Positions 1 through 64,000 of a stretch of 64,000 nucleotides of DNA are shown one piece after another. Below the pieces are notes generated by a model. That model had not been told where the DNA came from. It made no database searches and saw nothing but the letters and a program-made list of their open reading frames with translations. The stretch comes from Faecalibacterium sp. I4-3-84 (GTDB lineage Bacteria; Bacillota; Clostridia; Oscillospirales; Ruminococcaceae): the NCBI RefSeq assembly GCF_023347255.1, contig NZ_CP094466.1:2108001-2172000 (forward strand). Reading direction: 5' to 3'. The position numbers and the translations under genes are program-made. The first letter of the stretch is position 1, and every line of letters begins with the position of its first letter.

Positions 1-23
1 CCTGCCGGAAAGGAGGATAGCCC

Positions 24-506
24 ATGCAGGAAGAATTGGAACAAAAATCTGTGGCGATCAGCATTAAAGCGGGAAAGCTGACCGCAAATCTCTTGAAAAA
101 GGCCCTGGAAAAAGCCCTGGCAGAAATGACAAAAAGCCAGAAGAACCCGAAAATTTATAAGGGCAAGCAGAGTGTGAAGCACCTTGTCCGGCAGGGCGCA
201 GGCGTTTCCAATATCGAGATCACAGATGGTAACATCAAGTCCTTTGAGCGTGTTGCCCGTAAATACGGTGTTGATTTCGCACTGAAAAAGGACACCACAA
301 GCCAGCCCCCCCGCTATCTGGTCTTTTTCAAGTCACGGGACGCGGATGCGCTGACCGCCGCTTTTGCGGAATATTCCGGCAAGGTGGTAAAGCGCCAATC
401 CCAGGAAAAGCCGTCGGTTCGCCGTCAGCTTACACAGCTTCAGGAGGTTGTCCGGAAAATGGCGCAGTCTCTCTCCCGCAACAAACAGCAGGAGGTGACG
501 CGATGA
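24..506 (+). CDS. PcfB-like conjugation protein (DUF3801 family)
   Basis: 160-aa basic, soluble protein resembling the PcfB/DUF3801 proteins that sit just upstream of the VirD4-type coupling protein in Tn1549-like and pCF10-like conjugative systems. In pCF10 PcfB helps bring the relaxosome to the coupling protein. The start follows a GGAAAGGAGG ribosome site. The middle (about residues 50-120) carries the family's conserved pattern of a predicted alpha/beta domain ending near YLVFFKSRDADALTAAF, and the tail is helical and charged. The stop overlaps the next ATG by 4 bp (ATGA), so the two genes were translationally coupled. The coupling protein is broken, so this gene is probably a remnant of a larger element lying to the left. 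Family assignment is from recalled sequence resemblance. Confidence 0.75.
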   Translation: MQEELEQKSVAISIKAGKLTANLLKKALEKALAEMTKSQKNPKIYKGKQSVKHLVRQGAGVSNIEITDGNIKSFERVARKYGVDFALKKDTTSQPPRYLVFFKSRDADALTAAFAEYSGKVVKRQSQEKPSVRRQLTQLQEVVRKMAQSLSRNKQQEVTR

Positions 507-808
507 AGAACCTGCCAAAAATCAATCCGTCAAAGGCACTCAAAGCCAGCCTTCCCTACCTGATTGCCGGTCTGCTCTGCACGAAGCTGGGGGAAGCCTA
601 CCGGCTGACTACCGGTGGCGATGTGATTGACCGGCTACTGGCAGCATTTACAAAGCTGGGGCTGGTATTTCAAAACCCGTTTCCCAGCCTTCATCCCTTT
701 GACCTGCTGGTGGGCGCAGCGGCGGCTGTGCTGCTGCGTCTGGTGGTCTGGTCGAAGATCAAGAATCATCAATTTTATCCTTGTCATTTGGGGCGTTGTT
801 ACTCTTAG
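503..808 (+). pseudogene. Truncated VirD4/TraG-type coupling protein, N-terminus only
   Basis: The first about 87 residues look like the membrane-anchoring N-terminus of a type IV coupling protein: a short cytoplasmic start, then two hydrophobic segments (about residues 17-30 and 67-84) ending in RLVVWSKIKN. In intact family members the cytoplasmic ATPase domain, about 500 residues, follows. Here the reading frame runs into unrelated ABC-permease DNA at about 760-772 and stops at 808, so the Walker motifs are absent and the gene cannot work. It is coupled to the PcfB-like gene by an ATGA overlap. The last about 13 residues are out-of-frame permease sequence. Confidence 0.75.
757..775. other. 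Recombination junction: coupling protein to ABC permease
   Basis: Coupling-protein homology ends near 760-768 and DppB/OppB-type permease homology begins near 768-772, in a different reading frame. No insertion sequence or inverted repeat is visible at the seam. This looks like an illegitimate recombination or deletion endpoint; an assembly chimera cannot be excluded from sequence alone. Confidence 0.6.
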
Positions 809-1676
809 TTTCTGCCTGCAAGTTTTCACTGGAACCGATCCGGCAGAGATGATTGTCCGCAAGGTCAATGTCTTTGCAACAGAGGAGCAGATTCAGGCTG
901 TGCGAGAGGAGCTGGGACTGGACGCTCCCTTTCTGGAACGCTACACCGACTACATAAAGGGCGTGTTGACCGGTGACCTTGGAACCGCAATCACAAACCG
1001 TCAGCCGGTCATCGAAAATATCAAAGATGCCCTTCCTGTAACCTGTATGCTGGTAGTTATGGCAATGGCTTGGGTCATCATCTTCACGGTACTGATTGCC
1101 GCCATCTCTGTCATACGAAAAGGCGGGATTTTCGATAATGTCATGCGGATTATCTGTATCATTGGAATTTGCGTGCCGAGCTTTTGGCTGGCGCTGATCC
1201 TGCTGACCGCCTTCGCGGTTCAAATCCCCATTTTCAGCGTGATCTCGGACGGTAGTTTCAAATCTTTGATTTTGCCATCGGTGGCAATGGCGGTCCCTAT
1301 CATCTGCATTGCGGCCAGAGTGTTGCGGGCGGCAGTGCTGAATGAACTCAAAAGTGACTATGTGACCTATGCCAGAGCAAGGGGATTCTCCAATACCAAA
1401 ATCGTGTATGGTGAGGTGTTGCGAAACGCCCTCCCCGCAGCCATTACGCTTTTCGCTCAATACTGTGCTGCGCTTTTTGGAACCTCCGCGTTGGTGGAGA
1501 GCGTTTTCTCCATCCAGGGACTTGGTATTTACCTGATGGAGTCCTGCGAGAGTATGGACATCTATGGGATTTCTGGCTCCATCCTGGTGTGCGGCGTGTT
1601 GTTCGTCCTGCTCAACACCCTGGCAGATCTGCTTTCGAGTGCTATCTGCCCTGCATATAGGAGGAAAGCGGTATGA
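770..1676 (+). pseudogene. DppB/OppB-type ABC permease lacking its start
   Basis: Inner-membrane permease of the dipeptide/oligopeptide/nickel ABC family. Visible: INFILVIWGVVTLSF first membrane segment, TDPAEMI, the ELGLDAPFLERYTDYIKGVLTGDLG motif region (about 910-980), and the EAA-type coupling loop YVTYARARGFSNTKIVYGEVLRNALPA near 1365-1440. Compared with family members only the first about 10 residues and the native start and ribosome site are missing, removed by the junction at about 770. The frame stays open upstream to an ATG at 627, but that ATG lies inside the coupling-protein DNA in another frame and has no convincing ribosome site. Probably not expressed as a normal protein. The stop overlaps the next ATG by 4 bp. 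Confidence 0.75.
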
Positions 1677-2491
1677 AACGAAAAGGGCAAATCATTATTG
1701 GACTGGCTCTGATCCTGATTTTTATTCTTATGGCACTGGCGGCTCCGGTGTTGGCTCCCAATGATCCGAATGCCACAAACCTTGCGCTGAAAAACGCTCC
1801 GCCTTCTGCGGAGTATCCCCTTGGCTGTGACCAGATGGGCCGCTGTGAACTTTCAAGGCTTCTGTATGGTGCAAGATACTCTATGGGATTGACCATCCCG
1901 GTGTTGATTATACTGGCTGCCTTCGCTCTGTTCGTGGGATGCTATTCCAGTTATAAAGGCGGCCTGCTGGATGAAGTAATGAGGATACTTTGCGACATCC
2001 TTATGGCCTTTCCACTCATCGTCATTGCGATGGCATTGGTGTCGGCGGTGGATAATTCTGTGGCAAGTGTCATCATTGCCATCGGGATTTCTATGCTGGC
2101 GTGGTTTCTGCGGATGGTACGCTCTTATGCAAAAACTGAATGCGGAAAGGAATACATAGAGGCAGCCCGGATTTCCGGCGCTTCTGGCCTTCGCATTGTA
2201 CTTCGCCACCTAATCCCAAATGTGTTCCCGCAGTTTGTGGTGTACTTCACCACTGGAATTGCCACGGCGATCATGTCGGTGTCCAGCTTTGCTTTCCTGG
2301 GCGTTGGGCTGATCGCTGGAACCCCGGAATGGGGTGCGATGCTCAATGAGGCCCGAAACAGTGTCTACTCAAACCCTGCGCTCCTGATTTATCCGGGCAT
2401 CTGCCTCATCGTTTGCTGCGCGGGCTTCAACCTGCTGGGCGAGGGCCTGCGGGATGCCATTGGGAAGGAGGATGATATTCGTGTTGCTTGA
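1673..2491 (+). CDS. DppC/OppC-type ABC transporter permease
   Basis: 272-aa second permease of a dipeptide/nickel-type importer. Features: N-terminal membrane segment (residues 7-27), the family motif APNDPNATNL followed by YPLGCDQMGRCELSRLLYGARYSM, five to six membrane helices, and the EAA loop YIEAARISGASGLRIVLRHLIPN (about residues 159-181) that docks the ATPase. It starts at an ATG overlapping the preceding permease stop and has AGGAGG just upstream. The gene itself looks intact, but both partners (upstream permease, downstream ATPase) are truncated, so a working importer is unlikely from this locus. The substrate cannot be told from sequence. Confidence 0.85.
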   Translation: MKRKGQIIIGLALILIFILMALAAPVLAPNDPNATNLALKNAPPSAEYPLGCDQMGRCELSRLLYGARYSMGLTIPVLIILAAFALFVGCYSSYKGGLLDEVMRILCDILMAFPLIVIAMALVSAVDNSVASVIIAIGISMLAWFLRMVRSYAKTECGKEYIEAARISGASGLRIVLRHLIPNVFPQFVVYFTTGIATAIMSVSSFAFLGVGLIAGTPEWGAMLNEARNSVYSNPALLIYPGICLIVCCAGFNLLGEGLRDAIGKEDDIRVA

Positions 2492-2609
2492 GGTCAAAGA
2501 CCTGAATATCTCTTTAACTTCCGGGAAAAGCGTGGCCGAACATATATCATTTCAGTTAGGCCAGGGGGAAATGCTCTCCATACAACTCTCCATTCTATAT
2601 ATCCGATAA
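2481..2609 (+). pseudogene. DppD/OppD-type ABC ATPase, N-terminal scrap
   Basis: The frame from GTG 2481 (AAGGAGG at 2465-2471, spacing 9) reads MLLEVKDLNISL, the usual start of a DppD-type ATPase, and continues to GQGEMLSI just before where the Walker A loop should come. Homology stops at about 2581 and a stop codon follows at 2607-2609 in foreign DNA. An ATG at 2472 is in frame but sits directly on the ribosome site, so GTG 2481 or TTG 2484 is the likelier start. Without Walker A/B it is non-functional. Confidence 0.7.
2574..2593. repeat. 8-bp direct repeat at the second junction
   Basis: CTCTCCAT occurs at 2574-2581 and 2586-2593, separated by ACAA, exactly where ABC ATPase homology ends and the minus-strand small gene begins. 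Such short duplicated sequence is typical of a microhomology or transposition endpoint. Confidence 0.6.
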
Positions 2610-2730
2610 GTGTATTTCCGTCCTCAAAAGTAATTTGGATTTTACTGTCTGCGTTAATATAAGTTTCTACGCCATAACTGCCATTTTCTAATGTTATTCT
2701 GTAACATGGTGTAATACCAACAATTTTCAT
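2590..2730 (-). pseudogene. Small unknown element protein, 3' end cut off
   Basis: Minus-strand frame starting at ATG 2730 with 47 residues (MKIVGITPCYRITLENGSYG...) that look like a small beta-rich element protein, ending in GYIEW where the junction lies. The frame continues to 2494 only through antisense ABC-ATPase DNA, so the native C-terminus is lost. It starts 2 bp downstream of the relaxase stop and is read in the same direction, so it was the last gene of the relaxase operon. Function unknown. Confidence 0.45.
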
Positions 2731-2732
2731 AA

Positions 2733-4079
2733 TTATTCCCGTTCCTTTCCTTTTTCCCGTTCCGGCTCTTTGCCTTGCCGCAAAATGCTGTCTATGTTCC
2801 GTTTGATAACGTCGTATTCCTTGACCTGTTTTTTCAGCTTGCCATAATCAGTGTAAAGGGCTTCTTTCTGCGCTTGGAGCTTCCCGTATTCTTCCTGCAT
2901 GGCAGCAAGATTGGGGAGCTTGGTAACGCCCGCCGCTTTCAATGCCTTTGCCGCCGCTTCATGGAGTATCAGACTGCTTTCCTGCTTTGCCCGGTATGTG
3001 TCCTTATCCTTTGCCTTGCGGTATGCTTCATAGACGGGTTTTGTCTTTTGGTAGGTGGTAACGTGCTTCATCAGCACCGCCATATCTGCAAGACGCTTTT
3101 CCACGCTCTTTAATGAGTCTGCTGTCTTTTCATTTTCCGCATTTATTTCCTCAATCCGGCTGACTAAATCTGCGTACTGCTCAATCTTATGTTCCGTCAA
3201 GAAATTCATAGTCTTTGCAGCCAGTTTCAGATTATGGATTTTCGCCCACTGTTCATAGCCCCGGCTTTCTTGTGCCTTGATACTGTTTTCAATGTCAATA
3301 AGCAGCGATACGCCGCGCTGCTCTTTGGGAGTTTTCGCCGCCTTTGTGCGTTTGCCCTCTATCCGTTCTCTTATGGCTTCCTCTGTATAATCTGCACCGA
3401 GGGTTTTTAAGCGGGTAAAGCGTTCCTGTCCGGGAGCGCGGCAGGAGATATATTTTCCCTGCTTTATCTCATAACCCGCTGCCTGTAACCGCTGCAACAA
3501 TTCTTCAAAACTTGCTATTTGGGGGATAAGCGTATCAACGGCAATTTTCAACTTGCCTTTCCAACTTGTACCGACCTTTTCCGCTTGATACTCCGCATAG
3601 CTTTTTCCCTTGCTGCCTTTGCCCGGAACGACAACCGACAGCCCGTTTTCCCGACACAGCTTATCGCTCATGTTCCGTATGCCGTAGTAGCTGCGCTTAT
3701 TGGAATTGTACTTATGGTAGTCAACAAAATTTACCGCACAAAAAATGATATGGTTATGGATATGCCCTTTGTCTATGTGGGTTGTTAAGACGTATTCATG
3801 CTGTCCCTTTGTTACCGCGTCGGCAAGCTGCTTTCCGATTTCGTGGGCTTTCTCATAATCTACTTCTCCCGGCTCAAAGGACTGTATCAAATGGTGGGCG
3901 AGATTGTTTCCCTTATCTATGGCTTGTGCAAGCGTAAATCCAAACTCAATGTCTGCCGTTTCATAGCTGCACCCAAAGGAGGACACAAGCATTTTCCCGT
4001 CTGTTTTATCCGGGTTTTGGATATAGTCGAGGGCTTTTCTCAACGTGCTTTTAATAGGCTTAATCTTTGTAACCGCCAT
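2733..4079 (-). CDS. Relaxase (MobP-type mobilization nuclease)
   Basis: 448-aa relaxase that would nick oriT and pilot the DNA strand during conjugative mobilization. The N-terminal nuclease domain (residues 1-about 170) has a Tyr in ALDYIQNP (candidate nucleophile) and the metal-binding histidine motif HIDKGHIHNHIIF (about residues 100-112, HxDxxHxHNH). The C-terminal half (about 260-440) is long, charged and coiled-coil-like, ending in Lys/Glu runs. The start overlaps the MobC gene by 40 bp, the usual mobC-mobA arrangement. Length and motifs fit Firmicute integrative mobilizable elements that borrow another element's type IV secretion system. Appears intact. Confidence 0.9.
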   Translation of the reverse strand: MAVTKIKPIKSTLRKALDYIQNPDKTDGKMLVSSFGCSYETADIEFGFTLAQAIDKGNNLAHHLIQSFEPGEVDYEKAHEIGKQLADAVTKGQHEYVLTTHIDKGHIHNHIIFCAVNFVDYHKYNSNKRSYYGIRNMSDKLCRENGLSVVVPGKGSKGKSYAEYQAEKVGTSWKGKLKIAVDTLIPQIASFEELLQRLQAAGYEIKQGKYISCRAPGQERFTRLKTLGADYTEEAIRERIEGKRTKAAKTPKEQRGVSLLIDIENSIKAQESRGYEQWAKIHNLKLAAKTMNFLTEHKIEQYADLVSRIEEINAENEKTADSLKSVEKRLADMAVLMKHVTTYQKTKPVYEAYRKAKDKDTYRAKQESSLILHEAAAKALKAAGVTKLPNLAAMQEEYGKLQAQKEALYTDYGKLKKQVKEYDVIKRNIDSILRQGKEPEREKGKERE

Positions 4080-4369
4080 ATCTCTGCAAGCACCCCCTTT
4101 ATTTCCTCTATGTCCTCTTGGTAAACGCTGCCTGTCGCATTAACACGCTTTGCAATCTGATTGATGTTGACCCCGATTTTCTGTATCTCTGCTGTCATGG
4201 CTTTTATATCGCTATGGTCTGTCTGAATGATATACCCGTCAATGGCAATCTTGCGAAGATACGCCGCCATGTTCCGGGTAGGGACAAGCTTCATTTTCTG
4301 TTCAATCAATGCCCTTTCTTCCTCTGTTACATAGAATTTGATTTGTACTTTTCTTTTGCGTCCATTCAT
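4040..4369 (-). CDS. mobC: MobC-like relaxosome accessory protein
   Basis: 109-aa protein starting at ATG 4369 (AAAGGAG nearby on the minus strand); a longer frame to 4435 has no ribosome site. The N-terminus MNGRKRKVQIKFYVTEEERALIEQKM is a ribbon-helix-helix-like DNA-binding start, followed by NMAAYLRKIAIDGYII and the family signature IQKIGVNINQIAKRVN (about residues 66-81). MobC proteins bind oriT next to the nick and help the relaxase. It overlaps the relaxase gene by 40 bp and lies beside the candidate oriT, as expected. Confidence 0.85.
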   Translation of the reverse strand: MNGRKRKVQIKFYVTEEERALIEQKMKLVPTRNMAAYLRKIAIDGYIIQTDHSDIKAMTAEIQKIGVNINQIAKRVNATGSVYQEDIEEIKGVLAEIWRLQRLSLLKAR

Positions 4370-4455
4370 GCAATCACTCCTTTCCGTTCCGAGGGTTTGG
4401 GACACTTCCCAACAAGCAATTTTCAACCGACGCACCGCAGGACGGGAGGGAGAAA

Positions 4456-4492
4456 ATACGGAAAAGGGTACTCTTTTCCTATGCTTGCTACG
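4456..4492. other. Candidate origin of transfer (oriT)
   Basis: The non-coding 4436-4617 interval upstream of mobC holds an inverted repeat GGAAAAG (4460-4466) / CTTTTCC (4473-4479) followed by TATGCTTGCTAC. oriT sites usually lie directly upstream of mobC-relaxase operons and have an inverted repeat next to the nick. The exact nick cannot be read from sequence. Confidence 0.4.
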
Positions 4493-4617
4493 AAAGTTTT
4501 TTCCTCACTGGTTACTACAACGCAATGCTCTATATGCCAAAAAAGAGCAAAAGAAAAACGCTGCAATCTGTAAAGATTACAACGCTTCCTAAATCATATT
4601 CAATTTGCCGGACACAT

Positions 4618-4971
4618 TTATTTGTCCTCTTTTTCGACTTCTGAAATTTCTTTTGCAGTTGCCGTTACAATCCGTATGCCATTATCGCTCATATCATCAA
4701 GGAGAGCGTCGAGCTGCCGCCGCTTTGTATCTTTTTGGGTGGGCGTATCTAAAAGAAACTGGTCTACGGATATATTGTAACGAAGCATAAGCTCAAAAAA
4801 GATTTGCAGACTGGGGTGCTGTCCTTTGTTTTCGATATTTGCAAGATAGCGAGGAGAAATATACATTTCATCACTTACCTGTTTGCGGCTTTCTTTGCGC
4901 CCCGTCCGCGCAGCTTTTATAGCTTCTCCAAATGCCTTGAAGTCATATTTTTCTACCGGTCTTTTTGCCAT
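4618..4971 (-). CDS. XRE-family transcriptional regulator
   Basis: 117-aa repressor-like protein. The helix-turn-helix covers about residues 12-66: FGEAIKAARTGRKESRKQVSDEMYISPRYLANIENKGQHPS. The C-terminal 45 residues are charged and probably dimerize. It is read away from the two-component operon; the 160-bp divergent space up to 5133 holds that operon's promoter, so it may control excision or cargo expression. This type of regulator is common in Tn916-related elements of Clostridia. Target unknown. Confidence 0.8.
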   Translation of the reverse strand: MAKRPVEKYDFKAFGEAIKAARTGRKESRKQVSDEMYISPRYLANIENKGQHPSLQIFFELMLRYNISVDQFLLDTPTQKDTKRRQLDALLDDMSDNGIRIVTATAKEISEVEKEDK

Positions 4972-5066
4972 ATTTATTCACCCAGTTACATTTTACTGTT
5001 CCCCTTTCTCTTTGGATATGTCTATACAGTTCCACTAAATAGCCATAATAATTCATATTTATATAC

Positions 5067-5095
5067 TTGCTATTGTTCGTGTGTCCGACTATAAT
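5067..5095 (+). promoter_or_regulatory. Promoter of the HTH/two-component operon
   Basis: TTGCTA (5067-5072), 17-bp spacer, TATAAT (5090-5095). Start codon of the first gene lies at 5133. Confidence 0.7.
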
Positions 5096-5132
5096 TATTA
5101 TGATAAGATTTTCAGAAAGGACGGGTGTTGTT

Positions 5133-5321
5133 ATGGAATATATGTCTTGCCCCGAAGCAGCAAAGAAGTGGGGAATTTCTGAAAGGCGGGTACAGATACT
5201 TTGCAGGGAGAAACGCATACAGGGTGTTTCAAAACTTGGGTATATGTGGTTGATACCAAAAGACGCGGAAAAACCGATTGACGGTAGAACCAAACAAGGA
5301 AAGGAGCTATACCATGAATAA
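5133..5321 (+). CDS. Small helix-turn-helix DNA-binding protein
   Basis: 62-aa protein from ATG 5133 (AGAAAGGA at 5114-5121). MEYMSCPEAAKKWGISERRVQILCREKRIQGVSKLGYMWLIPKDAEKP is a MerR/excisionase-like winged helix (HTH_17 type). The upstream frame extension to 5067 covers the promoter and is not used. The 3' end overlaps the response-regulator start by 8 bp, so they form one operon. Such mini-HTH proteins often precede two-component genes in clostridial mobile elements; role unproven. Confidence 0.75.
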   Translation: MEYMSCPEAAKKWGISERRVQILCREKRIQGVSKLGYMWLIPKDAEKPIDGRTKQGKELYHE

Positions 5322-6006
5322 AGTTTTGATTATAGATGATGATAAGGAACTTTGTGCGCTGATTAAACGCAGCGTGCTATCAGAAGATATAGAAGCTGAT
5401 TTTTGTAATACGGGAAAAGAGGGATTACAAAAATTAAAAGAGAGAGAATATCAACTTGTGATACTGGACGTTATGATGCCTGGTATGGACGGATTTGAAA
5501 CATTGGAAGAAATTAGAAAAGAAAGCAGCCTGCCGATTTTGATGTTTACATCAAAAAATGACAGTGCTTCTAAAGTACGCGGTTTAAGGGCAGGAGCTGA
5601 TGATTATTTGACAAAACCTTTTGACATGGACGAACTGATAGCCCGTATCGTTTCCCTTATACGCCGTTATACCCGTTTCAATCAACAGGACGGAATATCA
5701 CAGCAACTTGAATTTGACGGGTTGAAAATTGATATTGAAAATCGTTCTGTTACTACGGAAAATGGAACTTTTGAATTGCCTCCAAAAGAATTTGACTTAC
5801 TCTTATACTGCGCGAAAAATCAAGGGAAAATTCTGACAAAGCAACAGATTTATGAAGAAGTGTGGAGAGAGGAATATTTCTATGATGACAGCAACATTAT
5901 GGCGATTATCAGCCGACTTCGCAAGAAATTAGAGGTAAATCCCGGAAGTCCAAAATATATTCAAACGATTAAAGGTATCGGTTATCGTTTTAACAAGGAG
6001 GTTTGA
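5314..6006 (+). CDS. OmpR-family response regulator
   Basis: 230-aa regulator starting at ATG 5314 (AAGGAG at 5301). Receiver domain residues 1-about 118 with acidic pocket DDD (8-10), phospho-acceptor Asp52 in VILDVMMPGMDG, Thr in FTSKND and Lys in LTKPF. C-terminal winged helix (about 130-228) with LPPKEFDLLLYCAKNQGKILT and IQTIKGIGYRF, the OmpR/PhoB signature. It is followed 6 bp later by its kinase. The four 11-bp-spaced direct repeats upstream of the ABC genes (6988-7028) are its obvious candidate target, because OmpR-type regulators bind tandem direct repeats about one helical turn apart. Confidence 0.92.
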   Translation: MNKVLIIDDDKELCALIKRSVLSEDIEADFCNTGKEGLQKLKEREYQLVILDVMMPGMDGFETLEEIRKESSLPILMFTSKNDSASKVRGLRAGADDYLTKPFDMDELIARIVSLIRRYTRFNQQDGISQQLEFDGLKIDIENRSVTTENGTFELPPKEFDLLLYCAKNQGKILTKQQIYEEVWREEYFYDDSNIMAIISRLRKKLEVNPGSPKYIQTIKGIGYRFNKEV

Positions 6007-6012
6007 TTTTCT

Positions 6013-6930
6013 ATGGAAGCAGTCATTTTTCTATCCATAATAATTGCACTTTTCTCTATTCTTGTTTCCTGCTTTGCTATTCGACGTGTTAAAAAACAGA
6101 TAGCCGAGATAACAGACGCATTGATTGATGTAAAAAACGGAAATGGAAACAGACGTATTTTATCTGCAACAAATGAACTGGTAGCCCCTCTTGCCTATGA
6201 AATAAATGAGATTGTTGTGTCTTATGAGAGCAGGCTTTCTACTGTCCGGCAGACAGAAGAAACAAACCGACAGCTTATGACAAGTCTTTCCCATGATGTT
6301 CGGACACCGCTTACAACGCTTATTGGGTATCTTGACGCTGCACATAAAGGAATTGTTACAGGAAAAGACAGGGACGACTATATCGAAACAGCCCGCCGCA
6401 AAGCTCACGATTTGAAAGAATATATTGATGTTCTTTTTGACTGGTTCAAATTAAATTCTAATGAGTTTGCTATGGATATAAATATTGTTGAAGCTGCGGA
6501 GCTGACACGAAATATCTTGATTGACTGGATACCCATATTTGAAGATAAGCAGATAGATTACAATATTGATATTCCCGAACAGCCTTTCCGGGTAAAACTT
6601 GATACGGACGGCTATATGCGGATATTGAACAATCTTATTCAGAATGTAATTTCTCACAGTCATGCGGATAAAATAGAAATAATCCTATCAAAGCAGGAAA
6701 AAAATATGCAAATCCGATTAGCAGATAATGGAATAGGGATTGAAAAAGAAGATTTGAAGCATATTTTTGAACGGCTCTATAAATGCGATAAGGGACGGTC
6801 TGAAAAAGGCAGCGGTCTTGGGCTTTCTATCGCACACCAACTTGTAGAAAAAATGAACGGCACAATAACAGCAAATAGCACACAGGGAACAGGAACGGAA
6901 TTTACTTTGCTTTTTCCCTTAGCAAATTAA
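6013..6930 (+). CDS. Sensor histidine kinase
   Basis: 305-aa kinase with a single N-terminal membrane segment (residues 3-23), a short linker, the H-box SLSHDVRTPLTTLIGYLD (His94), and HATPase domain motifs NLIQNVISHSH (N), DNGIGIEKED (G1) and GSGLGLSIAHQLVEKMNG (G2). There is almost no extracellular domain. It resembles the short intramembrane-type kinases that work with BceAB/lantibiotic-type ABC transporters, where the transporter or the membrane itself senses the peptide. Operon with the response regulator; an intrinsic terminator follows at once. Confidence 0.9.
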   Translation: MEAVIFLSIIIALFSILVSCFAIRRVKKQIAEITDALIDVKNGNGNRRILSATNELVAPLAYEINEIVVSYESRLSTVRQTEETNRQLMTSLSHDVRTPLTTLIGYLDAAHKGIVTGKDRDDYIETARRKAHDLKEYIDVLFDWFKLNSNEFAMDINIVEAAELTRNILIDWIPIFEDKQIDYNIDIPEQPFRVKLDTDGYMRILNNLIQNVISHSHADKIEIILSKQEKNMQIRLADNGIGIEKEDLKHIFERLYKCDKGRSEKGSGLGLSIAHQLVEKMNGTITANSTQGTGTEFTLLFPLAN

Positions 6931-6967
6931 GGTTCTCCCGTTCTTTTGACGGGAGCCTTAATTATTT
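6929..6967 (+). terminator. Intrinsic terminator after the kinase gene
   Basis: TTCTCCCGT / ACGGGAG stem with an outer AAGG / CCTT pairing and a following T-rich run (TTATTTTTG). It separates the regulator operon from the ABC operon. Confidence 0.75.
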
Positions 6968-6987
6968 TTGGGACAATATTTCAAATT

Positions 6988-7036
6988 GCAAGGTTAATGC
7001 AAGGTTGCGGCAAGGTTAATGCAAGGTTGGTATGAT
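6988..7036 (+). promoter_or_regulatory. Four-copy direct-repeat operator and promoter of the ABC operon
   Basis: GCAAGGTT occurs four times, starting at 6988, 6999, 7010 and 7021, an exact 11-bp period. The last copy directly abuts an extended -10 element, TGG-TATGAT (7028-7036). No good -35 box is present 17 bp upstream; that position lies inside the repeats. This is the expected design for a promoter activated by the OmpR-type regulator encoded just upstream. Confidence 0.75.
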
Positions 7037-7066
7037 AGAATAGTTTACAGAACAGGAGGTTTGAAT

Positions 7067-7993
7067 ATGGACAAAAATTATATCATTGAAACAAAAAATC
7101 TTACCAAACAGTACGGCTCACAAAAGAGTGTCGCTGACTTAAATATTCATGTGCAGAAAGGGAGAATTTACGGACTGCTTGGAAGAAACGGAGCCGGAAA
7201 AACGACCACTATGAAAATGCTACTTGGATTGACAAAGCCAACTTCCGGCGAAGTTAAAATATGGGGAAAGTCTTTGCAGGGGAATGAAAAGAAATTGTTG
7301 CCCCGTATCGGTAGTCTGATTGAGTCACCCGGTTTTTACCCTAATTTGACTGCTACGGAAAACTTACAAATTTTTGCTACCTTACGGGGCATACCCAACC
7401 GTCATTCAATTAAAAACACATTGGATTTGGTAGGATTGCCTTATAAAGACAAAAAACTGTTTTCCCAGTATTCTCTTGGTATGAAACAACGGCTTGCGAT
7501 TGCACTTGCAGTTATGCACGACCCTGAACTTCTGATTTTAGATGAACCTATCAATGGGCTTGACCCGATTGGAATTGCAGAAGTACGTTCTTTTATTCGC
7601 GAGCTTTGCGATACAAAGGGAAAAACAATTTTAATTTCCAGTCATATCCTTTCGGAGATTTCTTTGCTAGCAGATGATATTGGAATTATCGACCATGGCG
7701 CACTATTGGAAGAAGAAAGTCTTGCGGAACTGGAACAAAAAAGCAGCAAACATATCCGATTTACTCTTTCTGATACCGCACAGGCAGCAAGAATTTTAGA
7801 GCGTACTTTCCATGAGAGTCATTTCTCTATACAGGACGACCACAATTTACGCTTGCATAATCTTGATTTGTCCGTAGGAAAAATCGTGACTGCTTTTGTA
7901 GAAAATGGATTGGAGGTATCAGAAGCCCATACTTGTGAAGAAAGTCTTGAAGATTACTTCAAGCGTGTGACAGGAGGCGAAGGAATTGCTTAA
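7067..7993 (+). CDS. Lantibiotic/bacitracin-type ABC transporter ATPase
   Basis: 308-aa ATPase, start ATG 7067 (AGGAGG at 7054-7059). Walker A GRNGAGKTT (about 39-47), Q-loop region, signature YSLGMKQRLAIA in place of LSGGQ, Walker B LLILDEPINGLDPIG, H-loop SSHILSE. The C-terminal about 90 residues match the accessory region of BcrA/MutF/NisF-like ATPases. With the two membrane proteins that follow it would form an exporter or peptide-clearing pump giving resistance to antimicrobial peptides. The TTG-to-ATG extension upstream to 7019 overlaps the operator repeats and is not coding. The 3' end overlaps the next gene by 8 bp. Confidence 0.9.
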   Translation: MDKNYIIETKNLTKQYGSQKSVADLNIHVQKGRIYGLLGRNGAGKTTTMKMLLGLTKPTSGEVKIWGKSLQGNEKKLLPRIGSLIESPGFYPNLTATENLQIFATLRGIPNRHSIKNTLDLVGLPYKDKKLFSQYSLGMKQRLAIALAVMHDPELLILDEPINGLDPIGIAEVRSFIRELCDTKGKTILISSHILSEISLLADDIGIIDHGALLEEESLAELEQKSSKHIRFTLSDTAQAARILERTFHESHFSIQDDHNLRLHNLDLSVGKIVTAFVENGLEVSEAHTCEESLEDYFKRVTGGEGIA

Positions 7994-8795
7994 ACTGATT
8001 AAGTGCGAATTTTGGAAATTAAAGCGAAAAAGACTGTTGTATGCACTGATGTCATTGTCGTTATTTTTTCCGTTGATTTTGGCATATATGGCAAAGGCGG
8101 GAACTGGTGCAGATACAACAGAACACTATCTTCAAACCCGATTTGATTATGTCTATACAATGATGTTGGGATATGGTTTAGTTTTTTTGCTTCCATGTCT
8201 AATTGGTATCATTGCCGCTATTTTGTTTTTTATAGAAAGAGATTGTGATACTTCCAAAAACCTTAGAACAATTCCAGTTACAAATACACAACTCATTATG
8301 GCAAAAATTTCTATGCTCTTTATTTTCAGCGTTGCATTTTGTCTGATAAGCACATTGTCTGTTGCGTTGTTTTGTAAATTGTTTCATGTAGGAATGGTTT
8401 ACGGTATGACTTATAAGATATTTATGAGCCTTATTTTTGGAGTTCTTATCGTAGCAGCTTCTTTACCGATTGTATTTTTAATTATTTACTTTAACAAAAG
8501 TTTTTTACTTTCTATCCTGCTTGCTTTTTTTTATTCCATTTTTAACTGGGGCATACTGGGAACGATTGGGACATCTATAAGTGCTGCCAAAATTGCTTTC
8601 TTAAATTCTTTTCCGGTTATATGTGTTATGAACTGGACAAGCGGCTTAATGATGGATAATTTGCAAAAAGATAATCTTTTGCCGGAAGCCTATGCGATTG
8701 TACCAACTACTTTCCATACAATTTTTATTATGGCAATTACAGTTGTACTTTCTTTGTGGCTGATAATTCGCTTTTATAAAAAATGGACGAGGTAA
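7986..8795 (+). CDS. ABC transporter permease (MutE/EpiE-like), first
   Basis: 269-aa membrane protein using a TTG start at 7986 (AGGAGGCGAAGG before it), overlapping the ATPase stop by 8 bp. It begins MLKLIKCEFWKLKRKR, the short amphipathic basic N-terminus typical of lantibiotic-immunity permeases, followed by six hydrophobic segments. It pairs with the next permease and the ATPase (FEG-type arrangement). Strongly AT-rich compared with the chromosomal backbone. Confidence 0.85.
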   Translation: MLKLIKCEFWKLKRKRLLYALMSLSLFFPLILAYMAKAGTGADTTEHYLQTRFDYVYTMMLGYGLVFLLPCLIGIIAAILFFIERDCDTSKNLRTIPVTNTQLIMAKISMLFIFSVAFCLISTLSVALFCKLFHVGMVYGMTYKIFMSLIFGVLIVAASLPIVFLIIYFNKSFLLSILLAFFYSIFNWGILGTIGTSISAAKIAFLNSFPVICVMNWTSGLMMDNLQKDNLLPEAYAIVPTTFHTIFIMAITVVLSLWLIIRFYKKWTR

Positions 8796-8800
8796 AAGAT

Positions 8801-9574
8801 ATGAGAAATATAATAAAAACTGAATTTTTAAAATTAAAACGATATTCTGTAATAAAAGCCGGAATTATTATGACAACACTTTCTCCGTTGCTGTCACTGT
8901 TTTATTCCACAGCCAACGGTGGACCGACATGGACGTTTGACTATTTTATGCAACAGGTTATGATTAGTAATTGTACCTTATTTTTTCCGATTATTATTGC
9001 ACTGATTGCAGGTTATATCATAACAAGGGAATATACAGACGATACTATGAAGAATATATTAACAATTCCTATTCCATATAAACAGTTACTTTCTGGAAAA
9101 TTACTTATTCTATTGCTGTTGACAATCAGCTTTAGTCTTATAGGTTGTGTGATAGCATTAGTAATCAATATTATTGTCGGATTTCCGGGAGTTCATTTTG
9201 GCAATCTACTCAATATGTTTATTCGTGTTACTGGGGCGAATATAGGAATTTATATTTCAGTCTTGCCGATTATTCTGATATTCTGTTGTTCGGCAAATAA
9301 TTTTTTGGGTGGAGTTGCACTAGCTTTTGTGTATGGATATTTTGGAACTTTTGAAGGAACACTGTTAAATTATTATCCGATTAAAGCAAGCATGATTTTA
9401 GTAGACCCTACTTGTGGTGCGGAATATGGTTATACTTATCACATTTTCCCCGCTTTCATTACAATAGTTTTGACTTTCTTGATTTCTATGATTATTCTTG
9501 CAAATAAAAAGAAAGAACCCGGTACATTGACTGTTGGTAAGAAGAAAAAAGCAGTTAGAAAAAAAGGTTGGTAA
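8801..9574 (+). CDS. ABC transporter permease (MutG/EpiG-like), second
   Basis: 257-aa membrane protein. I choose ATG 8801 (GAGG at 8789-8792, spacing 8) over ATG 8783, which lies inside the previous gene. It starts MRNIIKTEFLKLKRYSVIKAG, has six hydrophobic segments and ends in a Lys-rich tail (GKKKKAVRKKGW). Same family as its neighbour; the two would form a heterodimeric membrane unit for the ATPase. Substrate likely a cationic peptide, by family inference only. Confidence 0.85.
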   Translation: MRNIIKTEFLKLKRYSVIKAGIIMTTLSPLLSLFYSTANGGPTWTFDYFMQQVMISNCTLFFPIIIALIAGYIITREYTDDTMKNILTIPIPYKQLLSGKLLILLLLTISFSLIGCVIALVINIIVGFPGVHFGNLLNMFIRVTGANIGIYISVLPIILIFCCSANNFLGGVALAFVYGYFGTFEGTLLNYYPIKASMILVDPTCGAEYGYTYHIFPAFITIVLTFLISMIILANKKKEPGTLTVGKKKKAVRKKGW

Positions 9575-9635
9575 ATACCAAAAAGATTGAACCGAAAATA
9601 TGTATCATCTATTTAATAATTATGGAGGTAAAGAT

Positions 9636-9812
9636 ATGATGTATAGGACAGAATTATTAGAAGAAATTACTATTGAAAATGCGACAGTGAAAATCAATGC
9701 CAAAATAGAGGAAATGGAAAAGGAAAGCTATCGCCTTGTCACAATGTCATTTTGGGGAACCGAAAGGGCTGTATTGGTTTTCAAAAAAGGATTAAAGGGC
9801 AGTTTGCTTTAA
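9636..9812 (+). CDS. Small unknown protein of the ABC operon
   Basis: 58-aa acidic-then-basic protein from ATG 9636 (GGAGGT at 9624-9629). No signal or membrane segment; MMYRTELLEEITIENATVKINAKIEEMEKESYRLVTMSF suggests a beta-hairpin plus helix. Lies 61 bp after the second permease and is read in the same direction. Not recognised. Confidence 0.55.
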   Translation: MMYRTELLEEITIENATVKINAKIEEMEKESYRLVTMSFWGTERAVLVFKKGLKGSLL

Positions 9813-9870
9813 TATGTAGCTATCTAAATAGAAAATTACTCATTCTAAATTAACATCGGAGGTATAACTT

Positions 9871-10128
9871 ATGGAAAAGGAAACAACAGGAACTGTAATT
9901 TCAGTTACAAAACAATGGTGGTTAAAAGTAAATCGTAAACCTGTCCGTACCCATGCTATGGATGGTGCAGCTTTTCCACATATTATCAAGGTCAAATACA
10001 CGATAGGCGTCAAAGATTACACCTGCCAAAAATGGATTGGCGCAGGAAACAAAATTCCTGACAAGGGAACAACGATTAAAGTTATCTATTGTGAAGATAA
10101 ACCATCAAAAGCAAGAATTGAACTCTGA
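9871..10128 (+). CDS. Small conserved-looking cargo protein
   Basis: 85-aa protein with GGAGG ahead of ATG 9871. Beta-rich composition (VISVTKQWWLKVN, IIKVKYTIGVKDYTCQKWIGAG, TTIKVIYCEDKPSKARIEL) and the Y-C-E-D-K-P-S-K-A-R ending resemble DUF3592-like domains without membrane helices. Last gene of the ABC/cargo unit. Function unknown. Confidence 0.6.
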   Translation: MEKETTGTVISVTKQWWLKVNRKPVRTHAMDGAAFPHIIKVKYTIGVKDYTCQKWIGAGNKIPDKGTTIKVIYCEDKPSKARIEL

Positions 10129-10240
10129 TTCAAATAGCTTGATATGGTAGGTTTTATTCGGTGTGGAGTAACAAGTTTTGGTAATTTGGATTCCTCACTA
10201 CTGAAAAAATAGTGTCTTTTATGCACACTTCCTAATTCTA

Positions 10241-10340
10241 CGCTACGACAGCAAAAGAAAAAAAGCCGTCGTAGCGCAGACATATTTTCACGCGCATTTG
10301 AAGCGGTGGCTTTAATTTTTAGAGCCGCCGCTTCTTTTTG
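10241..10340 (+). terminator. Two hairpins ending the cargo unit
   Basis: First hairpin: GCTACGAC (10242-10249) / GTCGTAGC (10268-10275) around an A-rich loop. Second: GAAGCGGTGGCT (10300-10311) / AGCCGCCGCTTC (10323-10334) followed by TTTTTG, a classical intrinsic terminator. The rest of 10129-10384 shows no gene. Confidence 0.7.
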
Positions 10341-10384
10341 TCTACTGCTAACATAAATTAGCGGCATTTAGGAGGGCTGCCGCT

Positions 10385-10444
10385 ATGGGGATTTCTTTGT
10401 TGCTATACAGCATACATAGGTTACATTCATTAAAAAAAGTATAG
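10385..10444 (+). CDS. Possible 19-aa micro-ORF
   Basis: ATG 10385 preceded by AGGAGG (10371-10376, spacing 8) opens a 19-codon frame, MGISLLLYSIHRLHSLKKV. It could be a small membrane peptide or a leader for the sigma-like gene 230 bp downstream. Only the strong ribosome site supports it. The interval 10445-10670 holds no other feature I can support. Confidence 0.3.
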   Translation: MGISLLLYSIHRLHSLKKV

Positions 10445-10670
10445 CTCCCCCACCGGACAAGTCCGACTATACAGATGAACTATCAAATCAATTAAATACT
10501 GCTGTTATTTCCTATGCGTCGGTCTGCGCCTTGCAGATGGGCGCATTTTGCATTTTACAGAAGATTTTTCAAAGAAATTTTCGCTTTCGTCCGGCGTTTA
10601 AAAAAGTCGTCTGTATTATCCCGCGAAAAGGGGAGGTACTACCGCCTTTCGGCAGAAAGGAGGTGATTAC

Positions 10671-11111
10671 ATGGAACCTAATCGCAGAGAATTTCAGAAG
10701 CAATGTGTCTTTCAAAGTTTCTGTAAACGGGTGCTACACAACGAAGCCTGTAACGCCCATGATGAAATCCGGCGACGCAGGAAACGGGAAGTTTCTTTTT
10801 GTGACCTTGCCTTGCATGAGGAACGGCAGCTTTACACTACGGATAAATATTTTCAAGCTGAAACAGCCGAGCCGACTTATCAAATGGCAGGAAAAGAAAT
10901 AACCCCGAAGTTATTGCTTGAAGCAATACGCACCCTGCCGGAAGAAAAGAGAACTGCTATACTTCTGTACTATTTCGAGGGCATGACTGACGTGGAAATC
11001 GGAAAAATGTTCAATACGTCGCGCAGCACGATACAGTACAGACGGACAAGCTCTTTTGAACTGTTAAAGAAATATTTGGAGGAACACGCTGATGAATGGA
11101 ACGAATGGTAA
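10671..11111 (+). CDS. Sigma-70-like factor of Tn916-type elements
   Basis: 146-aa protein after an AAAGGAGGTGATT ribosome site. The C-terminal half (about 75-140) is a sigma region 4-like helix-turn-helix: LLEAIRTLPEEKRTAILLYYFEGMTDVEIGKMFNTSRSTIQYRRTSS. The N-terminal half is Cys/His/Arg-rich. It corresponds to the orf7-type sigma-like proteins next to the excision genes in Tn916-family elements. Overlaps the next gene by 20 bp. Confidence 0.8.
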   Translation: MEPNRREFQKQCVFQSFCKRVLHNEACNAHDEIRRRRKREVSFCDLALHEERQLYTTDKYFQAETAEPTYQMAGKEITPKLLLEAIRTLPEEKRTAILLYYFEGMTDVEIGKMFNTSRSTIQYRRTSSFELLKKYLEEHADEWNEW

Positions 11112-11349
11112 TCAAAACGACTACCCGGAAAATGCCCTTGTTCCCTATCCCGTTATTTTGGCGGCGAGCAAAGGCGACCCGGACGCTATGAAAATGGTCT
11201 TGCAGCATTTCAGCGGCTACATAGCAAGTCTTTCCATGCGGAAGCTCTACGACGAGCGCGGCAATGTCTATTATGGCGTTGACGAGGATATTCGGGAACG
11301 GCTGCAAGCAAGACTGATGAGGGCTATCCTCACTTTTCGGGCTGAATAA
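11092..11349 (+). CDS. Conjugative-element helix-turn-helix protein (orf8-like)
   Basis: 85-aa protein with the core VPYPVILAASKGDPDAMKMVLQHFSGYIASLSMRK, the helix-turn-helix 'conjugative transposon' domain found as a partner of the sigma-like protein in Tn916-type regulation modules. Start overlaps the sigma gene by 20 bp, so translation is coupled. Intact in length for the family. Confidence 0.75.
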   Translation: MNGTNGNQNDYPENALVPYPVILAASKGDPDAMKMVLQHFSGYIASLSMRKLYDERGNVYYGVDEDIRERLQARLMRAILTFRAE

Positions 11350-11769
11350 CCTACGCGATATTGGAACGCTTCTTTCCCCTTTTCCGTTCCATACCGCAAG
11401 ACAGCCCCCTGCTCTTTGATAAAGAAAGCGGCGCAATAGAACGGCGACGCAGCATAAGGCAAATCGGATACGTTCCTTTTGTGCCGAGCCATGCGGCGGG
11501 TACGCCATGACCTTTCTCTTAACAGAAAAGCGAGCGAGAAATACCACACCGTAAAGCAGGGATAGCAGCCTGCGGGCGATAACGCACAGAATACATAATG
11601 ATACTTCCTTACAGCCATAGTCCGAGCGTTAGAAGCGTCGCAGGCAATGGGTAGGGCTTCGGCAGACCGCCGGAGGGGTGCAAGTCCCATGAGGTTACGC
11701 TAATAGCCGTCCGATTAAAGCCTATGTTACAGATTGATTTTTGACCCATTAAGAAAGGGGGACGACAAA
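11350..11769. other. Non-coding spacer before xis
   Basis: 420 bp without a supportable gene. A block at about 11640-11705 reads GCAATGGGTAGGGC...GGAGGGGTGCAAGTCCC and is locally GC-rich with self-complementary pieces; it may be a structured leader RNA for xis-int but I cannot assign it. Confidence 0.4.
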
Positions 11770-11973
11770 TTGAACAATAACGACGTGCCGATTTGGGAAA
11801 AGTACACTCTTACCATAGAAGAAGCAGCAAAATATTTCCGTATCGGAGAAAGCAAGCTGCGGAAACTGGCAGAAGAAAATCCCGTCCCGGACTGGGTAAT
11901 GATGAACGGAAACCGTATTCAGATTAAGCGTAAGCAGTTTGAAAAAATGATTGATACGGTGGACGCAATCTAA
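11770..11973 (+). CDS. xis: Excisionase (Tn916 Xis family)
   Basis: 67-aa protein from TTG 11770 (AAGAAAGGGGG upstream, spacing about 8). [32 protein letters not shown] and [23 protein letters not shown] match the Tn916 excisionase family along the whole length. Xis bends DNA at the element ends and steers the integrase toward excision. An upstream in-frame TTG at 11734 is less well placed. Integrase follows 79 bp later. Confidence 0.88.
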
Positions 11974-12052
11974 TAGTGAAATCGAGCCTTGAATGTGGTA
12001 CAATGTAGTCAAGCATATCAAGGCTCTTTCCATTATGGAAAGGAGCATAACG

Positions 12053-13246
12053 ATGTCGGAAAAAAGACGGGATAATAAAAATCGTATTCTCCGCACCGGA
12101 GAGAGCCAGAGAAAAGACGGGAGATATGCCTACAAATATATAGATACCTTTGGGAAACCGCAGTTTGTTTATTCTTGGAAGTTAGTGCCTACGGACAAAA
12201 CCCCGGCAGGAAAGCGCGACGATATAGCGTTGAGGGAAAAAGAGAAAGAAATCCAAAAAGACCTTGACGACGGTATCGACCATATCGGAAAGAAAATGAC
12301 GGTCTGCCAACTCTACGCAAAGCAGATACGCCACCGGGCAAATGTGCGGCATGGTACAAAGCAGGGGTGAAAACAGCTCATGCGGATTTTGCAGGAGGAT
12401 AAACTTGGAGCCTGCCGGATTGAAAATGTGAAGCTCTCCGACGCAAAGGAATGGGCGTTACGCATGAAAGAAAAAGGTTACGGCTTCAAGACTATCAACA
12501 ACCACAAGCGTTCCTTAAAGGCTGCCTTTTACACAGCCATACAGGACGATTGTATTCGTAAAAATCCATTTGACTTCCAGTTGAACACAGTCCTTGAAGA
12601 TGATACGGAACCAAAGGAACCTCTATCCCCTACGCAGGAAGCGGCTTTTCTGTCCTTTGTACAGCATGATAAAGTCTATCAGAAATACTACGACGAGATT
12701 ATCATACTGTTAGGGACAGGGCTTCGCATTTCGGAACTCTGCGGACTGACGGAAGCTGACATTGACTTAGACAAACAGCTTATCAATGTAGACCACCAAC
12801 TTTTGAAGATTGCAGATGTGGGCTACTATGTGGAAACGCCTAAGACGAAAAGCGGCAACCGGGTTATTCCTATGAGTGAAAAAGTGTTGGAAGCATTTCA
12901 ACGGGTGCTAAATAAACGGAAATATGTACAGCCTGTTATTTTAGAGGGCTACACAAAATTTCTGTTCCTTAACCGGAACGGCTTGCCAAAAGTGGCAGTC
13001 AACTATGAAAGTATGTTCCGGGGGCTTGTAAGGAAATACAACAAAACGCAAAAGGTCGCATTGCCAAAGGTAATGACACCGCACACCTTACGCCACACAT
13101 TCTGCACCACGTTAGCAAATGCGGGAATGAACCCTAAAGCATTGCAATACATCATGGGACATTCCAACATCAATATGACGCTGAACTATTACGCACACAC
13201 AACTTCCGAAACGTCAATAACCGAAATGAAGCGGCTGATTGCATAG
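12053..13246 (+). pseudogene. int: Tn916-type tyrosine integrase with an in-frame stop
   Basis: The reading frame from ATG 12053 covers a full-length Tn916-family integrase (397 codons) broken only by TGA at 12368-12370, where relatives have Arg; CGA to TGA is a single transition. The N-terminal arm-binding domain (MSEKRRDNKNRILRTGESQRKDGRYAYKYID) ends before the stop. The catalytic part is complete: Arg in GTGLRISELCG, Lys in TPKTKSGNR, HTLRHTF (His-x-x-Arg), GHSNI, and the nucleophile region LNYYAHT. ATG 12380 restarts the same frame 9 bp after the stop but has only a weak ribosome site. Element mobility is probably lost or greatly reduced. Confidence 0.85.
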
Positions 13247-13269
13247 TAGTAAATGGAGAATTTACTACT
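13245..13269 (+). terminator. Hairpin after integrase
   Basis: AGTAGTAAA (13245-13253) / TTTACTACT (13261-13269), starting inside the stop codon. No T-run directly after, so it may be an mRNA end or an integrase/Xis site. Confidence 0.4.
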
Positions 13270-13341
13270 CCACATACTACTTTTGAACACAAAAACATAC
13301 GGGGATATAAGAAGATTTGAGAGTATCTTCCACAATGAAAA

Positions 13342-13379
13342 ATGCCGGAAAAGCCTGTAACAATAGGCTATACCGGCAT
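13342..13379. repeat. Interrupted inverted repeat near the element's right end
   Basis: ATGCCGG (13342-13348) / CCGGCAT (13373-13379) with an inner GCCT / AGGC pair. It lies between the integrase and the serine-recombinase remnant, where the right attachment site should be. Confidence 0.45.
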
Positions 13380-13419
13380 ATAAGAACTTTTGAAAAGATA
13401 GTCAAAAATTACTTTGTGA

Positions 13420-13646
13420 TTTATTTTGAAAAACTATACGGGGTGATGAATGACGTAGAACGAAGAAGATTTATAGAAGCGCTGATTTCAGAAATACAAA
13501 TCTTTCCGGAGCGCCAGCCCAATGGACAGTGGCTTAAATCAATCAAATTCAAGCTACCAATCATTGGGGAAAATATGGAATTAAGTTTGGACAATGATAA
13601 GCATGTTGAGGTCGTGTGTTCGATGGTTAGATTCAAAAAGCATTGA
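13420..13646 (+). pseudogene. C-terminal remnant of a large serine recombinase
   Basis: The frame carries FEKLYGVMNDVERRRFIEALISEIQIFPERQPNGQWLKSIKFKLPI..., which matches the extreme C-terminus of zinc-ribbon large serine recombinases of clostridial elements. The catalytic and zinc-ribbon domains are absent; codons upstream of about 13420 are unrelated. It suggests the Tn916-like element inserted into, or recombined with, an older serine-recombinase element. Homology is from recall. Confidence 0.65.
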
Positions 13647-13790
13647 TCTAATGTGAAGTAGGGTGAACCGTTTTATGTATTCTGTTACACAGCGTATAAA
13701 AATGATCCAGCAATATGAAGGAAAATAAGAAGACCTGTGCAGTCTGGTGAAAAATAACAACACAAATAGCACAGAGAAAAGGAGCATCCC

Positions 13791-14306
13791 ATGAACGCAA
13801 ATATCAATTATGATGAGATCCCGGATACCAGTGCCGTGCAGGAGGATCTGCTTGCGGCGCTGAGCAGCCAGCATGTGACCGTGCACACGAATGAGGAGCC
13901 GGACTTCGACTACATGGAAAACGGGGATGTGGCTTTTGTGGTCAAGAACCCGCACAATGGTGAGAATTTGCTCATTGAGATGTGCGGCGAGTTCTCGCTC
14001 TTCTTCGGCCTGTGGCATGGGCAGTACAAGGCCGTGGAGTACGACTACGACCGCATGAAGAAGGACATTGCAGCCATTCTGGCGGGCAATGCCGGTGCGC
14101 TGAGCCTGTATGCCGACGGCAGGTGGCAGGGCAGTGCCCTCTGCCCGGAGAAGGTGTCTGCCGATGCCGACATGGAAAAGCTGCTGGAACGCTGCTGGCA
14201 AAAGCAGGAGCCAAAGGAAAAACTGCTGGCACAGGGCGGCAGGGTGGAACTGCTTTATTGGGACCCGGCGGAAAATAAGAGCTTTATGATTCCGGCAAAG
14301 AACTGA
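13791..14306 (+). CDS. Conserved hypothetical protein
   Basis: 171-aa acidic soluble protein with no signal or membrane segment; ribosome site GAAAAGGAG before ATG 13791. Segments such as FVVKNPHNGENLLIEMCGEFSLFFGLWHGQYKAVEYDYDRMKKDIAAIL suggest an alpha/beta fold. First gene of the GC-rich backbone to the right of the mobile region. It ends in a strong bidirectional terminator shared with the epimerase gene. I do not recognise a functional family. The interval 13647-13790 contains nothing else evident. Confidence 0.75.
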   Translation: MNANINYDEIPDTSAVQEDLLAALSSQHVTVHTNEEPDFDYMENGDVAFVVKNPHNGENLLIEMCGEFSLFFGLWHGQYKAVEYDYDRMKKDIAAILAGNAGALSLYADGRWQGSALCPEKVSADADMEKLLERCWQKQEPKEKLLAQGGRVELLYWDPAENKSFMIPAKN

Positions 14307-14307
14307 A

Positions 14308-14353
14308 TTATAACAAAAAGGACACACCACAACGGTGTGTCCTTTTTGTTATA
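14308..14353. terminator. Bidirectional intrinsic terminator
   Basis: Perfect 17-bp stem AACAAAAAGGACACACC / GGTGTGTCCTTTTTGTT (14312-14328 / 14334-14350) with T-runs on both strands, between converging genes. Confidence 0.95.
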
Positions 14354-14364
14354 GGATATGAAGC

Positions 14365-15246
14365 TTAAACCTTCTCGATGGTGATGCTCCAATCAGCGGT
14401 CATGGCCTCGTCCGGCTCCAGCACTTCGTGCTTGCCTTCCTCATTGACGCTGTTGGCCCAGCCGTTCCAGGGCTCCATGCACACAAAGCTCTCGGCATCC
14501 TGCTGCCACAGCACAGCGTGGTCGAAGCTGTCGTCGGCATCCACAGTCACCTTGTGGCCGTTGCCGCTGTCGGTGAGGGTCATGGGGAACTGCACGCCGG
14601 TCAGCAGGCGCACGCTGTTGTCAGCACCTTCCTTGCGGGTGAGGGTGATCTTTTCCGGGGCAGCGGGCTGCTCGCCCTTGGCGCTCTCGGAACAGGTGGC
14701 GCACTTGATATCGAAGTCCACATTCTCCAGCTTGGAAGCCTTGAAGTAGGGGTGGAAGCCAAAGCTGAAGGGCATGTTGGTGTCGCCCTCGTTGATCACG
14801 GTCATGTTGATGGCGGCAGTGTTGCCCTCGAGGTTATAGTTCATCAGCACGGTGAAATCGAAGGGATAGAGGAATTTGGTCAGCGGGGTGGACTCCAAAA
14901 TCAGGGTCACGCCGTCCGGGCCGACGCTTTCCACATCCCATGCGCACAGGTCGGCAAAGCCGTGGTTCTCCATGGGGTATGCCTTGCCGTCAAAGATGTG
15001 CACGCCGTTATCCGGCAGGCCGCAGTTGGGGAACAGCACCGGCACGCCGAAGCGGGGGCGGTTGCACTCGGAAAAATTGGGGTGGCGGGTCCAGATATAC
15101 TCCTCGCCGTTCAGGGAGAAGCCGGTGATCATGCCGCCGCGCTCCGGGGTGATGACCAGTTCGGTCTTTGCCTCAGCATCGGTGATAACGTACTGCTCAT
15201 AGCAGGCACCGTTTTCGGTGACATAACGGGTGGTGATCTGATTCAT
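14365..15246 (-). CDS. Aldose 1-epimerase family protein
   Basis: 293-aa soluble galactose-mutarotase-like enzyme that interconverts sugar anomers. Visible: GGMITGFSLNGEEYIWTRHPNF, RFGVPVLFPNCG, MENHGFADLCAWDV (His-Gly-Phe motif), SFGFHPYFKAS (His of the active site) and ending WSITIEKV. Its sequence is closer to the YeaD/LacX-like branch than to classic GalM. Start ATG 15246 is preceded by AAGGAGG, which itself lies in the end of the 54-aa membrane protein gene upstream. It may prepare sugars for the nearby hexuronate pathway; this is context only. Confidence 0.88.
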   Translation of the reverse strand: MNQITTRYVTENGACYEQYVITDAEAKTELVITPERGGMITGFSLNGEEYIWTRHPNFSECNRPRFGVPVLFPNCGLPDNGVHIFDGKAYPMENHGFADLCAWDVESVGPDGVTLILESTPLTKFLYPFDFTVLMNYNLEGNTAAINMTVINEGDTNMPFSFGFHPYFKASKLENVDFDIKCATCSESAKGEQPAAPEKITLTRKEGADNSVRLLTGVQFPMTLTDSGNGHKVTVDADDSFDHAVLWQQDAESFVCMEPWNGWANSVNEEGKHEVLEPDEAMTADWSITIEKV

Positions 15247-15249
15247 AGT

Positions 15250-15414
15250 TCAGTCCTCCTTATGTTTCTGGTTCTGTGCCAGTTTTTCAAAATAATAATC
15301 AATGCCATAGCGGATGAGATATTTTATGATCCTTGCAATAACGGCCACGATAGCGGCAAAAATGCCGCCGTAAAGCAGAAACGCATAGATCATCATGCGA
15401 GTGGTCATAGCCAT
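15250..15414 (-). CDS. 54-aa membrane protein
   Basis: Minus-strand frame from ATG 15414 (GGAAGGGAAG upstream) encoding MAMTTRMMIYAFLLYGGIFA..., one membrane helix (about residues 7-30) and a charged tail ending QNQKHKED. Its last codons contain the ribosome site of the epimerase gene (start 15246, 3 bp after this stop), so the two are almost certainly coupled. No family recognised. Confidence 0.6.
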   Translation of the reverse strand: MAMTTRMMIYAFLLYGGIFAAIVAVIARIIKYLIRYGIDYYFEKLAQNQKHKED

Positions 15415-15446
15415 AAAAACACTTCCCTTCCGTTTTCATGCACAAA

Positions 15447-15484
15447 GAGGCTGCCGTACAGCCAAAGTGCCATACAGCAGCCTC
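15447..15484 (-). terminator. Terminator-like hairpin after uxaA
   Basis: Read on the minus strand, GAGGCTGC / GCAGCCTC with inner GTA / TAC and GC / GC pairs, followed by TTTG. It lies between uxaA and the 54-aa gene. Confidence 0.65.
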
Positions 15485-15491
15485 GAAACGA

Positions 15492-16982
15492 TTACAGAAC
15501 GACGCCGTCCTTGAAGATGGAGATCTCGCGGAAGCCGTGCTTCTCGGCCTTGGTCTGCTCACCGCTTGCAACGCGGATGACCAGATCCAGCAGATCCTTT
15601 GCAGCCTCGTCGATGGTCTTTTCGCCATCGGCGATCACGCCGGTGTTGAAGTCGATCCAGCCGGATTTCTTCTGGGCCAGCGGGGTGTTGGTGGAGATCT
15701 TCAGGGTGGGAGCCGGGGCAGAGAACGGAGTGCCGCGGCCGGTGGAGAACAGGATCAGGTGTGCGCCTGCGGCGGTCATGGCCGTGGCAGAGACCAGATC
15801 GTTGCCGGGGCCGTACAGCATGTTCAGGCCCTTGGTGACAACGGGATCACCGTAGCCGATCACGTCCATGATGGGGGCGGTGCCGCCCTTCTGCACGCAG
15901 CCGCAGCTCTTGTCTTCCAGCGTGGTGATACCGCCCTGTTTGTTGCCCGGAGAGGGGTTATCGTAGACCACCTCGTTGTGGCTGATGAAGTAATCCTTGA
16001 AGCCGTTGATCATGTGCTCAGCCTTGACAAAGACGTCATGGTTGATGCAGCGATCCATCAGGAAGCCCTCGGCACCGAACATCTCGGGTACCTCGGTCAG
16101 CACGGTGGAACCGCCGCGCTGGCCCATCATGTCGGAGAAGCGGCCGATGGTGGGGTTGGCGGTGATGCCGGACAGGCCGTCCGAGCCGCCGCACTTCATG
16201 CCCACCACCAGATCGGACACGGGGATAGGCTCGCGCTTGAACTGCCCGGCATAGGCAGCCAGTTCCTTGAGGATATCGCGGGCAGCGGTGAACTCGTCGT
16301 CCACCTCCTGACAGGTCAGGAATTTCACACGGTCGTGGTCATACTCGCCCAGCTCTTCCACGAACTGATCGTGCTGCAGGTTCTCGCAGCCCAGATGCAG
16401 CACCAGAACGGCGGCAGCATTGGGGTGGCGCACCAGCGCAGCCAGCAGCTTGCGGGTCTGTGCATGGTCGTGGCCGGTCTGGCTGCAGCCGAAGGGATGG
16501 GTGAAGGTGTACAGGCCCTCGATGGAGCCGGTGACCAGATCCTGATTGTCGGCAACGATCTTCTTGGCGATGTCGTTGACGCAGCCCACGGTGGGGATGA
16601 TCCAGATCTCATTGCGGATGGCGGCACGGCCGTCCTTGCGGCGGAAGCCCATAAAGGTCTCCGGCTCGACCTTGGGCAGGGGAGCTAGATCCGGGGCGGG
16701 GTTGTAGCTGTACTCTACCTCACCGGACAGGTTGGTGTGCACGTTGTGGGTGTGCATCCAGCTGCCGGGAGCGGCGTCAGCGGTGGCGTGGCCGATGGGG
16801 AAGCCGTACTTGATCACGTTCTCACCGTTCTTGATGGGCTTCACGGCCATCTTGTGGCCCTGCGGAATGTCCTCCAGAGCGGTCACGGCAAGGCCGTCCA
16901 CTTCCACCAGCGTGCCCTTGGCAATGGGGTGCAGGGCAACGACCACGTTGTCGATGGGGCTGATATGAATTGCCTGCGGCAT
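15492..16982 (-). CDS. uxaA: Altronate dehydratase
   Basis: 496-aa cytoplasmic iron-dependent enzyme that dehydrates D-altronate to 2-keto-3-deoxygluconate. Start ATG 16982 (MPQAIHISPIDNVVVAL), because the longer frame crosses a terminator. N-terminal SAF-type domain (about 1-95, with WMHTHNVHTNL), then the catalytic domain beginning FMGFRRKDGRAAIRNEIWIIPTVGC, with conserved FTHPFGCSQTG, GMKCGGSDGLSGITANP and the Cys-rich EDKSCGCVQKGG. Full family length. It lies downstream of uxaB with a strong hairpin between them, which should lower its expression relative to uxaB. Confidence 0.95.
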   Translation of the reverse strand: MPQAIHISPIDNVVVALHPIAKGTLVEVDGLAVTALEDIPQGHKMAVKPIKNGENVIKYGFPIGHATADAAPGSWMHTHNVHTNLSGEVEYSYNPAPDLAPLPKVEPETFMGFRRKDGRAAIRNEIWIIPTVGCVNDIAKKIVADNQDLVTGSIEGLYTFTHPFGCSQTGHDHAQTRKLLAALVRHPNAAAVLVLHLGCENLQHDQFVEELGEYDHDRVKFLTCQEVDDEFTAARDILKELAAYAGQFKREPIPVSDLVVGMKCGGSDGLSGITANPTIGRFSDMMGQRGGSTVLTEVPEMFGAEGFLMDRCINHDVFVKAEHMINGFKDYFISHNEVVYDNPSPGNKQGGITTLEDKSCGCVQKGGTAPIMDVIGYGDPVVTKGLNMLYGPGNDLVSATAMTAAGAHLILFSTGRGTPFSAPAPTLKISTNTPLAQKKSGWIDFNTGVIADGEKTIDEAAKDLLDLVIRVASGEQTKAEKHGFREISIFKDGVVL

Positions 16983-17004
16983 AGTTGTTCTCCTTATCGT
17001 ATCG

Positions 17005-17045
17005 CACAAAAGGGCTGCTGCCCAAAGCAGCAGCCCTTTGTTGTG
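17005..17045. terminator. Hairpin between uxaB and uxaA
   Basis: AAAGGGCTGCTG / CAGCAGCCCTTT with outer CACAA / TTGTG. No long T-run follows, so it may be a partial terminator or an mRNA-stabilising element inside the operon. Confidence 0.7.
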
Positions 17046-17067
17046 CGGGTAGGTTGGTTTTTCAGGC

Positions 17068-18582
17068 TTACAGGCAGCTCTTGTAAGCAGCCTCGGCACC
17101 CTGAGTGCGGATCATTTCCAGATCAGCCAGAACAGCGGCCTCGAGACCCTCGATCTTGGTCAGATCCTGATCCCACATCTGGGTGTTGGTCAGCACGGCG
17201 TGCACCAGCTGAGCAGCGGTGTCGTCCTTGTGTGCATAGTAGAAGTCCAGAGCCCATGCGTCATCCTGGATCTTGTAGGTGTTGCCGGCAGGACGCTTGC
17301 AGATCAGGCCGTCAGCGGTACGCTCCTGAATGTCGCTGGAATAGAAGGCAATGTAGGCTGCCAGAGACATGGTCAGGCACTTGGGCAGCTGCTTCTGCTC
17401 CTCGATGTAAGCCAGGAAGGAAGGCATGTTGCGGGCCTTCCACTTGGAGGTGGAGTTCAGGGAGATGCTCATCAGCTCATGGTTGACGAAGGGGTTGTTG
17501 AAGCGGTCCTCAACAGCGGAAGCAAACTCTTCCAGATCCTTCTTGTCCAGCGGCAGGGTGGGGATGATCTCCTCGTGCAGCATCTTGTTCATGAAGCCGC
17601 GGATGGTGTCGTTGTGCATGCAGTCACGCACGATGTCGAAGCCGGCCAGATATGCGCCCAGAACGAAGCCGGTGTGTGCACCGTTCAGGATGCGGACCTT
17701 GCGCTTCTTGTAGGGGGTAACATCAGGCACGACCATGACGTTGACACCGGCCTTCTTGAACGGCAGCTTGTCCTCCAGCTCAGCGGGGCCTTCGATGACC
17801 CACACGCCGAACACTTCGCCCACGTCCAGAGCGGCATCATGGTAGCCGTTGGCCTCTTCCATGGCAGCCAGTTCCTTGGGATCGCGGATGCGGCCCGGAA
17901 CGATGCGGTCCACCAGAGTGGAGCAGAAGGTGTTTGCGTTGTTCATCCAGTCGATGAAGGCAGGCTCCAGATCCCAATCCTTGGCGTAGTTGTTGCAGCA
18001 CTTCTGCAGCTCCTTGCCGTTGTTGTCGATCAGCTCGCAGGACAGGATGGTCAGACCCTTGTCAGCAGCGCCATTGAATGCCTTGTAGCGCTCGAACAGC
18101 ACGCGGGTCAGCTTTGCGGGGAAGCTGTTGGGAGGAACCTGATCGAACTGGCTGTCACCCTGCGTGTAGGCGATGCCGGCTTCAGTGGTGTTGGAAACGA
18201 TGGTCTCGAGATCCTCAGAGCGTGCCAGCTCCAGCACTTCGTCCCACTTGCCGTCGATGTAGGGGCACACACAGTCGGACACGCAGGAGATCACGCGCTT
18301 TGCATCGACCTTCTGGCCCTTCTCACTGCCGCGCAGGTACAGGGTGTACAGGCCTTCCTGCTCGTTGATCCAGTCTGCCATCTGGGGGAAGTTGCCAATG
18401 GGCTGCACCAGCTTGACCTTGCCGTTGTAGCCAGCCTTCTCGTTTGCAATATCGTAGAAATAGTCCACGAAGGCACGCAGGAAGTTGCCCTCGCCAAACT
18501 GCATGACCTTGACGGGTGCATCCTTCAGGATGTAGCCGTTATAGCCGGTGCCTTCCAGAACCTTGTAGTTCAAAGTTTCCAT
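17068..18582 (-). CDS. uxaB: Tagaturonate reductase (altronate oxidoreductase)
   Basis: 504-aa NAD-dependent enzyme of the mannitol dehydrogenase superfamily, reducing D-tagaturonate to D-altronate. Nucleotide-binding start VKVMQFGEGNFLRAFVDYFYD (about 25-45), SNTTEAGIAY, DRIVPGRIRDP (substrate-binding loop), and the catalytic Lys/Asn-His region KKRKVRILNGAHTGFVL (about 290-306). Full length. Start ATG 18582 has GGAG nearby. Divergent from uxaC, sharing an intergenic control region with TTGTATACAA-like operators. Confidence 0.95.
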   Translation of the reverse strand: METLNYKVLEGTGYNGYILKDAPVKVMQFGEGNFLRAFVDYFYDIANEKAGYNGKVKLVQPIGNFPQMADWINEQEGLYTLYLRGSEKGQKVDAKRVISCVSDCVCPYIDGKWDEVLELARSEDLETIVSNTTEAGIAYTQGDSQFDQVPPNSFPAKLTRVLFERYKAFNGAADKGLTILSCELIDNNGKELQKCCNNYAKDWDLEPAFIDWMNNANTFCSTLVDRIVPGRIRDPKELAAMEEANGYHDAALDVGEVFGVWVIEGPAELEDKLPFKKAGVNVMVVPDVTPYKKRKVRILNGAHTGFVLGAYLAGFDIVRDCMHNDTIRGFMNKMLHEEIIPTLPLDKKDLEEFASAVEDRFNNPFVNHELMSISLNSTSKWKARNMPSFLAYIEEQKQLPKCLTMSLAAYIAFYSSDIQERTADGLICKRPAGNTYKIQDDAWALDFYYAHKDDTAAQLVHAVLTNTQMWDQDLTKIEGLEAAVLADLEMIRTQGAEAAYKSCL

Positions 18583-18655
18583 CTTGTTGATCTCCTTTAT
18601 AAACTTGCTTTGCTCACCAGAAGGCCGCTTTGCCTGCCCTCTGTTCCTTACCCCT

Positions 18656-18685
18656 ATTTTATGCTGTTGTATACAAATAAGTCAA
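18656..18685 (-). promoter_or_regulatory. uxaB promoter with operator in its spacer
   Basis: Minus strand: TTGACT (18685-18680), 18-bp spacer, TAAAAT (18661-18656). The 10-bp palindrome TTGTATACAA (18667-18676) lies inside the spacer, so a bound repressor would block RNA polymerase. Confidence 0.7.
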
Positions 18686-18780
18686 GAGCTTTGTGCAATA
18701 TTTTTAGCCCTAAGGTGACGATTTGGGGCATTTCCAGCGAAAAGCACAATTGTGTGCTGGAAAATTTGTCACTTTTTCAG

Positions 18781-18809
18781 TTGTATACATGCGCGTTTTC
18801 CGTTATACT
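18781..18809 (+). promoter_or_regulatory. uxaC promoter overlapping an operator
   Basis: TTGTAT (18781-18786), 17-bp spacer, TATACT (18804-18809). The -35 box is the left half of the palindrome TTGTATACAT (18781-18790). Confidence 0.7.
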
Positions 18810-18848
18810 AAAGGTAAGACAAACCTGCCCGTGCAGGCGGGTGTCCCG

Positions 18849-18858
18849 TTGTACACAA
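18849..18858 (+). promoter_or_regulatory. Third hexuronate operator half-match
   Basis: TTGTACACAA, downstream of the uxaC -10 and within the leader; differs from TTGTATACAA at one position. It resembles the palindromes bound by GntR-type (UxuR/ExuR-like) regulators. Confidence 0.5.
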
Positions 18859-18909
18859 GGTTTGACGGATTTTTAACAAAAACCATCAGAGAAAAGGAGT
18901 TATCGACCC

Positions 18910-20343
18910 ATGAAAGCATTTATGGATAAGGACTTCATGCTCCAGTCTCCCACTGCTCAGCATCTGTACCACGACTACGCTGCGGATATGCCTATCTGCG
19001 ACTACCACTGCCACATCCCTCCCCGTGAGATCTACGAGAACCGCCGCTTTGAGAACATCGCTCAGGTATGGCTGGGCGGCCGCAACCCGGACGGCAGCTA
19101 CTTTGGCGACCACTACAAGTGGCGTGTGATGCGTTCCAACGGTGTGCCTGAGGAGTACATCACCGGTGATAAGCCCGACCGCGAGCGCTTCCAGAAGTTT
19201 GCAGAGGCTCTGCCCATGGCCATCGGCAACCCGATGTACCACTGGACCAACCTCGAGCTGCATGTGTTCTTTGGCTACGAGGGCGTGCTGAACGGCGACA
19301 CCGCTGAGGAAGTGTGGAACCTGTGCAACGACAAGCTGCAGCACGATCCCAAGCTGACTGTCCGCGGCCTGATCGAGCAGTCCAACGTGGCCTTCATCGG
19401 CACCACCGATGACCCCATCGATGATCTGTACTGGCACAAGAAGATCAAGGAAGATCCCACCATCAAGTTCACTGTGGCTCCTTCCTTCCGCCCCGATAAG
19501 GCCATCAACATCAACAAGCCCGGTTTTGCCGAGTACATGGGCAAGCTGGCCGCTGTTGTAGGCAAGGAAAAGCTGGCCTGCATCGACTGCGTCACCGACG
19601 CTCTGACCAAGCGCATCGAGTTCTTTGCCGAGATGGGCTGCCGCGCTTCGGACCACGGTCTGGATTACATCCCCTACCGTGAGGCCACCAAGGAAGAGGT
19701 CAATACCATCTACCAGAAGGTCGTGGCCGGCGAGAGCTGCACCGTGGAAGAGGCCGAAAAGTACCAGACCTACATCCTGATCCATCTGGGCAAGGAGTAT
19801 CACCGCCTGAACATCGCCATGCAGCTGCACTTCAACTGCCTGCGCAATGTCAACCGCAAGCAGTATGCAAAGTTCGGCCCGGATACCGGCTTTGACATGA
19901 TCAACACCGCTTCCTGCGGCGGCGAGATCGCAGCCCTGCTGAGCGCTCTGGACGAGACCAACGAGTGCCCCAAGACCATCATCTACAGCCTGAACCCGGC
20001 CGACAACGAGCAGATCGGCACCATTCTGGGCTGCTTCCAGAGCACCGAGGTGCCGGGCAAGATCCAGCACGGTTCTGCATGGTGGTTCAATGACCAGAAG
20101 ATCGGCATGGAGAACCAGATGAAGAGTCTGGCAAATCTGGGCCTGCTGGGCAACTTCGTTGGCATGCTGACCGACAGCCGCAGCTTCCTGAGCTACACCC
20201 GCCACGATTACTTCCGCCGCATCCTGTGCAACCTGATCGGCCAGTGGGTCGAGGATGGCGAGTATCCCAACGACGAGAAGGCTCTGGAGAAGATCGTCAA
20301 GGGCATCTGCTTCGACAACGCAAAGCGCTACTTCAACCTGTAA
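18910..20343 (+). CDS. uxaC: Glucuronate/galacturonate isomerase
   Basis: 477-aa amidohydrolase-superfamily isomerase converting D-glucuronate to fructuronate and D-galacturonate to tagaturonate. Metal/active-site motif CDYHCHIPPREI (about 31-42), the KWRVMRSNG motif, TTDDP and the C-terminal SYTRHDYFRRILCNLIG block typical of UxaC. Full length, soluble. GAAAAGGAG precedes ATG 18910. It is the first step of the pathway completed by uxaB and uxaA across the divergent promoter; KDG kinase and aldolase are not in the window. Confidence 0.96.
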   Translation: MKAFMDKDFMLQSPTAQHLYHDYAADMPICDYHCHIPPREIYENRRFENIAQVWLGGRNPDGSYFGDHYKWRVMRSNGVPEEYITGDKPDRERFQKFAEALPMAIGNPMYHWTNLELHVFFGYEGVLNGDTAEEVWNLCNDKLQHDPKLTVRGLIEQSNVAFIGTTDDPIDDLYWHKKIKEDPTIKFTVAPSFRPDKAININKPGFAEYMGKLAAVVGKEKLACIDCVTDALTKRIEFFAEMGCRASDHGLDYIPYREATKEEVNTIYQKVVAGESCTVEEAEKYQTYILIHLGKEYHRLNIAMQLHFNCLRNVNRKQYAKFGPDTGFDMINTASCGGEIAALLSALDETNECPKTIIYSLNPADNEQIGTILGCFQSTEVPGKIQHGSAWWFNDQKIGMENQMKSLANLGLLGNFVGMLTDSRSFLSYTRHDYFRRILCNLIGQWVEDGEYPNDEKALEKIVKGICFDNAKRYFNL

Positions 20344-20376
20344 GAGAAGCGCCTGAACCTGAATAAGGCATAACAC

Positions 20377-20415
20377 AAAGCCCCCGGAACGTTTCACACC
20401 GTTCCGGGGGCTTTT
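20377..20415 (+). terminator. uxaC terminator
   Basis: AAAGCCCCCGGAACG / CGTTCCGGGGGCTTT stem and T-run; also usable by the converging minus-strand gene. Confidence 0.95.
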
Positions 20416-20433
20416 GCTGTAAGCAGATAATGT

Positions 20434-21108
20434 TTACTTTACAAGGCTGCGCAGCACGACACGTGCAGTGGAAACGTCGGAACCAAGCAGGGTGTCGTAG
20501 GCGTTCAGGATGTCGCGGATGGCCTGCAGGTTGTCCTTGGTCAGAGTGTAGGTCTTGGTGGAGCCGTCCCTGCCGGTAAAGGTGGCGGTGACGCTCTTGG
20601 CGGCAAGCCACTCGTTCAGCCAGCTGGTGCTGTCGTCCATATCGAACAGCTCGTAATCAAACCAAGACTTGAGGTCGTTGTCGTAGCCGCCTGTGAACTG
20701 GTCGTCGCAGGTGAAGTCGTAGTAGTTATCCTCGGTCTCTACCCGAACAGATTTCATGTCCAGCTTTTTATTGCCGAAGTAGGTCATGCCCAGACTGAGA
20801 TACACGGTGGGATCATCGTTGGTAACGAACAGGTAGGGGTACAGACCGCAGGAGGCCTTTTCCATGCTGGCCTCCTCGTAGGGAGAGTCGATCTGCCAGC
20901 CTTCGGCCTCGCTGTCATAGGTGACGGTGAGCTGGGACAGGGCAGAGCGCAGCTGCGCTTCCGACACCGCATTGGTCACAGAAAGCTCTGCCGGGGCAGG
21001 CTCGTCCGGAAGGGCGGGGCTCAGGGCAAAGGCGGAGATGCCGCCCATCAGGATGGCGGCGGTGCACAGGCAGGCGGCACCGCGCTTGAACAGTCCGGTC
21101 AGTTTCAT
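20434..21108 (-). CDS. Secreted protein of unknown function
   Basis: 224-aa protein starting at ATG 21108 (AAGGAGATCCTT upstream); the frame also allows ATG 21129, with no better ribosome site. A signal peptide is clear: MKLTGLFKRGAACLCTAAIL then MGGISAFALSPA, with cleavage likely near residue 30. A Cys at about 14 is not in a good lipobox. The mature part is acidic, with aromatic-rich DNYYDFTCDDQFTGGYDNDL. Monocistronic between convergent uxaC and divergent noncoding DNA. Not recognised. Confidence 0.75.
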   Translation of the reverse strand: MKLTGLFKRGAACLCTAAILMGGISAFALSPALPDEPAPAELSVTNAVSEAQLRSALSQLTVTYDSEAEGWQIDSPYEEASMEKASCGLYPYLFVTNDDPTVYLSLGMTYFGNKKLDMKSVRVETEDNYYDFTCDDQFTGGYDNDLKSWFDYELFDMDDSTSWLNEWLAAKSVTATFTGRDGSTKTYTLTKDNLQAIRDILNAYDTLLGSDVSTARVVLRSLVK

Positions 21109-21259
21109 AAGGATCTCCTTTCGCTTCACAGAAACGCTTTTTCTCTGTCCAGAGCATACCAGATTTTACGGCCTCTGACAAGCAAAACGGCATGAATCGC
21201 CCTTCAGATGCATCAAAACGACCGTTCAGATGGTGTACAGTGCGGATGAAAACGGCTTC

Positions 21260-22951
21260 TTACACCTGATGGTTTTCCAGCCAGTCGGTCATCTGCTGGG
21301 CGATGCCCTTGATGCTGCCCTCCTCAAAGGGAACTTTCAGCCCGGCGGTCTCCAGCAGCTCGGTGTAGCTGGCCGTACCGGCGCGGCGCACAAGGCGCAG
21401 GTAGCGCTCCCATGCATCCTTGTGGTCGGTCAGGCTCAGCAGGAAGAACTGCAGCGCGGCCATGGTGGACAGACAGTAGTCGATATAATAGAAGGGGCAC
21501 TCATAAATGTGCAGCTGGCGCTGCCAGCCTGCGCCCCGGCCATAGAAGGGCAGATTGTCAAAATCGATCCACGGGCGGTATTTCTTTTCCAGCTTGAGCC
21601 ACTCGGCATTGCGTTCATCGGGGGTCAGGTCCGGATTCTGGTACATGATGTGCTGGAACTCGTCCACCTCACAGCCGTAGGCAAGGAACACGAAGCTGTC
21701 CTCAGCGTGCAGCAGGGCGTATTTGTCGGTATCCCGGCCGAAGAGCAGATGATGCCACGGCGCAGTGAGAAACTCCATGGCCATGGAGTGGATCTCGGCG
21801 CTCTCCATGCCGGGGCATTCCAGATCGGCGGGGATGGCGGGGTCACGCTCGGCCACATAGCCCTCAAAGGCATGGCCGCATTCGTGGGTCAGCACGTCCA
21901 CATCGCCGGAGGTGTTGTTCCAGTTGGCAAAAATGAAGGGGGCCTTGTAGCTGGGCAGGCTGGTCATGTAGCCGCCGGACATCTTGCCGGGGCGGCTCTC
22001 CACATCGAACAGCTCGTTGTCCTGCATAAAGTCGATGAACTCGGCGGTTTCCGGGCTAAGCTCATGGTACATGGTGCGGGCGGCATCCATGCGGGCTTTG
22101 TAGCCGGGAATGGGCTTGGGATTGCCGTCCTTGAACATGATGGGCAGATCGGTGAAGGTGGGGCGGGCGATGCCGGTGCGCTTTGCACGCAGGGCCATCA
22201 CCTTCTGCAGCTGGGGCACCACATCGTTTGCCACCTGATCGCGGAATTTCCGGATCTCCTCCGGGCCGTAGCCGATGCGGTTCATGCGCACATAGGAAAG
22301 CTCACTGTAGTCGTGATAGCCCATCACCCGGGCCTGTGCATTCAGGTTCTTCACGATCTCGCCGTACAGCTCGTCCAGCTCGGCACGGTGGGCATCAAAA
22401 TAACCGGCCTCGGCCTCGTAGGCGGCGCGGCGCACGGCAGGGTCCAGATCTTCTTTGTAGGGGCCCAGCTGGGGGATGGTGAGCTGTTTGCCGTCCAGCT
22501 CCACCAGTGCGCCGCCGTAGATCTGCTGGTAGCGGCTCACCAGAGCATTGAACTGCTGCTGCAGCTCCACGGTGCGGTCATCCATGCCCAGAACGGCATT
22601 CTTCATACCGGCCACACAGGTGGTGCCGAATTTTTCGGTCAGGGCATCCACATGCGGGTTCGCAAGGAAAGCGCGGCTGATCTCCACGCTGGCGTTGGTC
22701 ACGGCGGGGCCGTTGGCATCAAAGAAGTCCTGCTCAGCCTTCCAGTATTCATCGCGGGTGTCGCAGGTGTAGTGGATGTTGGCAAGGTTCGCGGCGGTGT
22801 TGTACTCTGCAAAGGCTTCGCTCTGCTCATAGTAGAGCCGGACAAGGGCATCGCCGTCCGGTGCGGCAGCGGCCTTTGCGGCCAGCTCTTTGCACCGGGC
22901 CAGCAGGGCACCAATGTCCGGGCGGGTATAGGTCATTTCGTTGAATTTCAT
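21260..22951 (-). CDS. pepF: M3-family oligoendopeptidase F
   Basis: 563-aa cytosolic zinc metallopeptidase of the thimet/PepF family (degrades short peptides). Zinc site HECGHAFEGY (HExxH) with the downstream Glu in ESAEIHSMAMEFLT. Domain with IYECPFYYIDYCLS near the C-terminus is typical of M3 enzymes. I use ATG 22951 (GGAAAGGAA upstream, spacing 9) rather than ATG 23002. Monocistronic. The DNA between 21109 and 21259 holds no other gene. Confidence 0.93.
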   Translation of the reverse strand: MKFNEMTYTRPDIGALLARCKELAAKAAAAPDGDALVRLYYEQSEAFAEYNTAANLANIHYTCDTRDEYWKAEQDFFDANGPAVTNASVEISRAFLANPHVDALTEKFGTTCVAGMKNAVLGMDDRTVELQQQFNALVSRYQQIYGGALVELDGKQLTIPQLGPYKEDLDPAVRRAAYEAEAGYFDAHRAELDELYGEIVKNLNAQARVMGYHDYSELSYVRMNRIGYGPEEIRKFRDQVANDVVPQLQKVMALRAKRTGIARPTFTDLPIMFKDGNPKPIPGYKARMDAARTMYHELSPETAEFIDFMQDNELFDVESRPGKMSGGYMTSLPSYKAPFIFANWNNTSGDVDVLTHECGHAFEGYVAERDPAIPADLECPGMESAEIHSMAMEFLTAPWHHLLFGRDTDKYALLHAEDSFVFLAYGCEVDEFQHIMYQNPDLTPDERNAEWLKLEKKYRPWIDFDNLPFYGRGAGWQRQLHIYECPFYYIDYCLSTMAALQFFLLSLTDHKDAWERYLRLVRRAGTASYTELLETAGLKVPFEEGSIKGIAQQMTDWLENHQV

Positions 22952-23115
22952 CGGGAAACATTCCTTTCCGGGAGAAGACTCCATATTTAAGGTTAAACCC
23001 ATCTTACCACGTTATGCGGCAAATGAAAAGGGGACACAGGCCAAAACCCGGCAGATGCTATGCACAACTGCTAAAATTTGACGAGGTGGTTTGGCAAAGT
23101 TGTCTGTGCAGGCGG

Positions 23116-23144
23116 TTGCATGGCTGCGGCAAAAGGACTATAAT
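23116..23144 (+). promoter_or_regulatory. folT-folC promoter
   Basis: TTGCAT (23116-23121), 17-bp spacer, TATAAT (23139-23144). The predicted transcript start is about 23151, a few bases before the riboswitch. Confidence 0.8.
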
Positions 23145-23154
23145 AAAACCATCA

Positions 23155-23252
23155 ACAGAGTAAGACCATGTGCGTTAAGTGCCGCATCAACGGGGAGTTG
23201 TGCTGTGGACGAAGGTGTACCCGCGGTGCATGGTCTGCATCCCGCTGCTGCA
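23155..23252 (+). ncRNA. Tetrahydrofolate (THF) riboswitch
   Basis: The leader shows the conserved blocks of the THF (folT) riboswitch in order: AGAGTA, GCGTTAAGTG, GGGGAGTTG, ACGAA, CCGCGGTG and TGCATCCCGCT. GACCATG near 23164 pairs with CATGGTC near 23238, forming the long helix. It binds reduced folates, and in known cases sits upstream of folT. Here it is directly followed by a terminator and the folT-folC pair, so high THF should reduce transcription. Confidence 0.88.
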
Positions 23253-23313
23253 TGGACTTGGGTGCAGGCGAGACGGCTTGCGTCCCGCCCGGAAGTGAAA
23301 GTTGTTGGATTCA

Positions 23314-23357
23314 CGCCCTCCTTTGTGCGGTTTGTCACAGGGAGGGCGCTTTTGTTT
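23314..23357 (+). terminator. Riboswitch expression-platform terminator
   Basis: CGCCCTCC / GGAGGGCG with inner TTTGTG / CACAG pairing and a T-rich end (TTTTGTTTG), located between the THF aptamer and folT. Confidence 0.8.
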
Positions 23358-23404
23358 GTGCAGACCGCCCGCCCGGTATTCCTTTTGCAAGGAGGACAGT
23401 TGAT

Positions 23405-23917
23405 ATGAACAACTCGAAAAATTCCGTCCGCACGCTCACCATGCTGGCCTTGCTGGTGGCAATGAGCATCGTGTTCAGCTGGGTGCTGAGCATCTCCACC
23501 GGCTTTGTGCGGTTCAATCTGGGCAGCCTGCCGGTGCTGCTGGCAGCGCTGCTGTTCGGCCCCGGTGCCGGCTTTGCCGTGGGCGCTGTGGCCGATATGA
23601 TCGGCGGCGTGCTGGCAGGCTACGCCATCAACCCGCTCATCACGCTGGGCGCGGGTGCCATTGGTCTGGTGGCGGGGCTTGCATGGCAGAAACTGCCCCA
23701 GCTGCGCACCGGCCTGCGGCTGCAGATCAGTGTGCTGCTGGGACACTTTGTGGGTTCCATGGTCATCACCTCGCTGGCACTGCGCATCTTCTACGGCTAC
23801 CCGTGGGCAACGCTGGCAGTGCGCATCCCCAATGCACTGATCCTGGCTGCGGTGAACACTGTGCTGCTGCGCATCCTGCTGGAAAACCGTGCCCTGATGA
23901 AGATGGTGAAAAAGTAA
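23405..23917 (+). CDS. folT: Folate-specific ECF transporter S component
   Basis: 170-aa membrane protein with six helices, the substrate-binding subunit of an energy-coupling-factor importer for folates; it needs the shared EcfAA'T module encoded elsewhere. Typical S-component features: MLALLVAMSIVFSWVLS, FVRFNLGSLPVLLAALLFGPGAGFAVGAVADMIGG (helix 2-3 region), and the C-terminal RIPNALILAAVNTVLLRILL. AAGGAGG precedes ATG 23405. Assigned to folate because of sequence type and the THF riboswitch. Followed 14 bp later by folC. Confidence 0.92.
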   Translation: MNNSKNSVRTLTMLALLVAMSIVFSWVLSISTGFVRFNLGSLPVLLAALLFGPGAGFAVGAVADMIGGVLAGYAINPLITLGAGAIGLVAGLAWQKLPQLRTGLRLQISVLLGHFVGSMVITSLALRIFYGYPWATLAVRIPNALILAAVNTVLLRILLENRALMKMVKK

Positions 23918-23931
23918 AAAGAGGCATTACA

Positions 23932-25206
<1,275 letters not shown>

Positions 25207-25212
25207 AGATTT

Positions 25213-25255
25213 AAAATGGCTCCGCGTGCGCTGCGCCATCATCAGCGGAAAAATT
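25213..25255 (+). repeat. REP-like hairpin, copy 1
   Basis: ATGGC-TCCGCGTGCGCTGC-GCCAT, then CATCAGCGGAAAAAT, starting 9 bases after the folC stop. The closing stem differs from copies 2 and 3 but stays paired. TCCGC can also pair with the downstream GCGGA. Confidence 0.55.
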
Positions 25256-25268
25256 ATTTTTAATATTT

Positions 25269-25310
25269 GCAAATCAGGAAGATCTGCTGATCTTCCTGAT
25301 TTGCTTTTTT
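25269..25310 (+). terminator. folC terminator
   Basis: Perfect 16-bp stem GCAAATCAGGAAGATC / GATCTTCCTGATTTGC, TGCT loop, then TTTTTT. Confidence 0.96.
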
Positions 25311-25315
25311 CACGG

Positions 25316-25990
25316 TAAGGACCGTAATGGCTGACGGCATCTTGCTGCTGTCAGCCTGCGGCTGTCGCGCAGCGGATAAAGCGAAAGCTTGCTCGCACGG
25401 CTTGTCGCGTAAGCGACTTCAAATCGGCGGAACACAAAAAATCCTTTAGCGAAGCGACTTGGATTTTTTGTATGGAGCCCAACAGCTTTGGGGTCACTAG
25501 GGGCGAGCAGCCCCTAGTTTGCAACGGCGACGACCGCGGCCAGTGGCCGAAACAGGGAGGAGCTGTTGGGGCAGCGGCCTGCAGGATGCGAGTGCCGCGC
25601 AAGGCACGAAGCAGACGCAGGGAGCCGCAACCCGCCGCCTCCCGCGCCTCGAAAGTAGCAGAGACCTTGCCGCGCTGAACACGCGGCATTTGCTGCGCAA
25701 ACCGGTCTGCGGCTTAAAAGCCCCACTGGGGCTTTCATGCCCTGCGGGCACCGCCGCCCTTTCTGGTTCTCTTTTGGCACGCAAAAGAGAACGTATCCGG
25801 CGGCGATGCCTTTTGCAAAAGGAGCAAAATTTCAGACACGCGACTACGCTCTGCGCGGGAAGCATCTTCCGCAGACAAAAAGAAAAAGCGGTGACTCGTG
25901 CAGGTTGAGTCATCGCTTTTCTTGCCCCTTGCGGGGCAGGCAGGGTAAATGATAAGAAGGTAAATGAAGAAAATAGCAATTTTAAGAACA
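25316..25990. repeat. Palindrome-dense non-coding block
   Basis: About 675 bp with no recognisable gene but packed with short perfect inverted repeats: AAAAAATCC/GGATTTTTT, CTAGGGGC/GCCCCTAG, CGGCCA/TGGCCG, AGCCCC/GGGGCT, TTCTCTTTTG/CAAAAGAGAA and a terminator-like GAAAAAGCG..TGACTC / GAGTCA..CGCTTTTC (about 25882-25921). The several open frames here overlap on both strands and look random. Probably a dispersed extragenic repeat or remnant of a mobile element; may also hold a structured RNA. Confidence 0.5.
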
Positions 25991-26030
25991 AAGGTTTTGT
26001 GCTGAGCGAAGAACCGCTCGTAGAGGTTCA

Positions 26031-26061
26031 TGTATCCAACGTAATGCCTTTGTTGGATACA
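26031..26061. repeat. 10-bp inverted repeat
   Basis: TGTATCCAAC (26031-26040) / GTTGGATACA (26052-26061), loop of 11. Could be an operator or a small hairpin; nothing else is visible in 25991-26249. Confidence 0.45.
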
Positions 26062-26249
26062 ACATACCACTTTTTTGGAAGAATTACAAGCCCTTTTTTC
26101 GATTTTTCACCGATAAACGTGCGAAAAATCGCATTTTTGGAGAAACGCACAAATTCAACGAAAAGTTCCCGGCAAACTGACGAACAAGCATAAAAATGAG
26201 CCGGTGCGGCCCGGAACGGCGGCAAAAAAGACGCAGAATGCGACAGTTC

Positions 26250-26278
26250 TTTACAAGAACCGGTCCGTGTGCTAAGAT
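26250..26278 (+). promoter_or_regulatory. Promoter of the MATE gene
   Basis: TTTACA (26250-26255), 17-bp spacer ending in TGC, TAAGAT (26273-26278): an extended -10 promoter. Confidence 0.6.
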
Positions 26279-26365
26279 GAATACATTCAATGGGAAGTCT
26301 GCCCTGCGAAGGGTGGGCGTATGTGTCCGAGCGGGATGGCCCGGCACGGGGAAAGGAGCATATCA

Positions 26366-27742
26366 ATGGAAAATCAGGCGGTGAGCGGAACAAAAAAGCC
26401 GCTCTTCGGAGGGCGGAAGCCGCTGTTCACACAAAAGGAACTGCTGCTGCTGACCGGCCCGCTGCTGGTGGAGCAGCTGCTGGAAGTGACCGTGGGTATG
26501 GCCGATACCATGATGGTGTCCCGCTGCGGCGAAGCGGCCATTTCCGGTGTCAGCCTTGTGGACATGATCAACAACCTCATCATCGTGCTGTTTGCGGCGC
26601 TGGCCACTGGCGGCGCAGTGGTGGTAAGCCAGTTTTTGGGTGCGCGGGAGCAGAAGGATGCCGATGCAAGCTCTGGCCAGCTGCTTTTGCTCAGCGGCGT
26701 ATTCGGTTTGCTGGTGGGGGCATTCTGTTTTGTTTTTGCAAGGCCGATGATCCGGCTGTTCTACGGTGCCATCGATGCCGATGTGCTGGATGCCAGCGTG
26801 CTGTACCTGCGCATCATCGCCATCAGTTATCCGTTTCTGGCACTGTATAACGGCGGTGCGGCACTGTTCCGCAGCATGGGCAACTCCAAGATCTCCATGC
26901 AGATCAGCTTTTTGATGAACGTGATCAACATTGTGGGCAACGCAGTGTGCATCTTCGGATTTAAAATGGGCGTAGACGGTGTTGCATGGCCCAGCGTGCT
27001 GTCTCGTGTGGTGGCAGCGGCCCTTATCCTGCGCAAGTGCTACCAGAAGGGCAATGCCATCACGGTGCCCAAGACCACCCGGCTGGATGCAAAGATGACA
27101 AAGCGCATTCTGGGCATCGGCATCCCGTCCGCCTTTGAGAACAGCCTGTTCGAGGCCGGACGCATTCTGGTGGTGAGCATGATCTCCACCTTCGGCACAG
27201 TGCAGATCGCAGCAAACGCCGTGGCAAACAATCTGGACGGCATGGGCGTGATCCCCGGCAAGGCCCTCAGCCTTGCCATGATCACGGTGGTGGGCCGCTG
27301 CATCGGTGCGCGGGACGACGAGCAGGCTGTTTATTATACCCGCAAGCTGACGGTGTGGTCTTACATCGCAATGAGTCTTTCCAACGGTGCCATCCTGCTG
27401 TTTTTGCACAAGCTCATCGGCATCTACGCGCTGTCCGGTGAGACGATGGTGCTTTCTGAGCTGCTGGTACGTATCCATGCAGGCTTTGCCATCCTGCTGT
27501 GGACCCTGTCCTTCGTGCTGCCCAACGCCCTGCGTGCAGCCAACGATGTGAAGTTCACCATGATCGTGTCCATCCTGAGCATGGCGGTGTGGCGGCTGGG
27601 CTTCAGCTACCTGCTGTGCGTGCGCATGGGCTGGGGCGCTGTGGGCGTGTGGATCGCAATGATCATTGACTGGGTTTGCCGCGTGACATGCTTTGTGCTC
27701 CGCTTCCGCAGCGGTGTATGGAAAACCAAATATCAGGCATAA
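26366..27742 (+). CDS. MATE-family efflux transporter
   Basis: 458-aa inner-membrane cation-coupled drug/metabolite exporter with 12 predicted helices in two MatE halves. Start ATG 26366 (GAAAGGAG upstream). Typical segments: LLLLTGPLLVEQLLEVTVGMADTMMVS (helix 1 region), ATGGAVVVSQFLGAREQKDA, LYNGGAALFRSMGNSKISM in half one; GIGIPSAFENSLFEAGRI and PGKALSLAMITVVGRCIGA in half two. Substrate unknown. Followed 19 bp later by xth, so probably co-transcribed. Confidence 0.93.
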   Translation: MENQAVSGTKKPLFGGRKPLFTQKELLLLTGPLLVEQLLEVTVGMADTMMVSRCGEAAISGVSLVDMINNLIIVLFAALATGGAVVVSQFLGAREQKDADASSGQLLLLSGVFGLLVGAFCFVFARPMIRLFYGAIDADVLDASVLYLRIIAISYPFLALYNGGAALFRSMGNSKISMQISFLMNVINIVGNAVCIFGFKMGVDGVAWPSVLSRVVAAALILRKCYQKGNAITVPKTTRLDAKMTKRILGIGIPSAFENSLFEAGRILVVSMISTFGTVQIAANAVANNLDGMGVIPGKALSLAMITVVGRCIGARDDEQAVYYTRKLTVWSYIAMSLSNGAILLFLHKLIGIYALSGETMVLSELLVRIHAGFAILLWTLSFVLPNALRAANDVKFTMIVSILSMAVWRLGFSYLLCVRMGWGAVGVWIAMIIDWVCRVTCFVLRFRSGVWKTKYQA

Positions 27743-27761
27743 CATAAAGAGGAGTATACCT

Positions 27762-28514
27762 ATGAAACTGATCAGCTGGAACGTCAACGGCCTGCGCGCC
27801 TGCCTGACCCATGGCTTTGCCGAGAGCTTTGCGGCTCTGGATGCCGATATCTTTTCGGTGCAGGAGACCAAGATGCAGCCCGGTCAGGCGGATTTTGCGC
27901 CGGATGGCTACACCGAGTATACCTATTCTGCCGAGAAGAAGGGCTACTCCGGCACGGCCTGCTGGTGCCGTGAGCAGCCGCTGACCGTGACCGCCGGCAT
28001 CGGCATTGAGCAGCACGACCACGAGGGCCGTGTGCTCACGCTGGAATACCCGGGGTTCTGGCTGGTGAACTGCTATACCCCCAACAGTCAGGACGGGCTG
28101 AAGCGTCTGGACTACCGCATGGAGTGGGAGGATGCCTTCCGTGCCTACCTGCTGGCACTGGACGCAAAAAAGCCGGTGATCCTGTGCGGTGACCTGAATG
28201 TTGCCCATAGGGAGATCGACATCAAGAACGACAAGACCAACCACATGAGCGCAGGCTTTACCGATCAGGAACGCGGCAAAATGACCGAACTGCTGGACGC
28301 AGGCTTTGCCGACAGCTTCCGCGTGCTGCACCCGGACGAGGTGAAGTACAGCTGGTGGAGCTACCGCTTCCACGCCCGCGAGAAGAATGCGGGCTGGCGC
28401 ATCGATTACTTCATCGTGTCCCGCCGCATTGCCGATAAGATCCGCGCGGCGGAGATCCACAACGAGATCTTCGGCTCAGACCACTGCCCGGTGGAGCTGG
28501 ACATTGACCTGTAA
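27762..28514 (+). CDS. xth: Exodeoxyribonuclease III / AP endonuclease
   Basis: 250-aa base-excision-repair nuclease of the EEP superfamily. Motifs: LISWNVNGLRACL (Asn7), FSVQETKMQ (metal-binding Glu), VNCYTPNSQ (Tyr), LCGDLNVAHREID (Asp/Asn), WWSYRFHAREKNAGWRIDYF, and FGSDHCPVELDI (catalytic Asp-His). It cuts DNA 5' of abasic sites. Start ATG 27762 after AAGAGGAG. Full length. Confidence 0.96.
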   Translation: MKLISWNVNGLRACLTHGFAESFAALDADIFSVQETKMQPGQADFAPDGYTEYTYSAEKKGYSGTACWCREQPLTVTAGIGIEQHDHEGRVLTLEYPGFWLVNCYTPNSQDGLKRLDYRMEWEDAFRAYLLALDAKKPVILCGDLNVAHREIDIKNDKTNHMSAGFTDQERGKMTELLDAGFADSFRVLHPDEVKYSWWSYRFHAREKNAGWRIDYFIVSRRIADKIRAAEIHNEIFGSDHCPVELDIDL

Positions 28515-28528
28515 CCTGTAAAAAAATG

Positions 28529-28553
28529 CCTGCTCTCCCGGAAAGAGCAGGAA
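28529..28553 (+). terminator. Hairpin between xth and the export gene
   Basis: CCTGCTCT / AGAGCAGG (28529-28536 / 28544-28551). The bases after it are A-rich, so on the + strand it is a weak terminator at best. Confidence 0.4.
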
Positions 28554-28565
28554 AAAGGAGACTCT

Positions 28566-29051
28566 ATGCTCAAAAGCTATCTGCTGGTATTTTTTGTTTC
28601 CATGGTGCCGCTCATTGAACTGCGCGGAGCCATCCCCATCGGGCTTGGCATGGGCCTGCCCATCCTGCCCACCTATCTGGTGTGCGTGGTGGGCAACATG
28701 ATCCCGGTGCCGTTCATCTATCTGTTTGCACGCAAATTCCTGATCTGGGGCTACCACAAGCCCCTTATCGGGCCAATCTGCAAGTTCTGCATCGTCAAGG
28801 GCGAGAAAGGCGGCCGCGCACTGGAAGCCAAGGCGGGCCGCGGCCTTGTGGTGGCGCTGCTGCTGTTCGTGGGTATCCCGCTGCCGGGCACCGGCGCGTG
28901 GACCGGGACGCTGGCGGGCTCGATCCTGGATATGAAGTTCAAGGACGTGGTCAAGGCCTGCATGGGCGGCGTGCTGCTGGCGGGCATCATCATGGGTCTG
29001 GCCAGCGCGGGCCTGCTGGGTGCGCTGAGCACCCTGTTCTCGGTGGGCTGA
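28566..29051 (+). CDS. Small multidrug-export-like membrane protein (COG2426)
   Basis: 161-aa membrane protein beginning MLKSYLLVFFVSMVPLIELRGAIPIGLGMGLP, with the ELRGAIP motif typical of the COG2426 'small multidrug export' family, and a second repeat-like motif FVGIPLPGTGAWTGTLAG. Four to five helices. These proteins belong to the SNARE-associated/DedA-like group and true function is unclear; the drug-export label is historical. Ribosome site AAAAAGGAG. Confidence 0.8.
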   Translation: MLKSYLLVFFVSMVPLIELRGAIPIGLGMGLPILPTYLVCVVGNMIPVPFIYLFARKFLIWGYHKPLIGPICKFCIVKGEKGGRALEAKAGRGLVVALLLFVGIPLPGTGAWTGTLAGSILDMKFKDVVKACMGGVLLAGIIMGLASAGLLGALSTLFSVG

Positions 29052-29085
29052 GAAAAAAAGACTGCGTTCCGGCAAAGAACAACAA

Positions 29086-29116
29086 TTGACAATGGCATTT
29101 TGCCGCCGAGTATGCT
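29086..29116 (+). promoter_or_regulatory. Probable pepV promoter
   Basis: TTGACA (29086-29091), 19-bp spacer, TATGCT (29111-29116). The spacer is long, so it may be weak or have another -10. A hairpin CCGGC.GC / GC.GCCGG follows in the leader (about 29138-29160). Confidence 0.45.
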
Positions 29117-29180
29117 AAAATAAAAAAGTGTTTTGAAACCGGCGGCGAAAAGCTGCCGGACAGAAAGGAACGATAAGATC

Positions 29181-30569
29181 ATGGATCAGGCACTGAATCA
29201 GAAAATCGACGCATATATTGCGCAAAACAAGGAACAGCTGCTGAAGGATATCGCCGCTCTGGTGGCAGTCAACAGCGTAGAGGGCACCCCGGAAGAGGGT
29301 GCACCCTTCGGCGCAGGCCCCCGTGCAGCGCTGGACAAGACGCTGGAGCTGGCTGCGGGCATGGGCTTTGCCACCCGCAACTGCGAAAACTACATCGGCT
29401 ATGCAGAGCTGGCCGGCAAGGACCCTGAAAAGTATCTGGCGACCATCTGCCATGTGGACGTGGTGCCCGTGGGCAACGGCTGGACGGCCGACCCCTTCAC
29501 CATGCGCATTCAGGACGGCTGGCTGCTGGGCCGCGGCGTTGCCGACGACAAAGGCCCCATGGTGGCTACCCTGTATGCCCTGAAGTTCCTCAAGGAGCAG
29601 GGCTATGAGCTGCGCTACCCCATCCGCGCACTGGCAGGCACCAATGAGGAGACCCACATGCAGGATGTGGACTACTACCTCAAGAACTACCCGGCTCCCG
29701 CTTTCTGCTTTACCCCGGATGCCGAGTTCCCGGTGTGCAACGGCGAGAAGGGCCTGTTCGGTGCCAAGATCGTCAGCCCGGTGTGCAACGGCGTCATCGT
29801 GGAGATCGAGGGCGGCGTGGCAAACAACGCCGTGCCCGACCGTGCAAGCGCGCTGGTCAGGACCGACATCTCTAAGCTGAAGAATGCCCCCAACATCACG
29901 CTGGAACCGGAAGGCGACGGCGTGCGCATCCGCGGCTGGGGCAAGTCCGGCCACGCAGCCATGCCGCAGGGCACCGTGAACGCCATTGGTCTGGTGGTGA
30001 ACTACCTGCTGGACAATGGCCTGTGCAATGAGACCGAGCGCGCCTATCTGGAGGCCGTGCGCAAGCTGCACGCTTCCACCGCCGGTGAGGGTCTGGGCAT
30101 CAACTGCGCCGACGGCCCCTTTGGCCCGCTGACCGTGATCGGCGGCCGCATCTACATGGAAGATGGCCGCATTTTCCAGACCATGGACAGCCGCTTCCCC
30201 ACCTGCACCAACGGCAAAAAGATGACCGAGCAGATCCGTGCCGCACTGGGCGATGGCGCTGAGCTGCGCGATGTGACCGCTGCCGAGCCCTTCTATATTG
30301 AAGCAGACAGCCCTGCCATTCTGGCCTGCATCAACACCTACAACGAAGTGACCGGCGAGAACGCCAAGCCCTTCACCATGGGCGGCGGCACCTATGCCCG
30401 CCACTTCCCCTATGCTGTCAGCTTCGGCCCCGAGCATGTGGACCTGCCGCTGCCGGAATTCGGCGGCCCGATGCACGGTGCAAACGAAGCGGCACCCATC
30501 GACAAGCTGCTGGAAGCCGTGAAGATCTATATCATCGCGCTGCTGCGCCTTGAGGAGATCGACTTCTGA
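29181..30569 (+). CDS. pepV: Sapep-family dipeptidase (PepV-like)
   Basis: 462-aa M20 metallopeptidase cleaving dipeptides and related N-acyl amino acids. Metal ligands: ATICHVDVVPVG (His), LGRGVADDKGPM (bridging Asp), GTNEETHMQD (Glu-Glu), FTPDAEFPV (Asp), and the C-terminal GGTYARHFPYAVSFGP and HGANEAAPID (His). The lid domain lies at about residues 190-340. Start ATG 29181 after CAGAAAGGAA. The stop shares a base with the following DUF3842 start. Confidence 0.93.
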   Translation: MDQALNQKIDAYIAQNKEQLLKDIAALVAVNSVEGTPEEGAPFGAGPRAALDKTLELAAGMGFATRNCENYIGYAELAGKDPEKYLATICHVDVVPVGNGWTADPFTMRIQDGWLLGRGVADDKGPMVATLYALKFLKEQGYELRYPIRALAGTNEETHMQDVDYYLKNYPAPAFCFTPDAEFPVCNGEKGLFGAKIVSPVCNGVIVEIEGGVANNAVPDRASALVRTDISKLKNAPNITLEPEGDGVRIRGWGKSGHAAMPQGTVNAIGLVVNYLLDNGLCNETERAYLEAVRKLHASTAGEGLGINCADGPFGPLTVIGGRIYMEDGRIFQTMDSRFPTCTNGKKMTEQIRAALGDGAELRDVTAAEPFYIEADSPAILACINTYNEVTGENAKPFTMGGGTYARHFPYAVSFGPEHVDLPLPEFGGPMHGANEAAPIDKLLEAVKIYIIALLRLEEIDF

Positions 30570-31012
30570 TGCAGCCAATGAATGTGCTCGTCATCGATGG
30601 GCAGGGCGGGGGCCTTGGCAAACAGCTGGTGGCAGCCCTGAGCACGCAGTGTCCGGAGGCCCGGCTCACTGCGGTGGGCACTAACAGTCTGGCGGCAAAC
30701 GCCATGCGCAAGGCCGGTGCCCCGCGTGCCGCCACCGGCGAGAACGCCGTGGTGGTGAACTGCCGCAGCGCGGAAATCATCGTGGGGCCCATCGGCATCG
30801 TCGTTGCGGATGCACTGCTGGGCGAGATCACGCCCGCCATGGCCACAGCCGTGTGCCAGAGCCATGCGACGCGGGTGCTCATCCCGGTGAACCACTGCGA
30901 AAACTATATCGTGGGTGTGCCGGAGCAGCCCATCAGCGATCTGGTGGCCGCTGCGGTGCAGAAGGTGAAAGCTCTCTGCGCCGGGGAAGGCTGCGGAAAA
31001 AGGGTTTATTGA
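30569..31012 (+). CDS. DUF3842 family protein
   Basis: 147-aa protein with a Rossmann-like start VLVIDGQGGGLGKQLVAAL, then AVGTNSLAANAMRKAGA, ATGENAVVVNCRSAEIIVGPIGIVVADALLGEITPAMA and VLIPVNHCENYIVGV, the family's full conserved pattern. ATG 30569 overlaps the pepV stop by one base; ATG 30578 is an alternative. Function of the family is unknown; Firmicute-specific as far as I recall. Confidence 0.85.
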   Translation: MQPMNVLVIDGQGGGLGKQLVAALSTQCPEARLTAVGTNSLAANAMRKAGAPRAATGENAVVVNCRSAEIIVGPIGIVVADALLGEITPAMATAVCQSHATRVLIPVNHCENYIVGVPEQPISDLVAAAVQKVKALCAGEGCGKRVY

Positions 31013-31013
31013 A

Positions 31014-31050
31014 AATGCCCTCCGCTTGCGCTCTGGGCATCTTCAGCGGA
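31014..31050 (+). repeat. REP-like hairpin, copy 2
   Basis: ATGCCC-TCCGCTTGCGCTCT-GGGCAT then CTTCAGCGGAAAAAT, starting just after the DUF3842 stop. Same layout as copy 1 with a changed but still paired stem. Confidence 0.55.
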
Positions 31051-31068
31051 AAAATATCTTATAATAGA

Positions 31069-31108
31069 GCAACAGCGGACAGCCTGCGGGCTGTCCGCTG
31101 TTGCATTT
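31069..31108 (+). terminator. Terminator after the pepV-DUF3842 operon
   Basis: 16-bp perfect stem GCAACAGCGGACAGCC / GGCTGTCCGCTGTTGC followed by ATTTTC. Confidence 0.9.
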
Positions 31109-31221
31109 TCACGGAAAGGGTCCAAGAGGGAAACTTGATCTGTCTGTGCTTGTTTCCTGCGGAAACAGCCGCACAGCCGGGAAACAGGCCACTTCTTCAT
31201 TGCGCCCGCTCCAGTGAAAAG

Positions 31222-31257
31222 GCAAGTCGGAAAATCCCGCAGGATTTTCCGGCTTGC
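31222..31257 (-). terminator. cysE terminator
   Basis: Minus strand: GCAAGCCGGAAAATCC / GGATTTTCCGACTTGC followed by CTTTTC. Positioned after the REP-like copy 3. Confidence 0.8.
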
Positions 31258-31283
31258 TTCTAAAAAATATAAATTCCTTGAAT

Positions 31284-31311
31284 AATGCCCAGAGCGCAAG
31301 CGGATGGCATT
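31284..31311 (-). repeat. REP-like hairpin, copy 3
   Basis: On the minus strand AATGCCATCCGCTTGCGCTCTGGGCATT lies just after the cysE stop; it is nearly identical to copy 2, so copies 2 and 3 form a long inverted repeat around the two terminators. Confidence 0.6.
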
Positions 31312-31319
31312 CTGAATCG

Positions 31320-31991
31320 TTACGACTTCTGTCGTGCGGCGATCTGCGCTGCCGTGGGCGGGGTGTCGCCCTGCGCAGCGTTTTCCAGCGCGCCGAGGCG
31401 GCGGTCCAGATCGGTCAGGCGCTGGGCTACGATATCCGGCAGATCCTGCTGATCCAGATCGTCCGCCGGGTTCACGGCCTTGTTGTTGATGCGCACCACC
31501 TCGGCGGGCACGCCCACAGCGGTGCAGTTGGCGGGCAGATTGCGCAGCACCACGCTGCCTGCGCCGATGCGGGAGTTGTCCCCGATATACACCGGGCCAA
31601 GGACCTTGGTGCCTGCACCGATCAGCACGTTGTTGCCCAGAGTGGGGTGGCGCTTGCCGGTGTCCTTGCCGGTGCCGCCCAGAGTGACACCGTGGTAGAT
31701 GGTGCAGTTGTCCCCGATCTCGCAGGTCTCACCGAACACGATGCCCATGCCGTGATCGATGAACAGGCATCTGCCGATGGTGGCACCGGGATGGATCTCG
31801 ATGCCGGTGCGGCGGCGGCCATGCTGGCTGACCCACCGGGCCAGAAAGAACCGCTTGTGCTGGTACAGCCAGTGCGCAATGCGGTGATACACCAGAATGT
31901 GAAAGCCCGGATACAGCAAAATGACCTCCAGCACGTTGCGTGCAGCGGGGTCCTTGCGCTGGATGTTCCGCGCGTCCTCCAACAAACCCAT
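31320..31991 (-). CDS. cysE: Serine O-acetyltransferase
   Basis: 223-aa left-handed beta-helix enzyme making O-acetylserine for cysteine synthesis. N-terminal helices, then [62 protein letters not shown] (hexapeptide repeats with catalytic His-Asp), and [29 protein letters not shown]. The C-terminal 50 residues ([34 protein letters not shown]) form a charged helix. Start ATG 31991 with AGAGAGGG upstream. A TATAAT-like box on the minus strand at 32089-32084 may be its promoter. Another inverted repeat CCCTGAAT / ATTCAGGG (about 32143 and 32189) lies further upstream. Confidence 0.95.
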
Positions 31992-32241
31992 GGGAAAACC
32001 CTCTCTTTCCTGATTCCGATGAAGCTGCTCTGAATAAAAATCACGCCTCTGCCATGAAAACAGCCTCTGACTCTTTTGACCATATTATAATAGCACACCC
32101 GGACGGGAATGTACAGCAATATGCTAGGAATTGGCATGACTAACCCTGAATCTGGCGGGGAAAAACTGCTTTTGGGTAGAGTAGCTAAAATTCAGGGAGG
32201 GAAGCGGCAAACCTTTTTGCAACAAAATATATGCGGAAGCA

Positions 32242-32271
32242 TTGACACATTTCGCGCTTCTATGCTAAAAT
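32242..32271 (+). promoter_or_regulatory. pyrC operon promoter
   Basis: TTGACA (32242-32247), 18-bp spacer ending TATGC, TAAAAT (32266-32271). Predicted start about 32278, giving a leader of about 210 nt. Confidence 0.8.
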
Positions 32272-32311
32272 ATTATGAAAAGATTCCAGACTTATAAAAG
32301 GAGACAGCACC

Positions 32312-32401
32312 ATGCAGAAAAGCGCGATGTGCACCAAACTGAACAAGCAGTTCGCATCCGGTTTTGCCGTGGGTTCGTTGTTTCCTTTTTTTGTGGAATG
32401 A
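32312..32401 (+). CDS. pyr leader peptide (29 aa)
   Basis: AAAAGGAG at 32297-32304 precedes ATG 32312. The 29-codon frame reads MQKSAMCTKLNKQFASGFAV then GSLFPFFVE and stops at TGA 32399-32401, directly against a terminator stem that starts at 32403. The last third of the gene is T-rich (TTGTTTCCTTTTTTTG, codons Leu-Phe-Pro-Phe-Phe). This is the layout of the E. coli pyrBI leader: when UTP is scarce, polymerase pauses in the U-tract, the ribosome catches up, covers the stem and prevents termination. There is no PyrR-type binding loop that I can see. Confidence 0.75.
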   Translation: MQKSAMCTKLNKQFASGFAVGSLFPFFVE

Positions 32402-32402
32402 G

Positions 32403-32433
32403 CTTTTCCCTTTGCGGGGAAAAGTTTTTTTTT
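32403..32433 (+). terminator. pyr attenuator terminator
   Basis: CTTTTCCC (32403-32410) / GGGAAAAG (32417-32424), TTTGCG loop, then nine T. Lies between the leader peptide stop and pyrC. Confidence 0.9.
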
Positions 32434-32486
32434 GCCCGTAAGCCGGAAAGCCGAACCAGACAAACGCAAATCAGGAGGGAACTGCG

Positions 32487-33677
32487 ATGCTGCTTGTAAA
32501 TGCTGTGAACACCGAAGGAAGACCGCTTGAGATTTTTGTAAAGGACGGCAGGATCGCTGCTGTAGGTCAGGAGCTGGAGGCACTGGCCGGGGAGAACGAA
32601 ACGGTCATTGATGCCGACGGGCTGACCGTGCTGCCCGCCTTTGTGGACCTGCACTGCCACTGGCGCACCCCGGGCTTTGAGTACAAGGAGGACATCGAGA
32701 CCGGCAGCCGCGCCGCAGCCGCCGGCGGTTACACCTTCGTGAATCTGATGCCCAACACAAAGCCGGTGTGCTCTTCTGCGGCACAGGCGTTCATGGTGGA
32801 GCAGAAGGCTGCCGAAGCAGGTCTGTGCGATGTGAACCAGACCGTCTCCATCACCGAGAACTTTGACGGTGTGAGCATCGACCACCTCAAGACTCTGCCT
32901 GCCGGTGTGAAGTTCATCACCGAGGATGGCCACGGCGTGCAGGACAATGCCACCATGGCAAAGGCTTTCGCTATCTGCACCCAGAAGGACATCACCGTGA
33001 TGAGCCATGCCGAGGATATGGAGATCAGCCCGTGGGACTACCGTCTGGCTGAGGACATCGAGACGGTGCGCAACTGCTGGCTGAGCGAATACTACCAGAC
33101 CAAGCTGCACATGTGCCACGTGTCCACCCGCGGTGCGCTGGATGCCATCCAGATGGCAAAGCTGCGGGGGGCACCCGTCACCTGCGAGGTGACCCCGCAC
33201 CACCTGTGGTTCACCAATGATACCTGCGATTACCGTGTGAACCCGCCCATCCGCACCGCCGACGATGTGCAGGCGCTGGTGGACGGCATCCGCACCGGCA
33301 TCGTGGATGCCATTGCCACCGACCACGCGCCCCACTCCGAAGAGGACAAGCTGAAGGGCATGGCCGGTATGGTGGGCAGCGAGACCGCTTTTGGCGTCTG
33401 CTACACCAAGCTCTGCAAGCAGGAAGGCCTGCCGCTGGAAGTGCTGGTGCACCTGATGAGCACCCGCCCGGCAGAAATTCTGGGCCTTGCCAAGGGTCAG
33501 CTGGAGCCGGGCTACGATGCCGACATGGTGCTGGTAGATCTGGATACCCCCTACACTGTGGACAAGGACAGGCTGCACTCCAGATCTCACAACACCCCGT
33601 TCGACGGTGCCCAGCTGTTTGGTAAGGTCTGTGCCACCATCAAGGGCGGCAAGCTGACTTATCAGGCAGAGGATTGA
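32487..33677 (+). CDS. pyrC: Dihydroorotase
   Basis: 396-aa type I zinc amidohydrolase closing carbamoyl-aspartate to dihydroorotate. Motifs: AFVDLHCHWRTPGFEYKEDI (HxH), NLMPNTKPV, MSHAEDM (His), HMCHVST (His), IATDHAPHSEEDK (catalytic Asp). Ribosome site AGGAGGG before ATG 32487. First gene of the attenuated pyr unit; pyrF follows after 57 bp. Confidence 0.96.
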   Translation: MLLVNAVNTEGRPLEIFVKDGRIAAVGQELEALAGENETVIDADGLTVLPAFVDLHCHWRTPGFEYKEDIETGSRAAAAGGYTFVNLMPNTKPVCSSAAQAFMVEQKAAEAGLCDVNQTVSITENFDGVSIDHLKTLPAGVKFITEDGHGVQDNATMAKAFAICTQKDITVMSHAEDMEISPWDYRLAEDIETVRNCWLSEYYQTKLHMCHVSTRGALDAIQMAKLRGAPVTCEVTPHHLWFTNDTCDYRVNPPIRTADDVQALVDGIRTGIVDAIATDHAPHSEEDKLKGMAGMVGSETAFGVCYTKLCKQEGLPLEVLVHLMSTRPAEILGLAKGQLEPGYDADMVLVDLDTPYTVDKDRLHSRSHNTPFDGAQLFGKVCATIKGGKLTYQAED

Positions 33678-33734
33678 AAAAACAATACTATATAAGATAA
33701 GAATCGATAAGAGAGCAAACAGGAGGAACCCACA

Positions 33735-34601
33735 ATGACCAACATGGACAAACTGTATGAAGCTGTGGAAGCCCGCGGCCCGGTGTGCGTAGGTCTGGAT
33801 ACCGATTTCAGCTACCTGCCCGCCGACTTCGTGGACAGCACCCTGACGAAGGGCGAGAACATCGTGCGCTTCAACAAGAGGCTCATCGATGCCACCAAGG
33901 CCGTGGCAGGCTGCTACAAGGTGCAGATCGCTTACTACGAGTCTCTGGGCCTTGAGGGCATGAAGGCCTACGCCGACACCCTGAAGGCTGTGCGTGAGGC
34001 CGGTGTGCCGGTGATCGCCGACATCAAGCGCGGCGACATTGCCAAGACCGCCGAGATGTACGCCATGGGTCACTTTACTGGCGATTTCGAGAGTGATTTC
34101 GTCACGCTGGCACCCTATATGGGTCTGGACTCCATCAGCCCCTACCTGCCCTACGCCGAAAAGCAGGGCAAGGGCATGTTCGTGCTCTGCCGCACCTCCA
34201 ACGGCGGTGCCAAGGACTTTGAGTATGAGAAGCTGGCCGACGGCCGCCACGTCTACGATCTGGTGGGCGACAAGCTGAATGCTCTGGGCAAGGACTACAT
34301 GGGCGAGCACGGCTACTCCTCCATCGGTCTGGTCATCGGCGGCACCCACATCGAGGAGGCCACCGAGATCCGTGCAAAGTATCAGGACAGCTTCTTCCTG
34401 ATCCCCGGCTACGGCGCACAGGGCGGCAAGGCCGAGGACATTGCCCAGTACCTCACCAAGGGCAACGGCGGCGTGGTCAACTCCAGCCGCGGCATCCTGC
34501 TGGCCTATAAGAAGCAGCCGGGCACTGCCTTTGACGAAGCCGCTTACAACGAATGTGTGAATATGAAGGAGGCCATTGCTCATGCGTGCAGCCTGCTGTG
34601 A
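33735..34601 (+). CDS. pyrF: Orotidine 5'-phosphate decarboxylase
   Basis: 288-aa TIM-barrel enzyme for the last UMP step, of the longer (type 2) subfamily. VCVGLDTDFSYLP start, catalytic VIADIKRGDIAKTAEMYA (Asp-Lys-x-x-Asp), LAPYMGLDSISPYL, and phosphate loop NSSRGILLAYKK. AGGAGG before ATG 33735. The 3' end overlaps pyrK by 20 bp and supplies its ribosome site. Confidence 0.96.
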   Translation: MTNMDKLYEAVEARGPVCVGLDTDFSYLPADFVDSTLTKGENIVRFNKRLIDATKAVAGCYKVQIAYYESLGLEGMKAYADTLKAVREAGVPVIADIKRGDIAKTAEMYAMGHFTGDFESDFVTLAPYMGLDSISPYLPYAEKQGKGMFVLCRTSNGGAKDFEYEKLADGRHVYDLVGDKLNALGKDYMGEHGYSSIGLVIGGTHIEEATEIRAKYQDSFFLIPGYGAQGGKAEDIAQYLTKGNGGVVNSSRGILLAYKKQPGTAFDEAAYNECVNMKEAIAHACSLL

Positions 34602-35355
34602 AGCCACTGTCCTGCGCAATGAGGTCATTGCCCCGGACATCCGTCTGCTGACGGTGGTCTGGCCGGACCGCGACCACGCACCCCACGCAGGCCAGTTCTT
34701 TACCCTGCGTGCATGGGGCGCAGACGAAGCCCCCTTCCTGTCCCGGCCCATCAGCGTGCACCGCTGGAACCCGGACAGCAGCACCATCGAGTTTCTGTAT
34801 CAGGTGGTGGGCGAGGGCACTGAAAAGATCGCGCAGCTCAAAATGAAGGATACCTTCCAGCTCACCGGCCCTATGGGCAACGGCTTTGATGTGCCGGACA
34901 TCCTGAGCAAGTACAAAAAGATCGCTGTGGTGGGCGGCGGCATCGGCACCGCGCCCATGTTCCAGCTCACCCGCGAGCTGGCAGCAGCAGGTGTGAAGCC
35001 GGACGTGTTCTTCGGCTTCCGGGATGCCCCCTACTGCATGGAGGAGTATCGCGAGATCGCAAACCTCGTCAAGGTGTCCACCGACACCGGCGCAGTGGGC
35101 TTCCACGGCTTTGTCACCCAGCTGTACGACCCCGCCGACTACGATGTGGTGCTGGTGTGCGGCCCCACGGTCATGATGAAGAACGCCGCCCGCCTGTGTG
35201 CCGAGAAGGGTACCCCCTGCTTTGTGAGCATGGAAAAGAAGATGGCCTGCGGCATTGGTGCCTGCCTTGGCTGCACCTGCGAGACCAGGGGCGGCGAGGG
35301 CAAGAGCGTGTGCAAGAACGGCCCGGTATTTGATGCAACGGAGGTGTTCTTCTGA
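34582..35355 (+). CDS. pyrK: Dihydroorotate dehydrogenase electron-transfer subunit
   Basis: 257-aa FAD/[2Fe-2S] subunit that passes electrons from PyrD to NAD. ATG 34582 has GAAGGAGG; the TTG at 34576 is less well spaced. FAD domain (FLSRPISVHRWN), NAD-binding VVGGGIGTAPMFQL, and the C-terminal iron-sulfur cysteines in CGIGACLGCTCETRGGEGKSVC spanning about residues 217-238. Overlaps pyrF and touches pyrD (TGATG). Confidence 0.95.
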   Translation: MRAACCEATVLRNEVIAPDIRLLTVVWPDRDHAPHAGQFFTLRAWGADEAPFLSRPISVHRWNPDSSTIEFLYQVVGEGTEKIAQLKMKDTFQLTGPMGNGFDVPDILSKYKKIAVVGGGIGTAPMFQLTRELAAAGVKPDVFFGFRDAPYCMEEYREIANLVKVSTDTGAVGFHGFVTQLYDPADYDVVLVCGPTVMMKNAARLCAEKGTPCFVSMEKKMACGIGACLGCTCETRGGEGKSVCKNGPVFDATEVFF

Positions 35356-36281
35356 TGGCTGACCTGAAAACCAACCTGCTGGGCTTTGTGATGAACAGCC
35401 CGGTCATCGGCGCATCCGGTACTGTGGGCTACGGTGTGGAGTACGAAGAGCTGGCAGACTTTGCCAAGATCGGCGGCATCTCCGGCAAGGGCCTGACCCT
35501 GCACGGCCAGTACGGCAACAAGGGCGAGCGCCTGTGGGAGACCCCCTCCGGCCTCATCAACAGCATCGGCCTGCAGAACCCCGGCGTGCAGCACTTCATT
35601 GACGTGGAGCTGCCCGAGATGCTGGAACTGAAGCAGAAGTACGGCACGGTGGCCATTGCCAACCTTGGCGGCCACAGCGAGGAAGAGTATGTGGAAGGTG
35701 CCGCGATGCTGAGCGACAGCGCAGTGGACATCGTGGAGCTGAACATCTCCTGCCCCAACGTCAAGGTGGGCGGCATGGCCTACGGCGTGAAAGCCGAAGC
35801 TGCCGGTGAGGTGGTGCGCATGGTGCGCGCTGCCTGCAAAAAGCCCCTGATGGTCAAGCTGAGCCCGCAGGCCGAGAACATCCCTGAGATGTGCAAGGCT
35901 GTGGAAGCCGCCGGCGCGGACGCCATCAGCCTGACCAACACCTTCCAGGCCTGCGCCATTGATCTGGAAAAGCGCCGCCCGGTGTTCAACAACATCTTTG
36001 CGGGCCTGTCCGGCCCGGCGGTGCGGCCCATCGCCCTGCGCATGGTGTGGCAGGCCGTGGGCGCTGTGAACATCCCGGTGGTGGGTCTGGGCGGCATCGC
36101 CACGGGCCGTGACGCACTGGAGTTCATCATGGCCGGTGCTGCGGCGGTGCAGGTGGGTGCCGCAAACTTTGCCAACCCCCGCGCCATGGAGACCATTGCC
36201 GACGAGATGGCCGCATGGATGGACAAGAACGGCGTGAAAACGCTGGACGAGATCCGCGGATGTGCCCGGAATGCTGAATAA
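35355..36281 (+). CDS. pyrD: Dihydroorotate dehydrogenase, NAD-linked (class 1B)
   Basis: 308-aa FMN TIM-barrel catalytic subunit. NSPVIGASGTVGYG start, PSGLINSIGLQNPG, catalytic Cys in ELNISCPNVK, KLSPQAENI, phosphate-binding VGLGGIATGRDALEFIMAGAAAVQVG. Class 1B is shown by the Cys and by adjacency to pyrK. Its ATG overlaps the pyrK stop by one base. Last gene of the first pyr unit. Confidence 0.95.
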   Translation: MADLKTNLLGFVMNSPVIGASGTVGYGVEYEELADFAKIGGISGKGLTLHGQYGNKGERLWETPSGLINSIGLQNPGVQHFIDVELPEMLELKQKYGTVAIANLGGHSEEEYVEGAAMLSDSAVDIVELNISCPNVKVGGMAYGVKAEAAGEVVRMVRAACKKPLMVKLSPQAENIPEMCKAVEAAGADAISLTNTFQACAIDLEKRRPVFNNIFAGLSGPAVRPIALRMVWQAVGAVNIPVVGLGGIATGRDALEFIMAGAAAVQVGAANFANPRAMETIADEMAAWMDKNGVKTLDEIRGCARNAE

Positions 36282-36343
36282 TCCAATTGATATACCAGCA
36301 AAATGCTAATTTATACGCATAAAAACAAAGTCGCTGCATAAAT

Positions 36344-36372
36344 TTGCAAATCACGCAAAAGCGTGGTACAAT
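36344..36372 (+). promoter_or_regulatory. pyrE promoter with palindrome in its spacer
   Basis: TTGCAA (36344-36349), 17-bp spacer, TACAAT (36367-36372). The spacer contains CACGC-AAAA-GCGTG (36352-36365), a perfect dyad that looks like a repressor site. Confidence 0.7.
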
Positions 36373-36414
36373 ACCGTTCAAAAGACATTTTTATAAAAGA
36401 GAGGGAGAAGTACA

Positions 36415-37008
36415 ATGAGTGAAGCACTTGAGATCCTGAAGAGCTGTGACGCGTTCCTGGAAGGCCACTTCCTGCTGTCCTCCGGCCGCCATTCCAGCGC
36501 ATACTGCCAGATGGCCTACCTGCAGCAGTACCCCGACCGCTGCGCCGAGGTGATGAAGACCGTGGCAGATAAGGTCAAGGAAATGGACGTGGATGTGATC
36601 GTCGGCCCGGCCATGGGCGGCATCGTGTACGCCTACGAGCTGGCCCGCCAGACCGGCAAGCGCGCCATCTTTACCGAGCGCGTGGATAATGTGATGACCC
36701 TGAAGCGCTTCGCCATCCACCCGGGTGAGAAGTGCCTCATCGCTGAGGACGTGGTCACCACCGGCATCTCCTCTCTGGAGACCAAGCGCGTGATCGAAGA
36801 GAACGGCGGCATCTGCGTGGGCATCACCTGCGTGGTGGACCGCACCAAGCCCGAGGCTCCGTCTCCCATTCCCATCGTGGCAAGCGCCCTCAAGCTGGAT
36901 CTGCCCAACTACGCACCGGAAGAGTGCCCCATCTGCAAGGAGGGCAAGCTGCCGCTGGTGCATCTGGGCAGCCGCAAGATGAAGCAGGAAGCAAAGCAGA
37001 CCCTGTAA
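36415..37008 (+). CDS. pyrE: Orotate phosphoribosyltransferase
   Basis: 197-aa type I phosphoribosyltransferase joining orotate and PRPP. GHFLLSSGRHSSAYCQ start, VIVGPAMGGIVYAYELAR, PRPP loop CLIAEDVVTTGISS, and a C-terminal Cys pair (PEECPICKEGKLPLV) seen in clostridial/archaeal-type PyrE. GAGGGAG before ATG 36415. Own promoter, then carA 21 bp downstream. Confidence 0.95.
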   Translation: MSEALEILKSCDAFLEGHFLLSSGRHSSAYCQMAYLQQYPDRCAEVMKTVADKVKEMDVDVIVGPAMGGIVYAYELARQTGKRAIFTERVDNVMTLKRFAIHPGEKCLIAEDVVTTGISSLETKRVIEENGGICVGITCVVDRTKPEAPSPIPIVASALKLDLPNYAPEECPICKEGKLPLVHLGSRKMKQEAKQTL

Positions 37009-37029
37009 TGTGTTGAAACGAGGAAAACT

Positions 37030-38139
37030 ATGAACGCATATCTTCTTTTGGCAAATGGCATGGTCTTTGCCGGCCAGTCGGTGGGTGCCGAGGGTGTCAC
37101 CGTGGGCGAGGTGGTCTTTGCCACCGGCATGGTGGGCTTTCAGGAGACCCTGACCGACCCCAGCTACTATGGCCAGATCATCACCCAGACCTACCCCCTT
37201 ATCGGCAACTACGGCATGAATAAGGACGACATGGAGTCCGACCGCATCTGGGCAAAGGGCTACATCGTGCGCGAGGCCTGCACCACCCCCTCCAACTGGC
37301 GCTGCGAGGAAACGCTGGACAGCTTTTTGAAAAAGAACAACACCATCGGCATTGAGGGCATCGACACCCGCCACCTGACCCGCATCATCCGCGAGAGCGG
37401 CGTGATGAACGGTGCCATCCTGACCACCTTCGATCCCGCCGACCCGGCCAACAAGGCCGAGACCGAGGCTCTGCTGGCTCAGATCCGCGCCTACGCCGTC
37501 ACCGATGCGGTGAAGAATGTTACCTGTGAAAAGCCCGAGGTGTTCAACCCGCAGGGCGAGACCCATATCGTGCTGATGCACTACGGCTGCAAGCGCAACA
37601 TCGTGCGCTGCCTTGTCAAGCGCGGCTGCAAGGTGACGGTCATGCCCGCCTTTGCAACGGCAGAGGAAATCAAGGCCCTTGCTCCGGACGGCATCATGCT
37701 GTCCAATGGTCCCGGCGACCCGGCGGAACCCGTGGAGGTCATCGAGAACCTCAAGCACATCTTTGAGCTGAACATCCCCACCTTCGGCATCTGTCTGGGC
37801 CACCAGCTGAGTGCTCTGGCAGCCGGTGCCAAGACCATGAAGCTCAAATACGGCCACCGCGGTGCCAACCAGCCCGTGACCGACTTTGAGTCCGGCCGCA
37901 CCTTCATCACCAGCCAGAACCACGGCTACGCTGTGGTGGGCGACGAGCTGCCCGCCGAGATGGGCGAGGTGGCACAGGTGAACGCCAACGACGGCACCTG
38001 TGAGGGCATCAAGTACAAGAAGTGGAACTGCTTCACCGTGCAGTTCCACCCGGAAGCAAACGGCGGCCCCAAGGATACCGAGTTTCTGTTCGACCGCTTC
38101 CTGAACAACGTCAAAGCAGCAAAAAAGGAGGCACGCTGA
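37030..38139 (+). CDS. carA: Carbamoyl-phosphate synthase small subunit
   Basis: 369-aa glutamine amidotransferase subunit supplying ammonia to CarB. N-terminal CPSase_sm domain (about 1-135, GYQET-like GFQETLTDPSYYGQIITQTYPLIGNYG), then a class I GATase with LSNGPGDP, nucleophile Cys in FGICLGHQL and His-Glu in VQFHPEANGGP. ACGAGGAAAACT before ATG 37030. carB starts 1 bp after its stop. Confidence 0.96.
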   Translation: MNAYLLLANGMVFAGQSVGAEGVTVGEVVFATGMVGFQETLTDPSYYGQIITQTYPLIGNYGMNKDDMESDRIWAKGYIVREACTTPSNWRCEETLDSFLKKNNTIGIEGIDTRHLTRIIRESGVMNGAILTTFDPADPANKAETEALLAQIRAYAVTDAVKNVTCEKPEVFNPQGETHIVLMHYGCKRNIVRCLVKRGCKVTVMPAFATAEEIKALAPDGIMLSNGPGDPAEPVEVIENLKHIFELNIPTFGICLGHQLSALAAGAKTMKLKYGHRGANQPVTDFESGRTFITSQNHGYAVVGDELPAEMGEVAQVNANDGTCEGIKYKKWNCFTVQFHPEANGGPKDTEFLFDRFLNNVKAAKKEAR

Positions 38140-38140
38140 A

Positions 38141-41100
38141 ATGCCGAAGGACCCTAGAATCAAGAAGGTGCTGGTCATTGGCTCCGGCCCCATCATCATT
38201 GGTCAGGCTGCGGAGTTCGACTACTCCGGCACGCAGGCCTGCCGCGCCCTGAAGGCAGAGGGCATCGAGACCGTTCTGCTGAACTCCAACCCCGCAACCA
38301 TCATGACCGACCCGGATGTGGCTGACCATGTTTACATCGAGCCCATGACGCTGGAAGTCGTGGAGCGCATTCTGGACATTGAAAAGCCGGACTCCGTGCT
38401 GCCGAACCTCGGCGGTCAGATGGGCCTGAATCTGTCCATGGAGCTGGCCCGCTCCGGCTATCTGGACCGCACCGGCATCCGTCTGCTGGCCTGCAAGCCC
38501 GAGACCATCGACCGTGCCGAGGACCGCGAGCTGTTCAAGGAGACGATGGAAAAGCTGCACCAGCCCATCATCCCCTCTGAGGTGGTGGAAACGCTGCAGG
38601 ACGCACTGGCCTGTGCCGACCGCATCGGCTACCCGGTCATCGTGCGCCCGGCCTTCACCATGGGCGGCACCGGCGGCGGCATCTGCGAGAACAAGGCAAA
38701 GCTCATCGAGATCGGCACCAACGGCCTGCGCCTTTCCCCCATCCATCAGATTCTTGTGGAAAAGTGCATCGCCGGCTGGAAAGAGATCGAGTATGAGGTC
38801 ATGCGCGACCACAAGGGCAACGTGATCACCGTGTGTAACATGGAGAACCTGGATCCTGTGGGCATCCACACCGGCGACTCGGTGGTCGTGGCTCCCTCCC
38901 AGACCCTGACCGACCACGAATACCAGATGCTGCGTACCGCCGCACTGGATATCATCACTGAGCTGGGCATTGAAGGCGGCTGCAACTGCCAGTTCGCCCT
39001 GAAACCGGACAGCTTTGACTATGCGGTCATCGAGGTCAACCCCCGTGTGTCCCGCTCTTCCGCACTGGCTTCCAAGGCCACCGGCTACCCCATTGCCAAG
39101 GTGGCCACCAAGATCGCCATCGGCTACACGCTGGACGAGATCACCAACGACGTCACCGGCAAGACCTGCGCCTGCTTTGAGCCTGCGCTGGACTACATCG
39201 TGGTCAAGTACCCGAAGTGGCCCTTTGATAAGTTCGTCTACGCCGACAAGTCTCTGGGCACCCAGATGATGGCCACCGGCGAGGTGATGAGCATTGGCAA
39301 TAGCTTTGAGGCTGCCATGATGAAGGCGGTCTCCTCCATCGAGCTGGGTATGGACACCCTGACCCACAAGCCCTTTGAAGAGCTGACCGATGACGAGATC
39401 GTGGCTCACATGCATGTTCAGGACGCGGAGCGCGTGTTCTGCGTGTACGAGGCCCTCAAGCGCGGCATCGACCACCAGACCATCTACCGCATCACCAAGA
39501 TCGACTGGTGGTTCCTGGACAAGATGCAGCATCTGGCAAACCTTGAGAATGGCCTTGCCAAGTGCAACGGCGTGCTGACCGAAGAGCAGTACAAGACTGC
39601 CAAGAAGTACGGCTTCCAGGATAAGACCATCAAGCGTCTGGCACAGGTAGACACCCTGCCTGTGGAGAACTACCGCGCCGGCTTCAAGATGGTGGATACC
39701 TGCGCTGCCGAGTTCTCGGCCAACACCCCTTACTTCTACTCTACCTACGACGGCGACAACGAAGCCGCTGAGTTCATTGCCGAGAAGGAAGCCGAAGCAT
39801 CTGCCAAGGGCGAGCCCAAGAAAAAGAAGGTTCTGGTCTTTGGTTCCGGCCCCATCCGCATCGGTCAGGGCATCGAGTTCGACTACTGCTCGGTGCACTG
39901 TGTGTGGACCCTGAAGAAGCACGGCTGCGAAGCCATCCTGGTCAACAACAACCCCGAGACCGTCTCCACCGACTTTGACACCGGCGACCGTCTGTACTTT
40001 GACCCGCTGAACCCGGAGAGCGTGGACAACATCATTGCCACCGAGAAGCCGGATGCCTGCGTGGTGCAGTTCGGCGGCCAGACCGCCATCAAGCTGGCAA
40101 AGCACATGGACGAGATCGGCCTGCCCATTCTGGGCACCCCGGCAGATGCCATCGATGAAGCAGAGGATCGTGAGCGCTTCGACGAGCTGCTGGAGCGCTG
40201 CAGGATCCCCCGCGCACCGGGCCGCACTGTCTTTAATCTGGACGAGGCTCTGGCTGCCGCCGACGAGATCGGCCTGCCGGTGCTGATGCGTCCCTCCTAC
40301 GTGCTGGGCGGTCAGAACATGATCGTGGCCTACACCAAGGCGGACGTGATCGAGTACATGGGCGTTATCACCGAGCATGTGGACATGGATCACCCTGTGC
40401 TGCTGGATAAGTATATTCTGGGCACCGAGTGCGAAGTGGATGCCATCTGCGACGGCGAAAACTTCCTGATCCCCGGCATTATGGAGCAGGTGGAGCGCAC
40501 CGGCGTGCACTCCGGCGACTCCATCTGTGTCTACCCGGCACAGCACCTGACTCAGGCTGAGATCGACACCATGGTGGATTACACCGGCCGCTTTGCCCGC
40601 GAGCTGCATGTCAACGGTCTGGTGAACGTGCAGTACGCAGTTTCCAACGGCAAGGTGTACGTCATTGAGGTGAACCCCCGTTCCTCCCGTACCGTGCCGT
40701 ATATCTCCAAGGTCACCGGCGTGCCCATGGTAGATCTGGCAGTGCGCTGCTGTCTGGGCGAAAAGCTGGCAGATATGGGCTACGGCACCGGCCTGCACCC
40801 CAACGCACCTTATGTGGCCGTCAAGGTGCCTGTGTTCAGCTTTGAAAAGCTGCACGGTGTGGATACCCAGTTCGGCCCCGAGATGAAGTCCACCGGCGAA
40901 GTGCTGGGCATTGCCCCCAACTACCACGATGCCCTGCTCAAGGGCCTCATCGGCGCGGGCTACACCTTCAAGACCCCCGGCCCTGCAAGCTGCTGCATCT
41001 TCACCGTGAAGGACAGCGACAAGCCGGAGTTCGTGGATATCGCATGGAAGCTCAAGAGCATGGGCTACAAGCTGTACGGTACCTCCGGCACCTGCGCATG

Positions 41101-41392
41101 GCTCAACAAGCACATGGTGCCCTGCAACGAAGTGCGCAATATGTCCGGCGAGTCGCCCAACATCGTGGACCTGCTGCAGAGCGGTCTGGTGGATTATGTG
41201 TTCTCTACCAGCGCTAAGGGCCGTGACCCCAAGCGCGACTCCGTCCGCCTGCGCCGCAAGGCTGTGGAGCTGAGCATCCCCTGCATCACCGCAGTGGATA
41301 CCGCCAACGCTCTGGTGAACTGCCTGCGCAGTGATCACAGTCTGGAAAATATCCCGCTGGTGGATATTGCCACCCTGTATCACCGCAAATAA
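38141..41392 (+). CDS. carB: Carbamoyl-phosphate synthase large subunit
   Basis: 1083-aa synthetase with two homologous halves. First half: VLVIGSGPIIIGQAAEFDYSG, ATP-grasp with RPAFTMGGTGGG. Second half starts after a Lys-rich linker (PKKKKVLVFGSGPIRIGQ, about residue 557) with RPSYVLGGQNM. The C-terminal MGS-like domain (about 945-1083) would carry allosteric control by nucleotides. Full length, no defects. Serves both pyrimidine and arginine synthesis. Confidence 0.97.
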   Translation: MPKDPRIKKVLVIGSGPIIIGQAAEFDYSGTQACRALKAEGIETVLLNSNPATIMTDPDVADHVYIEPMTLEVVERILDIEKPDSVLPNLGGQMGLNLSMELARSGYLDRTGIRLLACKPETIDRAEDRELFKETMEKLHQPIIPSEVVETLQDALACADRIGYPVIVRPAFTMGGTGGGICENKAKLIEIGTNGLRLSPIHQILVEKCIAGWKEIEYEVMRDHKGNVITVCNMENLDPVGIHTGDSVVVAPSQTLTDHEYQMLRTAALDIITELGIEGGCNCQFALKPDSFDYAVIEVNPRVSRSSALASKATGYPIAKVATKIAIGYTLDEITNDVTGKTCACFEPALDYIVVKYPKWPFDKFVYADKSLGTQMMATGEVMSIGNSFEAAMMKAVSSIELGMDTLTHKPFEELTDDEIVAHMHVQDAERVFCVYEALKRGIDHQTIYRITKIDWWFLDKMQHLANLENGLAKCNGVLTEEQYKTAKKYGFQDKTIKRLAQVDTLPVENYRAGFKMVDTCAAEFSANTPYFYSTYDGDNEAAEFIAEKEAEASAKGEPKKKKVLVFGSGPIRIGQGIEFDYCSVHCVWTLKKHGCEAILVNNNPETVSTDFDTGDRLYFDPLNPESVDNIIATEKPDACVVQFGGQTAIKLAKHMDEIGLPILGTPADAIDEAEDRERFDELLERCRIPRAPGRTVFNLDEALAAADEIGLPVLMRPSYVLGGQNMIVAYTKADVIEYMGVITEHVDMDHPVLLDKYILGTECEVDAICDGENFLIPGIMEQVERTGVHSGDSICVYPAQHLTQAEIDTMVDYTGRFARELHVNGLVNVQYAVSNGKVYVIEVNPRSSRTVPYISKVTGVPMVDLAVRCCLGEKLADMGYGTGLHPNAPYVAVKVPVFSFEKLHGVDTQFGPEMKSTGEVLGIAPNYHDALLKGLIGAGYTFKTPGPASCCIFTVKDSDKPEFVDIAWKLKSMGYKLYGTSGTCAWLNKHMVPCNEVRNMSGESPNIVDLLQSGLVDYVFSTSAKGRDPKRDSVRLRRKAVELSIPCITAVDTANALVNCLRSDHSLENIPLVDIATLYHRK

Positions 41393-41425
41393 TTACCTCA
41401 CGAATTACCCGTAAAATGCTTTTTT

Positions 41426-41457
41426 GCAGCGCCCGCCAAAACAGCGGGCGCTGTATT
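41426..41457 (+). terminator. Terminator after carB
   Basis: CAGCGCCCGC / GCGGGCGCTG then TATTT. Preceded by TTTTTT, so it may act on both strands. Confidence 0.85.
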
Positions 41458-41488
41458 TGTGAAGGACGGATAGAGATTACATAAGTTC

Positions 41489-41551
41489 GTGCGCAATAAA
41501 TGACGTTTTGTGCGCAATCTGTCGCAAACAGTGTGTGAATTATGTTATACT
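41489..41551 (+). promoter_or_regulatory. HU gene control region
   Basis: Direct repeat GTGCGCAAT at 41489-41497 and 41510-41518 (21 bp apart, two helical turns), a degenerate GTCGCAAAC at 41521, then TATACT (41546-41551). The -35 is poor, suggesting an activator site. Confidence 0.5.
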
Positions 41552-41611
41552 CAACAACGCAAAATTTGCCAAAAGACGTTACTTTTGGACACTCCAGGAG
41601 GATATAGATAC

Positions 41612-41914
41612 ATGACCCGTTCCCAGATGATCGAGACTGTGGCACGCAAGACCGGCTTCACCGAAGCACAGGTCGAGACCACGATGGATGCAATGTTTGA
41701 CCAGATCGCCGACTGCCTGCGCGCAGACGAGAAGGTGACCATCGCAGGCTTTGGCCGTTTTGAGATGCGTCCCCGCAAGCCCAAGGCCTACACCAACCCC
41801 AAGACCAAGGTTTCCAGCCGTCTGGAGTCCACCTCCATCCCCGGCTTCAAGGCCAGCGGCCGCTTCAAGCAGAAGCTGGAAGCAGGCAAGAAGAGCGTGG
41901 AAGAGACCGCCTGA
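41612..41914 (+). CDS. hup: HU-family DNA-binding protein
   Basis: 100-aa nucleoid protein from ATG 41612 (CCAGGAGG upstream). MTRSQMIETVARKTGFTEAQVETTMDAMFDQI helices, then GFGRFEMRPRKPK and the DNA-gripping arm region NPKTKVSSRLESTSIPGFKASGRFKQKL. The canonical arm motif RNPxTG is altered (NPKTKVSS), placing it in a divergent HU branch. Dimer that bends and compacts DNA. Monocistronic. Confidence 0.93.
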   Translation: MTRSQMIETVARKTGFTEAQVETTMDAMFDQIADCLRADEKVTIAGFGRFEMRPRKPKAYTNPKTKVSSRLESTSIPGFKASGRFKQKLEAGKKSVEETA

Positions 41915-41927
41915 TCTTTGTGCATTG

Positions 41928-41964
41928 AGGACCGTACCCGTGACCCCGGGTGCGGTTCTTTTTG
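41928..41964 (+). terminator. HU terminator
   Basis: GGACCGTACCC / GGGTGCGGTTC stem followed by TTTTTG. Confidence 0.85.
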
Positions 41965-41972
41965 TTTCTCTG

Positions 41973-42001
41973 CTGACAAGTGCGGCATTTCATGCTATAC
42001 T
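41973..42001 (+). promoter_or_regulatory. DEAD-box helicase promoter
   Basis: CTGACA (41973-41978), 17-bp spacer ending TGC, TATACT (41996-42001). Confidence 0.7.
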
Positions 42002-42040
42002 GGGTTCAGAATATAAAACGACAAAGGAACGGAGAATCAG

Positions 42041-43228
42041 ATGCTTTACAGTGAGTTGCAGTGCAGCGATGCCATCCACAAGGCCGTGGAGCGCATGGGC
42101 TTTGCCGAAATGACCGAAATTCAGGAAAAGACCATCCCCGTCATGATGGCGGGCTATGACGTGATCGCAAAAGCCCCCACCGGCACCGGCAAGACCTGTG
42201 CCTTCGGCATCCCGGTGGCGGAGCATATCTTACCGGAAAACAAGTACCCGCAGGCCGTGATCATGGCCCCCACCCGGGAGCTGGCCCAGCAGATCGCGCA
42301 GGAGCTGGAAGAACTGACCTATTTTATGCCCGAAGTGCAGGTGGCCTGCGTGTACGGCGGTGCCAACATGGAAAAGCAGGCAAAGCGCCTTGCCGAGGGC
42401 TGCCAGATCGTGGTGGCAACGCCGGGCCGTCTGATGGACCACTACAAGCACCATTCCATTGATATCTCCCATGTGACCCAGATCGTGCTGGACGAGGCCG
42501 ACGAAATGCTGAACATGGGCTTCTATAAGGATGTGCGGCATATCATTGAAATGATGAAGGCCCGCAAGTCCCTTTCCATGTTCTCGGCCACCATCAGCCG
42601 CGAGGTAATGGACATCGGCTGGCTGTACCAGCACAACGCCGAGGAGATCACCGTCCAGCCCAAGGAAGAAAGCCAGCCCAAGATCACCCAGTATATGCTG
42701 GAGACCTCCGGCCGCAACAAGCTTTCCGACCTTGCGCAGATCATCATTGGTGAGAACTACAAGCGTGTGATGGTGTTCTGCGATACCAAGTTCAACACTG
42801 CCACTCTGGCCAATCAGCTGGCACGACTGGGCTTCTCGGTGGACTGCCTCCACGGCGACCTCTCCCAGAAGGAGCGCAACCAGATCATGCAGAACTTCCG
42901 GGACGGCAAGCTGGCTATTCTGGTAGCCACTGACGTTGCCGCCCGCGGCATCGATGTTTCGGATGTGGATGCCGTGATCAACTACGATGTGCCCAGTGAG
43001 AACGAACATTACACCCACCGCATCGGCCGCACCGGCCGTGCCAAAAAGGAGGGCGTGAGCTACCTGTTCTATGTGCCGGAGGAGAAAAAGCGGGTGCAGG
43101 AACTGCTGCGCTTGACCCGCAATACCGACCTGTGCACCCCGGTGCACTTCGACTTCAACCATGAGCACATCGTGGTGGAGAAAAAGCAGGACAGCGCCGA
43201 CCGGTTCCAGATCAAGTGCTACTTCTGA
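42041..43228 (+). CDS. DEAD-box ATP-dependent RNA helicase
   Basis: 395-aa helicase of minimal core length. Motifs in order: Q-motif MTEIQEKTIP, I APTGTGKT, Ia PTRELAQQ, Ib TPGRL, II DEAD, III SAT, IV VMVFCDT, V ATDVAARGID, VI HRIGRTGR. The C-terminal extension is only about 45 residues and ends FQIKCYF, without the RNA-binding tail of CsdA/DbpA types. Probably ribosome assembly or mRNA unwinding. Monocistronic. Confidence 0.95.
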   Translation: MLYSELQCSDAIHKAVERMGFAEMTEIQEKTIPVMMAGYDVIAKAPTGTGKTCAFGIPVAEHILPENKYPQAVIMAPTRELAQQIAQELEELTYFMPEVQVACVYGGANMEKQAKRLAEGCQIVVATPGRLMDHYKHHSIDISHVTQIVLDEADEMLNMGFYKDVRHIIEMMKARKSLSMFSATISREVMDIGWLYQHNAEEITVQPKEESQPKITQYMLETSGRNKLSDLAQIIIGENYKRVMVFCDTKFNTATLANQLARLGFSVDCLHGDLSQKERNQIMQNFRDGKLAILVATDVAARGIDVSDVDAVINYDVPSENEHYTHRIGRTGRAKKEGVSYLFYVPEEKKRVQELLRLTRNTDLCTPVHFDFNHEHIVVEKKQDSADRFQIKCYF

Positions 43229-43238
43229 TAAAATAAGA

Positions 43239-43366
43239 ACTCCTTCAGTCTCGCATTCGCTCGCCAGCTCCCTCAAGGAGGGAGCCTTTGGCAGTGCGGC
43301 AAAGTTTTATGTTTTGCCAAAGGCCCCATCTCCGAGGGGGCTGTCTGCGAAGCAGACTGGGGGAGT
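43239..43366. repeat. MITE-like extragenic palindromic repeat
   Basis: 128-bp block with imperfect terminal inverted repeats ACTCCTTCAGTCTCGC and its counterpart GCAGACTGGGGGAGT, an inner perfect pair GCCTTTGGCA / TGCCAAAGGC and CTCCCTCAAGGAGGGAG. Repeats of this look are scattered in many gut Firmicutes. It would fold as a branched RNA in the helicase 3' region. Confidence 0.65.
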
Positions 43367-43444
43367 CTCACTTTTTTATTAAAATCTATTGACCTTCCCC
43401 TTTCTGGAAGGTGTAACATAGGCACGTAAGGAGGCACCGGAGCC

Positions 43445-44098
43445 ATGAAGATCAACGAAGTGGAAGCCGCTGTGGGCGTGACCAAAAAGAATATCCGCTT
43501 TTACGAGGAGGAGGGGCTCATTACCCCCAGCCGCGAGCCGGGCAACGGCTACCGCAGCTACTCGCAGGCGGACGTGGAACGCCTGCGCCGCATCAAGCTG
43601 CTGCGCAAGCTGGATGTGCCGCTGGCCGAGATCCGGGAAATGCTGGAAGGGCAGAAGACGCTGGCCGAGGGAATGGCCCAGCAGCTGGAACGTCTGAGCA
43701 CCCGCCGCAAGGATCTGGACGAAGCCATCGGCTTTTGCAAGCTGCTCCAAAAGGACTCCGGCAGTCTGGAAGAACTGGATGTGGAGCAGACGCTTGCGCG
43801 CCTTGCTGCACGGGAGGAACAGGGAGTGACCTTTGTGAACATTGAACGCACAGACCGAAAAGGCGAGCGCATCCGCGGTGCCTGTATCGGCGCTGCCCTT
43901 TTTGTGGCGCTGATGGCTTTTGTGATCGCAACGATGGCGTGGGCCTTTTACAGCGACCCGCAGGAAGCGCCGCCGCTGCCGCTGCTCATCGTATTGTTCG
44001 GCATCCCGGTGGGGTGCATCGTGGGCACGCTGAAGGTGTTGCTGGAACGCATTGAAGAGATCGGAAAGGGAGAAGAAGATGCTTATCGTAACTATTAA
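43445..44098 (+). CDS. MerR-type regulator with C-terminal membrane helices
   Basis: 217-aa protein. N-terminal MerR winged helix MKINEVEAAVGVTKKNIRFYEEEGLI then RSYSQADVERLRRIKLL, a coiled coil (about 75-120), and unusually two hydrophobic segments at about 147-168 and 177-198. So it is a membrane-anchored MerR, likely sensing a membrane signal. Start ATG 43445 after AAGGAGG. Overlaps the YbjQ-like gene by 20 bp and is linked to a CPBP membrane protease. Confidence 0.85.
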   Translation: MKINEVEAAVGVTKKNIRFYEEEGLITPSREPGNGYRSYSQADVERLRRIKLLRKLDVPLAEIREMLEGQKTLAEGMAQQLERLSTRRKDLDEAIGFCKLLQKDSGSLEELDVEQTLARLAAREEQGVTFVNIERTDRKGERIRGACIGAALFVALMAFVIATMAWAFYSDPQEAPPLPLLIVLFGIPVGCIVGTLKVLLERIEEIGKGEEDAYRNY

Positions 44099-44390
44099 CG
44101 AAGTGCCCGGCAAAAAGCTGGAAGCGCTGGGCGTGGTGCGCGGCAGCACGGTGCAGAGCCGCAATCTGGGCCACGATCTGATGGCGGGGTTCCGCACGCT
44201 GGTGGGCGGTGAAGTGACCGACTATGCGGATATGCTCACCGAAGCCCGGCAGATCGCCACAGGACGCATGGTCAAGGATGCAGAGGCCCTTGGAGCGGAT
44301 GCAGTTGTAGGGATGCGCTACGCTTCCGCCAGCGTCATGCAGGGCGCAGCAGAGGTCATTGCTTATGGAACGGCGGTGAAGTTCGTATGA
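44079..44390 (+). CDS. YbjQ/UPF0145 family protein
   Basis: 103-aa homopentamer-forming family of unknown function; conserved VPGKKLEALGVVRGSTVQSRNLGHDLMAGFRTLVGGEVTDYADML and GADAVVGMRYASASVM. Start ATG 44079 (GGAAAGGGAG upstream) lies within the end of the MerR gene. Overlaps the CPBP gene by 4 bp. Confidence 0.9.
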   Translation: MLIVTINEVPGKKLEALGVVRGSTVQSRNLGHDLMAGFRTLVGGEVTDYADMLTEARQIATGRMVKDAEALGADAVVGMRYASASVMQGAAEVIAYGTAVKFV

Positions 44391-45283
44391 CGGCAAAAGA
44401 AAAACAGGGCTTCAGCCTGTACTTCCTGTTCGCCTTCGGCATGGCGTGGCTGCTGCAGGTCTATGCCAGCCTGCTGCTTCTCCGGGACGGCAACGCCGGG
44501 GCCTACCAGCTGCTGCTGGCGGTGAGCATGTTCTGCCCGCTGGTGTCCGTGCTGCTGGTGCAAAAGTTCTGGTTGCATCAGCCCACCGGCATCAGCTGGC
44601 GGCCCCGCCTGAAAGGCAACGGCAGGTATCTGCTGGCAGCATGGTTCGGCCCGGCGGTATTCACCGTGCTGGCAGCGGTGCTGTACTTTGCGGTGTTCCC
44701 GTCCCGGCTGGACACCTCCGGCAGCTGGCTGGCCACGGCCTATGGCAGGCAGTGGACACCGGAAGCCCTGAAAACCGAGCTGGGGGTGACCACGACCAGT
44801 TACCTGATCCAGAACGGTCTGCTGGCGGTCACGCTGGCACCGGTCATCAATATGTTCGCAGCTTTGGGCGAGGAAGCCGGATGGCGCGGGTATATGATGC
44901 CTCACCTGAAGGAGCAGCTCGGCCTGCTCAACGGCCGCCTGCTGGGCGGCGTGATCTGGGGTGTCTGGCACTGGCCGCTGATGCTGCTGGTAGGCTACGA
45001 ATACGGCACCAACTACTTGGGTGCGCCAGTGCTGGGCCTTTTCGTGTGGTGCATAGTCTGCTTTGCGCTCAATACCCTGCTGGACTGGCTCTATGAAAAG
45101 ACCGGGTGCATCTGGGTTCCGTCCATCGCACACGGCGCATTCAATGCGGTGGCAGCGCTGTTTGTGGTTTTGACGAACCCGGCAGACAGCTATTACAATG
45201 TATTGGGTCCGGCACCCATTGGCCTGATCGGAATGCTGCCCATGCTGGCTGCTGCAGTCTGGCTGACCCTGCGAAGATCCTGA
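44387..45283 (+). CDS. CPBP-family intramembrane metalloprotease
   Basis: 298-aa membrane protein with about eight helices and the Abi/CPBP active-site motifs: GEEAGWRGYMMPHL (EExxxR), GVIWGVWHWPLML (FxxxH-type) and IAHGAFNA (HxxxN/B). The family includes prenyl-protein processing enzymes and bacteriocin self-immunity proteins. Translationally coupled (ATGA) to the YbjQ-like gene; with the membrane MerR this may be a small envelope-stress unit. Confidence 0.88.
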   Translation: MTAKEKQGFSLYFLFAFGMAWLLQVYASLLLLRDGNAGAYQLLLAVSMFCPLVSVLLVQKFWLHQPTGISWRPRLKGNGRYLLAAWFGPAVFTVLAAVLYFAVFPSRLDTSGSWLATAYGRQWTPEALKTELGVTTTSYLIQNGLLAVTLAPVINMFAALGEEAGWRGYMMPHLKEQLGLLNGRLLGGVIWGVWHWPLMLLVGYEYGTNYLGAPVLGLFVWCIVCFALNTLLDWLYEKTGCIWVPSIAHGAFNAVAALFVVLTNPADSYYNVLGPAPIGLIGMLPMLAAAVWLTLRRS

Positions 45284-45323
45284 AAACCTGAATAGTTCCG
45301 GGAGAGGACTCTTCCGCTTTTGC

Positions 45324-45358
45324 CGCCGCAGCTGCAATGCAGCTGCGGCGCAGTTTTT
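45324..45358 (+). terminator. Terminator of the MerR-YbjQ-CPBP operon
   Basis: CGCCGCAGCTGCA / TGCAGCTGCGGCG followed by CAGTTTTT. Confidence 0.9.
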
Positions 45359-45422
45359 CCTGCGGCCTGCTGCTATTTTGGGGTGCACGCAAAAAAGAAT
45401 GGAAAAAATCTGTCAAAAAGTG

Positions 45423-45452
45423 TTGACAAGGAGGCGGGGGGTGTGGTATTAT
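45423..45452 (+). promoter_or_regulatory. rRNA promoter P1
   Basis: TTGACA (45423-45428), 18-bp G-rich spacer, TATTAT (45447-45452), with an A/T-rich stretch just upstream (AAAAAATCTGTCAAAAAG) like an UP element. Confidence 0.75.
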
Positions 45453-45707
45453 ACTTGAGCGCCAAGCGCTGAGGCAAAAGAATGACTTCCGAAGCCTCAG
45501 CAGGAAGCCTTTGAAAAGAACCAATAGACGCTGAAAAGTTTTGCGGTTGCGAAAGCAATGAATCGCCCCAGTGGGGCGTTCAAGCAAACAGAGCGGTCTT
45601 GCGAAAGCAAGATGGAGGGGATTCACCCCGACAAGCTCACGGTTTGTTCTGAGAAACTTCTTAGATGTCCAAGTTCAGAAAGTTCAAAAGCTTCTAAAAA
45701 ATAAGGC

Positions 45708-45736
45708 TTGACAAAAAACCACTTCGGTGGTAAAAT
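45708..45736 (+). promoter_or_regulatory. rRNA promoter P2
   Basis: TTGACA (45708-45713), 17-bp spacer, TAAAAT (45731-45736), preceded by A/T-rich DNA. The spacer contains the inverted repeat ACCAC-TTCG-GTGGT. Between P1 and the 16S gene there is no protein gene I can support. Confidence 0.8.
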
Positions 45737-45926
45737 AAACAGGTCGTCAACCGCAAGGCTGAGGCGCTACAGGACCTTGAAAATTGAACAATATCGAAAA
45801 ACTTGTAAGGAACCTTTTAAGTGTTTGGAAAAACACTAAAAACAATTCCAAAAGTAATTCACACAGGACGCAAGCGATTGCGTGCTGAGCGAACAAGATT
45901 TAACACTTTAGAAGTGATAAATATCA

Positions 45927-50553
<4,627 letters not shown>

Positions 50554-50682
50554 CAATTCGCTTGAGACTCTGAGAGTCAACGAAAAAATGTGAGCAGTGA
50601 TTATTCAGTTTTGAAGGCACGTCCTTCTAAGAAACACTGGACAAAGTACAACAAACATGTTATACTAGGCCAGTCAGATCGG

Positions 50683-50797
<115 letters not shown>

Positions 50798-50804
50798 TTG
50801 AACA

Positions 50805-50838
50805 GAAACGCTTCAGAAGAAATTCTGAGGCGTTTTTC
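50805..50838 (+). terminator. rRNA operon terminator
   Basis: GAAACGC.TCAGAA / TTCTGA.GCGTTTTT stem-loop with T-run, 8 bp after 5S. Confidence 0.92.
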
Positions 50839-50934
50839 TTGTTTGATCTGCTTCAGAAATTTTTGCTGCATATTGCGCGTACAGTGCACGAAAAGGCACG
50901 GAGAGATCGTGTCTATCAAAAGGGGGAATATGAG

Positions 50935-51591
50935 GTGGAGCGAAAATCTGCAGTCAGGGCGGTGGGGATGTTTCTGCTGGCGGCTCTTACCATTTTGACT
51001 TTATGCCGTTATCAGCACACGTCTGCTGTCCGACCGAAGGATAGATTTTCTGGCCAGATCCCGCAGCTGCACAGCACAGCAGACGCAGACGGTGACGGTG
51101 TAGACGACCAGACAGACATCCTGAACGGCGCACTGGCATATGTGAGTACACATCCAAAATACAAAAGCCGCTATTATGAGACCGGTTATCCAGACGACGG
51201 CTATGGAGTCTGTACTGATGTGGTAGCATATGCTCTGAAAAATGCAGGGTATGATCTGCAGGCTCTGGTAGACACGGACATTCGGGAACATCCAGAAGAA
51301 TATGGAATTACAGCGCCGGATAAAAATATAGACTTTCGCAGGGTGCGAAACCTGAAGGTGTTTTTCTCCCGTAATACGGTCAAACTGACCACCAATGTTT
51401 CCGAAACGGAACAATGGCAGGGCGGTGATATTGTGATCTTTGAAAGACATATTGGCATCGTGTCTGACCGGCGAAATAAAAACGGAGTGCCCTATGTCAT
51501 TCACCACAATGACCCATGGCAGACGGCTTATGAGCAGGACGTTCTGGAAAAACGAACGGACATCGTCGGACATTACCGCATTTCTGAATAA
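50935..51591 (+). CDS. DUF1287 family exported protein
   Basis: 218-aa protein from GTG 50935 (AAGGGGG upstream, spacing about 8); ATG 50968 is an alternative. The open frame continues back through 5S rRNA, which is not coding. An N-terminal membrane/signal segment (about 8-27, VGMFLLAALTILTLC), then a dockerin/EF-hand-like DADGDGVDDQTDIL, and the DUF1287 core with GYPDDGYGVCTDVVAYALKNAGYDL (Cys), GDIVIFERHIGIVSD (His) and VIHHND, an NlpC/P60-like Cys-His arrangement. Likely an envelope amidase/peptidase. Family function unproven. Confidence 0.85.
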   Translation: MERKSAVRAVGMFLLAALTILTLCRYQHTSAVRPKDRFSGQIPQLHSTADADGDGVDDQTDILNGALAYVSTHPKYKSRYYETGYPDDGYGVCTDVVAYALKNAGYDLQALVDTDIREHPEEYGITAPDKNIDFRRVRNLKVFFSRNTVKLTTNVSETEQWQGGDIVIFERHIGIVSDRRNKNGVPYVIHHNDPWQTAYEQDVLEKRTDIVGHYRISE

Positions 51592-51602
51592 AAGCAGAAA
51601 AA

Positions 51603-51640
51603 ACGGCCCCGCCGCGTTGAGCATTCAACGTGACGGGGCT
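51603..51640. terminator. Bidirectional terminator
   Basis: CGGCCCCG / CGGGGCTG with inner CGTTGA / TCAACG; A-run before and T-rich after, serving the converging DUF1287 and fba genes. Confidence 0.9.
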
Positions 51641-51685
51641 GCATATTTTATTGGGTGGAGTTCCCCTTACGATACAAGCTTCCGC

Positions 51686-52549
51686 TTAGCCCTTGCCTGC
51701 GCAGCCGAACAGCTCGATCTTCTCCTTGCACTTGGCCTCGATGGCCTTTGCGCCGGGAGCCAGCAGCTTGCGGGGGTCGAAGCCCTTACCCTGCTGATCT
51801 TTGCCCTCTTCGATGTACTTGCGGGTGGCCTCAGCAAACACCAGCTGGCACTCGGTGTTGATGTTGATCTTGGAAACGCCCAGGCTGATTGCCTTTGCGA
51901 TCATCTCGTCGGGGATGCCGGTGCCGCCGTGCAGAACCAGAGGAATGTTATTGGTGGCCTTGTGGATGCGGTCCAGAGCCTCGAAGTCCAGACCCTTCCA
52001 GTTTGCCGGGTAGACACCATGGATGTTGCCGATGCCGGCAGCCAGGAAGTCAATGCCCAGAGCAGTGATCTTTGCGCACTCTTCGGGGTCTGCAATCTCG
52101 CCGGCACCCACGACGCCGTCCTCGACACCGCCGATGGAACCGACCTCGGCCTCGATGCTCAAGCCCTTAGCGTGTGCCAGAGCAACCAGCTCCTTGGTCT
52201 TTTCCACATTCTCCTCGATGGAGTAGTGGCTGCCATCGAACATGATGGAAGAGAAGCCGGCCTCGATGCAGGCCTTGCAGCCCTCATAGGTGCCGTGATC
52301 CAGATGCAGGGCAACGGGAACGGTGATGCCCATGGAATCGACCATTGCGCTGACCATGGCAGCGACGGTCTTGAAACCGGTCATGTACTTGCCGGCACCC
52401 TCGGAAACACCCAGAATCACAGGGCTCTTCATTTCCTCGCAGGCGGTCAGAACGGACTTGGTCCACTCCAGATTGTTGATGTTGAACTGAGGCACACCGT
52501 AGTGGCCATCACGTGCTTTGATCAGCATTTCGGTTGCATTTACCAACAT
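51686..52549 (-). CDS. fba: Class II fructose-bisphosphate aldolase
   Basis: 287-aa zinc aldolase of glycolysis/gluconeogenesis. Start MLVNATEMLIKARDGHYGVPQFNINNLEW; ALHLDHGTYE (Zn His and catalytic Asp), EAEVGSIGGVEDG, LVLHGGTGIPDEMI (Zn His), and NINTECQLVF. It is of the shorter class IIB (GatY/TagA/Bacillus-type) group. Monocistronic, own promoter on the minus strand. Confidence 0.96.
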   Translation of the reverse strand: MLVNATEMLIKARDGHYGVPQFNINNLEWTKSVLTACEEMKSPVILGVSEGAGKYMTGFKTVAAMVSAMVDSMGITVPVALHLDHGTYEGCKACIEAGFSSIMFDGSHYSIEENVEKTKELVALAHAKGLSIEAEVGSIGGVEDGVVGAGEIADPEECAKITALGIDFLAAGIGNIHGVYPANWKGLDFEALDRIHKATNNIPLVLHGGTGIPDEMIAKAISLGVSKININTECQLVFAEATRKYIEEGKDQQGKGFDPRKLLAPGAKAIEAKCKEKIELFGCAGKG

Positions 52550-52630
52550 TATTCATTACCTCCACAAAATCATTGGGGTCTTGCTCGTTTCATATCCGCT
52601 TTGTGCACGGTTTAACGAACCTACAGAATT

Positions 52631-52659
52631 AGTATACCCCAAACAGCGGCCAAAATCAA
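52631..52659 (-). promoter_or_regulatory. fba promoter
   Basis: Minus strand TTGATT (52659-52654), 17-bp spacer, TATACT (52636-52631). Confidence 0.75.
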
Positions 52660-52700
52660 TCCAAACCGGTGTTTTTCCTGTAACAATGCGGGGATTCTGT

Positions 52701-52732
52701 TTCTGGCAGGGTGCAGGGGGTTACTGCCAGAA
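52701..52732. repeat. 9-bp inverted repeat upstream of fba
   Basis: TTCTGGCAG (52701-52709) / CTGCCAGAA (52724-52732). Possible operator about 45 bp upstream of the fba promoter. Confidence 0.4.
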
Positions 52733-52957
52733 GCGCGTATATTCGATAGAATGCAACAAATTTCCATATAATGTGCAATAAGCGGCCGAAAGACAGAAAG
52801 CGTGATGAAGGACGGATTTTCAACACAGATCCACATTCGTCAAAATGATATTGGGCAATTTGGCAAAAGCGGACAGGATGCAGTTCAAAAAATTGTCATA
52901 TTTCCGACTTGTATTCTACAAATTGTACGCAGGAAATCAAAAAAGGTCGAACCAAAA

Positions 52958-53100
52958 AGTGGAAAACCTTGTGGAAAGTGTGGAATTCCACAGGCAAAAC
53001 AGGCTTTAAAGCTGGACTTTTGAACTTTCTCCACAGGGTTTTCAACATGTGGAAAAATAATCGCTCTTCTACGGATTGTATACCGCGTTTTTGTGGAAAA
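52958..53100. other. Cluster of TGTGGAAAA-like sites
   Basis: Within 143 bp: AGTGGAAAA (52958), TTGTGGAAA (52969), the palindrome TGTGGAATTCCACA (52979-52992), CTCCACA (53029), TGTGGAAAA (53048) and TGTGGAAAA (53092). These are one or two mismatches from the DnaA box TGTGGATAA. No gene is present in 52550-53395. Confidence 0.45.
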
Positions 53101-53395
53101 CTTTTTTCTCCGGCAAAACAGAGGGATATCTACCCAGCGGCCGGGTAAAGCTGATGCAGGGCGGCAGAACATTTCTGCAAAAAAGCGGAAACGGTCTCCG
53201 GCACCACGAACAGAAAAACTTTTGCAAGACGCGGATAAAAAACGGTAATTTGCTGGCAAACAAGGTCGGCTTATGCTATACTTCAAAATGAGTTATCAGC
53301 TTCAGATCATACCGGTGCGCGGCCCAGAGTGCGGCGCGCCTTTTGGAGGGTGTGCACAGCACCTTCCGGTGATACAACGGAAGGAGAAAATCATC

Positions 53396-54205
53396 ATGGA
53401 AGAAAAGAACCAGCCGCGCCGTCCGCGCCGCAGCCCGGAAGAGCCGCTGCAGAAGAACGAGAGCCTTGTTTATGGCAAAAATCCGGTGACCGAACTGCTG
53501 AAAAGCGGTTCCGGCGTGGACACCGTGCTCATTGCTGAGGGCATGGCTCCGGCCGTGGCGGCTTACTATACCGCATTGGCAAAGGAAGCGGGTGCCACGG
53601 TGAAGCGGGTGCACCCCAACAAGCTGCGCCTGATGACCGGCACCGAGAGCCATCAGGGTGTGGCGGCATTTGCCAGCGAGATCGAATACGTGACGGTAGA
53701 CGACCTGATGGCAGCAGCCAAGGACAAGGGCGAGGCACCTTTTCTGGTGCTGAGCGATGGCATTGAAGACCCGCACAATCTGGGTGCCGTGATGCGCAGT
53801 GCTCTGCTGTGCGGTGCGCATGGCATCGTGATTCCAAAGCGCGGCGGCGCATCGGTCACGCCTACCGTCATCAAGTCCAGCGCAGGTGCCGCAGAACGCC
53901 TGCCGGTGGCTCGTGTGGCCAACATCGGCGAGACCATCCGCCGCCTGAAGGAGCAGGGTGTGTTCGTCTACTGCGCCGATATGGACGGCGTGTCTCTGCG
54001 CAGGAACAACCTGACCGGCCCCATTGCACTGGTGCTGGGCAGCGAGGGCAGCGGTGTTTCGCAGCTGGTGAAAAAGCTGTGCGACGGCGTGGTGCGGCTG
54101 GATATGGCAGCACCGGGCACCGGTGTGGACAGCTACAACGTGTCGGTGGCTGCGGGCATTATTCTGTACGAGATCCAGTCCCAACGCGCAGCACAGCAGG
54201 CATGA
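53396..54205 (+). CDS. rlmB: 23S rRNA 2'-O-methyltransferase (RlmB/TrmH family)
   Basis: 269-aa SpoU-family methyltransferase. ATG 53396 (GGAAGGAG upstream); the longer frame lacks a ribosome site. A charged N-terminal tail, then the substrate-binding domain LVYGKNPVTELLKSG, and the knotted catalytic domain with EDPHNLGAVMRSALLCG (motif 1), LVLGSEGSGVS (motif 2) and DMAAPGTGVDSYNVSVAAGI (motif 3). In E. coli RlmB modifies G2251. Followed 48 bp later by the P-type-ATPase-like gene. Confidence 0.93.
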   Translation: MEEKNQPRRPRRSPEEPLQKNESLVYGKNPVTELLKSGSGVDTVLIAEGMAPAVAAYYTALAKEAGATVKRVHPNKLRLMTGTESHQGVAAFASEIEYVTVDDLMAAAKDKGEAPFLVLSDGIEDPHNLGAVMRSALLCGAHGIVIPKRGGASVTPTVIKSSAGAAERLPVARVANIGETIRRLKEQGVFVYCADMDGVSLRRNNLTGPIALVLGSEGSGVSQLVKKLCDGVVRLDMAAPGTGVDSYNVSVAAGIILYEIQSQRAAQQA

Positions 54206-54253
54206 TCCGGCATTCGGGCCGGAACCTCAATTTGAATTACAGGAGGGACAAGA

Positions 54254-56974
54254 ATGCCGAAAGATAAAAATAATGGCCGGGAAATGACCCCGGATGAAAA
54301 GTTCCGCTCCTTTTTCAGCACCACGGCGGTGGATATCCCGGAGGAGATGACCCGGAGGGACGAAAACCAGCCGGAGGAAAGGCCGCAGAAACGGTTTGGC
54401 CTGTTTGGCCGTGGTAAGGAAAAGCAGGAGACTGACGAAGCTGCAGCAGAGCAGCCGCAGGAAATGCCCACCGGTGAGGTGCGGCTGGGTGAGGATGCGC
54501 AGCCGGAACCGGAAGCGGATCTGGAACTGATGCTGAAGCCGGAGGCAGACCCGGAACAGGAACTGGCCCCGTGGCCTTTTCTGGAGAAGGAAGCAGAGGA
54601 TGCACAGCCGGAAGCACCCGCCAAAAAGCCGGAGGAAAAATCTGCACCGCAAACGGCGGAACCCCCGGCGGCAGTGAAGCCGGAAACACCCCGGCAGAGC
54701 GCTGTCCCGGCGGCAAGACCCGCAGAGCAGCACAGCACGGCAAAGCCTCCCCGGTACCCCAAGAATGCGCCGGAGGTGCTGCTGCCGCAGGAAGAGCAGG
54801 AGCAGCAGGAGATGGCACAGCTCAAGGCGATGATCAACGGCCTGAGCGACCAGAAGCCGGAAAAGCCTGCACCGAGAGCCGAAGCAGCCCCGGCAGCAGA
54901 AACGGAACCGGCTGAAAGCAAAAAGAAACCGTCCGGTGCACCGCTGCCCGCGGCTGTGTTTGCAGCGATAAAGGAGACGGCACCGGAGCTGCAGCCGGAA
55001 CCTGTGCCTCAGCCGGAAAAAACGGAGCAGCCGGTGGCCGATTTCTTTGGCAAGGCGCAGAGCGAGGACGCACCGCAGGCACCTTTGGCCCCGGCAGAGG
55101 AGCCTGCCGCAAAAGAGGACACCATGAGCCTGCCACTGCTGCCGCTGGACGGTGAAGAGCCGCAGCAGGCACCGGAGAAGGCATCCGCTGCGCCACAGCC
55201 GGAACTGAAAGCTGAGGCGGAGGACGCGGTGTCTCCGGAGGAACATGCCGAAACGGAGCTGCCCGAGCCGGAGGCCACGGCGGATAAGCTGCACCGCATG
55301 AGCGCAGAGCTGACGCTGCGCTGCGTGCTGGGCGGCATTCTGGCTGTGGTGCTGCTGCATTTTGGTTTGGTGTCGGATGGGCTGCTGCCCGCCATGGCGG
55401 CGCTGGATCCGGATGCTGCCCCGGCGGCATTCTATGGTGCAAACCTGCTGCTGCTGGCAGCAAGCCTGTGCGTGGGCTTCCCGGTGCTGCGCGACGGCCT
55501 GAACGGCCTGCGCGGACGGCCTTCTTCCGAGACGATGCCGGCGCTGGCCGCAGTGGCAGCGCTGGTGCAGGCGGTCACAGCCATGCTGAACGCAAATGTT
55601 TACCGCGGCACCACCGGCATCTCGCTGCTCAGCGGCATGGCCGCGCTGGGGCTGTTCCTTGCGCTGCTGGGCAGCCGGGTGATGCTGGCTGCTGTCAAGG
55701 GCGGCTATGAGCTGGTGACCAATGGTGTGGAGTTCGAGGGCGCCTACCGCGCCAAGGATAAAGACCTGCTGCGTGCCCTTGCACGGGATCTGGAACAGAA
55801 GGACCCCTGGGTGCTGCTGAGCCGCCCGATGAAGGAAGCTGACGGCTTTGTGGAGCAGAGCTTGAGCGAGCGCGCAAGCGAGCGCCGTGCCCGCAAAGTT
55901 TCGTACATCCTGCTGGGCGTTGCCCTGCTCAGCGGCGTGCTGTTCCTGCTGGCAGGTGCCGGCTGGAACAAAGCTGCGGCTGCCATGGCAGCTGTGCTGT
56001 GCATGGGCGCACCGCTTTCCTCTACCCTGATCGCGGGCGTTGCCTCGCTACGGCTGCAGCGTGCGGCTGCGGCTGTGGGCGCAGTCGTGCCCGGTTGGCA
56101 GGCCATTGAGCAGCTGGGCGGCATTGATACGCTGCAGATCGATGCAGACGACCTGTTCACCGCCGACAGCGCACAGCTGGAGGATATCCGCATCTTCAAG
56201 GGCGGCCGCATCGACCGCGCCATCCTGTACGCGGCCAGCGTGTTGAACGAGAGCCACGGCACCCTGAAGGGGCTGTTCCGCCAGATCGTTGAGGAACGCA
56301 CAGACATCCTGTTCCCGGTCAGGGATCTGGAGCAGCACCATGGGCTGGGCTTTTCCGCCTGGTGCGATAACAACCGCATCCTCATTGGTACCCGCCGCTA
56401 TCTGGAGCAGGAGGGCGTGCCGATGCCGGACGAGGAATACGAGATGCAGCACTCGAAGAACGGCGAGCTGCAAATTTTGTATCTGGCTGTGTCCGGCAAT
56501 CTGCACGCTATGTTCGTGCTGAAATATGTGGGCGGGCGCAATGTGGCCCGCAGCCTTGCCGTGCTGCAAAAGGAGAACATCCGCCTGCTGGTCACATGCC
56601 AGGACCCCAGTCTGACTGCACACCACATTACCGAAGCATACCGCCTGCCGGAAGGCATGATCACCGTGCTGGATCAGGAGCAGTGCAACGCCATCAAGGC
56701 TGCACCGGCAGACCCGGAGGACACCTGCTGCATGATCCATCTCAAGGCGTTTGCCAGCCTGACCGGCGGTCTGCAGGCTGCGGATCAGGCCCAGAACGCC
56801 GAGAGCAGCGCCACCACGGTACAGATGGTCTCGGTGCTGTTCTCCATTATCATTGCAGCGCTGCTCACCAGTGCAGGCAGCATCTGGGAGCTTTCGGTGG
56901 CAACGGTGCTGATGTATCAGGCAGCGTGGAGCGCCCTGAGCATTGCTGTGTGTGCACTGAAGCAGCATAACTGA
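54254..56974 (+). CDS. Degenerate P-type ATPase-like membrane protein
   Basis: 906-aa protein. Residues 1-about 350 are a Pro/Glu/Ala/Gln-rich, probably disordered cytoplasmic region. Then membrane helices (about 358-376, 394-412, 430-450, 457-477, 553-575, 577-597) and a C-terminal cytoplasmic domain ending in two more helices (about 855-875, 880-900). The segment MAAVLCMGAPLSSTLIAG then QAIEQLGGIDTLQIDADDLFT lines up with the heavy-metal ATPase pattern CPCALGLATP...EALExLGxVDTVVFDKTGTLT. Cys583 remains but CPC has become CMGAP, and DKTGTLT has become DADDLFT (Asp630 kept, Lys-Thr-Gly-Thr lost). TGD is replaced by TCQDPSLTA (781-789) and no GDGxND is seen. It therefore cannot run the normal phosphorylation cycle: a pseudoenzyme, sensor or scaffold. 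The alignment is mine by eye. Confidence 0.7.
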   Translation: MPKDKNNGREMTPDEKFRSFFSTTAVDIPEEMTRRDENQPEERPQKRFGLFGRGKEKQETDEAAAEQPQEMPTGEVRLGEDAQPEPEADLELMLKPEADPEQELAPWPFLEKEAEDAQPEAPAKKPEEKSAPQTAEPPAAVKPETPRQSAVPAARPAEQHSTAKPPRYPKNAPEVLLPQEEQEQQEMAQLKAMINGLSDQKPEKPAPRAEAAPAAETEPAESKKKPSGAPLPAAVFAAIKETAPELQPEPVPQPEKTEQPVADFFGKAQSEDAPQAPLAPAEEPAAKEDTMSLPLLPLDGEEPQQAPEKASAAPQPELKAEAEDAVSPEEHAETELPEPEATADKLHRMSAELTLRCVLGGILAVVLLHFGLVSDGLLPAMAALDPDAAPAAFYGANLLLLAASLCVGFPVLRDGLNGLRGRPSSETMPALAAVAALVQAVTAMLNANVYRGTTGISLLSGMAALGLFLALLGSRVMLAAVKGGYELVTNGVEFEGAYRAKDKDLLRALARDLEQKDPWVLLSRPMKEADGFVEQSLSERASERRARKVSYILLGVALLSGVLFLLAGAGWNKAAAAMAAVLCMGAPLSSTLIAGVASLRLQRAAAAVGAVVPGWQAIEQLGGIDTLQIDADDLFTADSAQLEDIRIFKGGRIDRAILYAASVLNESHGTLKGLFRQIVEERTDILFPVRDLEQHHGLGFSAWCDNNRILIGTRRYLEQEGVPMPDEEYEMQHSKNGELQILYLAVSGNLHAMFVLKYVGGRNVARSLAVLQKENIRLLVTCQDPSLTAHHITEAYRLPEGMITVLDQEQCNAIKAAPADPEDTCCMIHLKAFASLTGGLQAADQAQNAESSATTVQMVSVLFSIIIAALLTSAGSIWELSVATVLMYQAAWSALSIAVCALKQHN

Positions 56975-57034
56975 GAAATATTCTCATAATAAATAGGAAT
57001 TATTCTTGATTTCCATCAAAAAATATGGTATACT
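56972..57034 (+). promoter_or_regulatory. Rubrerythrin promoter and upstream palindrome
   Basis: TTGATT (57006-57011), 17-bp spacer, TATACT (57029-57034). A perfect dyad TGAGAA-ATA-TTCTCA (56972-56986) lies 20 bp upstream, starting in the stop codon of the previous gene; it resembles a PerR/Fur-type site. Confidence 0.6.
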
Positions 57035-57139
57035 CTGTTCAGAACCTGAGCCGCAGGCGAAAAAATTACCGCCGGGCTGAATGATAGAGTTGGGATCGGT
57101 CGATCCTGACAGAAGATCCGTTTTTGAAAGGAGAGCATC

Positions 57140-57679
57140 ATGGAACTGAAGGGTACCAAAACCGAGAAAAATCTGATGGAAGCGTTTGCAGGCGAGAGCC
57201 AGGCACGCAACAAGTACACCTTCTTTGCCAGCATGGCAAAAAAAGAAGGCTACGAGCAGCTGGCCGCGATCTTTGAGGAGACCGCCGGCAATGAGAAGGA
57301 GCACGCAAAGATCTGGTTCAAGCTGCTGTGCGGCGGCGCGATCCCCGATACCCTGACTTGTCTGGACATGGCAGCAGGCGGTGAGCACGACGAGTGGACC
57401 GAGATGTACCCCCGCATGGCCAAGGAGGCCAAAGAAGAGGGCTTCCCTCAGATCGCAGCACTGTTCACCATGGTGGCACAGATCGAGAAGGAGCACGAGG
57501 AGCGCTACCGTGCGCTGGCCGAAAACCTGAAAAACAACAAGGTCTTTGCCCGCGAGGAGCAGCAGGTATGGCAGTGCCGGAACTGCGGCTACACCTATAT
57601 CGGCAAGTCCGCACCGCTCAAGTGCCCGGTGTGCGCACATCCGCAGAGCTACTTTGAGCTGAAAAAGATCAACTACTAA
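57140..57679 (+). CDS. rbr: Rubrerythrin
   Basis: 179-aa oxidative-stress protein reducing hydrogen peroxide in anaerobes. N-terminal four-helix diiron domain with ligands in [12 protein letters not shown] (Glu), [14 protein letters not shown] (ExxH), [10 protein letters not shown] (Glu) and IEKEHEERY (ExxH). C-terminal rubredoxin domain: [10 protein letters not shown] and CPVCAHPQ (Cys4 iron). AAAGGAGAGCATC before ATG 57140. Monocistronic. Confidence 0.97.
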
Positions 57680-57703
57680 GCGGAAAATTCAAAAGCAGAA
57701 CAG

Positions 57704-57741
57704 CGCCGCCGCATCCGGTTTGCCGGGTGCGGCGGCGTTTT
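57704..57741 (+). terminator. Rubrerythrin terminator
   Basis: CGCCGCCGCA.CCGG / CCGG.TGCGGCGGCG stem followed by TTTT. Confidence 0.92.
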
Positions 57742-57816
57742 GTACAAAATTGAAAAGCGGATTTTATTATTCTCCACAAAATAAGGCTCAGCTGCCCGGC
57801 AGAATGGGCAAAAAAC

Positions 57817-57845
57817 TTGACCCGGTTTTGCACTGCGTGTAAAAT
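57817..57845 (+). promoter_or_regulatory. Promoter of the Big_2 gene
   Basis: TTGACC (57817-57822), 17-bp spacer, TAAAAT (57840-57845). Confidence 0.7.
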
Positions 57846-57906
57846 AATACGGAGACAGGAATATTTAAAGGATCTTGCAGCAAAGCAGGCGGGGAGGGCA
57901 AAGCCC

Positions 57907-58848
57907 ATGAAGCAGGGGTTCAAAGCGTGTGTTTGTGCAGTGGTGCTGTGCGCAGAACTGTTTGCAGCCGGGGCGTTGTCGGCCTATGCTGCGCAGGAGC
58001 AGCCGCTGCCGGACAGCGGCATGACATTGGACACTGCCGAACTGACGCTGGATATCACCGAAGGAGACCCGGCCCCGGTGGCCTACCTGAATGTGCAGGC
58101 ACCTAACGACTACTTCTTTCTGATCTGGACTTCCAGTGATCCGGCAGTGGCATCGGTGGACGGCACTGGCAAGGTGACCGGCCATGCCGAGGGCACTGCG
58201 GATGTCACGGCTCGCAATGAGCGCGGAGAAAAGACCACCTGTACCATCACGGTGCGCAAAAGCACAGCCAGCCGCCTGCTGCTGAACACCAGCGAGCTGG
58301 CGCTTACCATTACAGAGCAGGAGCCTGCCCCGACGAAGCAGCTGAAGCTGGAACAGAACAAAGGCGGGTTCACCTATGTGCGGCAGTGGGTCAGCAGCAA
58401 CCCGGCGGTGGCATCGGTAAGCACAAACGGCACCGTAAAGGCACAGGGGTCCGGCAAGGCCGTCATCAGCGCACTGACCACAGCCGGGCAGGTGCTGCGC
58501 TGCACGGTAACGATCACATCGGAGATCGGACGGGTGCAGATGAGCAAAAACGCCATGCTGCTGCAGGCAGTGGGAGCCAGTCAGAAGCTGACCGCGCAGG
58601 CTGCAGGCACCAAAAACGGAACGATGACATGGCTCAGCAGCAATCCGGGCGTGGCAACTGTGAGTGCGGATGGCATGGTAACGGCGGTGGGCGACGGTGA
58701 AACGATGATCCTTGCCGTTACACCGGAGGGTCGTGCCGATGCCTGCTATGTGGCCGTGGGAGCGGCGGCGTGGCGGTTCCGCTCGGAGGACGAACTTGCC
58801 GAAACGCTGACCCTGACCGGTCAGCTGCCCTATTCGGATGGAAAATAA
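57907..58848 (+). CDS. Secreted protein with Big_2 Ig-like repeats
   Basis: 313-aa exported protein from ATG 57907 (GGGGAGGG upstream). Signal peptide MKQGFKACVCAVVLCAELFA then AGALSAYAA, cleavage near residue 29. Three Big_2-type repeats: about 40-120 (WTSSDPAVASVDGTGKVTGHAEGTADVTA), 127-208 (WVSSNPAVASVSTNGTVKAQGSGKAVISA) and 211-288 (WLSSNPGVATVSADGMVTAVGDGETMI). No LPXTG anchor. Likely an adhesin-like or cell-surface protein. Confidence 0.9.
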   Translation: MKQGFKACVCAVVLCAELFAAGALSAYAAQEQPLPDSGMTLDTAELTLDITEGDPAPVAYLNVQAPNDYFFLIWTSSDPAVASVDGTGKVTGHAEGTADVTARNERGEKTTCTITVRKSTASRLLLNTSELALTITEQEPAPTKQLKLEQNKGGFTYVRQWVSSNPAVASVSTNGTVKAQGSGKAVISALTTAGQVLRCTVTITSEIGRVQMSKNAMLLQAVGASQKLTAQAAGTKNGTMTWLSSNPGVATVSADGMVTAVGDGETMILAVTPEGRADACYVAVGAAAWRFRSEDELAETLTLTGQLPYSDGK

Positions 58849-58852
58849 AAAG

Positions 58853-58893
58853 AAAAATGGGAGCGTTCTGTGCAGCAGGATGCTCCCATTTTT
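58853..58893. terminator. Bidirectional terminator
   Basis: AAAAATGGGAGC / GCTCCCATTTTT (58853-58864 / 58882-58893), serving the Big_2 gene and the minus-strand small gene. Confidence 0.92.
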
Positions 58894-59073
58894 TCAAAAC
58901 CCGCTGGGCAGAAAGATCATGGTCCCGCGGGAAGAATACACCAGCTTCTGCACCGCACACCCGTAGCAGCACGCCAGCACAAGCAGGATCAACGCGGCAA
59001 GCACAAGCCAGCGCAAAAACCGACCGCTGCGGCGGTATCTGCCGGAAAACGAACTGCCCTTTTTGTGCCGCAT
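58894..59073 (-). CDS. 59-aa membrane protein
   Basis: Minus-strand frame from ATG 59073 (AAGGAGG upstream, spacing 9) to TGA 58894: a basic start (MRHKKGSSFSGRYRRSGRFLRW), one membrane helix LVLAALILLVLACCYGCAV, then a short outer tail KLVYSSRGTMIFLPSGF. It overlaps no other gene, has a strong ribosome site and ends at a terminator, so I consider it real. No family recognised. Confidence 0.6.
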   Translation of the reverse strand: MRHKKGSSFSGRYRRSGRFLRWLVLAALILLVLACCYGCAVQKLVYSSRGTMIFLPSGF

Positions 59074-59195
59074 CCTGCCACGCCCTCCTTTTTGCTGTGC
59101 TGGCCCATGCTATGCGCGGCCAGCAGTGATTGTGCAACGTGCTGGGCTGTGGTACAATAAAATATCGAAATCTACTGTGCAGGGAGAACGATTTT

Positions 59196-60134
59196 ATGCT
59201 GACCATTACACTGCTGGGCACTGCGGCTACCATGCCGCTGCCGGATCGGGCACTCTCGGCGGCGTTTGCTGCCTGCGGTGGCCACGGCCTGCTGTGGGAC
59301 TGCGGCGAGGGCACGCAGGCAGCGGCACACCGGGCAGGCGTGAACCTGATGCGGGCAGATGCCATCTGCCTGACCCACTACCATGGCGACCACATCTTTG
59401 GTCTGCCGGGCCTTTTGCAGACTCTGGGGGCGCAGGGCCGCACAAGGCCGCTTGCGCTGCTGGGTCCGGAGGGCCTGCCGGATATCTGGACGGCGGTGCG
59501 GGCACTGACCGGCCCACTGCCCTATCCGGTGAAGCCGCAGGTGCTTATGCCGGGCCAGCCGCTGGCGCTGGATGCGCTGAGCGAGGGCTGGCCTGCCGGT
59601 GCGCGGCTGGTTCCGTTTGCCACAAAGCACCGGGTAAAAAGCCTTGGCTACCGGCTGGAGCTGCCCCGTGCAGGCAAATTTTCGCCGGAGCAGGCCCGGG
59701 CGCTTGGGGTGCCGGTGCAGCAATGGAAGCTGCTGCAGAAAGGGCAGAGCGTTGCCGTGGAGGGCAGAACGGTGCAGCCTGCGCAGGTGCTGGGCGCCCC
59801 GCGCAGGGGGTTGAGCGTGGTATTTTCCGGCGATACGGCCCCCTGCCCGTATTATTTGCAGGCGGCGCATGACGCAGACCTGCTGATATGCGATGCCACC
59901 TATGCCCTTCCAGAGCAGGAAGACCAGGCCCGTCAGTGGGGGCACAGCACCTTTGGGCAGAGCGCATCCCTTGCCGCGCAGGCGAGAGCAAAGCGGCTTT
60001 GGCTGACCCATTATTCCCCCATGATCACCGACCCGGAGGAATATGCCGCGCAGGCACAGAGCATCTTCCCGGCGGCGGAGTGCGGCTTTGACGGCAAAAG
60101 CATCACCCTGCAGTACGAGGAGGCACAGCCATGA
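59196..60134 (+). CDS. rnz: Ribonuclease Z
   Basis: 312-aa metallo-beta-lactamase-fold endonuclease trimming tRNA 3' ends. TLLGTAATMPLPDRALSA start, LWDCGEGTQ, zinc motif LTHYHGDHIFGLPGLL (HxHxDH), VVFSGDTAPC (Asp), WGHSTFGQSA, and LTHYSPM (His). Start is the ATG after CAGGGAGAA; the upstream TTG is not supported. Overlaps cca by 4 bp, consistent with tRNA 3'-end maturation as a shared job. Confidence 0.95.
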   Translation: MLTITLLGTAATMPLPDRALSAAFAACGGHGLLWDCGEGTQAAAHRAGVNLMRADAICLTHYHGDHIFGLPGLLQTLGAQGRTRPLALLGPEGLPDIWTAVRALTGPLPYPVKPQVLMPGQPLALDALSEGWPAGARLVPFATKHRVKSLGYRLELPRAGKFSPEQARALGVPVQQWKLLQKGQSVAVEGRTVQPAQVLGAPRRGLSVVFSGDTAPCPYYLQAAHDADLLICDATYALPEQEDQARQWGHSTFGQSASLAAQARAKRLWLTHYSPMITDPEEYAAQAQSIFPAAECGFDGKSITLQYEEAQP

Positions 60135-61450
60135 CCATTCCAATGGATGCAGGCGCGGCGGAACTGCTGCATGCCCTCCACGCAGCGGGCCATGCAGCCT
60201 ACGTGGTGGGCGGCTGCGTGCGGGACAGTCTGCTGGGCCTTACACCGCACGACTGGGACCTGTGCACCAGTGCTCTGCCGCAGCAGGTGACGGAGCTGTT
60301 CGGCGCGCAGCGGTGCATCCCCACCGGCCTGCAGCACGGCACGGTAACGGTGAAGCAGAGCGGTGCCCTTTACGAGATCACCACCTTCCGTACAGAAGGC
60401 ACCTACACGGATGGCCGCCACCCGGACGAGGTGCACTTTGTGCCGGATGTGCGGGAGGATCTGGCCCGGCGGGATCTTACCATCAACGCCATGGCCTACA
60501 ATGAAAAGGAAGGCCTTGTGGACCCCTTTGGCGGGCAGGCCGACCTGCAAAGCGGCATCGTACGGGCGGTGGGTGTGCCCCGCCAGCGGTTCACCGAGGA
60601 CGCGCTGCGCATCCTGCGGCTGTACCGGTTCGCAGCCCGGTTCGGCTTTGCCATCGACCCGCCCACGGCGCAGGCAGCACAGGAGCTGTGCGCCCATCTG
60701 GACTGTGTATCGGTGGAGCGTATCGAGGAAGAGCTTGCAAAACTGCTGAGCGCACCCGCCCCTGCGGCATATCTTAACGAAAAAATACTCGGTGTTGTTT
60801 TACCCGAGCTTTCACCGGAGGCACTGGCGGCGGCAAAGCCGGTAGTGGATGCCTGCCCGGCGGGTGCAGAAAACCTGCCCATCCGGCTGGCGGCGCTGCT
60901 GCTGAGCCTTGGCGAGGACGGCATCCGCCGCACCCTCAAGCGCCTGCGCTGCTCCAACGCCTTGATTGAAGAGGCGGCGGTGTTGGTGCGGGAAGCCAGA
61001 GGGTGTGACGGCAGCTTTCTCTTCGGACACGATTCGGGCCATTCCATCGCCCGCCCTATTGCCTTCGGCAACAGGGTCCCACCCCAGCGGACGGTCCTCA
61101 GAGAAACTACCGTCACACCCGGCTTTACCATCTACGCCCGCCGACTACTGGGCAAATATAACTTGTGTACCGTGCAGCGCATTGCTGCACTGGGCACAGC
61201 CCTGCAGCCGGAACGGGCGGCTGATTTTGCTGCACTTTCCGAATTGGCCGAACAATTGGACACGGACGGCGTATGCTGCCGCGTCAGCCAGCTGGCTGTG
61301 AATGGACGCGACCTGATGGCGGCAGGCGTCCCGGCGGGGCCGGGCATCCGCAAAGTGCTGGAAGCGCTGCTGGACGGTGTGATCCGGGAAGAATATCCCA
61401 ACGAGCGGCAAGCCCTGCTGGCCGCAGTGCAGCAGCTCGCTGCGTCTTGA
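60131..61450 (+). CDS. cca: CCA-adding tRNA nucleotidyltransferase with a 40-codon insertion
   Basis: 439-aa class II nucleotidyltransferase. AYVVGGCVRDSLLG (flexible loop and GG motif), HDWDLCTSA (catalytic DxD), EITTFRTEG, RRDLTINAMAYN (motif C) and DALRILRLYRFAARFGFAIDP (D/E motifs). The C-terminal body carries an in-frame foreign segment (residues about 291-330) between LVREAR and IYARRLLGKY, encoded by the 120-bp palindromic element at 61001-61120. The rest has normal length and motifs, so the enzyme may still work. Coupled to rnz by a 4-bp overlap. Confidence 0.93.
   Translation: MTIPMDAGAAELLHALHAAGHAAYVVGGCVRDSLLGLTPHDWDLCTSALPQQVTELFGAQRCIPTGLQHGTVTVKQSGALYEITTFRTEGTYTDGRHPDEVHFVPDVREDLARRDLTINAMAYNEKEGLVDPFGGQADLQSGIVRAVGVPRQRFTEDALRILRLYRFAARFGFAIDPPTAQAAQELCAHLDCVSVERIEEELAKLLSAPAPAAYLNEKILGVVLPELSPEALAAAKPVVDACPAGAENLPIRLAALLLSLGEDGIRRTLKRLRCSNALIEEAAVLVREARGCDGSFLFGHDSGHSIARPIAFGNRVPPQRTVLRETTVTPGFTIYARRLLGKYNLCTVQRIAALGTALQPERAADFAALSELAEQLDTDGVCCRVSQLAVNGRDLMAAGVPAGPGIRKVLEALLDGVIREEYPNERQALLAAVQQLAAS
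61001..61120. mobile_element. 120-bp palindromic MITE-like element inside cca
   Basis: Terminal inverted repeats of about 21 bp: GGGTGTGACGGCAGCTTTCT at the left (61001 on) and, on the other strand, GGGTGTGACGGTAGTTTCTC at the right (ending 61120). Inner hairpin CCCTATTGCC / GGCAACAGGG. Length is exactly 40 codons and the frame stays open, so it is translated. No clear target-site duplication. Confidence 0.75.
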
Positions 61451-61475
61451 CAAGCTCTTTTTTCAGAGTTACTAT
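61447..61475 (+). promoter_or_regulatory. mnmA promoter
   Basis: TTGACA (61447-61452, overlapping the cca stop), 17-bp spacer, TACTAT (61470-61475); a TATACT follows 3 bp later. Confidence 0.6.
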
Positions 61476-61518
61476 TATACTACTGTTTTAGTGTGTTGAA
61501 TGCACCAAAGGAGAACTT

Positions 61519-62622
61519 ATGACCACACAGACCCCTGATTCAAAGCCGCGTGCCCTCATTGCCATGAGCGGCGGCGTGGACAGCTCGGTGGCGGCATGGC
61601 TCATGCAGCAGGCAGGCTATGACTGCACCGGCATCACCATGCGGCTCACCCGCAACGAAACGCTGGGACAGTCCGGCTTTCACACCTGCTGCTCGGAAAA
61701 GGACATCGAGGACGCGGCAGAGGTGGCGTATGCCATGGATATCCCGTACGAGGTGCTGGATTTCACGGCCGACTTCCGGGAACAGATCATTGAAAAATTC
61801 GTCCGCGTGTATGAGGCGGGCGGCACGCCGAACCCCTGCATCGACTGCAATAAATATATGAAGTTCCGCCATCTGCTGGACTGGGCCCGGGCACACGGCA
61901 TGGAGTATGTGGTCACGGGCCACTATGCCCGGGTGGAGCAGGACGATGCCACCGGCCGTTTCCTGCTCAAAAAGGGGCTGGACGAGGGCAAGGACCAGAG
62001 CTACGTGCTCTACAACCTCACTCAGGAGCAGCTGGCGCATATCCGTCTGCCGCTGGGCGGCCTGCACAAGACTGAGGTGCGCGAGATCGCGGAGCAGCAC
62101 AAATTTGTCAATGCCCGCAAGCACGACAGTCAGGACATCTGCTTCGTGCCGGATGGCGACTATGCCCGCTTTATGGAGGACTTCACCGGCAAACACTACC
62201 CGGCAGGTGATTTTCTGGACGAGAGCGGCAGGGTGGTGGGCACCCACAATGGCGCGGTGCGGTACACCATCGGCCAGCGCAAGGGGCTGGGGCTTGCCAT
62301 GGGGGCACCTGTGTACGTCTGCGGCAAGGACATGCAGGCAAACACCGTCACGGTAGGGCCGGAGGAGATGCTGTTCGACCGCATCGTGTATGCGGACGAG
62401 GTGAACTGGATCGCCATTCCGGAGCTGACCGGGCCGCTGCGGGTCACGGCCCGCACCCGGTACCATCAGGTGGAGCAGGCCGCCACCGTCTACCCGGCGG
62501 AGTGCGGCTTCCGGCTGGAATTTGACCAGCCCCAGCGCGCCCCTACGCCCGGTCAGGCCGTGGTGCTGTATCAGGGCGACACCGTGCTGGGCGGCGGCAC
62601 CATTACGAGAGTGGAAAAGTAA
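61519..62622 (+). CDS. mnmA: tRNA 2-thiouridine synthase
   Basis: 367-aa PP-loop enzyme thiolating U34 of Lys/Glu/Gln tRNAs. ALIAMSGGVDSSVAAWLM (PP-loop), catalytic Cys in GTPNPCIDCNKYMKF and the second Cys in DSQDICFVPDG, VVTGHYARVEQ, KDQSYVLYNL, and the C-terminal domain with YTIGQRKGLG. Ribosome site AAAGGAG. Followed 13 bp later by tcdA. Confidence 0.96.
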   Translation: MTTQTPDSKPRALIAMSGGVDSSVAAWLMQQAGYDCTGITMRLTRNETLGQSGFHTCCSEKDIEDAAEVAYAMDIPYEVLDFTADFREQIIEKFVRVYEAGGTPNPCIDCNKYMKFRHLLDWARAHGMEYVVTGHYARVEQDDATGRFLLKKGLDEGKDQSYVLYNLTQEQLAHIRLPLGGLHKTEVREIAEQHKFVNARKHDSQDICFVPDGDYARFMEDFTGKHYPAGDFLDESGRVVGTHNGAVRYTIGQRKGLGLAMGAPVYVCGKDMQANTVTVGPEEMLFDRIVYADEVNWIAIPELTGPLRVTARTRYHQVEQAATVYPAECGFRLEFDQPQRAPTPGQAVVLYQGDTVLGGGTITRVEK

Positions 62623-62635
62623 CAAGGAGAATAAA

Positions 62636-63406
62636 ATGCAAAATCAGTATTCCCGCACGCAGTTGCTGCTGGGCGCGGAAGCTATGGAAAAACTGCACAA
62701 TTCCCGCGTGGCGGTGTTCGGCATCGGCGGCGTGGGCGGCTACACGGTGGAAGCGCTGGCGCGCAGCGGCGTGGGGGCACTGGATCTGATCGATGATGAT
62801 AAGGTCTGCCTGACCAACCTCAACCGCCAGATCATCGCCACCCGCAGCACGGTAGGGCAATATAAGGTAGATGTGGCTGCGCAGCGCATCCACGACATTG
62901 ACCCGGACATCAGGGTGACCACCCACCGGTGCTTCTTTGGCCCGGAAACACAGGACCAGTTCGACTTTACCCAGTACGACTATGTGGTGGATGCCATTGA
63001 CACCGTCACCGGCAAGCTGGCCCTTGTGATGAAGTGCAAGGAGGCGGGCACTCCCATCATCTGCTCCATGGGCGCAGGCAACAAGATGGACCCGACCCGC
63101 TTTGAAGTGACCGATATCTACAAGACCTCGGTCTGCCCACTGGCTAAGGTGATGCGCACCGAGTGCCGCAAGCGCAAAATCAAGCACCTGAAGGTGGTCT
63201 ACTCCAAGGAGCCTGCCATGACCCCCATCGAGGATGACGCCATCAGCTGCAAGTATCACTGTATCTGCCCTCCGGGCACCCAGCGCAAGTGCACCCAGCG
63301 CCGTTCGGTGCCGGGCTCCAATGCCTTTGTACCCTCGGTGGCTGGCCTGATCATCGGCGGCGAGGTGGTAAAAGACCTTGTGGGCTTTGTACCGATGAAG
63401 GGCTGA
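62636..63406 (+). CDS. tcdA: tRNA threonylcarbamoyladenosine dehydratase
   Basis: 256-aa E1-like enzyme forming cyclic t6A at A37. ATP-binding VAVFGIGGVGGYTVEALARSGVG, DDDKVCLTNLNRQ, YDYVVDAIDTVTGKLAL and a Cys-rich C-terminal part (CKYHCICPPGTQRKCTQRRSVPGSNAFVPSVAGLIIGGEVV). ATG 62636 after AAGGAGA. In other bacteria the sulfur partner is CsdA/E; none is seen here. Confidence 0.93.
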   Translation: MQNQYSRTQLLLGAEAMEKLHNSRVAVFGIGGVGGYTVEALARSGVGALDLIDDDKVCLTNLNRQIIATRSTVGQYKVDVAAQRIHDIDPDIRVTTHRCFFGPETQDQFDFTQYDYVVDAIDTVTGKLALVMKCKEAGTPIICSMGAGNKMDPTRFEVTDIYKTSVCPLAKVMRTECRKRKIKHLKVVYSKEPAMTPIEDDAISCKYHCICPPGTQRKCTQRRSVPGSNAFVPSVAGLIIGGEVVKDLVGFVPMKG

Positions 63407-63427
63407 TATTTAAAATAGTTTTTACGG

Positions 63428-63466
63428 AACCCCGGAAAAGTCTGCGGATTTTTCTGGGGTCTTTTC
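63428..63466 (+). terminator. mnmA-tcdA terminator
   Basis: ACCCC.GAAAA / TTTTC.GGGGT stem followed by CTTTTCTG. The stretch 63467-63660 shows no gene or clear site. Confidence 0.75.
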
Positions 63467-63667
63467 TGTTATGGACAGTGTCACCGCCCGCTCTGTCCTT
63501 CTTCCGCTCGCCAGACCACCAGCGGGATGCAGCCCTCGCACTCCCCAGAAGAAAATATCGTCGATTATAGTTCTGGCCCGACCTTCAGACATGGCATCGC
63601 GTCATCCTGCCAGAGCAGGCGGCACCGCTGCGGCACAGGCTTCAAAAATACTGCAAAAATAAATTTG

Positions 63668-63748
63668 CAACTAATTTGCATTTTGGTATTGCAATTGGAG
63701 AGAATATCGTGTATAATCATCCCTGTTCAAAAATGCAACCAATTTGCA
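63668..63748 (+). promoter_or_regulatory. Promoter flanked by two matching dyads
   Basis: GCAACTAATTTGCA (63668-63681) and GCAACCAATTTGCA (63735-63748) flank a strong promoter TTGCAA (63690-63695), 17-bp spacer, TATAAT (63713-63718). Layout suggests a metalloregulator acting from two sites. Confidence 0.65.
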
Positions 63749-63792
63749 ATTTACTAAAATGAAGCGACGAACGGTCGTTTTTAGGAGCGTAT

Positions 63793-64000
63793 ATGGAACT
63801 GTTTCTGGATGTTCTGGGCGAATCTCTGGTGGATACCGCTAAGATGCTGCCCTTCCTGTTTTTGGCTTATCTTCTGATCGAGTATATCGAGACCCGCCAC
63901 GGTGAGCGCATTGAAGCACTGCTGGCAGGCGGCGGGCGCTGGGGCGCGATTCCGGGCGCGGTGCTGGGCTGTGTGCCGCAGTGCGGCTTCTCGGCCATTG
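63793..64000 (+). CDS. Putative manganese/heavy-metal exporter (10-TM type), 5' part
   Basis: ATG 63793 preceded by TTAGGAG; the frame stays open to the window edge. Visible 69 residues: MELFLDVLGESLVDTAKMLP then FLFLAYLLIEYIETRHGE... and GAIPGAVLGCVPQCGFSAI, the start of the ArsP_2/PF11449 'putative 10-TM heavy-metal exporter' family with its CVPQCGF motif. The dyad-flanked promoter fits metal-responsive control. The C-terminus lies outside the window. Confidence 0.75.
   Translation, partial: MELFLDVLGESLVDTAKMLPFLFLAYLLIEYIETRHGERIEALLAGGGRWGAIPGAVLGCVPQCGFSAI

Follow-up and report, generated by a model that had tools for sequence, protein, structure and literature searches.

The pyrimidine operon of Faecalibacterium sp. 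I4-3-84 is preceded by a leader that is probably a translation-coupled, UTP-sensitive transcription attenuator of the genes from pyrC to carB. The leader lies within a 64,000-nucleotide stretch of contig NZ_CP094466.1 (the window), and coupling of transcription to translation is strongly implied by the arrangement of its predicted elements, all on the forward strand. Promoter-like TTGACA (32242-32247) and TAAAAT (32266-32271) sequences, separated by an 18-nt spacer, place the predicted transcription start near 32278. The ribosome-binding site AAAAGGAGA (32296-32304), which forms a duplex of -9.3 kcal/mol with the 3' end of 16S rRNA, precedes an open reading frame (ORF) of 29 codons (32312-32401) that has no match in NCBIfam and ends with the codons GGT TCG TTG TTT CCT TTT TTT GTG GAA TGA, within which is a U-rich tract (32374-32392), the proposed UTP-sensitive slow zone. 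The TGA is at the foot of a terminator (32403-32433), one base from the 5' arm of the stem, CTTTTCCC (32403-32410), which pairs with GGGAAAAG (32417-32424) and is followed by nine T (32425-32433); the hairpin has a predicted energy of -14.3 kcal/mol including the outer pairs (32400-32427), and 53 nt separate the last T from pyrC. The ribosome-binding site is also inside the 5' arm (32296-32308) of a predicted helix, of which the 3' arm (32377-32389) is the proposed lid. A sequence-only reading of the window had described the 29-residue ORF with its strong ribosome site, the U-rich end, and the stop codon abutting a stem with nine T, all of which are present as described.

The first structural gene, pyrC (32487-33677, forward strand, TIGR00857), is followed on the same strand by pyrF, pyrK, pyrD, pyrE, carA and carB (33735-41392), in that order according to NCBIfam models. 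The pyrCFKD operon that had been recognised from the sequence alone is correct in these genes and incomplete, since pyrE, carA and carB also belong to it. Upstream of the operon is cysE, in the opposite orientation. An inverted repeat, TTTTGGGTAGAGTAGCTAAAA (32170-32190), lies between cysE and the pyr promoter in a single copy (none expected in the window), and its core recurs 5' of the pyr leader at 14 of 30 genus loci (L004-L017); it is a possible operator for cysE or pyrC. The source genome also has two pyrB genes outside the operon (L183 = G000:C1:2974621-2978520, and L184), one accompanied by a pyrI-like gene and located directly behind a gene of a GntR-family regulator, the other immediately after a purA-like gene (both pyrI and purA being recognised by eye); the leader is absent from both pyrB genes. 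Elsewhere in the window are a THF riboswitch (23154-23249) and a pemK RNA (11595-11692), both above the Rfam gathering scores.

The leader layout was found at all 30 usable loci of the genus (PyrC is present in 31 of 31 genomes, in G027 as a fragment only) and in 22 of 148 genomes of the family, ahead of pyrC or pyrB. Fifteen of the 22 have it before pyrC and four before pyrB-pyrI-pyrC; the rest consist of ORFs before pyrB that read through the terminator (L066, 65 codons; L069, 43 codons, stopping 18 nt 5' of pyrB) and of a leader before pyrB in G163. Statistics were derived from 51 leaders identified by a finder that requires an ORF end near or in the stem, with L066, L069, L105 and L130 added by hand; G163 and L162 are outside all of these statistics. 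The leader ORFs range from 16 to 65 codons, and in 43 of the 51 just 0-1 nt separate the stop codon from the stem core, the eight exceptions being L047 (7 nt before the stem), L013, L048, L065, L105 and L130 (inside it), and L066 and L069 (beyond it). The peptides diverge across genera, as expected from the earlier proposal that position would be conserved more than peptide; that proposal would have been weakened by an ORF peculiar to this genome, and the ORF is conserved in the genus and family genomes enumerated above. Conservation between genera extends to the letters of the stem, CTTTTCC/GGAAAAG; in L064, L069, L065, L066 and L036 the stem sequence has changed with pairing kept. The best promoter-like site of the leaders consists of TTGAC followed by A, T or G, a spacer of 17 or 18 nt, and TAxxxT, with the predicted transcription start 74-212 nt 5' of the stem (24 of 51 leaders scanned).

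The geometry of the leader is exceptional for the source genome, for which 464 kb (20 stretches plus the window) served as background. Among 62 ordinary gene-terminator pairs the median distance from stop codon to stem is 36 nt, and only two pairs are within 3 nt. Just one of 140 terminators outside long ORFs has the end of a strong-site ATG ORF (10-70 codons) at its foot, and this is the pyr leader. The sequence GGAAAAG-T9-G occurs once in the genome with one mismatch allowed, and the pyr leader is the sole match there of R1, a covariance model of the leader.

The leader ORF is probably translated, judging from its sequence. When an ATG is picked for the quality of its ribosome site, blind to frame, the ORF it opens ends between -10 and +20 relative to the stem for 25 of the 28 non-redundant leaders (6.0 under the null), a figure that denotes consistency and not discovery because the tested leaders came from a finder demanding such an ORF; two of the other three read through, and L041 uses TTG. 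The pN/pS ratio has its minimum in the coding frame, mildly so, at 0.47 and 0.70 in two groups, and the act of translation seems to be more important than the peptide. By geometry alone, a ribosome at the ORF end would overlap the stem: the stop codon marks the foot in 43 of 51 leaders, falls inside or past the stem in 7, and lies 7 nt short of it in 1. The layout argues strongly that termination would depend on translation of the leader. Terminators of E. coli are repressed almost completely by a stop codon placed a few nucleotides ahead of them, and for pyrBI this relation is steep (PMC4824070). Bacillota are assigned to the bacteria with runaway transcription (PMC13323073), in which trailing ribosomes should not control terminators; this counts against the coupled model.

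The U-rich end noted in the window is a property of the whole set of leaders: across 28 non-redundant leaders the final 27 nt are 50% T, versus 16% in pyrC, and the share of T climbs from 0.20 at position -90 to 0.57-0.58 beside the stem. T content exceeds that of every in-frame 27-nt window in the first 1.1 kb of the leader's own pyrC in 18 of 20 leaders, and is low in L041 (8 of the final 27 nt) and in L020 and L034 (10 each). The ratio of T to C at third positions is 126:48 in the last nine codons compared with 801:3502 in pyrC, and leader codons before the last nine are likewise T-rich (206:152). The ratio of TTT to TTC is 49:9 in the last nine codons versus 79:112 in pyrC, a contrast probably exaggerated by codon adaptation of pyrC. 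Given the preference for TTT over TTC and for T over C at third positions, it is RNA letters rather than phenylalanine that appear to be under selection at the leader end. The NusG pause motif TTNTTT is not enriched, being present in 18 of 28 leaders compared with 18.5 from shuffles. We infer with moderate confidence that UTP is the signal of the leader.

The sequence-only reading overlooked a helix that joins the U-rich tract to the ribosome site of the same leader. The region 5' of the terminator folds better than its shuffles (mean z of -1.78 in 28 leaders), and in 12 of 16 drawn leaders the ribosome site was seen by eye to pair with the U-rich stretch late in the ORF. The duplex of each leader's own site and own tract has a mean z of -1.61 against shuffles, stronger than in mismatched leader pairs (-0.50; p 7e-5) and in pyrC genes (+0.26; p 9e-9). 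Individually, the helix reaches p <= 0.05 in 12 of 28 leaders; its excess over shuffles is small in L032, L039, L047 and L050, and lacking (z > 0) in L041, L063, L064 and L105. Eight genus sequences share a 15-pair helix with 90.8% paired cells, the covariation score of which was reached by 3 of 500 shuffles and exceeded all six slid versions; four of its pairs have changed on both sides, a number reached by 44 of 500 shuffles, and in a second genus group (10 sequences) one of 29 predicted pairs has changed on both sides. As the tract emerges, the ribosome site is predicted to become less open, going from 0.65 to 0.20 in 28 leaders, versus 0.50 to 0.41 in 101 ordinary genes of the source genome. 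These predictions argue, at moderate strength, that the helix would act as a gate or lid on the ribosome site. The T share in the last 27 nt is equal at unpaired (0.48) and paired (0.51) positions, so the lid alone does not explain U-richness; on the best reading, the tract would be both a brake for RNA polymerase and a lid for the ribosome site. Comparable gating is known from the antibiotic-induced leader tlrB (PMC6851288), and no such helix for pyrimidine genes was found in the open-licence literature among the matches listed.

The proposed mechanism is as follows. RNA polymerase would start about 120 nt before the terminator and expose the leader ribosome site. With ample UTP, polymerase would pass through the U-rich ORF end fast, and the emerging tract would pair with the ribosome site and shut it; with no trailing ribosome, the terminator would fold and transcription would end. 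When UTP is scarce, polymerase would slow in the U-rich tract and the U-rich 5' arm of the stem, leaving the ribosome site open longer, and a loaded ribosome would translate as far as the stop codon and cover the 5' arm from its place at the stem foot, such that the terminator would be blocked and pyrC-carB transcribed. A more specific form of this model is put forward tentatively, at somewhat less than even odds: a kinetic gate in which the U-rich tract would be both UTP meter and lid, and the genes would stay off unless a ribosome loaded before the polymerase had added enough U to the transcript.

Regulation by PyrR, the usual means of premature termination before Bacillota pyr operons and one used by relatives in the same family, requires both the protein and an RNA loop (RF00515), neither of which was found in the 22 leader genomes among the 148. 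The sequence-only reading had seen no pyrR and no PyrR-binding loop, and the searches agree: the best match to the PyrR model in the source genome scores 26 bits versus a cut-off of 138, and RF00515 is absent from the window and from the source genome. A PyrR site in the leader, which had been named as evidence that would count against attenuation of this kind, was sought in the window, the source genome and the 22 leader genomes, with none found. PyrR is above the cut-off in 0 of 31 genus genomes and in 63 of 148 family genomes, and RF00515 (E <= 0.001) is in 51 of the 148. The mutual exclusion with the leader has hypergeometric probabilities of 1.3e-6 (PyrR) and 3.6e-5 (RF00515), to be read in the light of the non-independence of relatives and the checking of part of the PyrR genomes for leaders. 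Nineteen PyrR-positive upstream regions that were read contain no leader with its stop at the stem foot; one (L208) has a 41-codon ORF with a weak site that runs past the terminator, and 13 contain RF00515 at E <= 0.01. Among 40 upstream regions of family genomes without PyrR, six contain leaders (L063, L064, L065, L066, L068, L069) and no leader was recognised in 34, for a minority of which the operon start is established. The existence of PyrR-less relatives with the same layout suggests a separately evolved version of E. coli-type control.

Four other explanations were weighed against UTP-sensitive attenuation. The leader might be a coupled attenuator that senses the general timing of translation and transcription (ribosome supply, growth rate or ppGpp) and not UTP, its U-rich tract serving mainly as a lid; the pairing of tract and ribosome site beyond chance, which alone favours U and C, fits this explanation, as does a terminator-blocking geometry that requires no UTP signal. 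It is nevertheless unlikely in view of the equal frequency of T at unpaired and paired positions, the excess of T over C (0.50 versus 0.19 in the last 27 nt), the restriction of R1 matches in the source genome to the pyr leader, and the absence of PyrR from the 22 leader genomes. Rather less likely still is an RNA-binding protein or ligand that acts on the leader helix or terminator stem, with the ORF secondary: the stem letters kept across genera and some covariation in the helix are what such a site would produce, but the stem varies with pairing kept in the five leaders named above, the peptide diverges, as does the middle of the leader, neither the window leader nor those of 16 relatives fit any Rfam family, and the frame and stop codon are kept beyond the needs of a protein site.

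A classical amino-acid attenuator that senses charged tRNA-Phe would account for phenylalanine being the commonest residue in the last nine codons (58 of 252), but is very improbable given the preference for TTT over TTC, the single phenylalanine in the last nine codons of L050 and L034, the pyrimidine products of the operon, and the lack of a general antiterminator; upstream pairing of the 5' arm of the terminator has a z of -0.57 in the window leader and a mean of -0.45 in 28 leaders, falling below -2 only in L020, L044, L063 and L064. That an ordinary constitutive terminator came by chance to lie behind a small unrelated gene is the least credible explanation of all: short ORFs are readily found, but not with a layout kept at every usable genus locus and across genera, or with a stop-to-stem distance so extreme for the source genome.

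The preferred reading, a UTP-sensitive coupled attenuator, places the leader beside two attenuators of E. coli. The earlier comparison with pyrBI stands as regards the leader ORF, the U-rich end and the terminator, whereas the geometry in the window is closer to that of rph-pyrE. Both the window leader and pyrBI have a U-rich ORF and an intrinsic terminator followed by T8-9 GCCC before pyrimidine genes. Analysed with the same scripts, pyrL of E. coli has 44 codons, 11 T among the 27 nt that precede the stem, and a hairpin of -15.3 kcal/mol with T8 GCCC, and its ORF reads through to 3 nt before pyrB, much as that of L069 (43 codons) also reads through the terminator. In contrast, the window ORF ends at the stem foot (read-through is confined to L066 and L069), its U-rich tract abuts the stem, the host belongs to the Bacillota and not the Enterobacteria, and the helix with the ribosome site is statistically supported here, whereas the E. 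coli duplex has a z of +0.47. The ribosome site of E. coli K-12 pyrL (L270) is predicted to close, from an openness of 0.65 to 0.02, with the transcript start assumed to be 23 nt before the ATG. The rph-pyrE attenuator of E. coli has a translated ORF that ends shortly before the terminator, as in the window, but rph (present in truncated form in the K-12 sequence that was read) is an enzyme gene, whereas the window ORF is a dedicated leader.

The nearest Bacillota counterpart is tlrB (yxjB) of B. subtilis, which likewise has a leader peptide, a sequestering hairpin and polymerase pausing: initiation on the leader must beat the polymerase completing the sequestering hairpin, pausing can synchronise the ribosome with polymerase in this Bacillota species, and a ribosome near the stop codon can block the terminator (PMC6851288). 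It differs in that it responds to stalling caused by tylosin at an RYR motif, its genes are not pyrimidine genes, and its hairpin also hides the ribosome site of the downstream gene (PMC6851288). A survey from 2010 was aware, apart from ermC, of no leader-peptide systems beyond the Proteobacteria and Actinobacteria, and contributed one for histidine in bacilli (PMC2965389). No UTP-sensitive pyr leader in Bacillota was found in the open-licence literature among the matches listed, and an earlier report in print is possible.

Wider searches were made with R1 under the stricter filters of Infernal, with which weak matches may be lost. In the order, 12 of 394 genomes have matches at E <= 0.001, of which eight are family leader genomes and the others are G192, G199, G332 and G447; in the class, four of 391 have matches (G000, G199 again, G557 and G740). 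The six outlying matches (G192, G199, G332, G447, G557 and G740; 31-34 bits) were rejected as chance because no pyr gene was seen by eye among the ORFs within about 1.5 kb downstream; in G740 the model matched the end of a different gene, ahead of a terminator. Eighty named PyrC loci, scanned up to 3 kb upstream and judged by eye, yielded three comparable leaders. Those of Parvimonas parva (L105) and an uncultured Clostridia metagenome-assembled genome (L130) are ahead of pyrB, the former (about 1339-1596) being a 64-codon phenylalanine- and U-rich ORF that ends inside the terminator; that of Anaerotruncus sp. G3 (L162, about 2798-2903) has 23 codons, a T-rich end and a stop codon 6 nt before the stem, and is followed by pyrC. 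PyrR-like boxes were seen by eye in L103, L104, L106, L107 and L117. The 30 PyrB loci closest to Parvimonas in the class sample have other terminators, many of the GCCTTCC type, or none, and no ATG ORF that ends at a stem, so that the Parvimonas leader is isolated among its nearest PyrB loci and lends the model little weight.

If the kinetic gate is real, pyrimidine synthesis in these bacteria would be controlled by an independently evolved, coupled attenuator that replaces PyrR, in a phylum held to lack such coupling, and pyrL of E. coli may carry an overlooked lid of the same kind. Logic like that of pyrBI and pyrE would be seen outside the Enterobacteria, and the leader would be a natural reporter of whether ribosomes keep pace with RNA polymerase in the Bacillota, a phylum counted among the runaway transcribers. 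For gut Clostridia that lack PyrR, it would offer a testable answer to the question of how pyrimidine synthesis is controlled.
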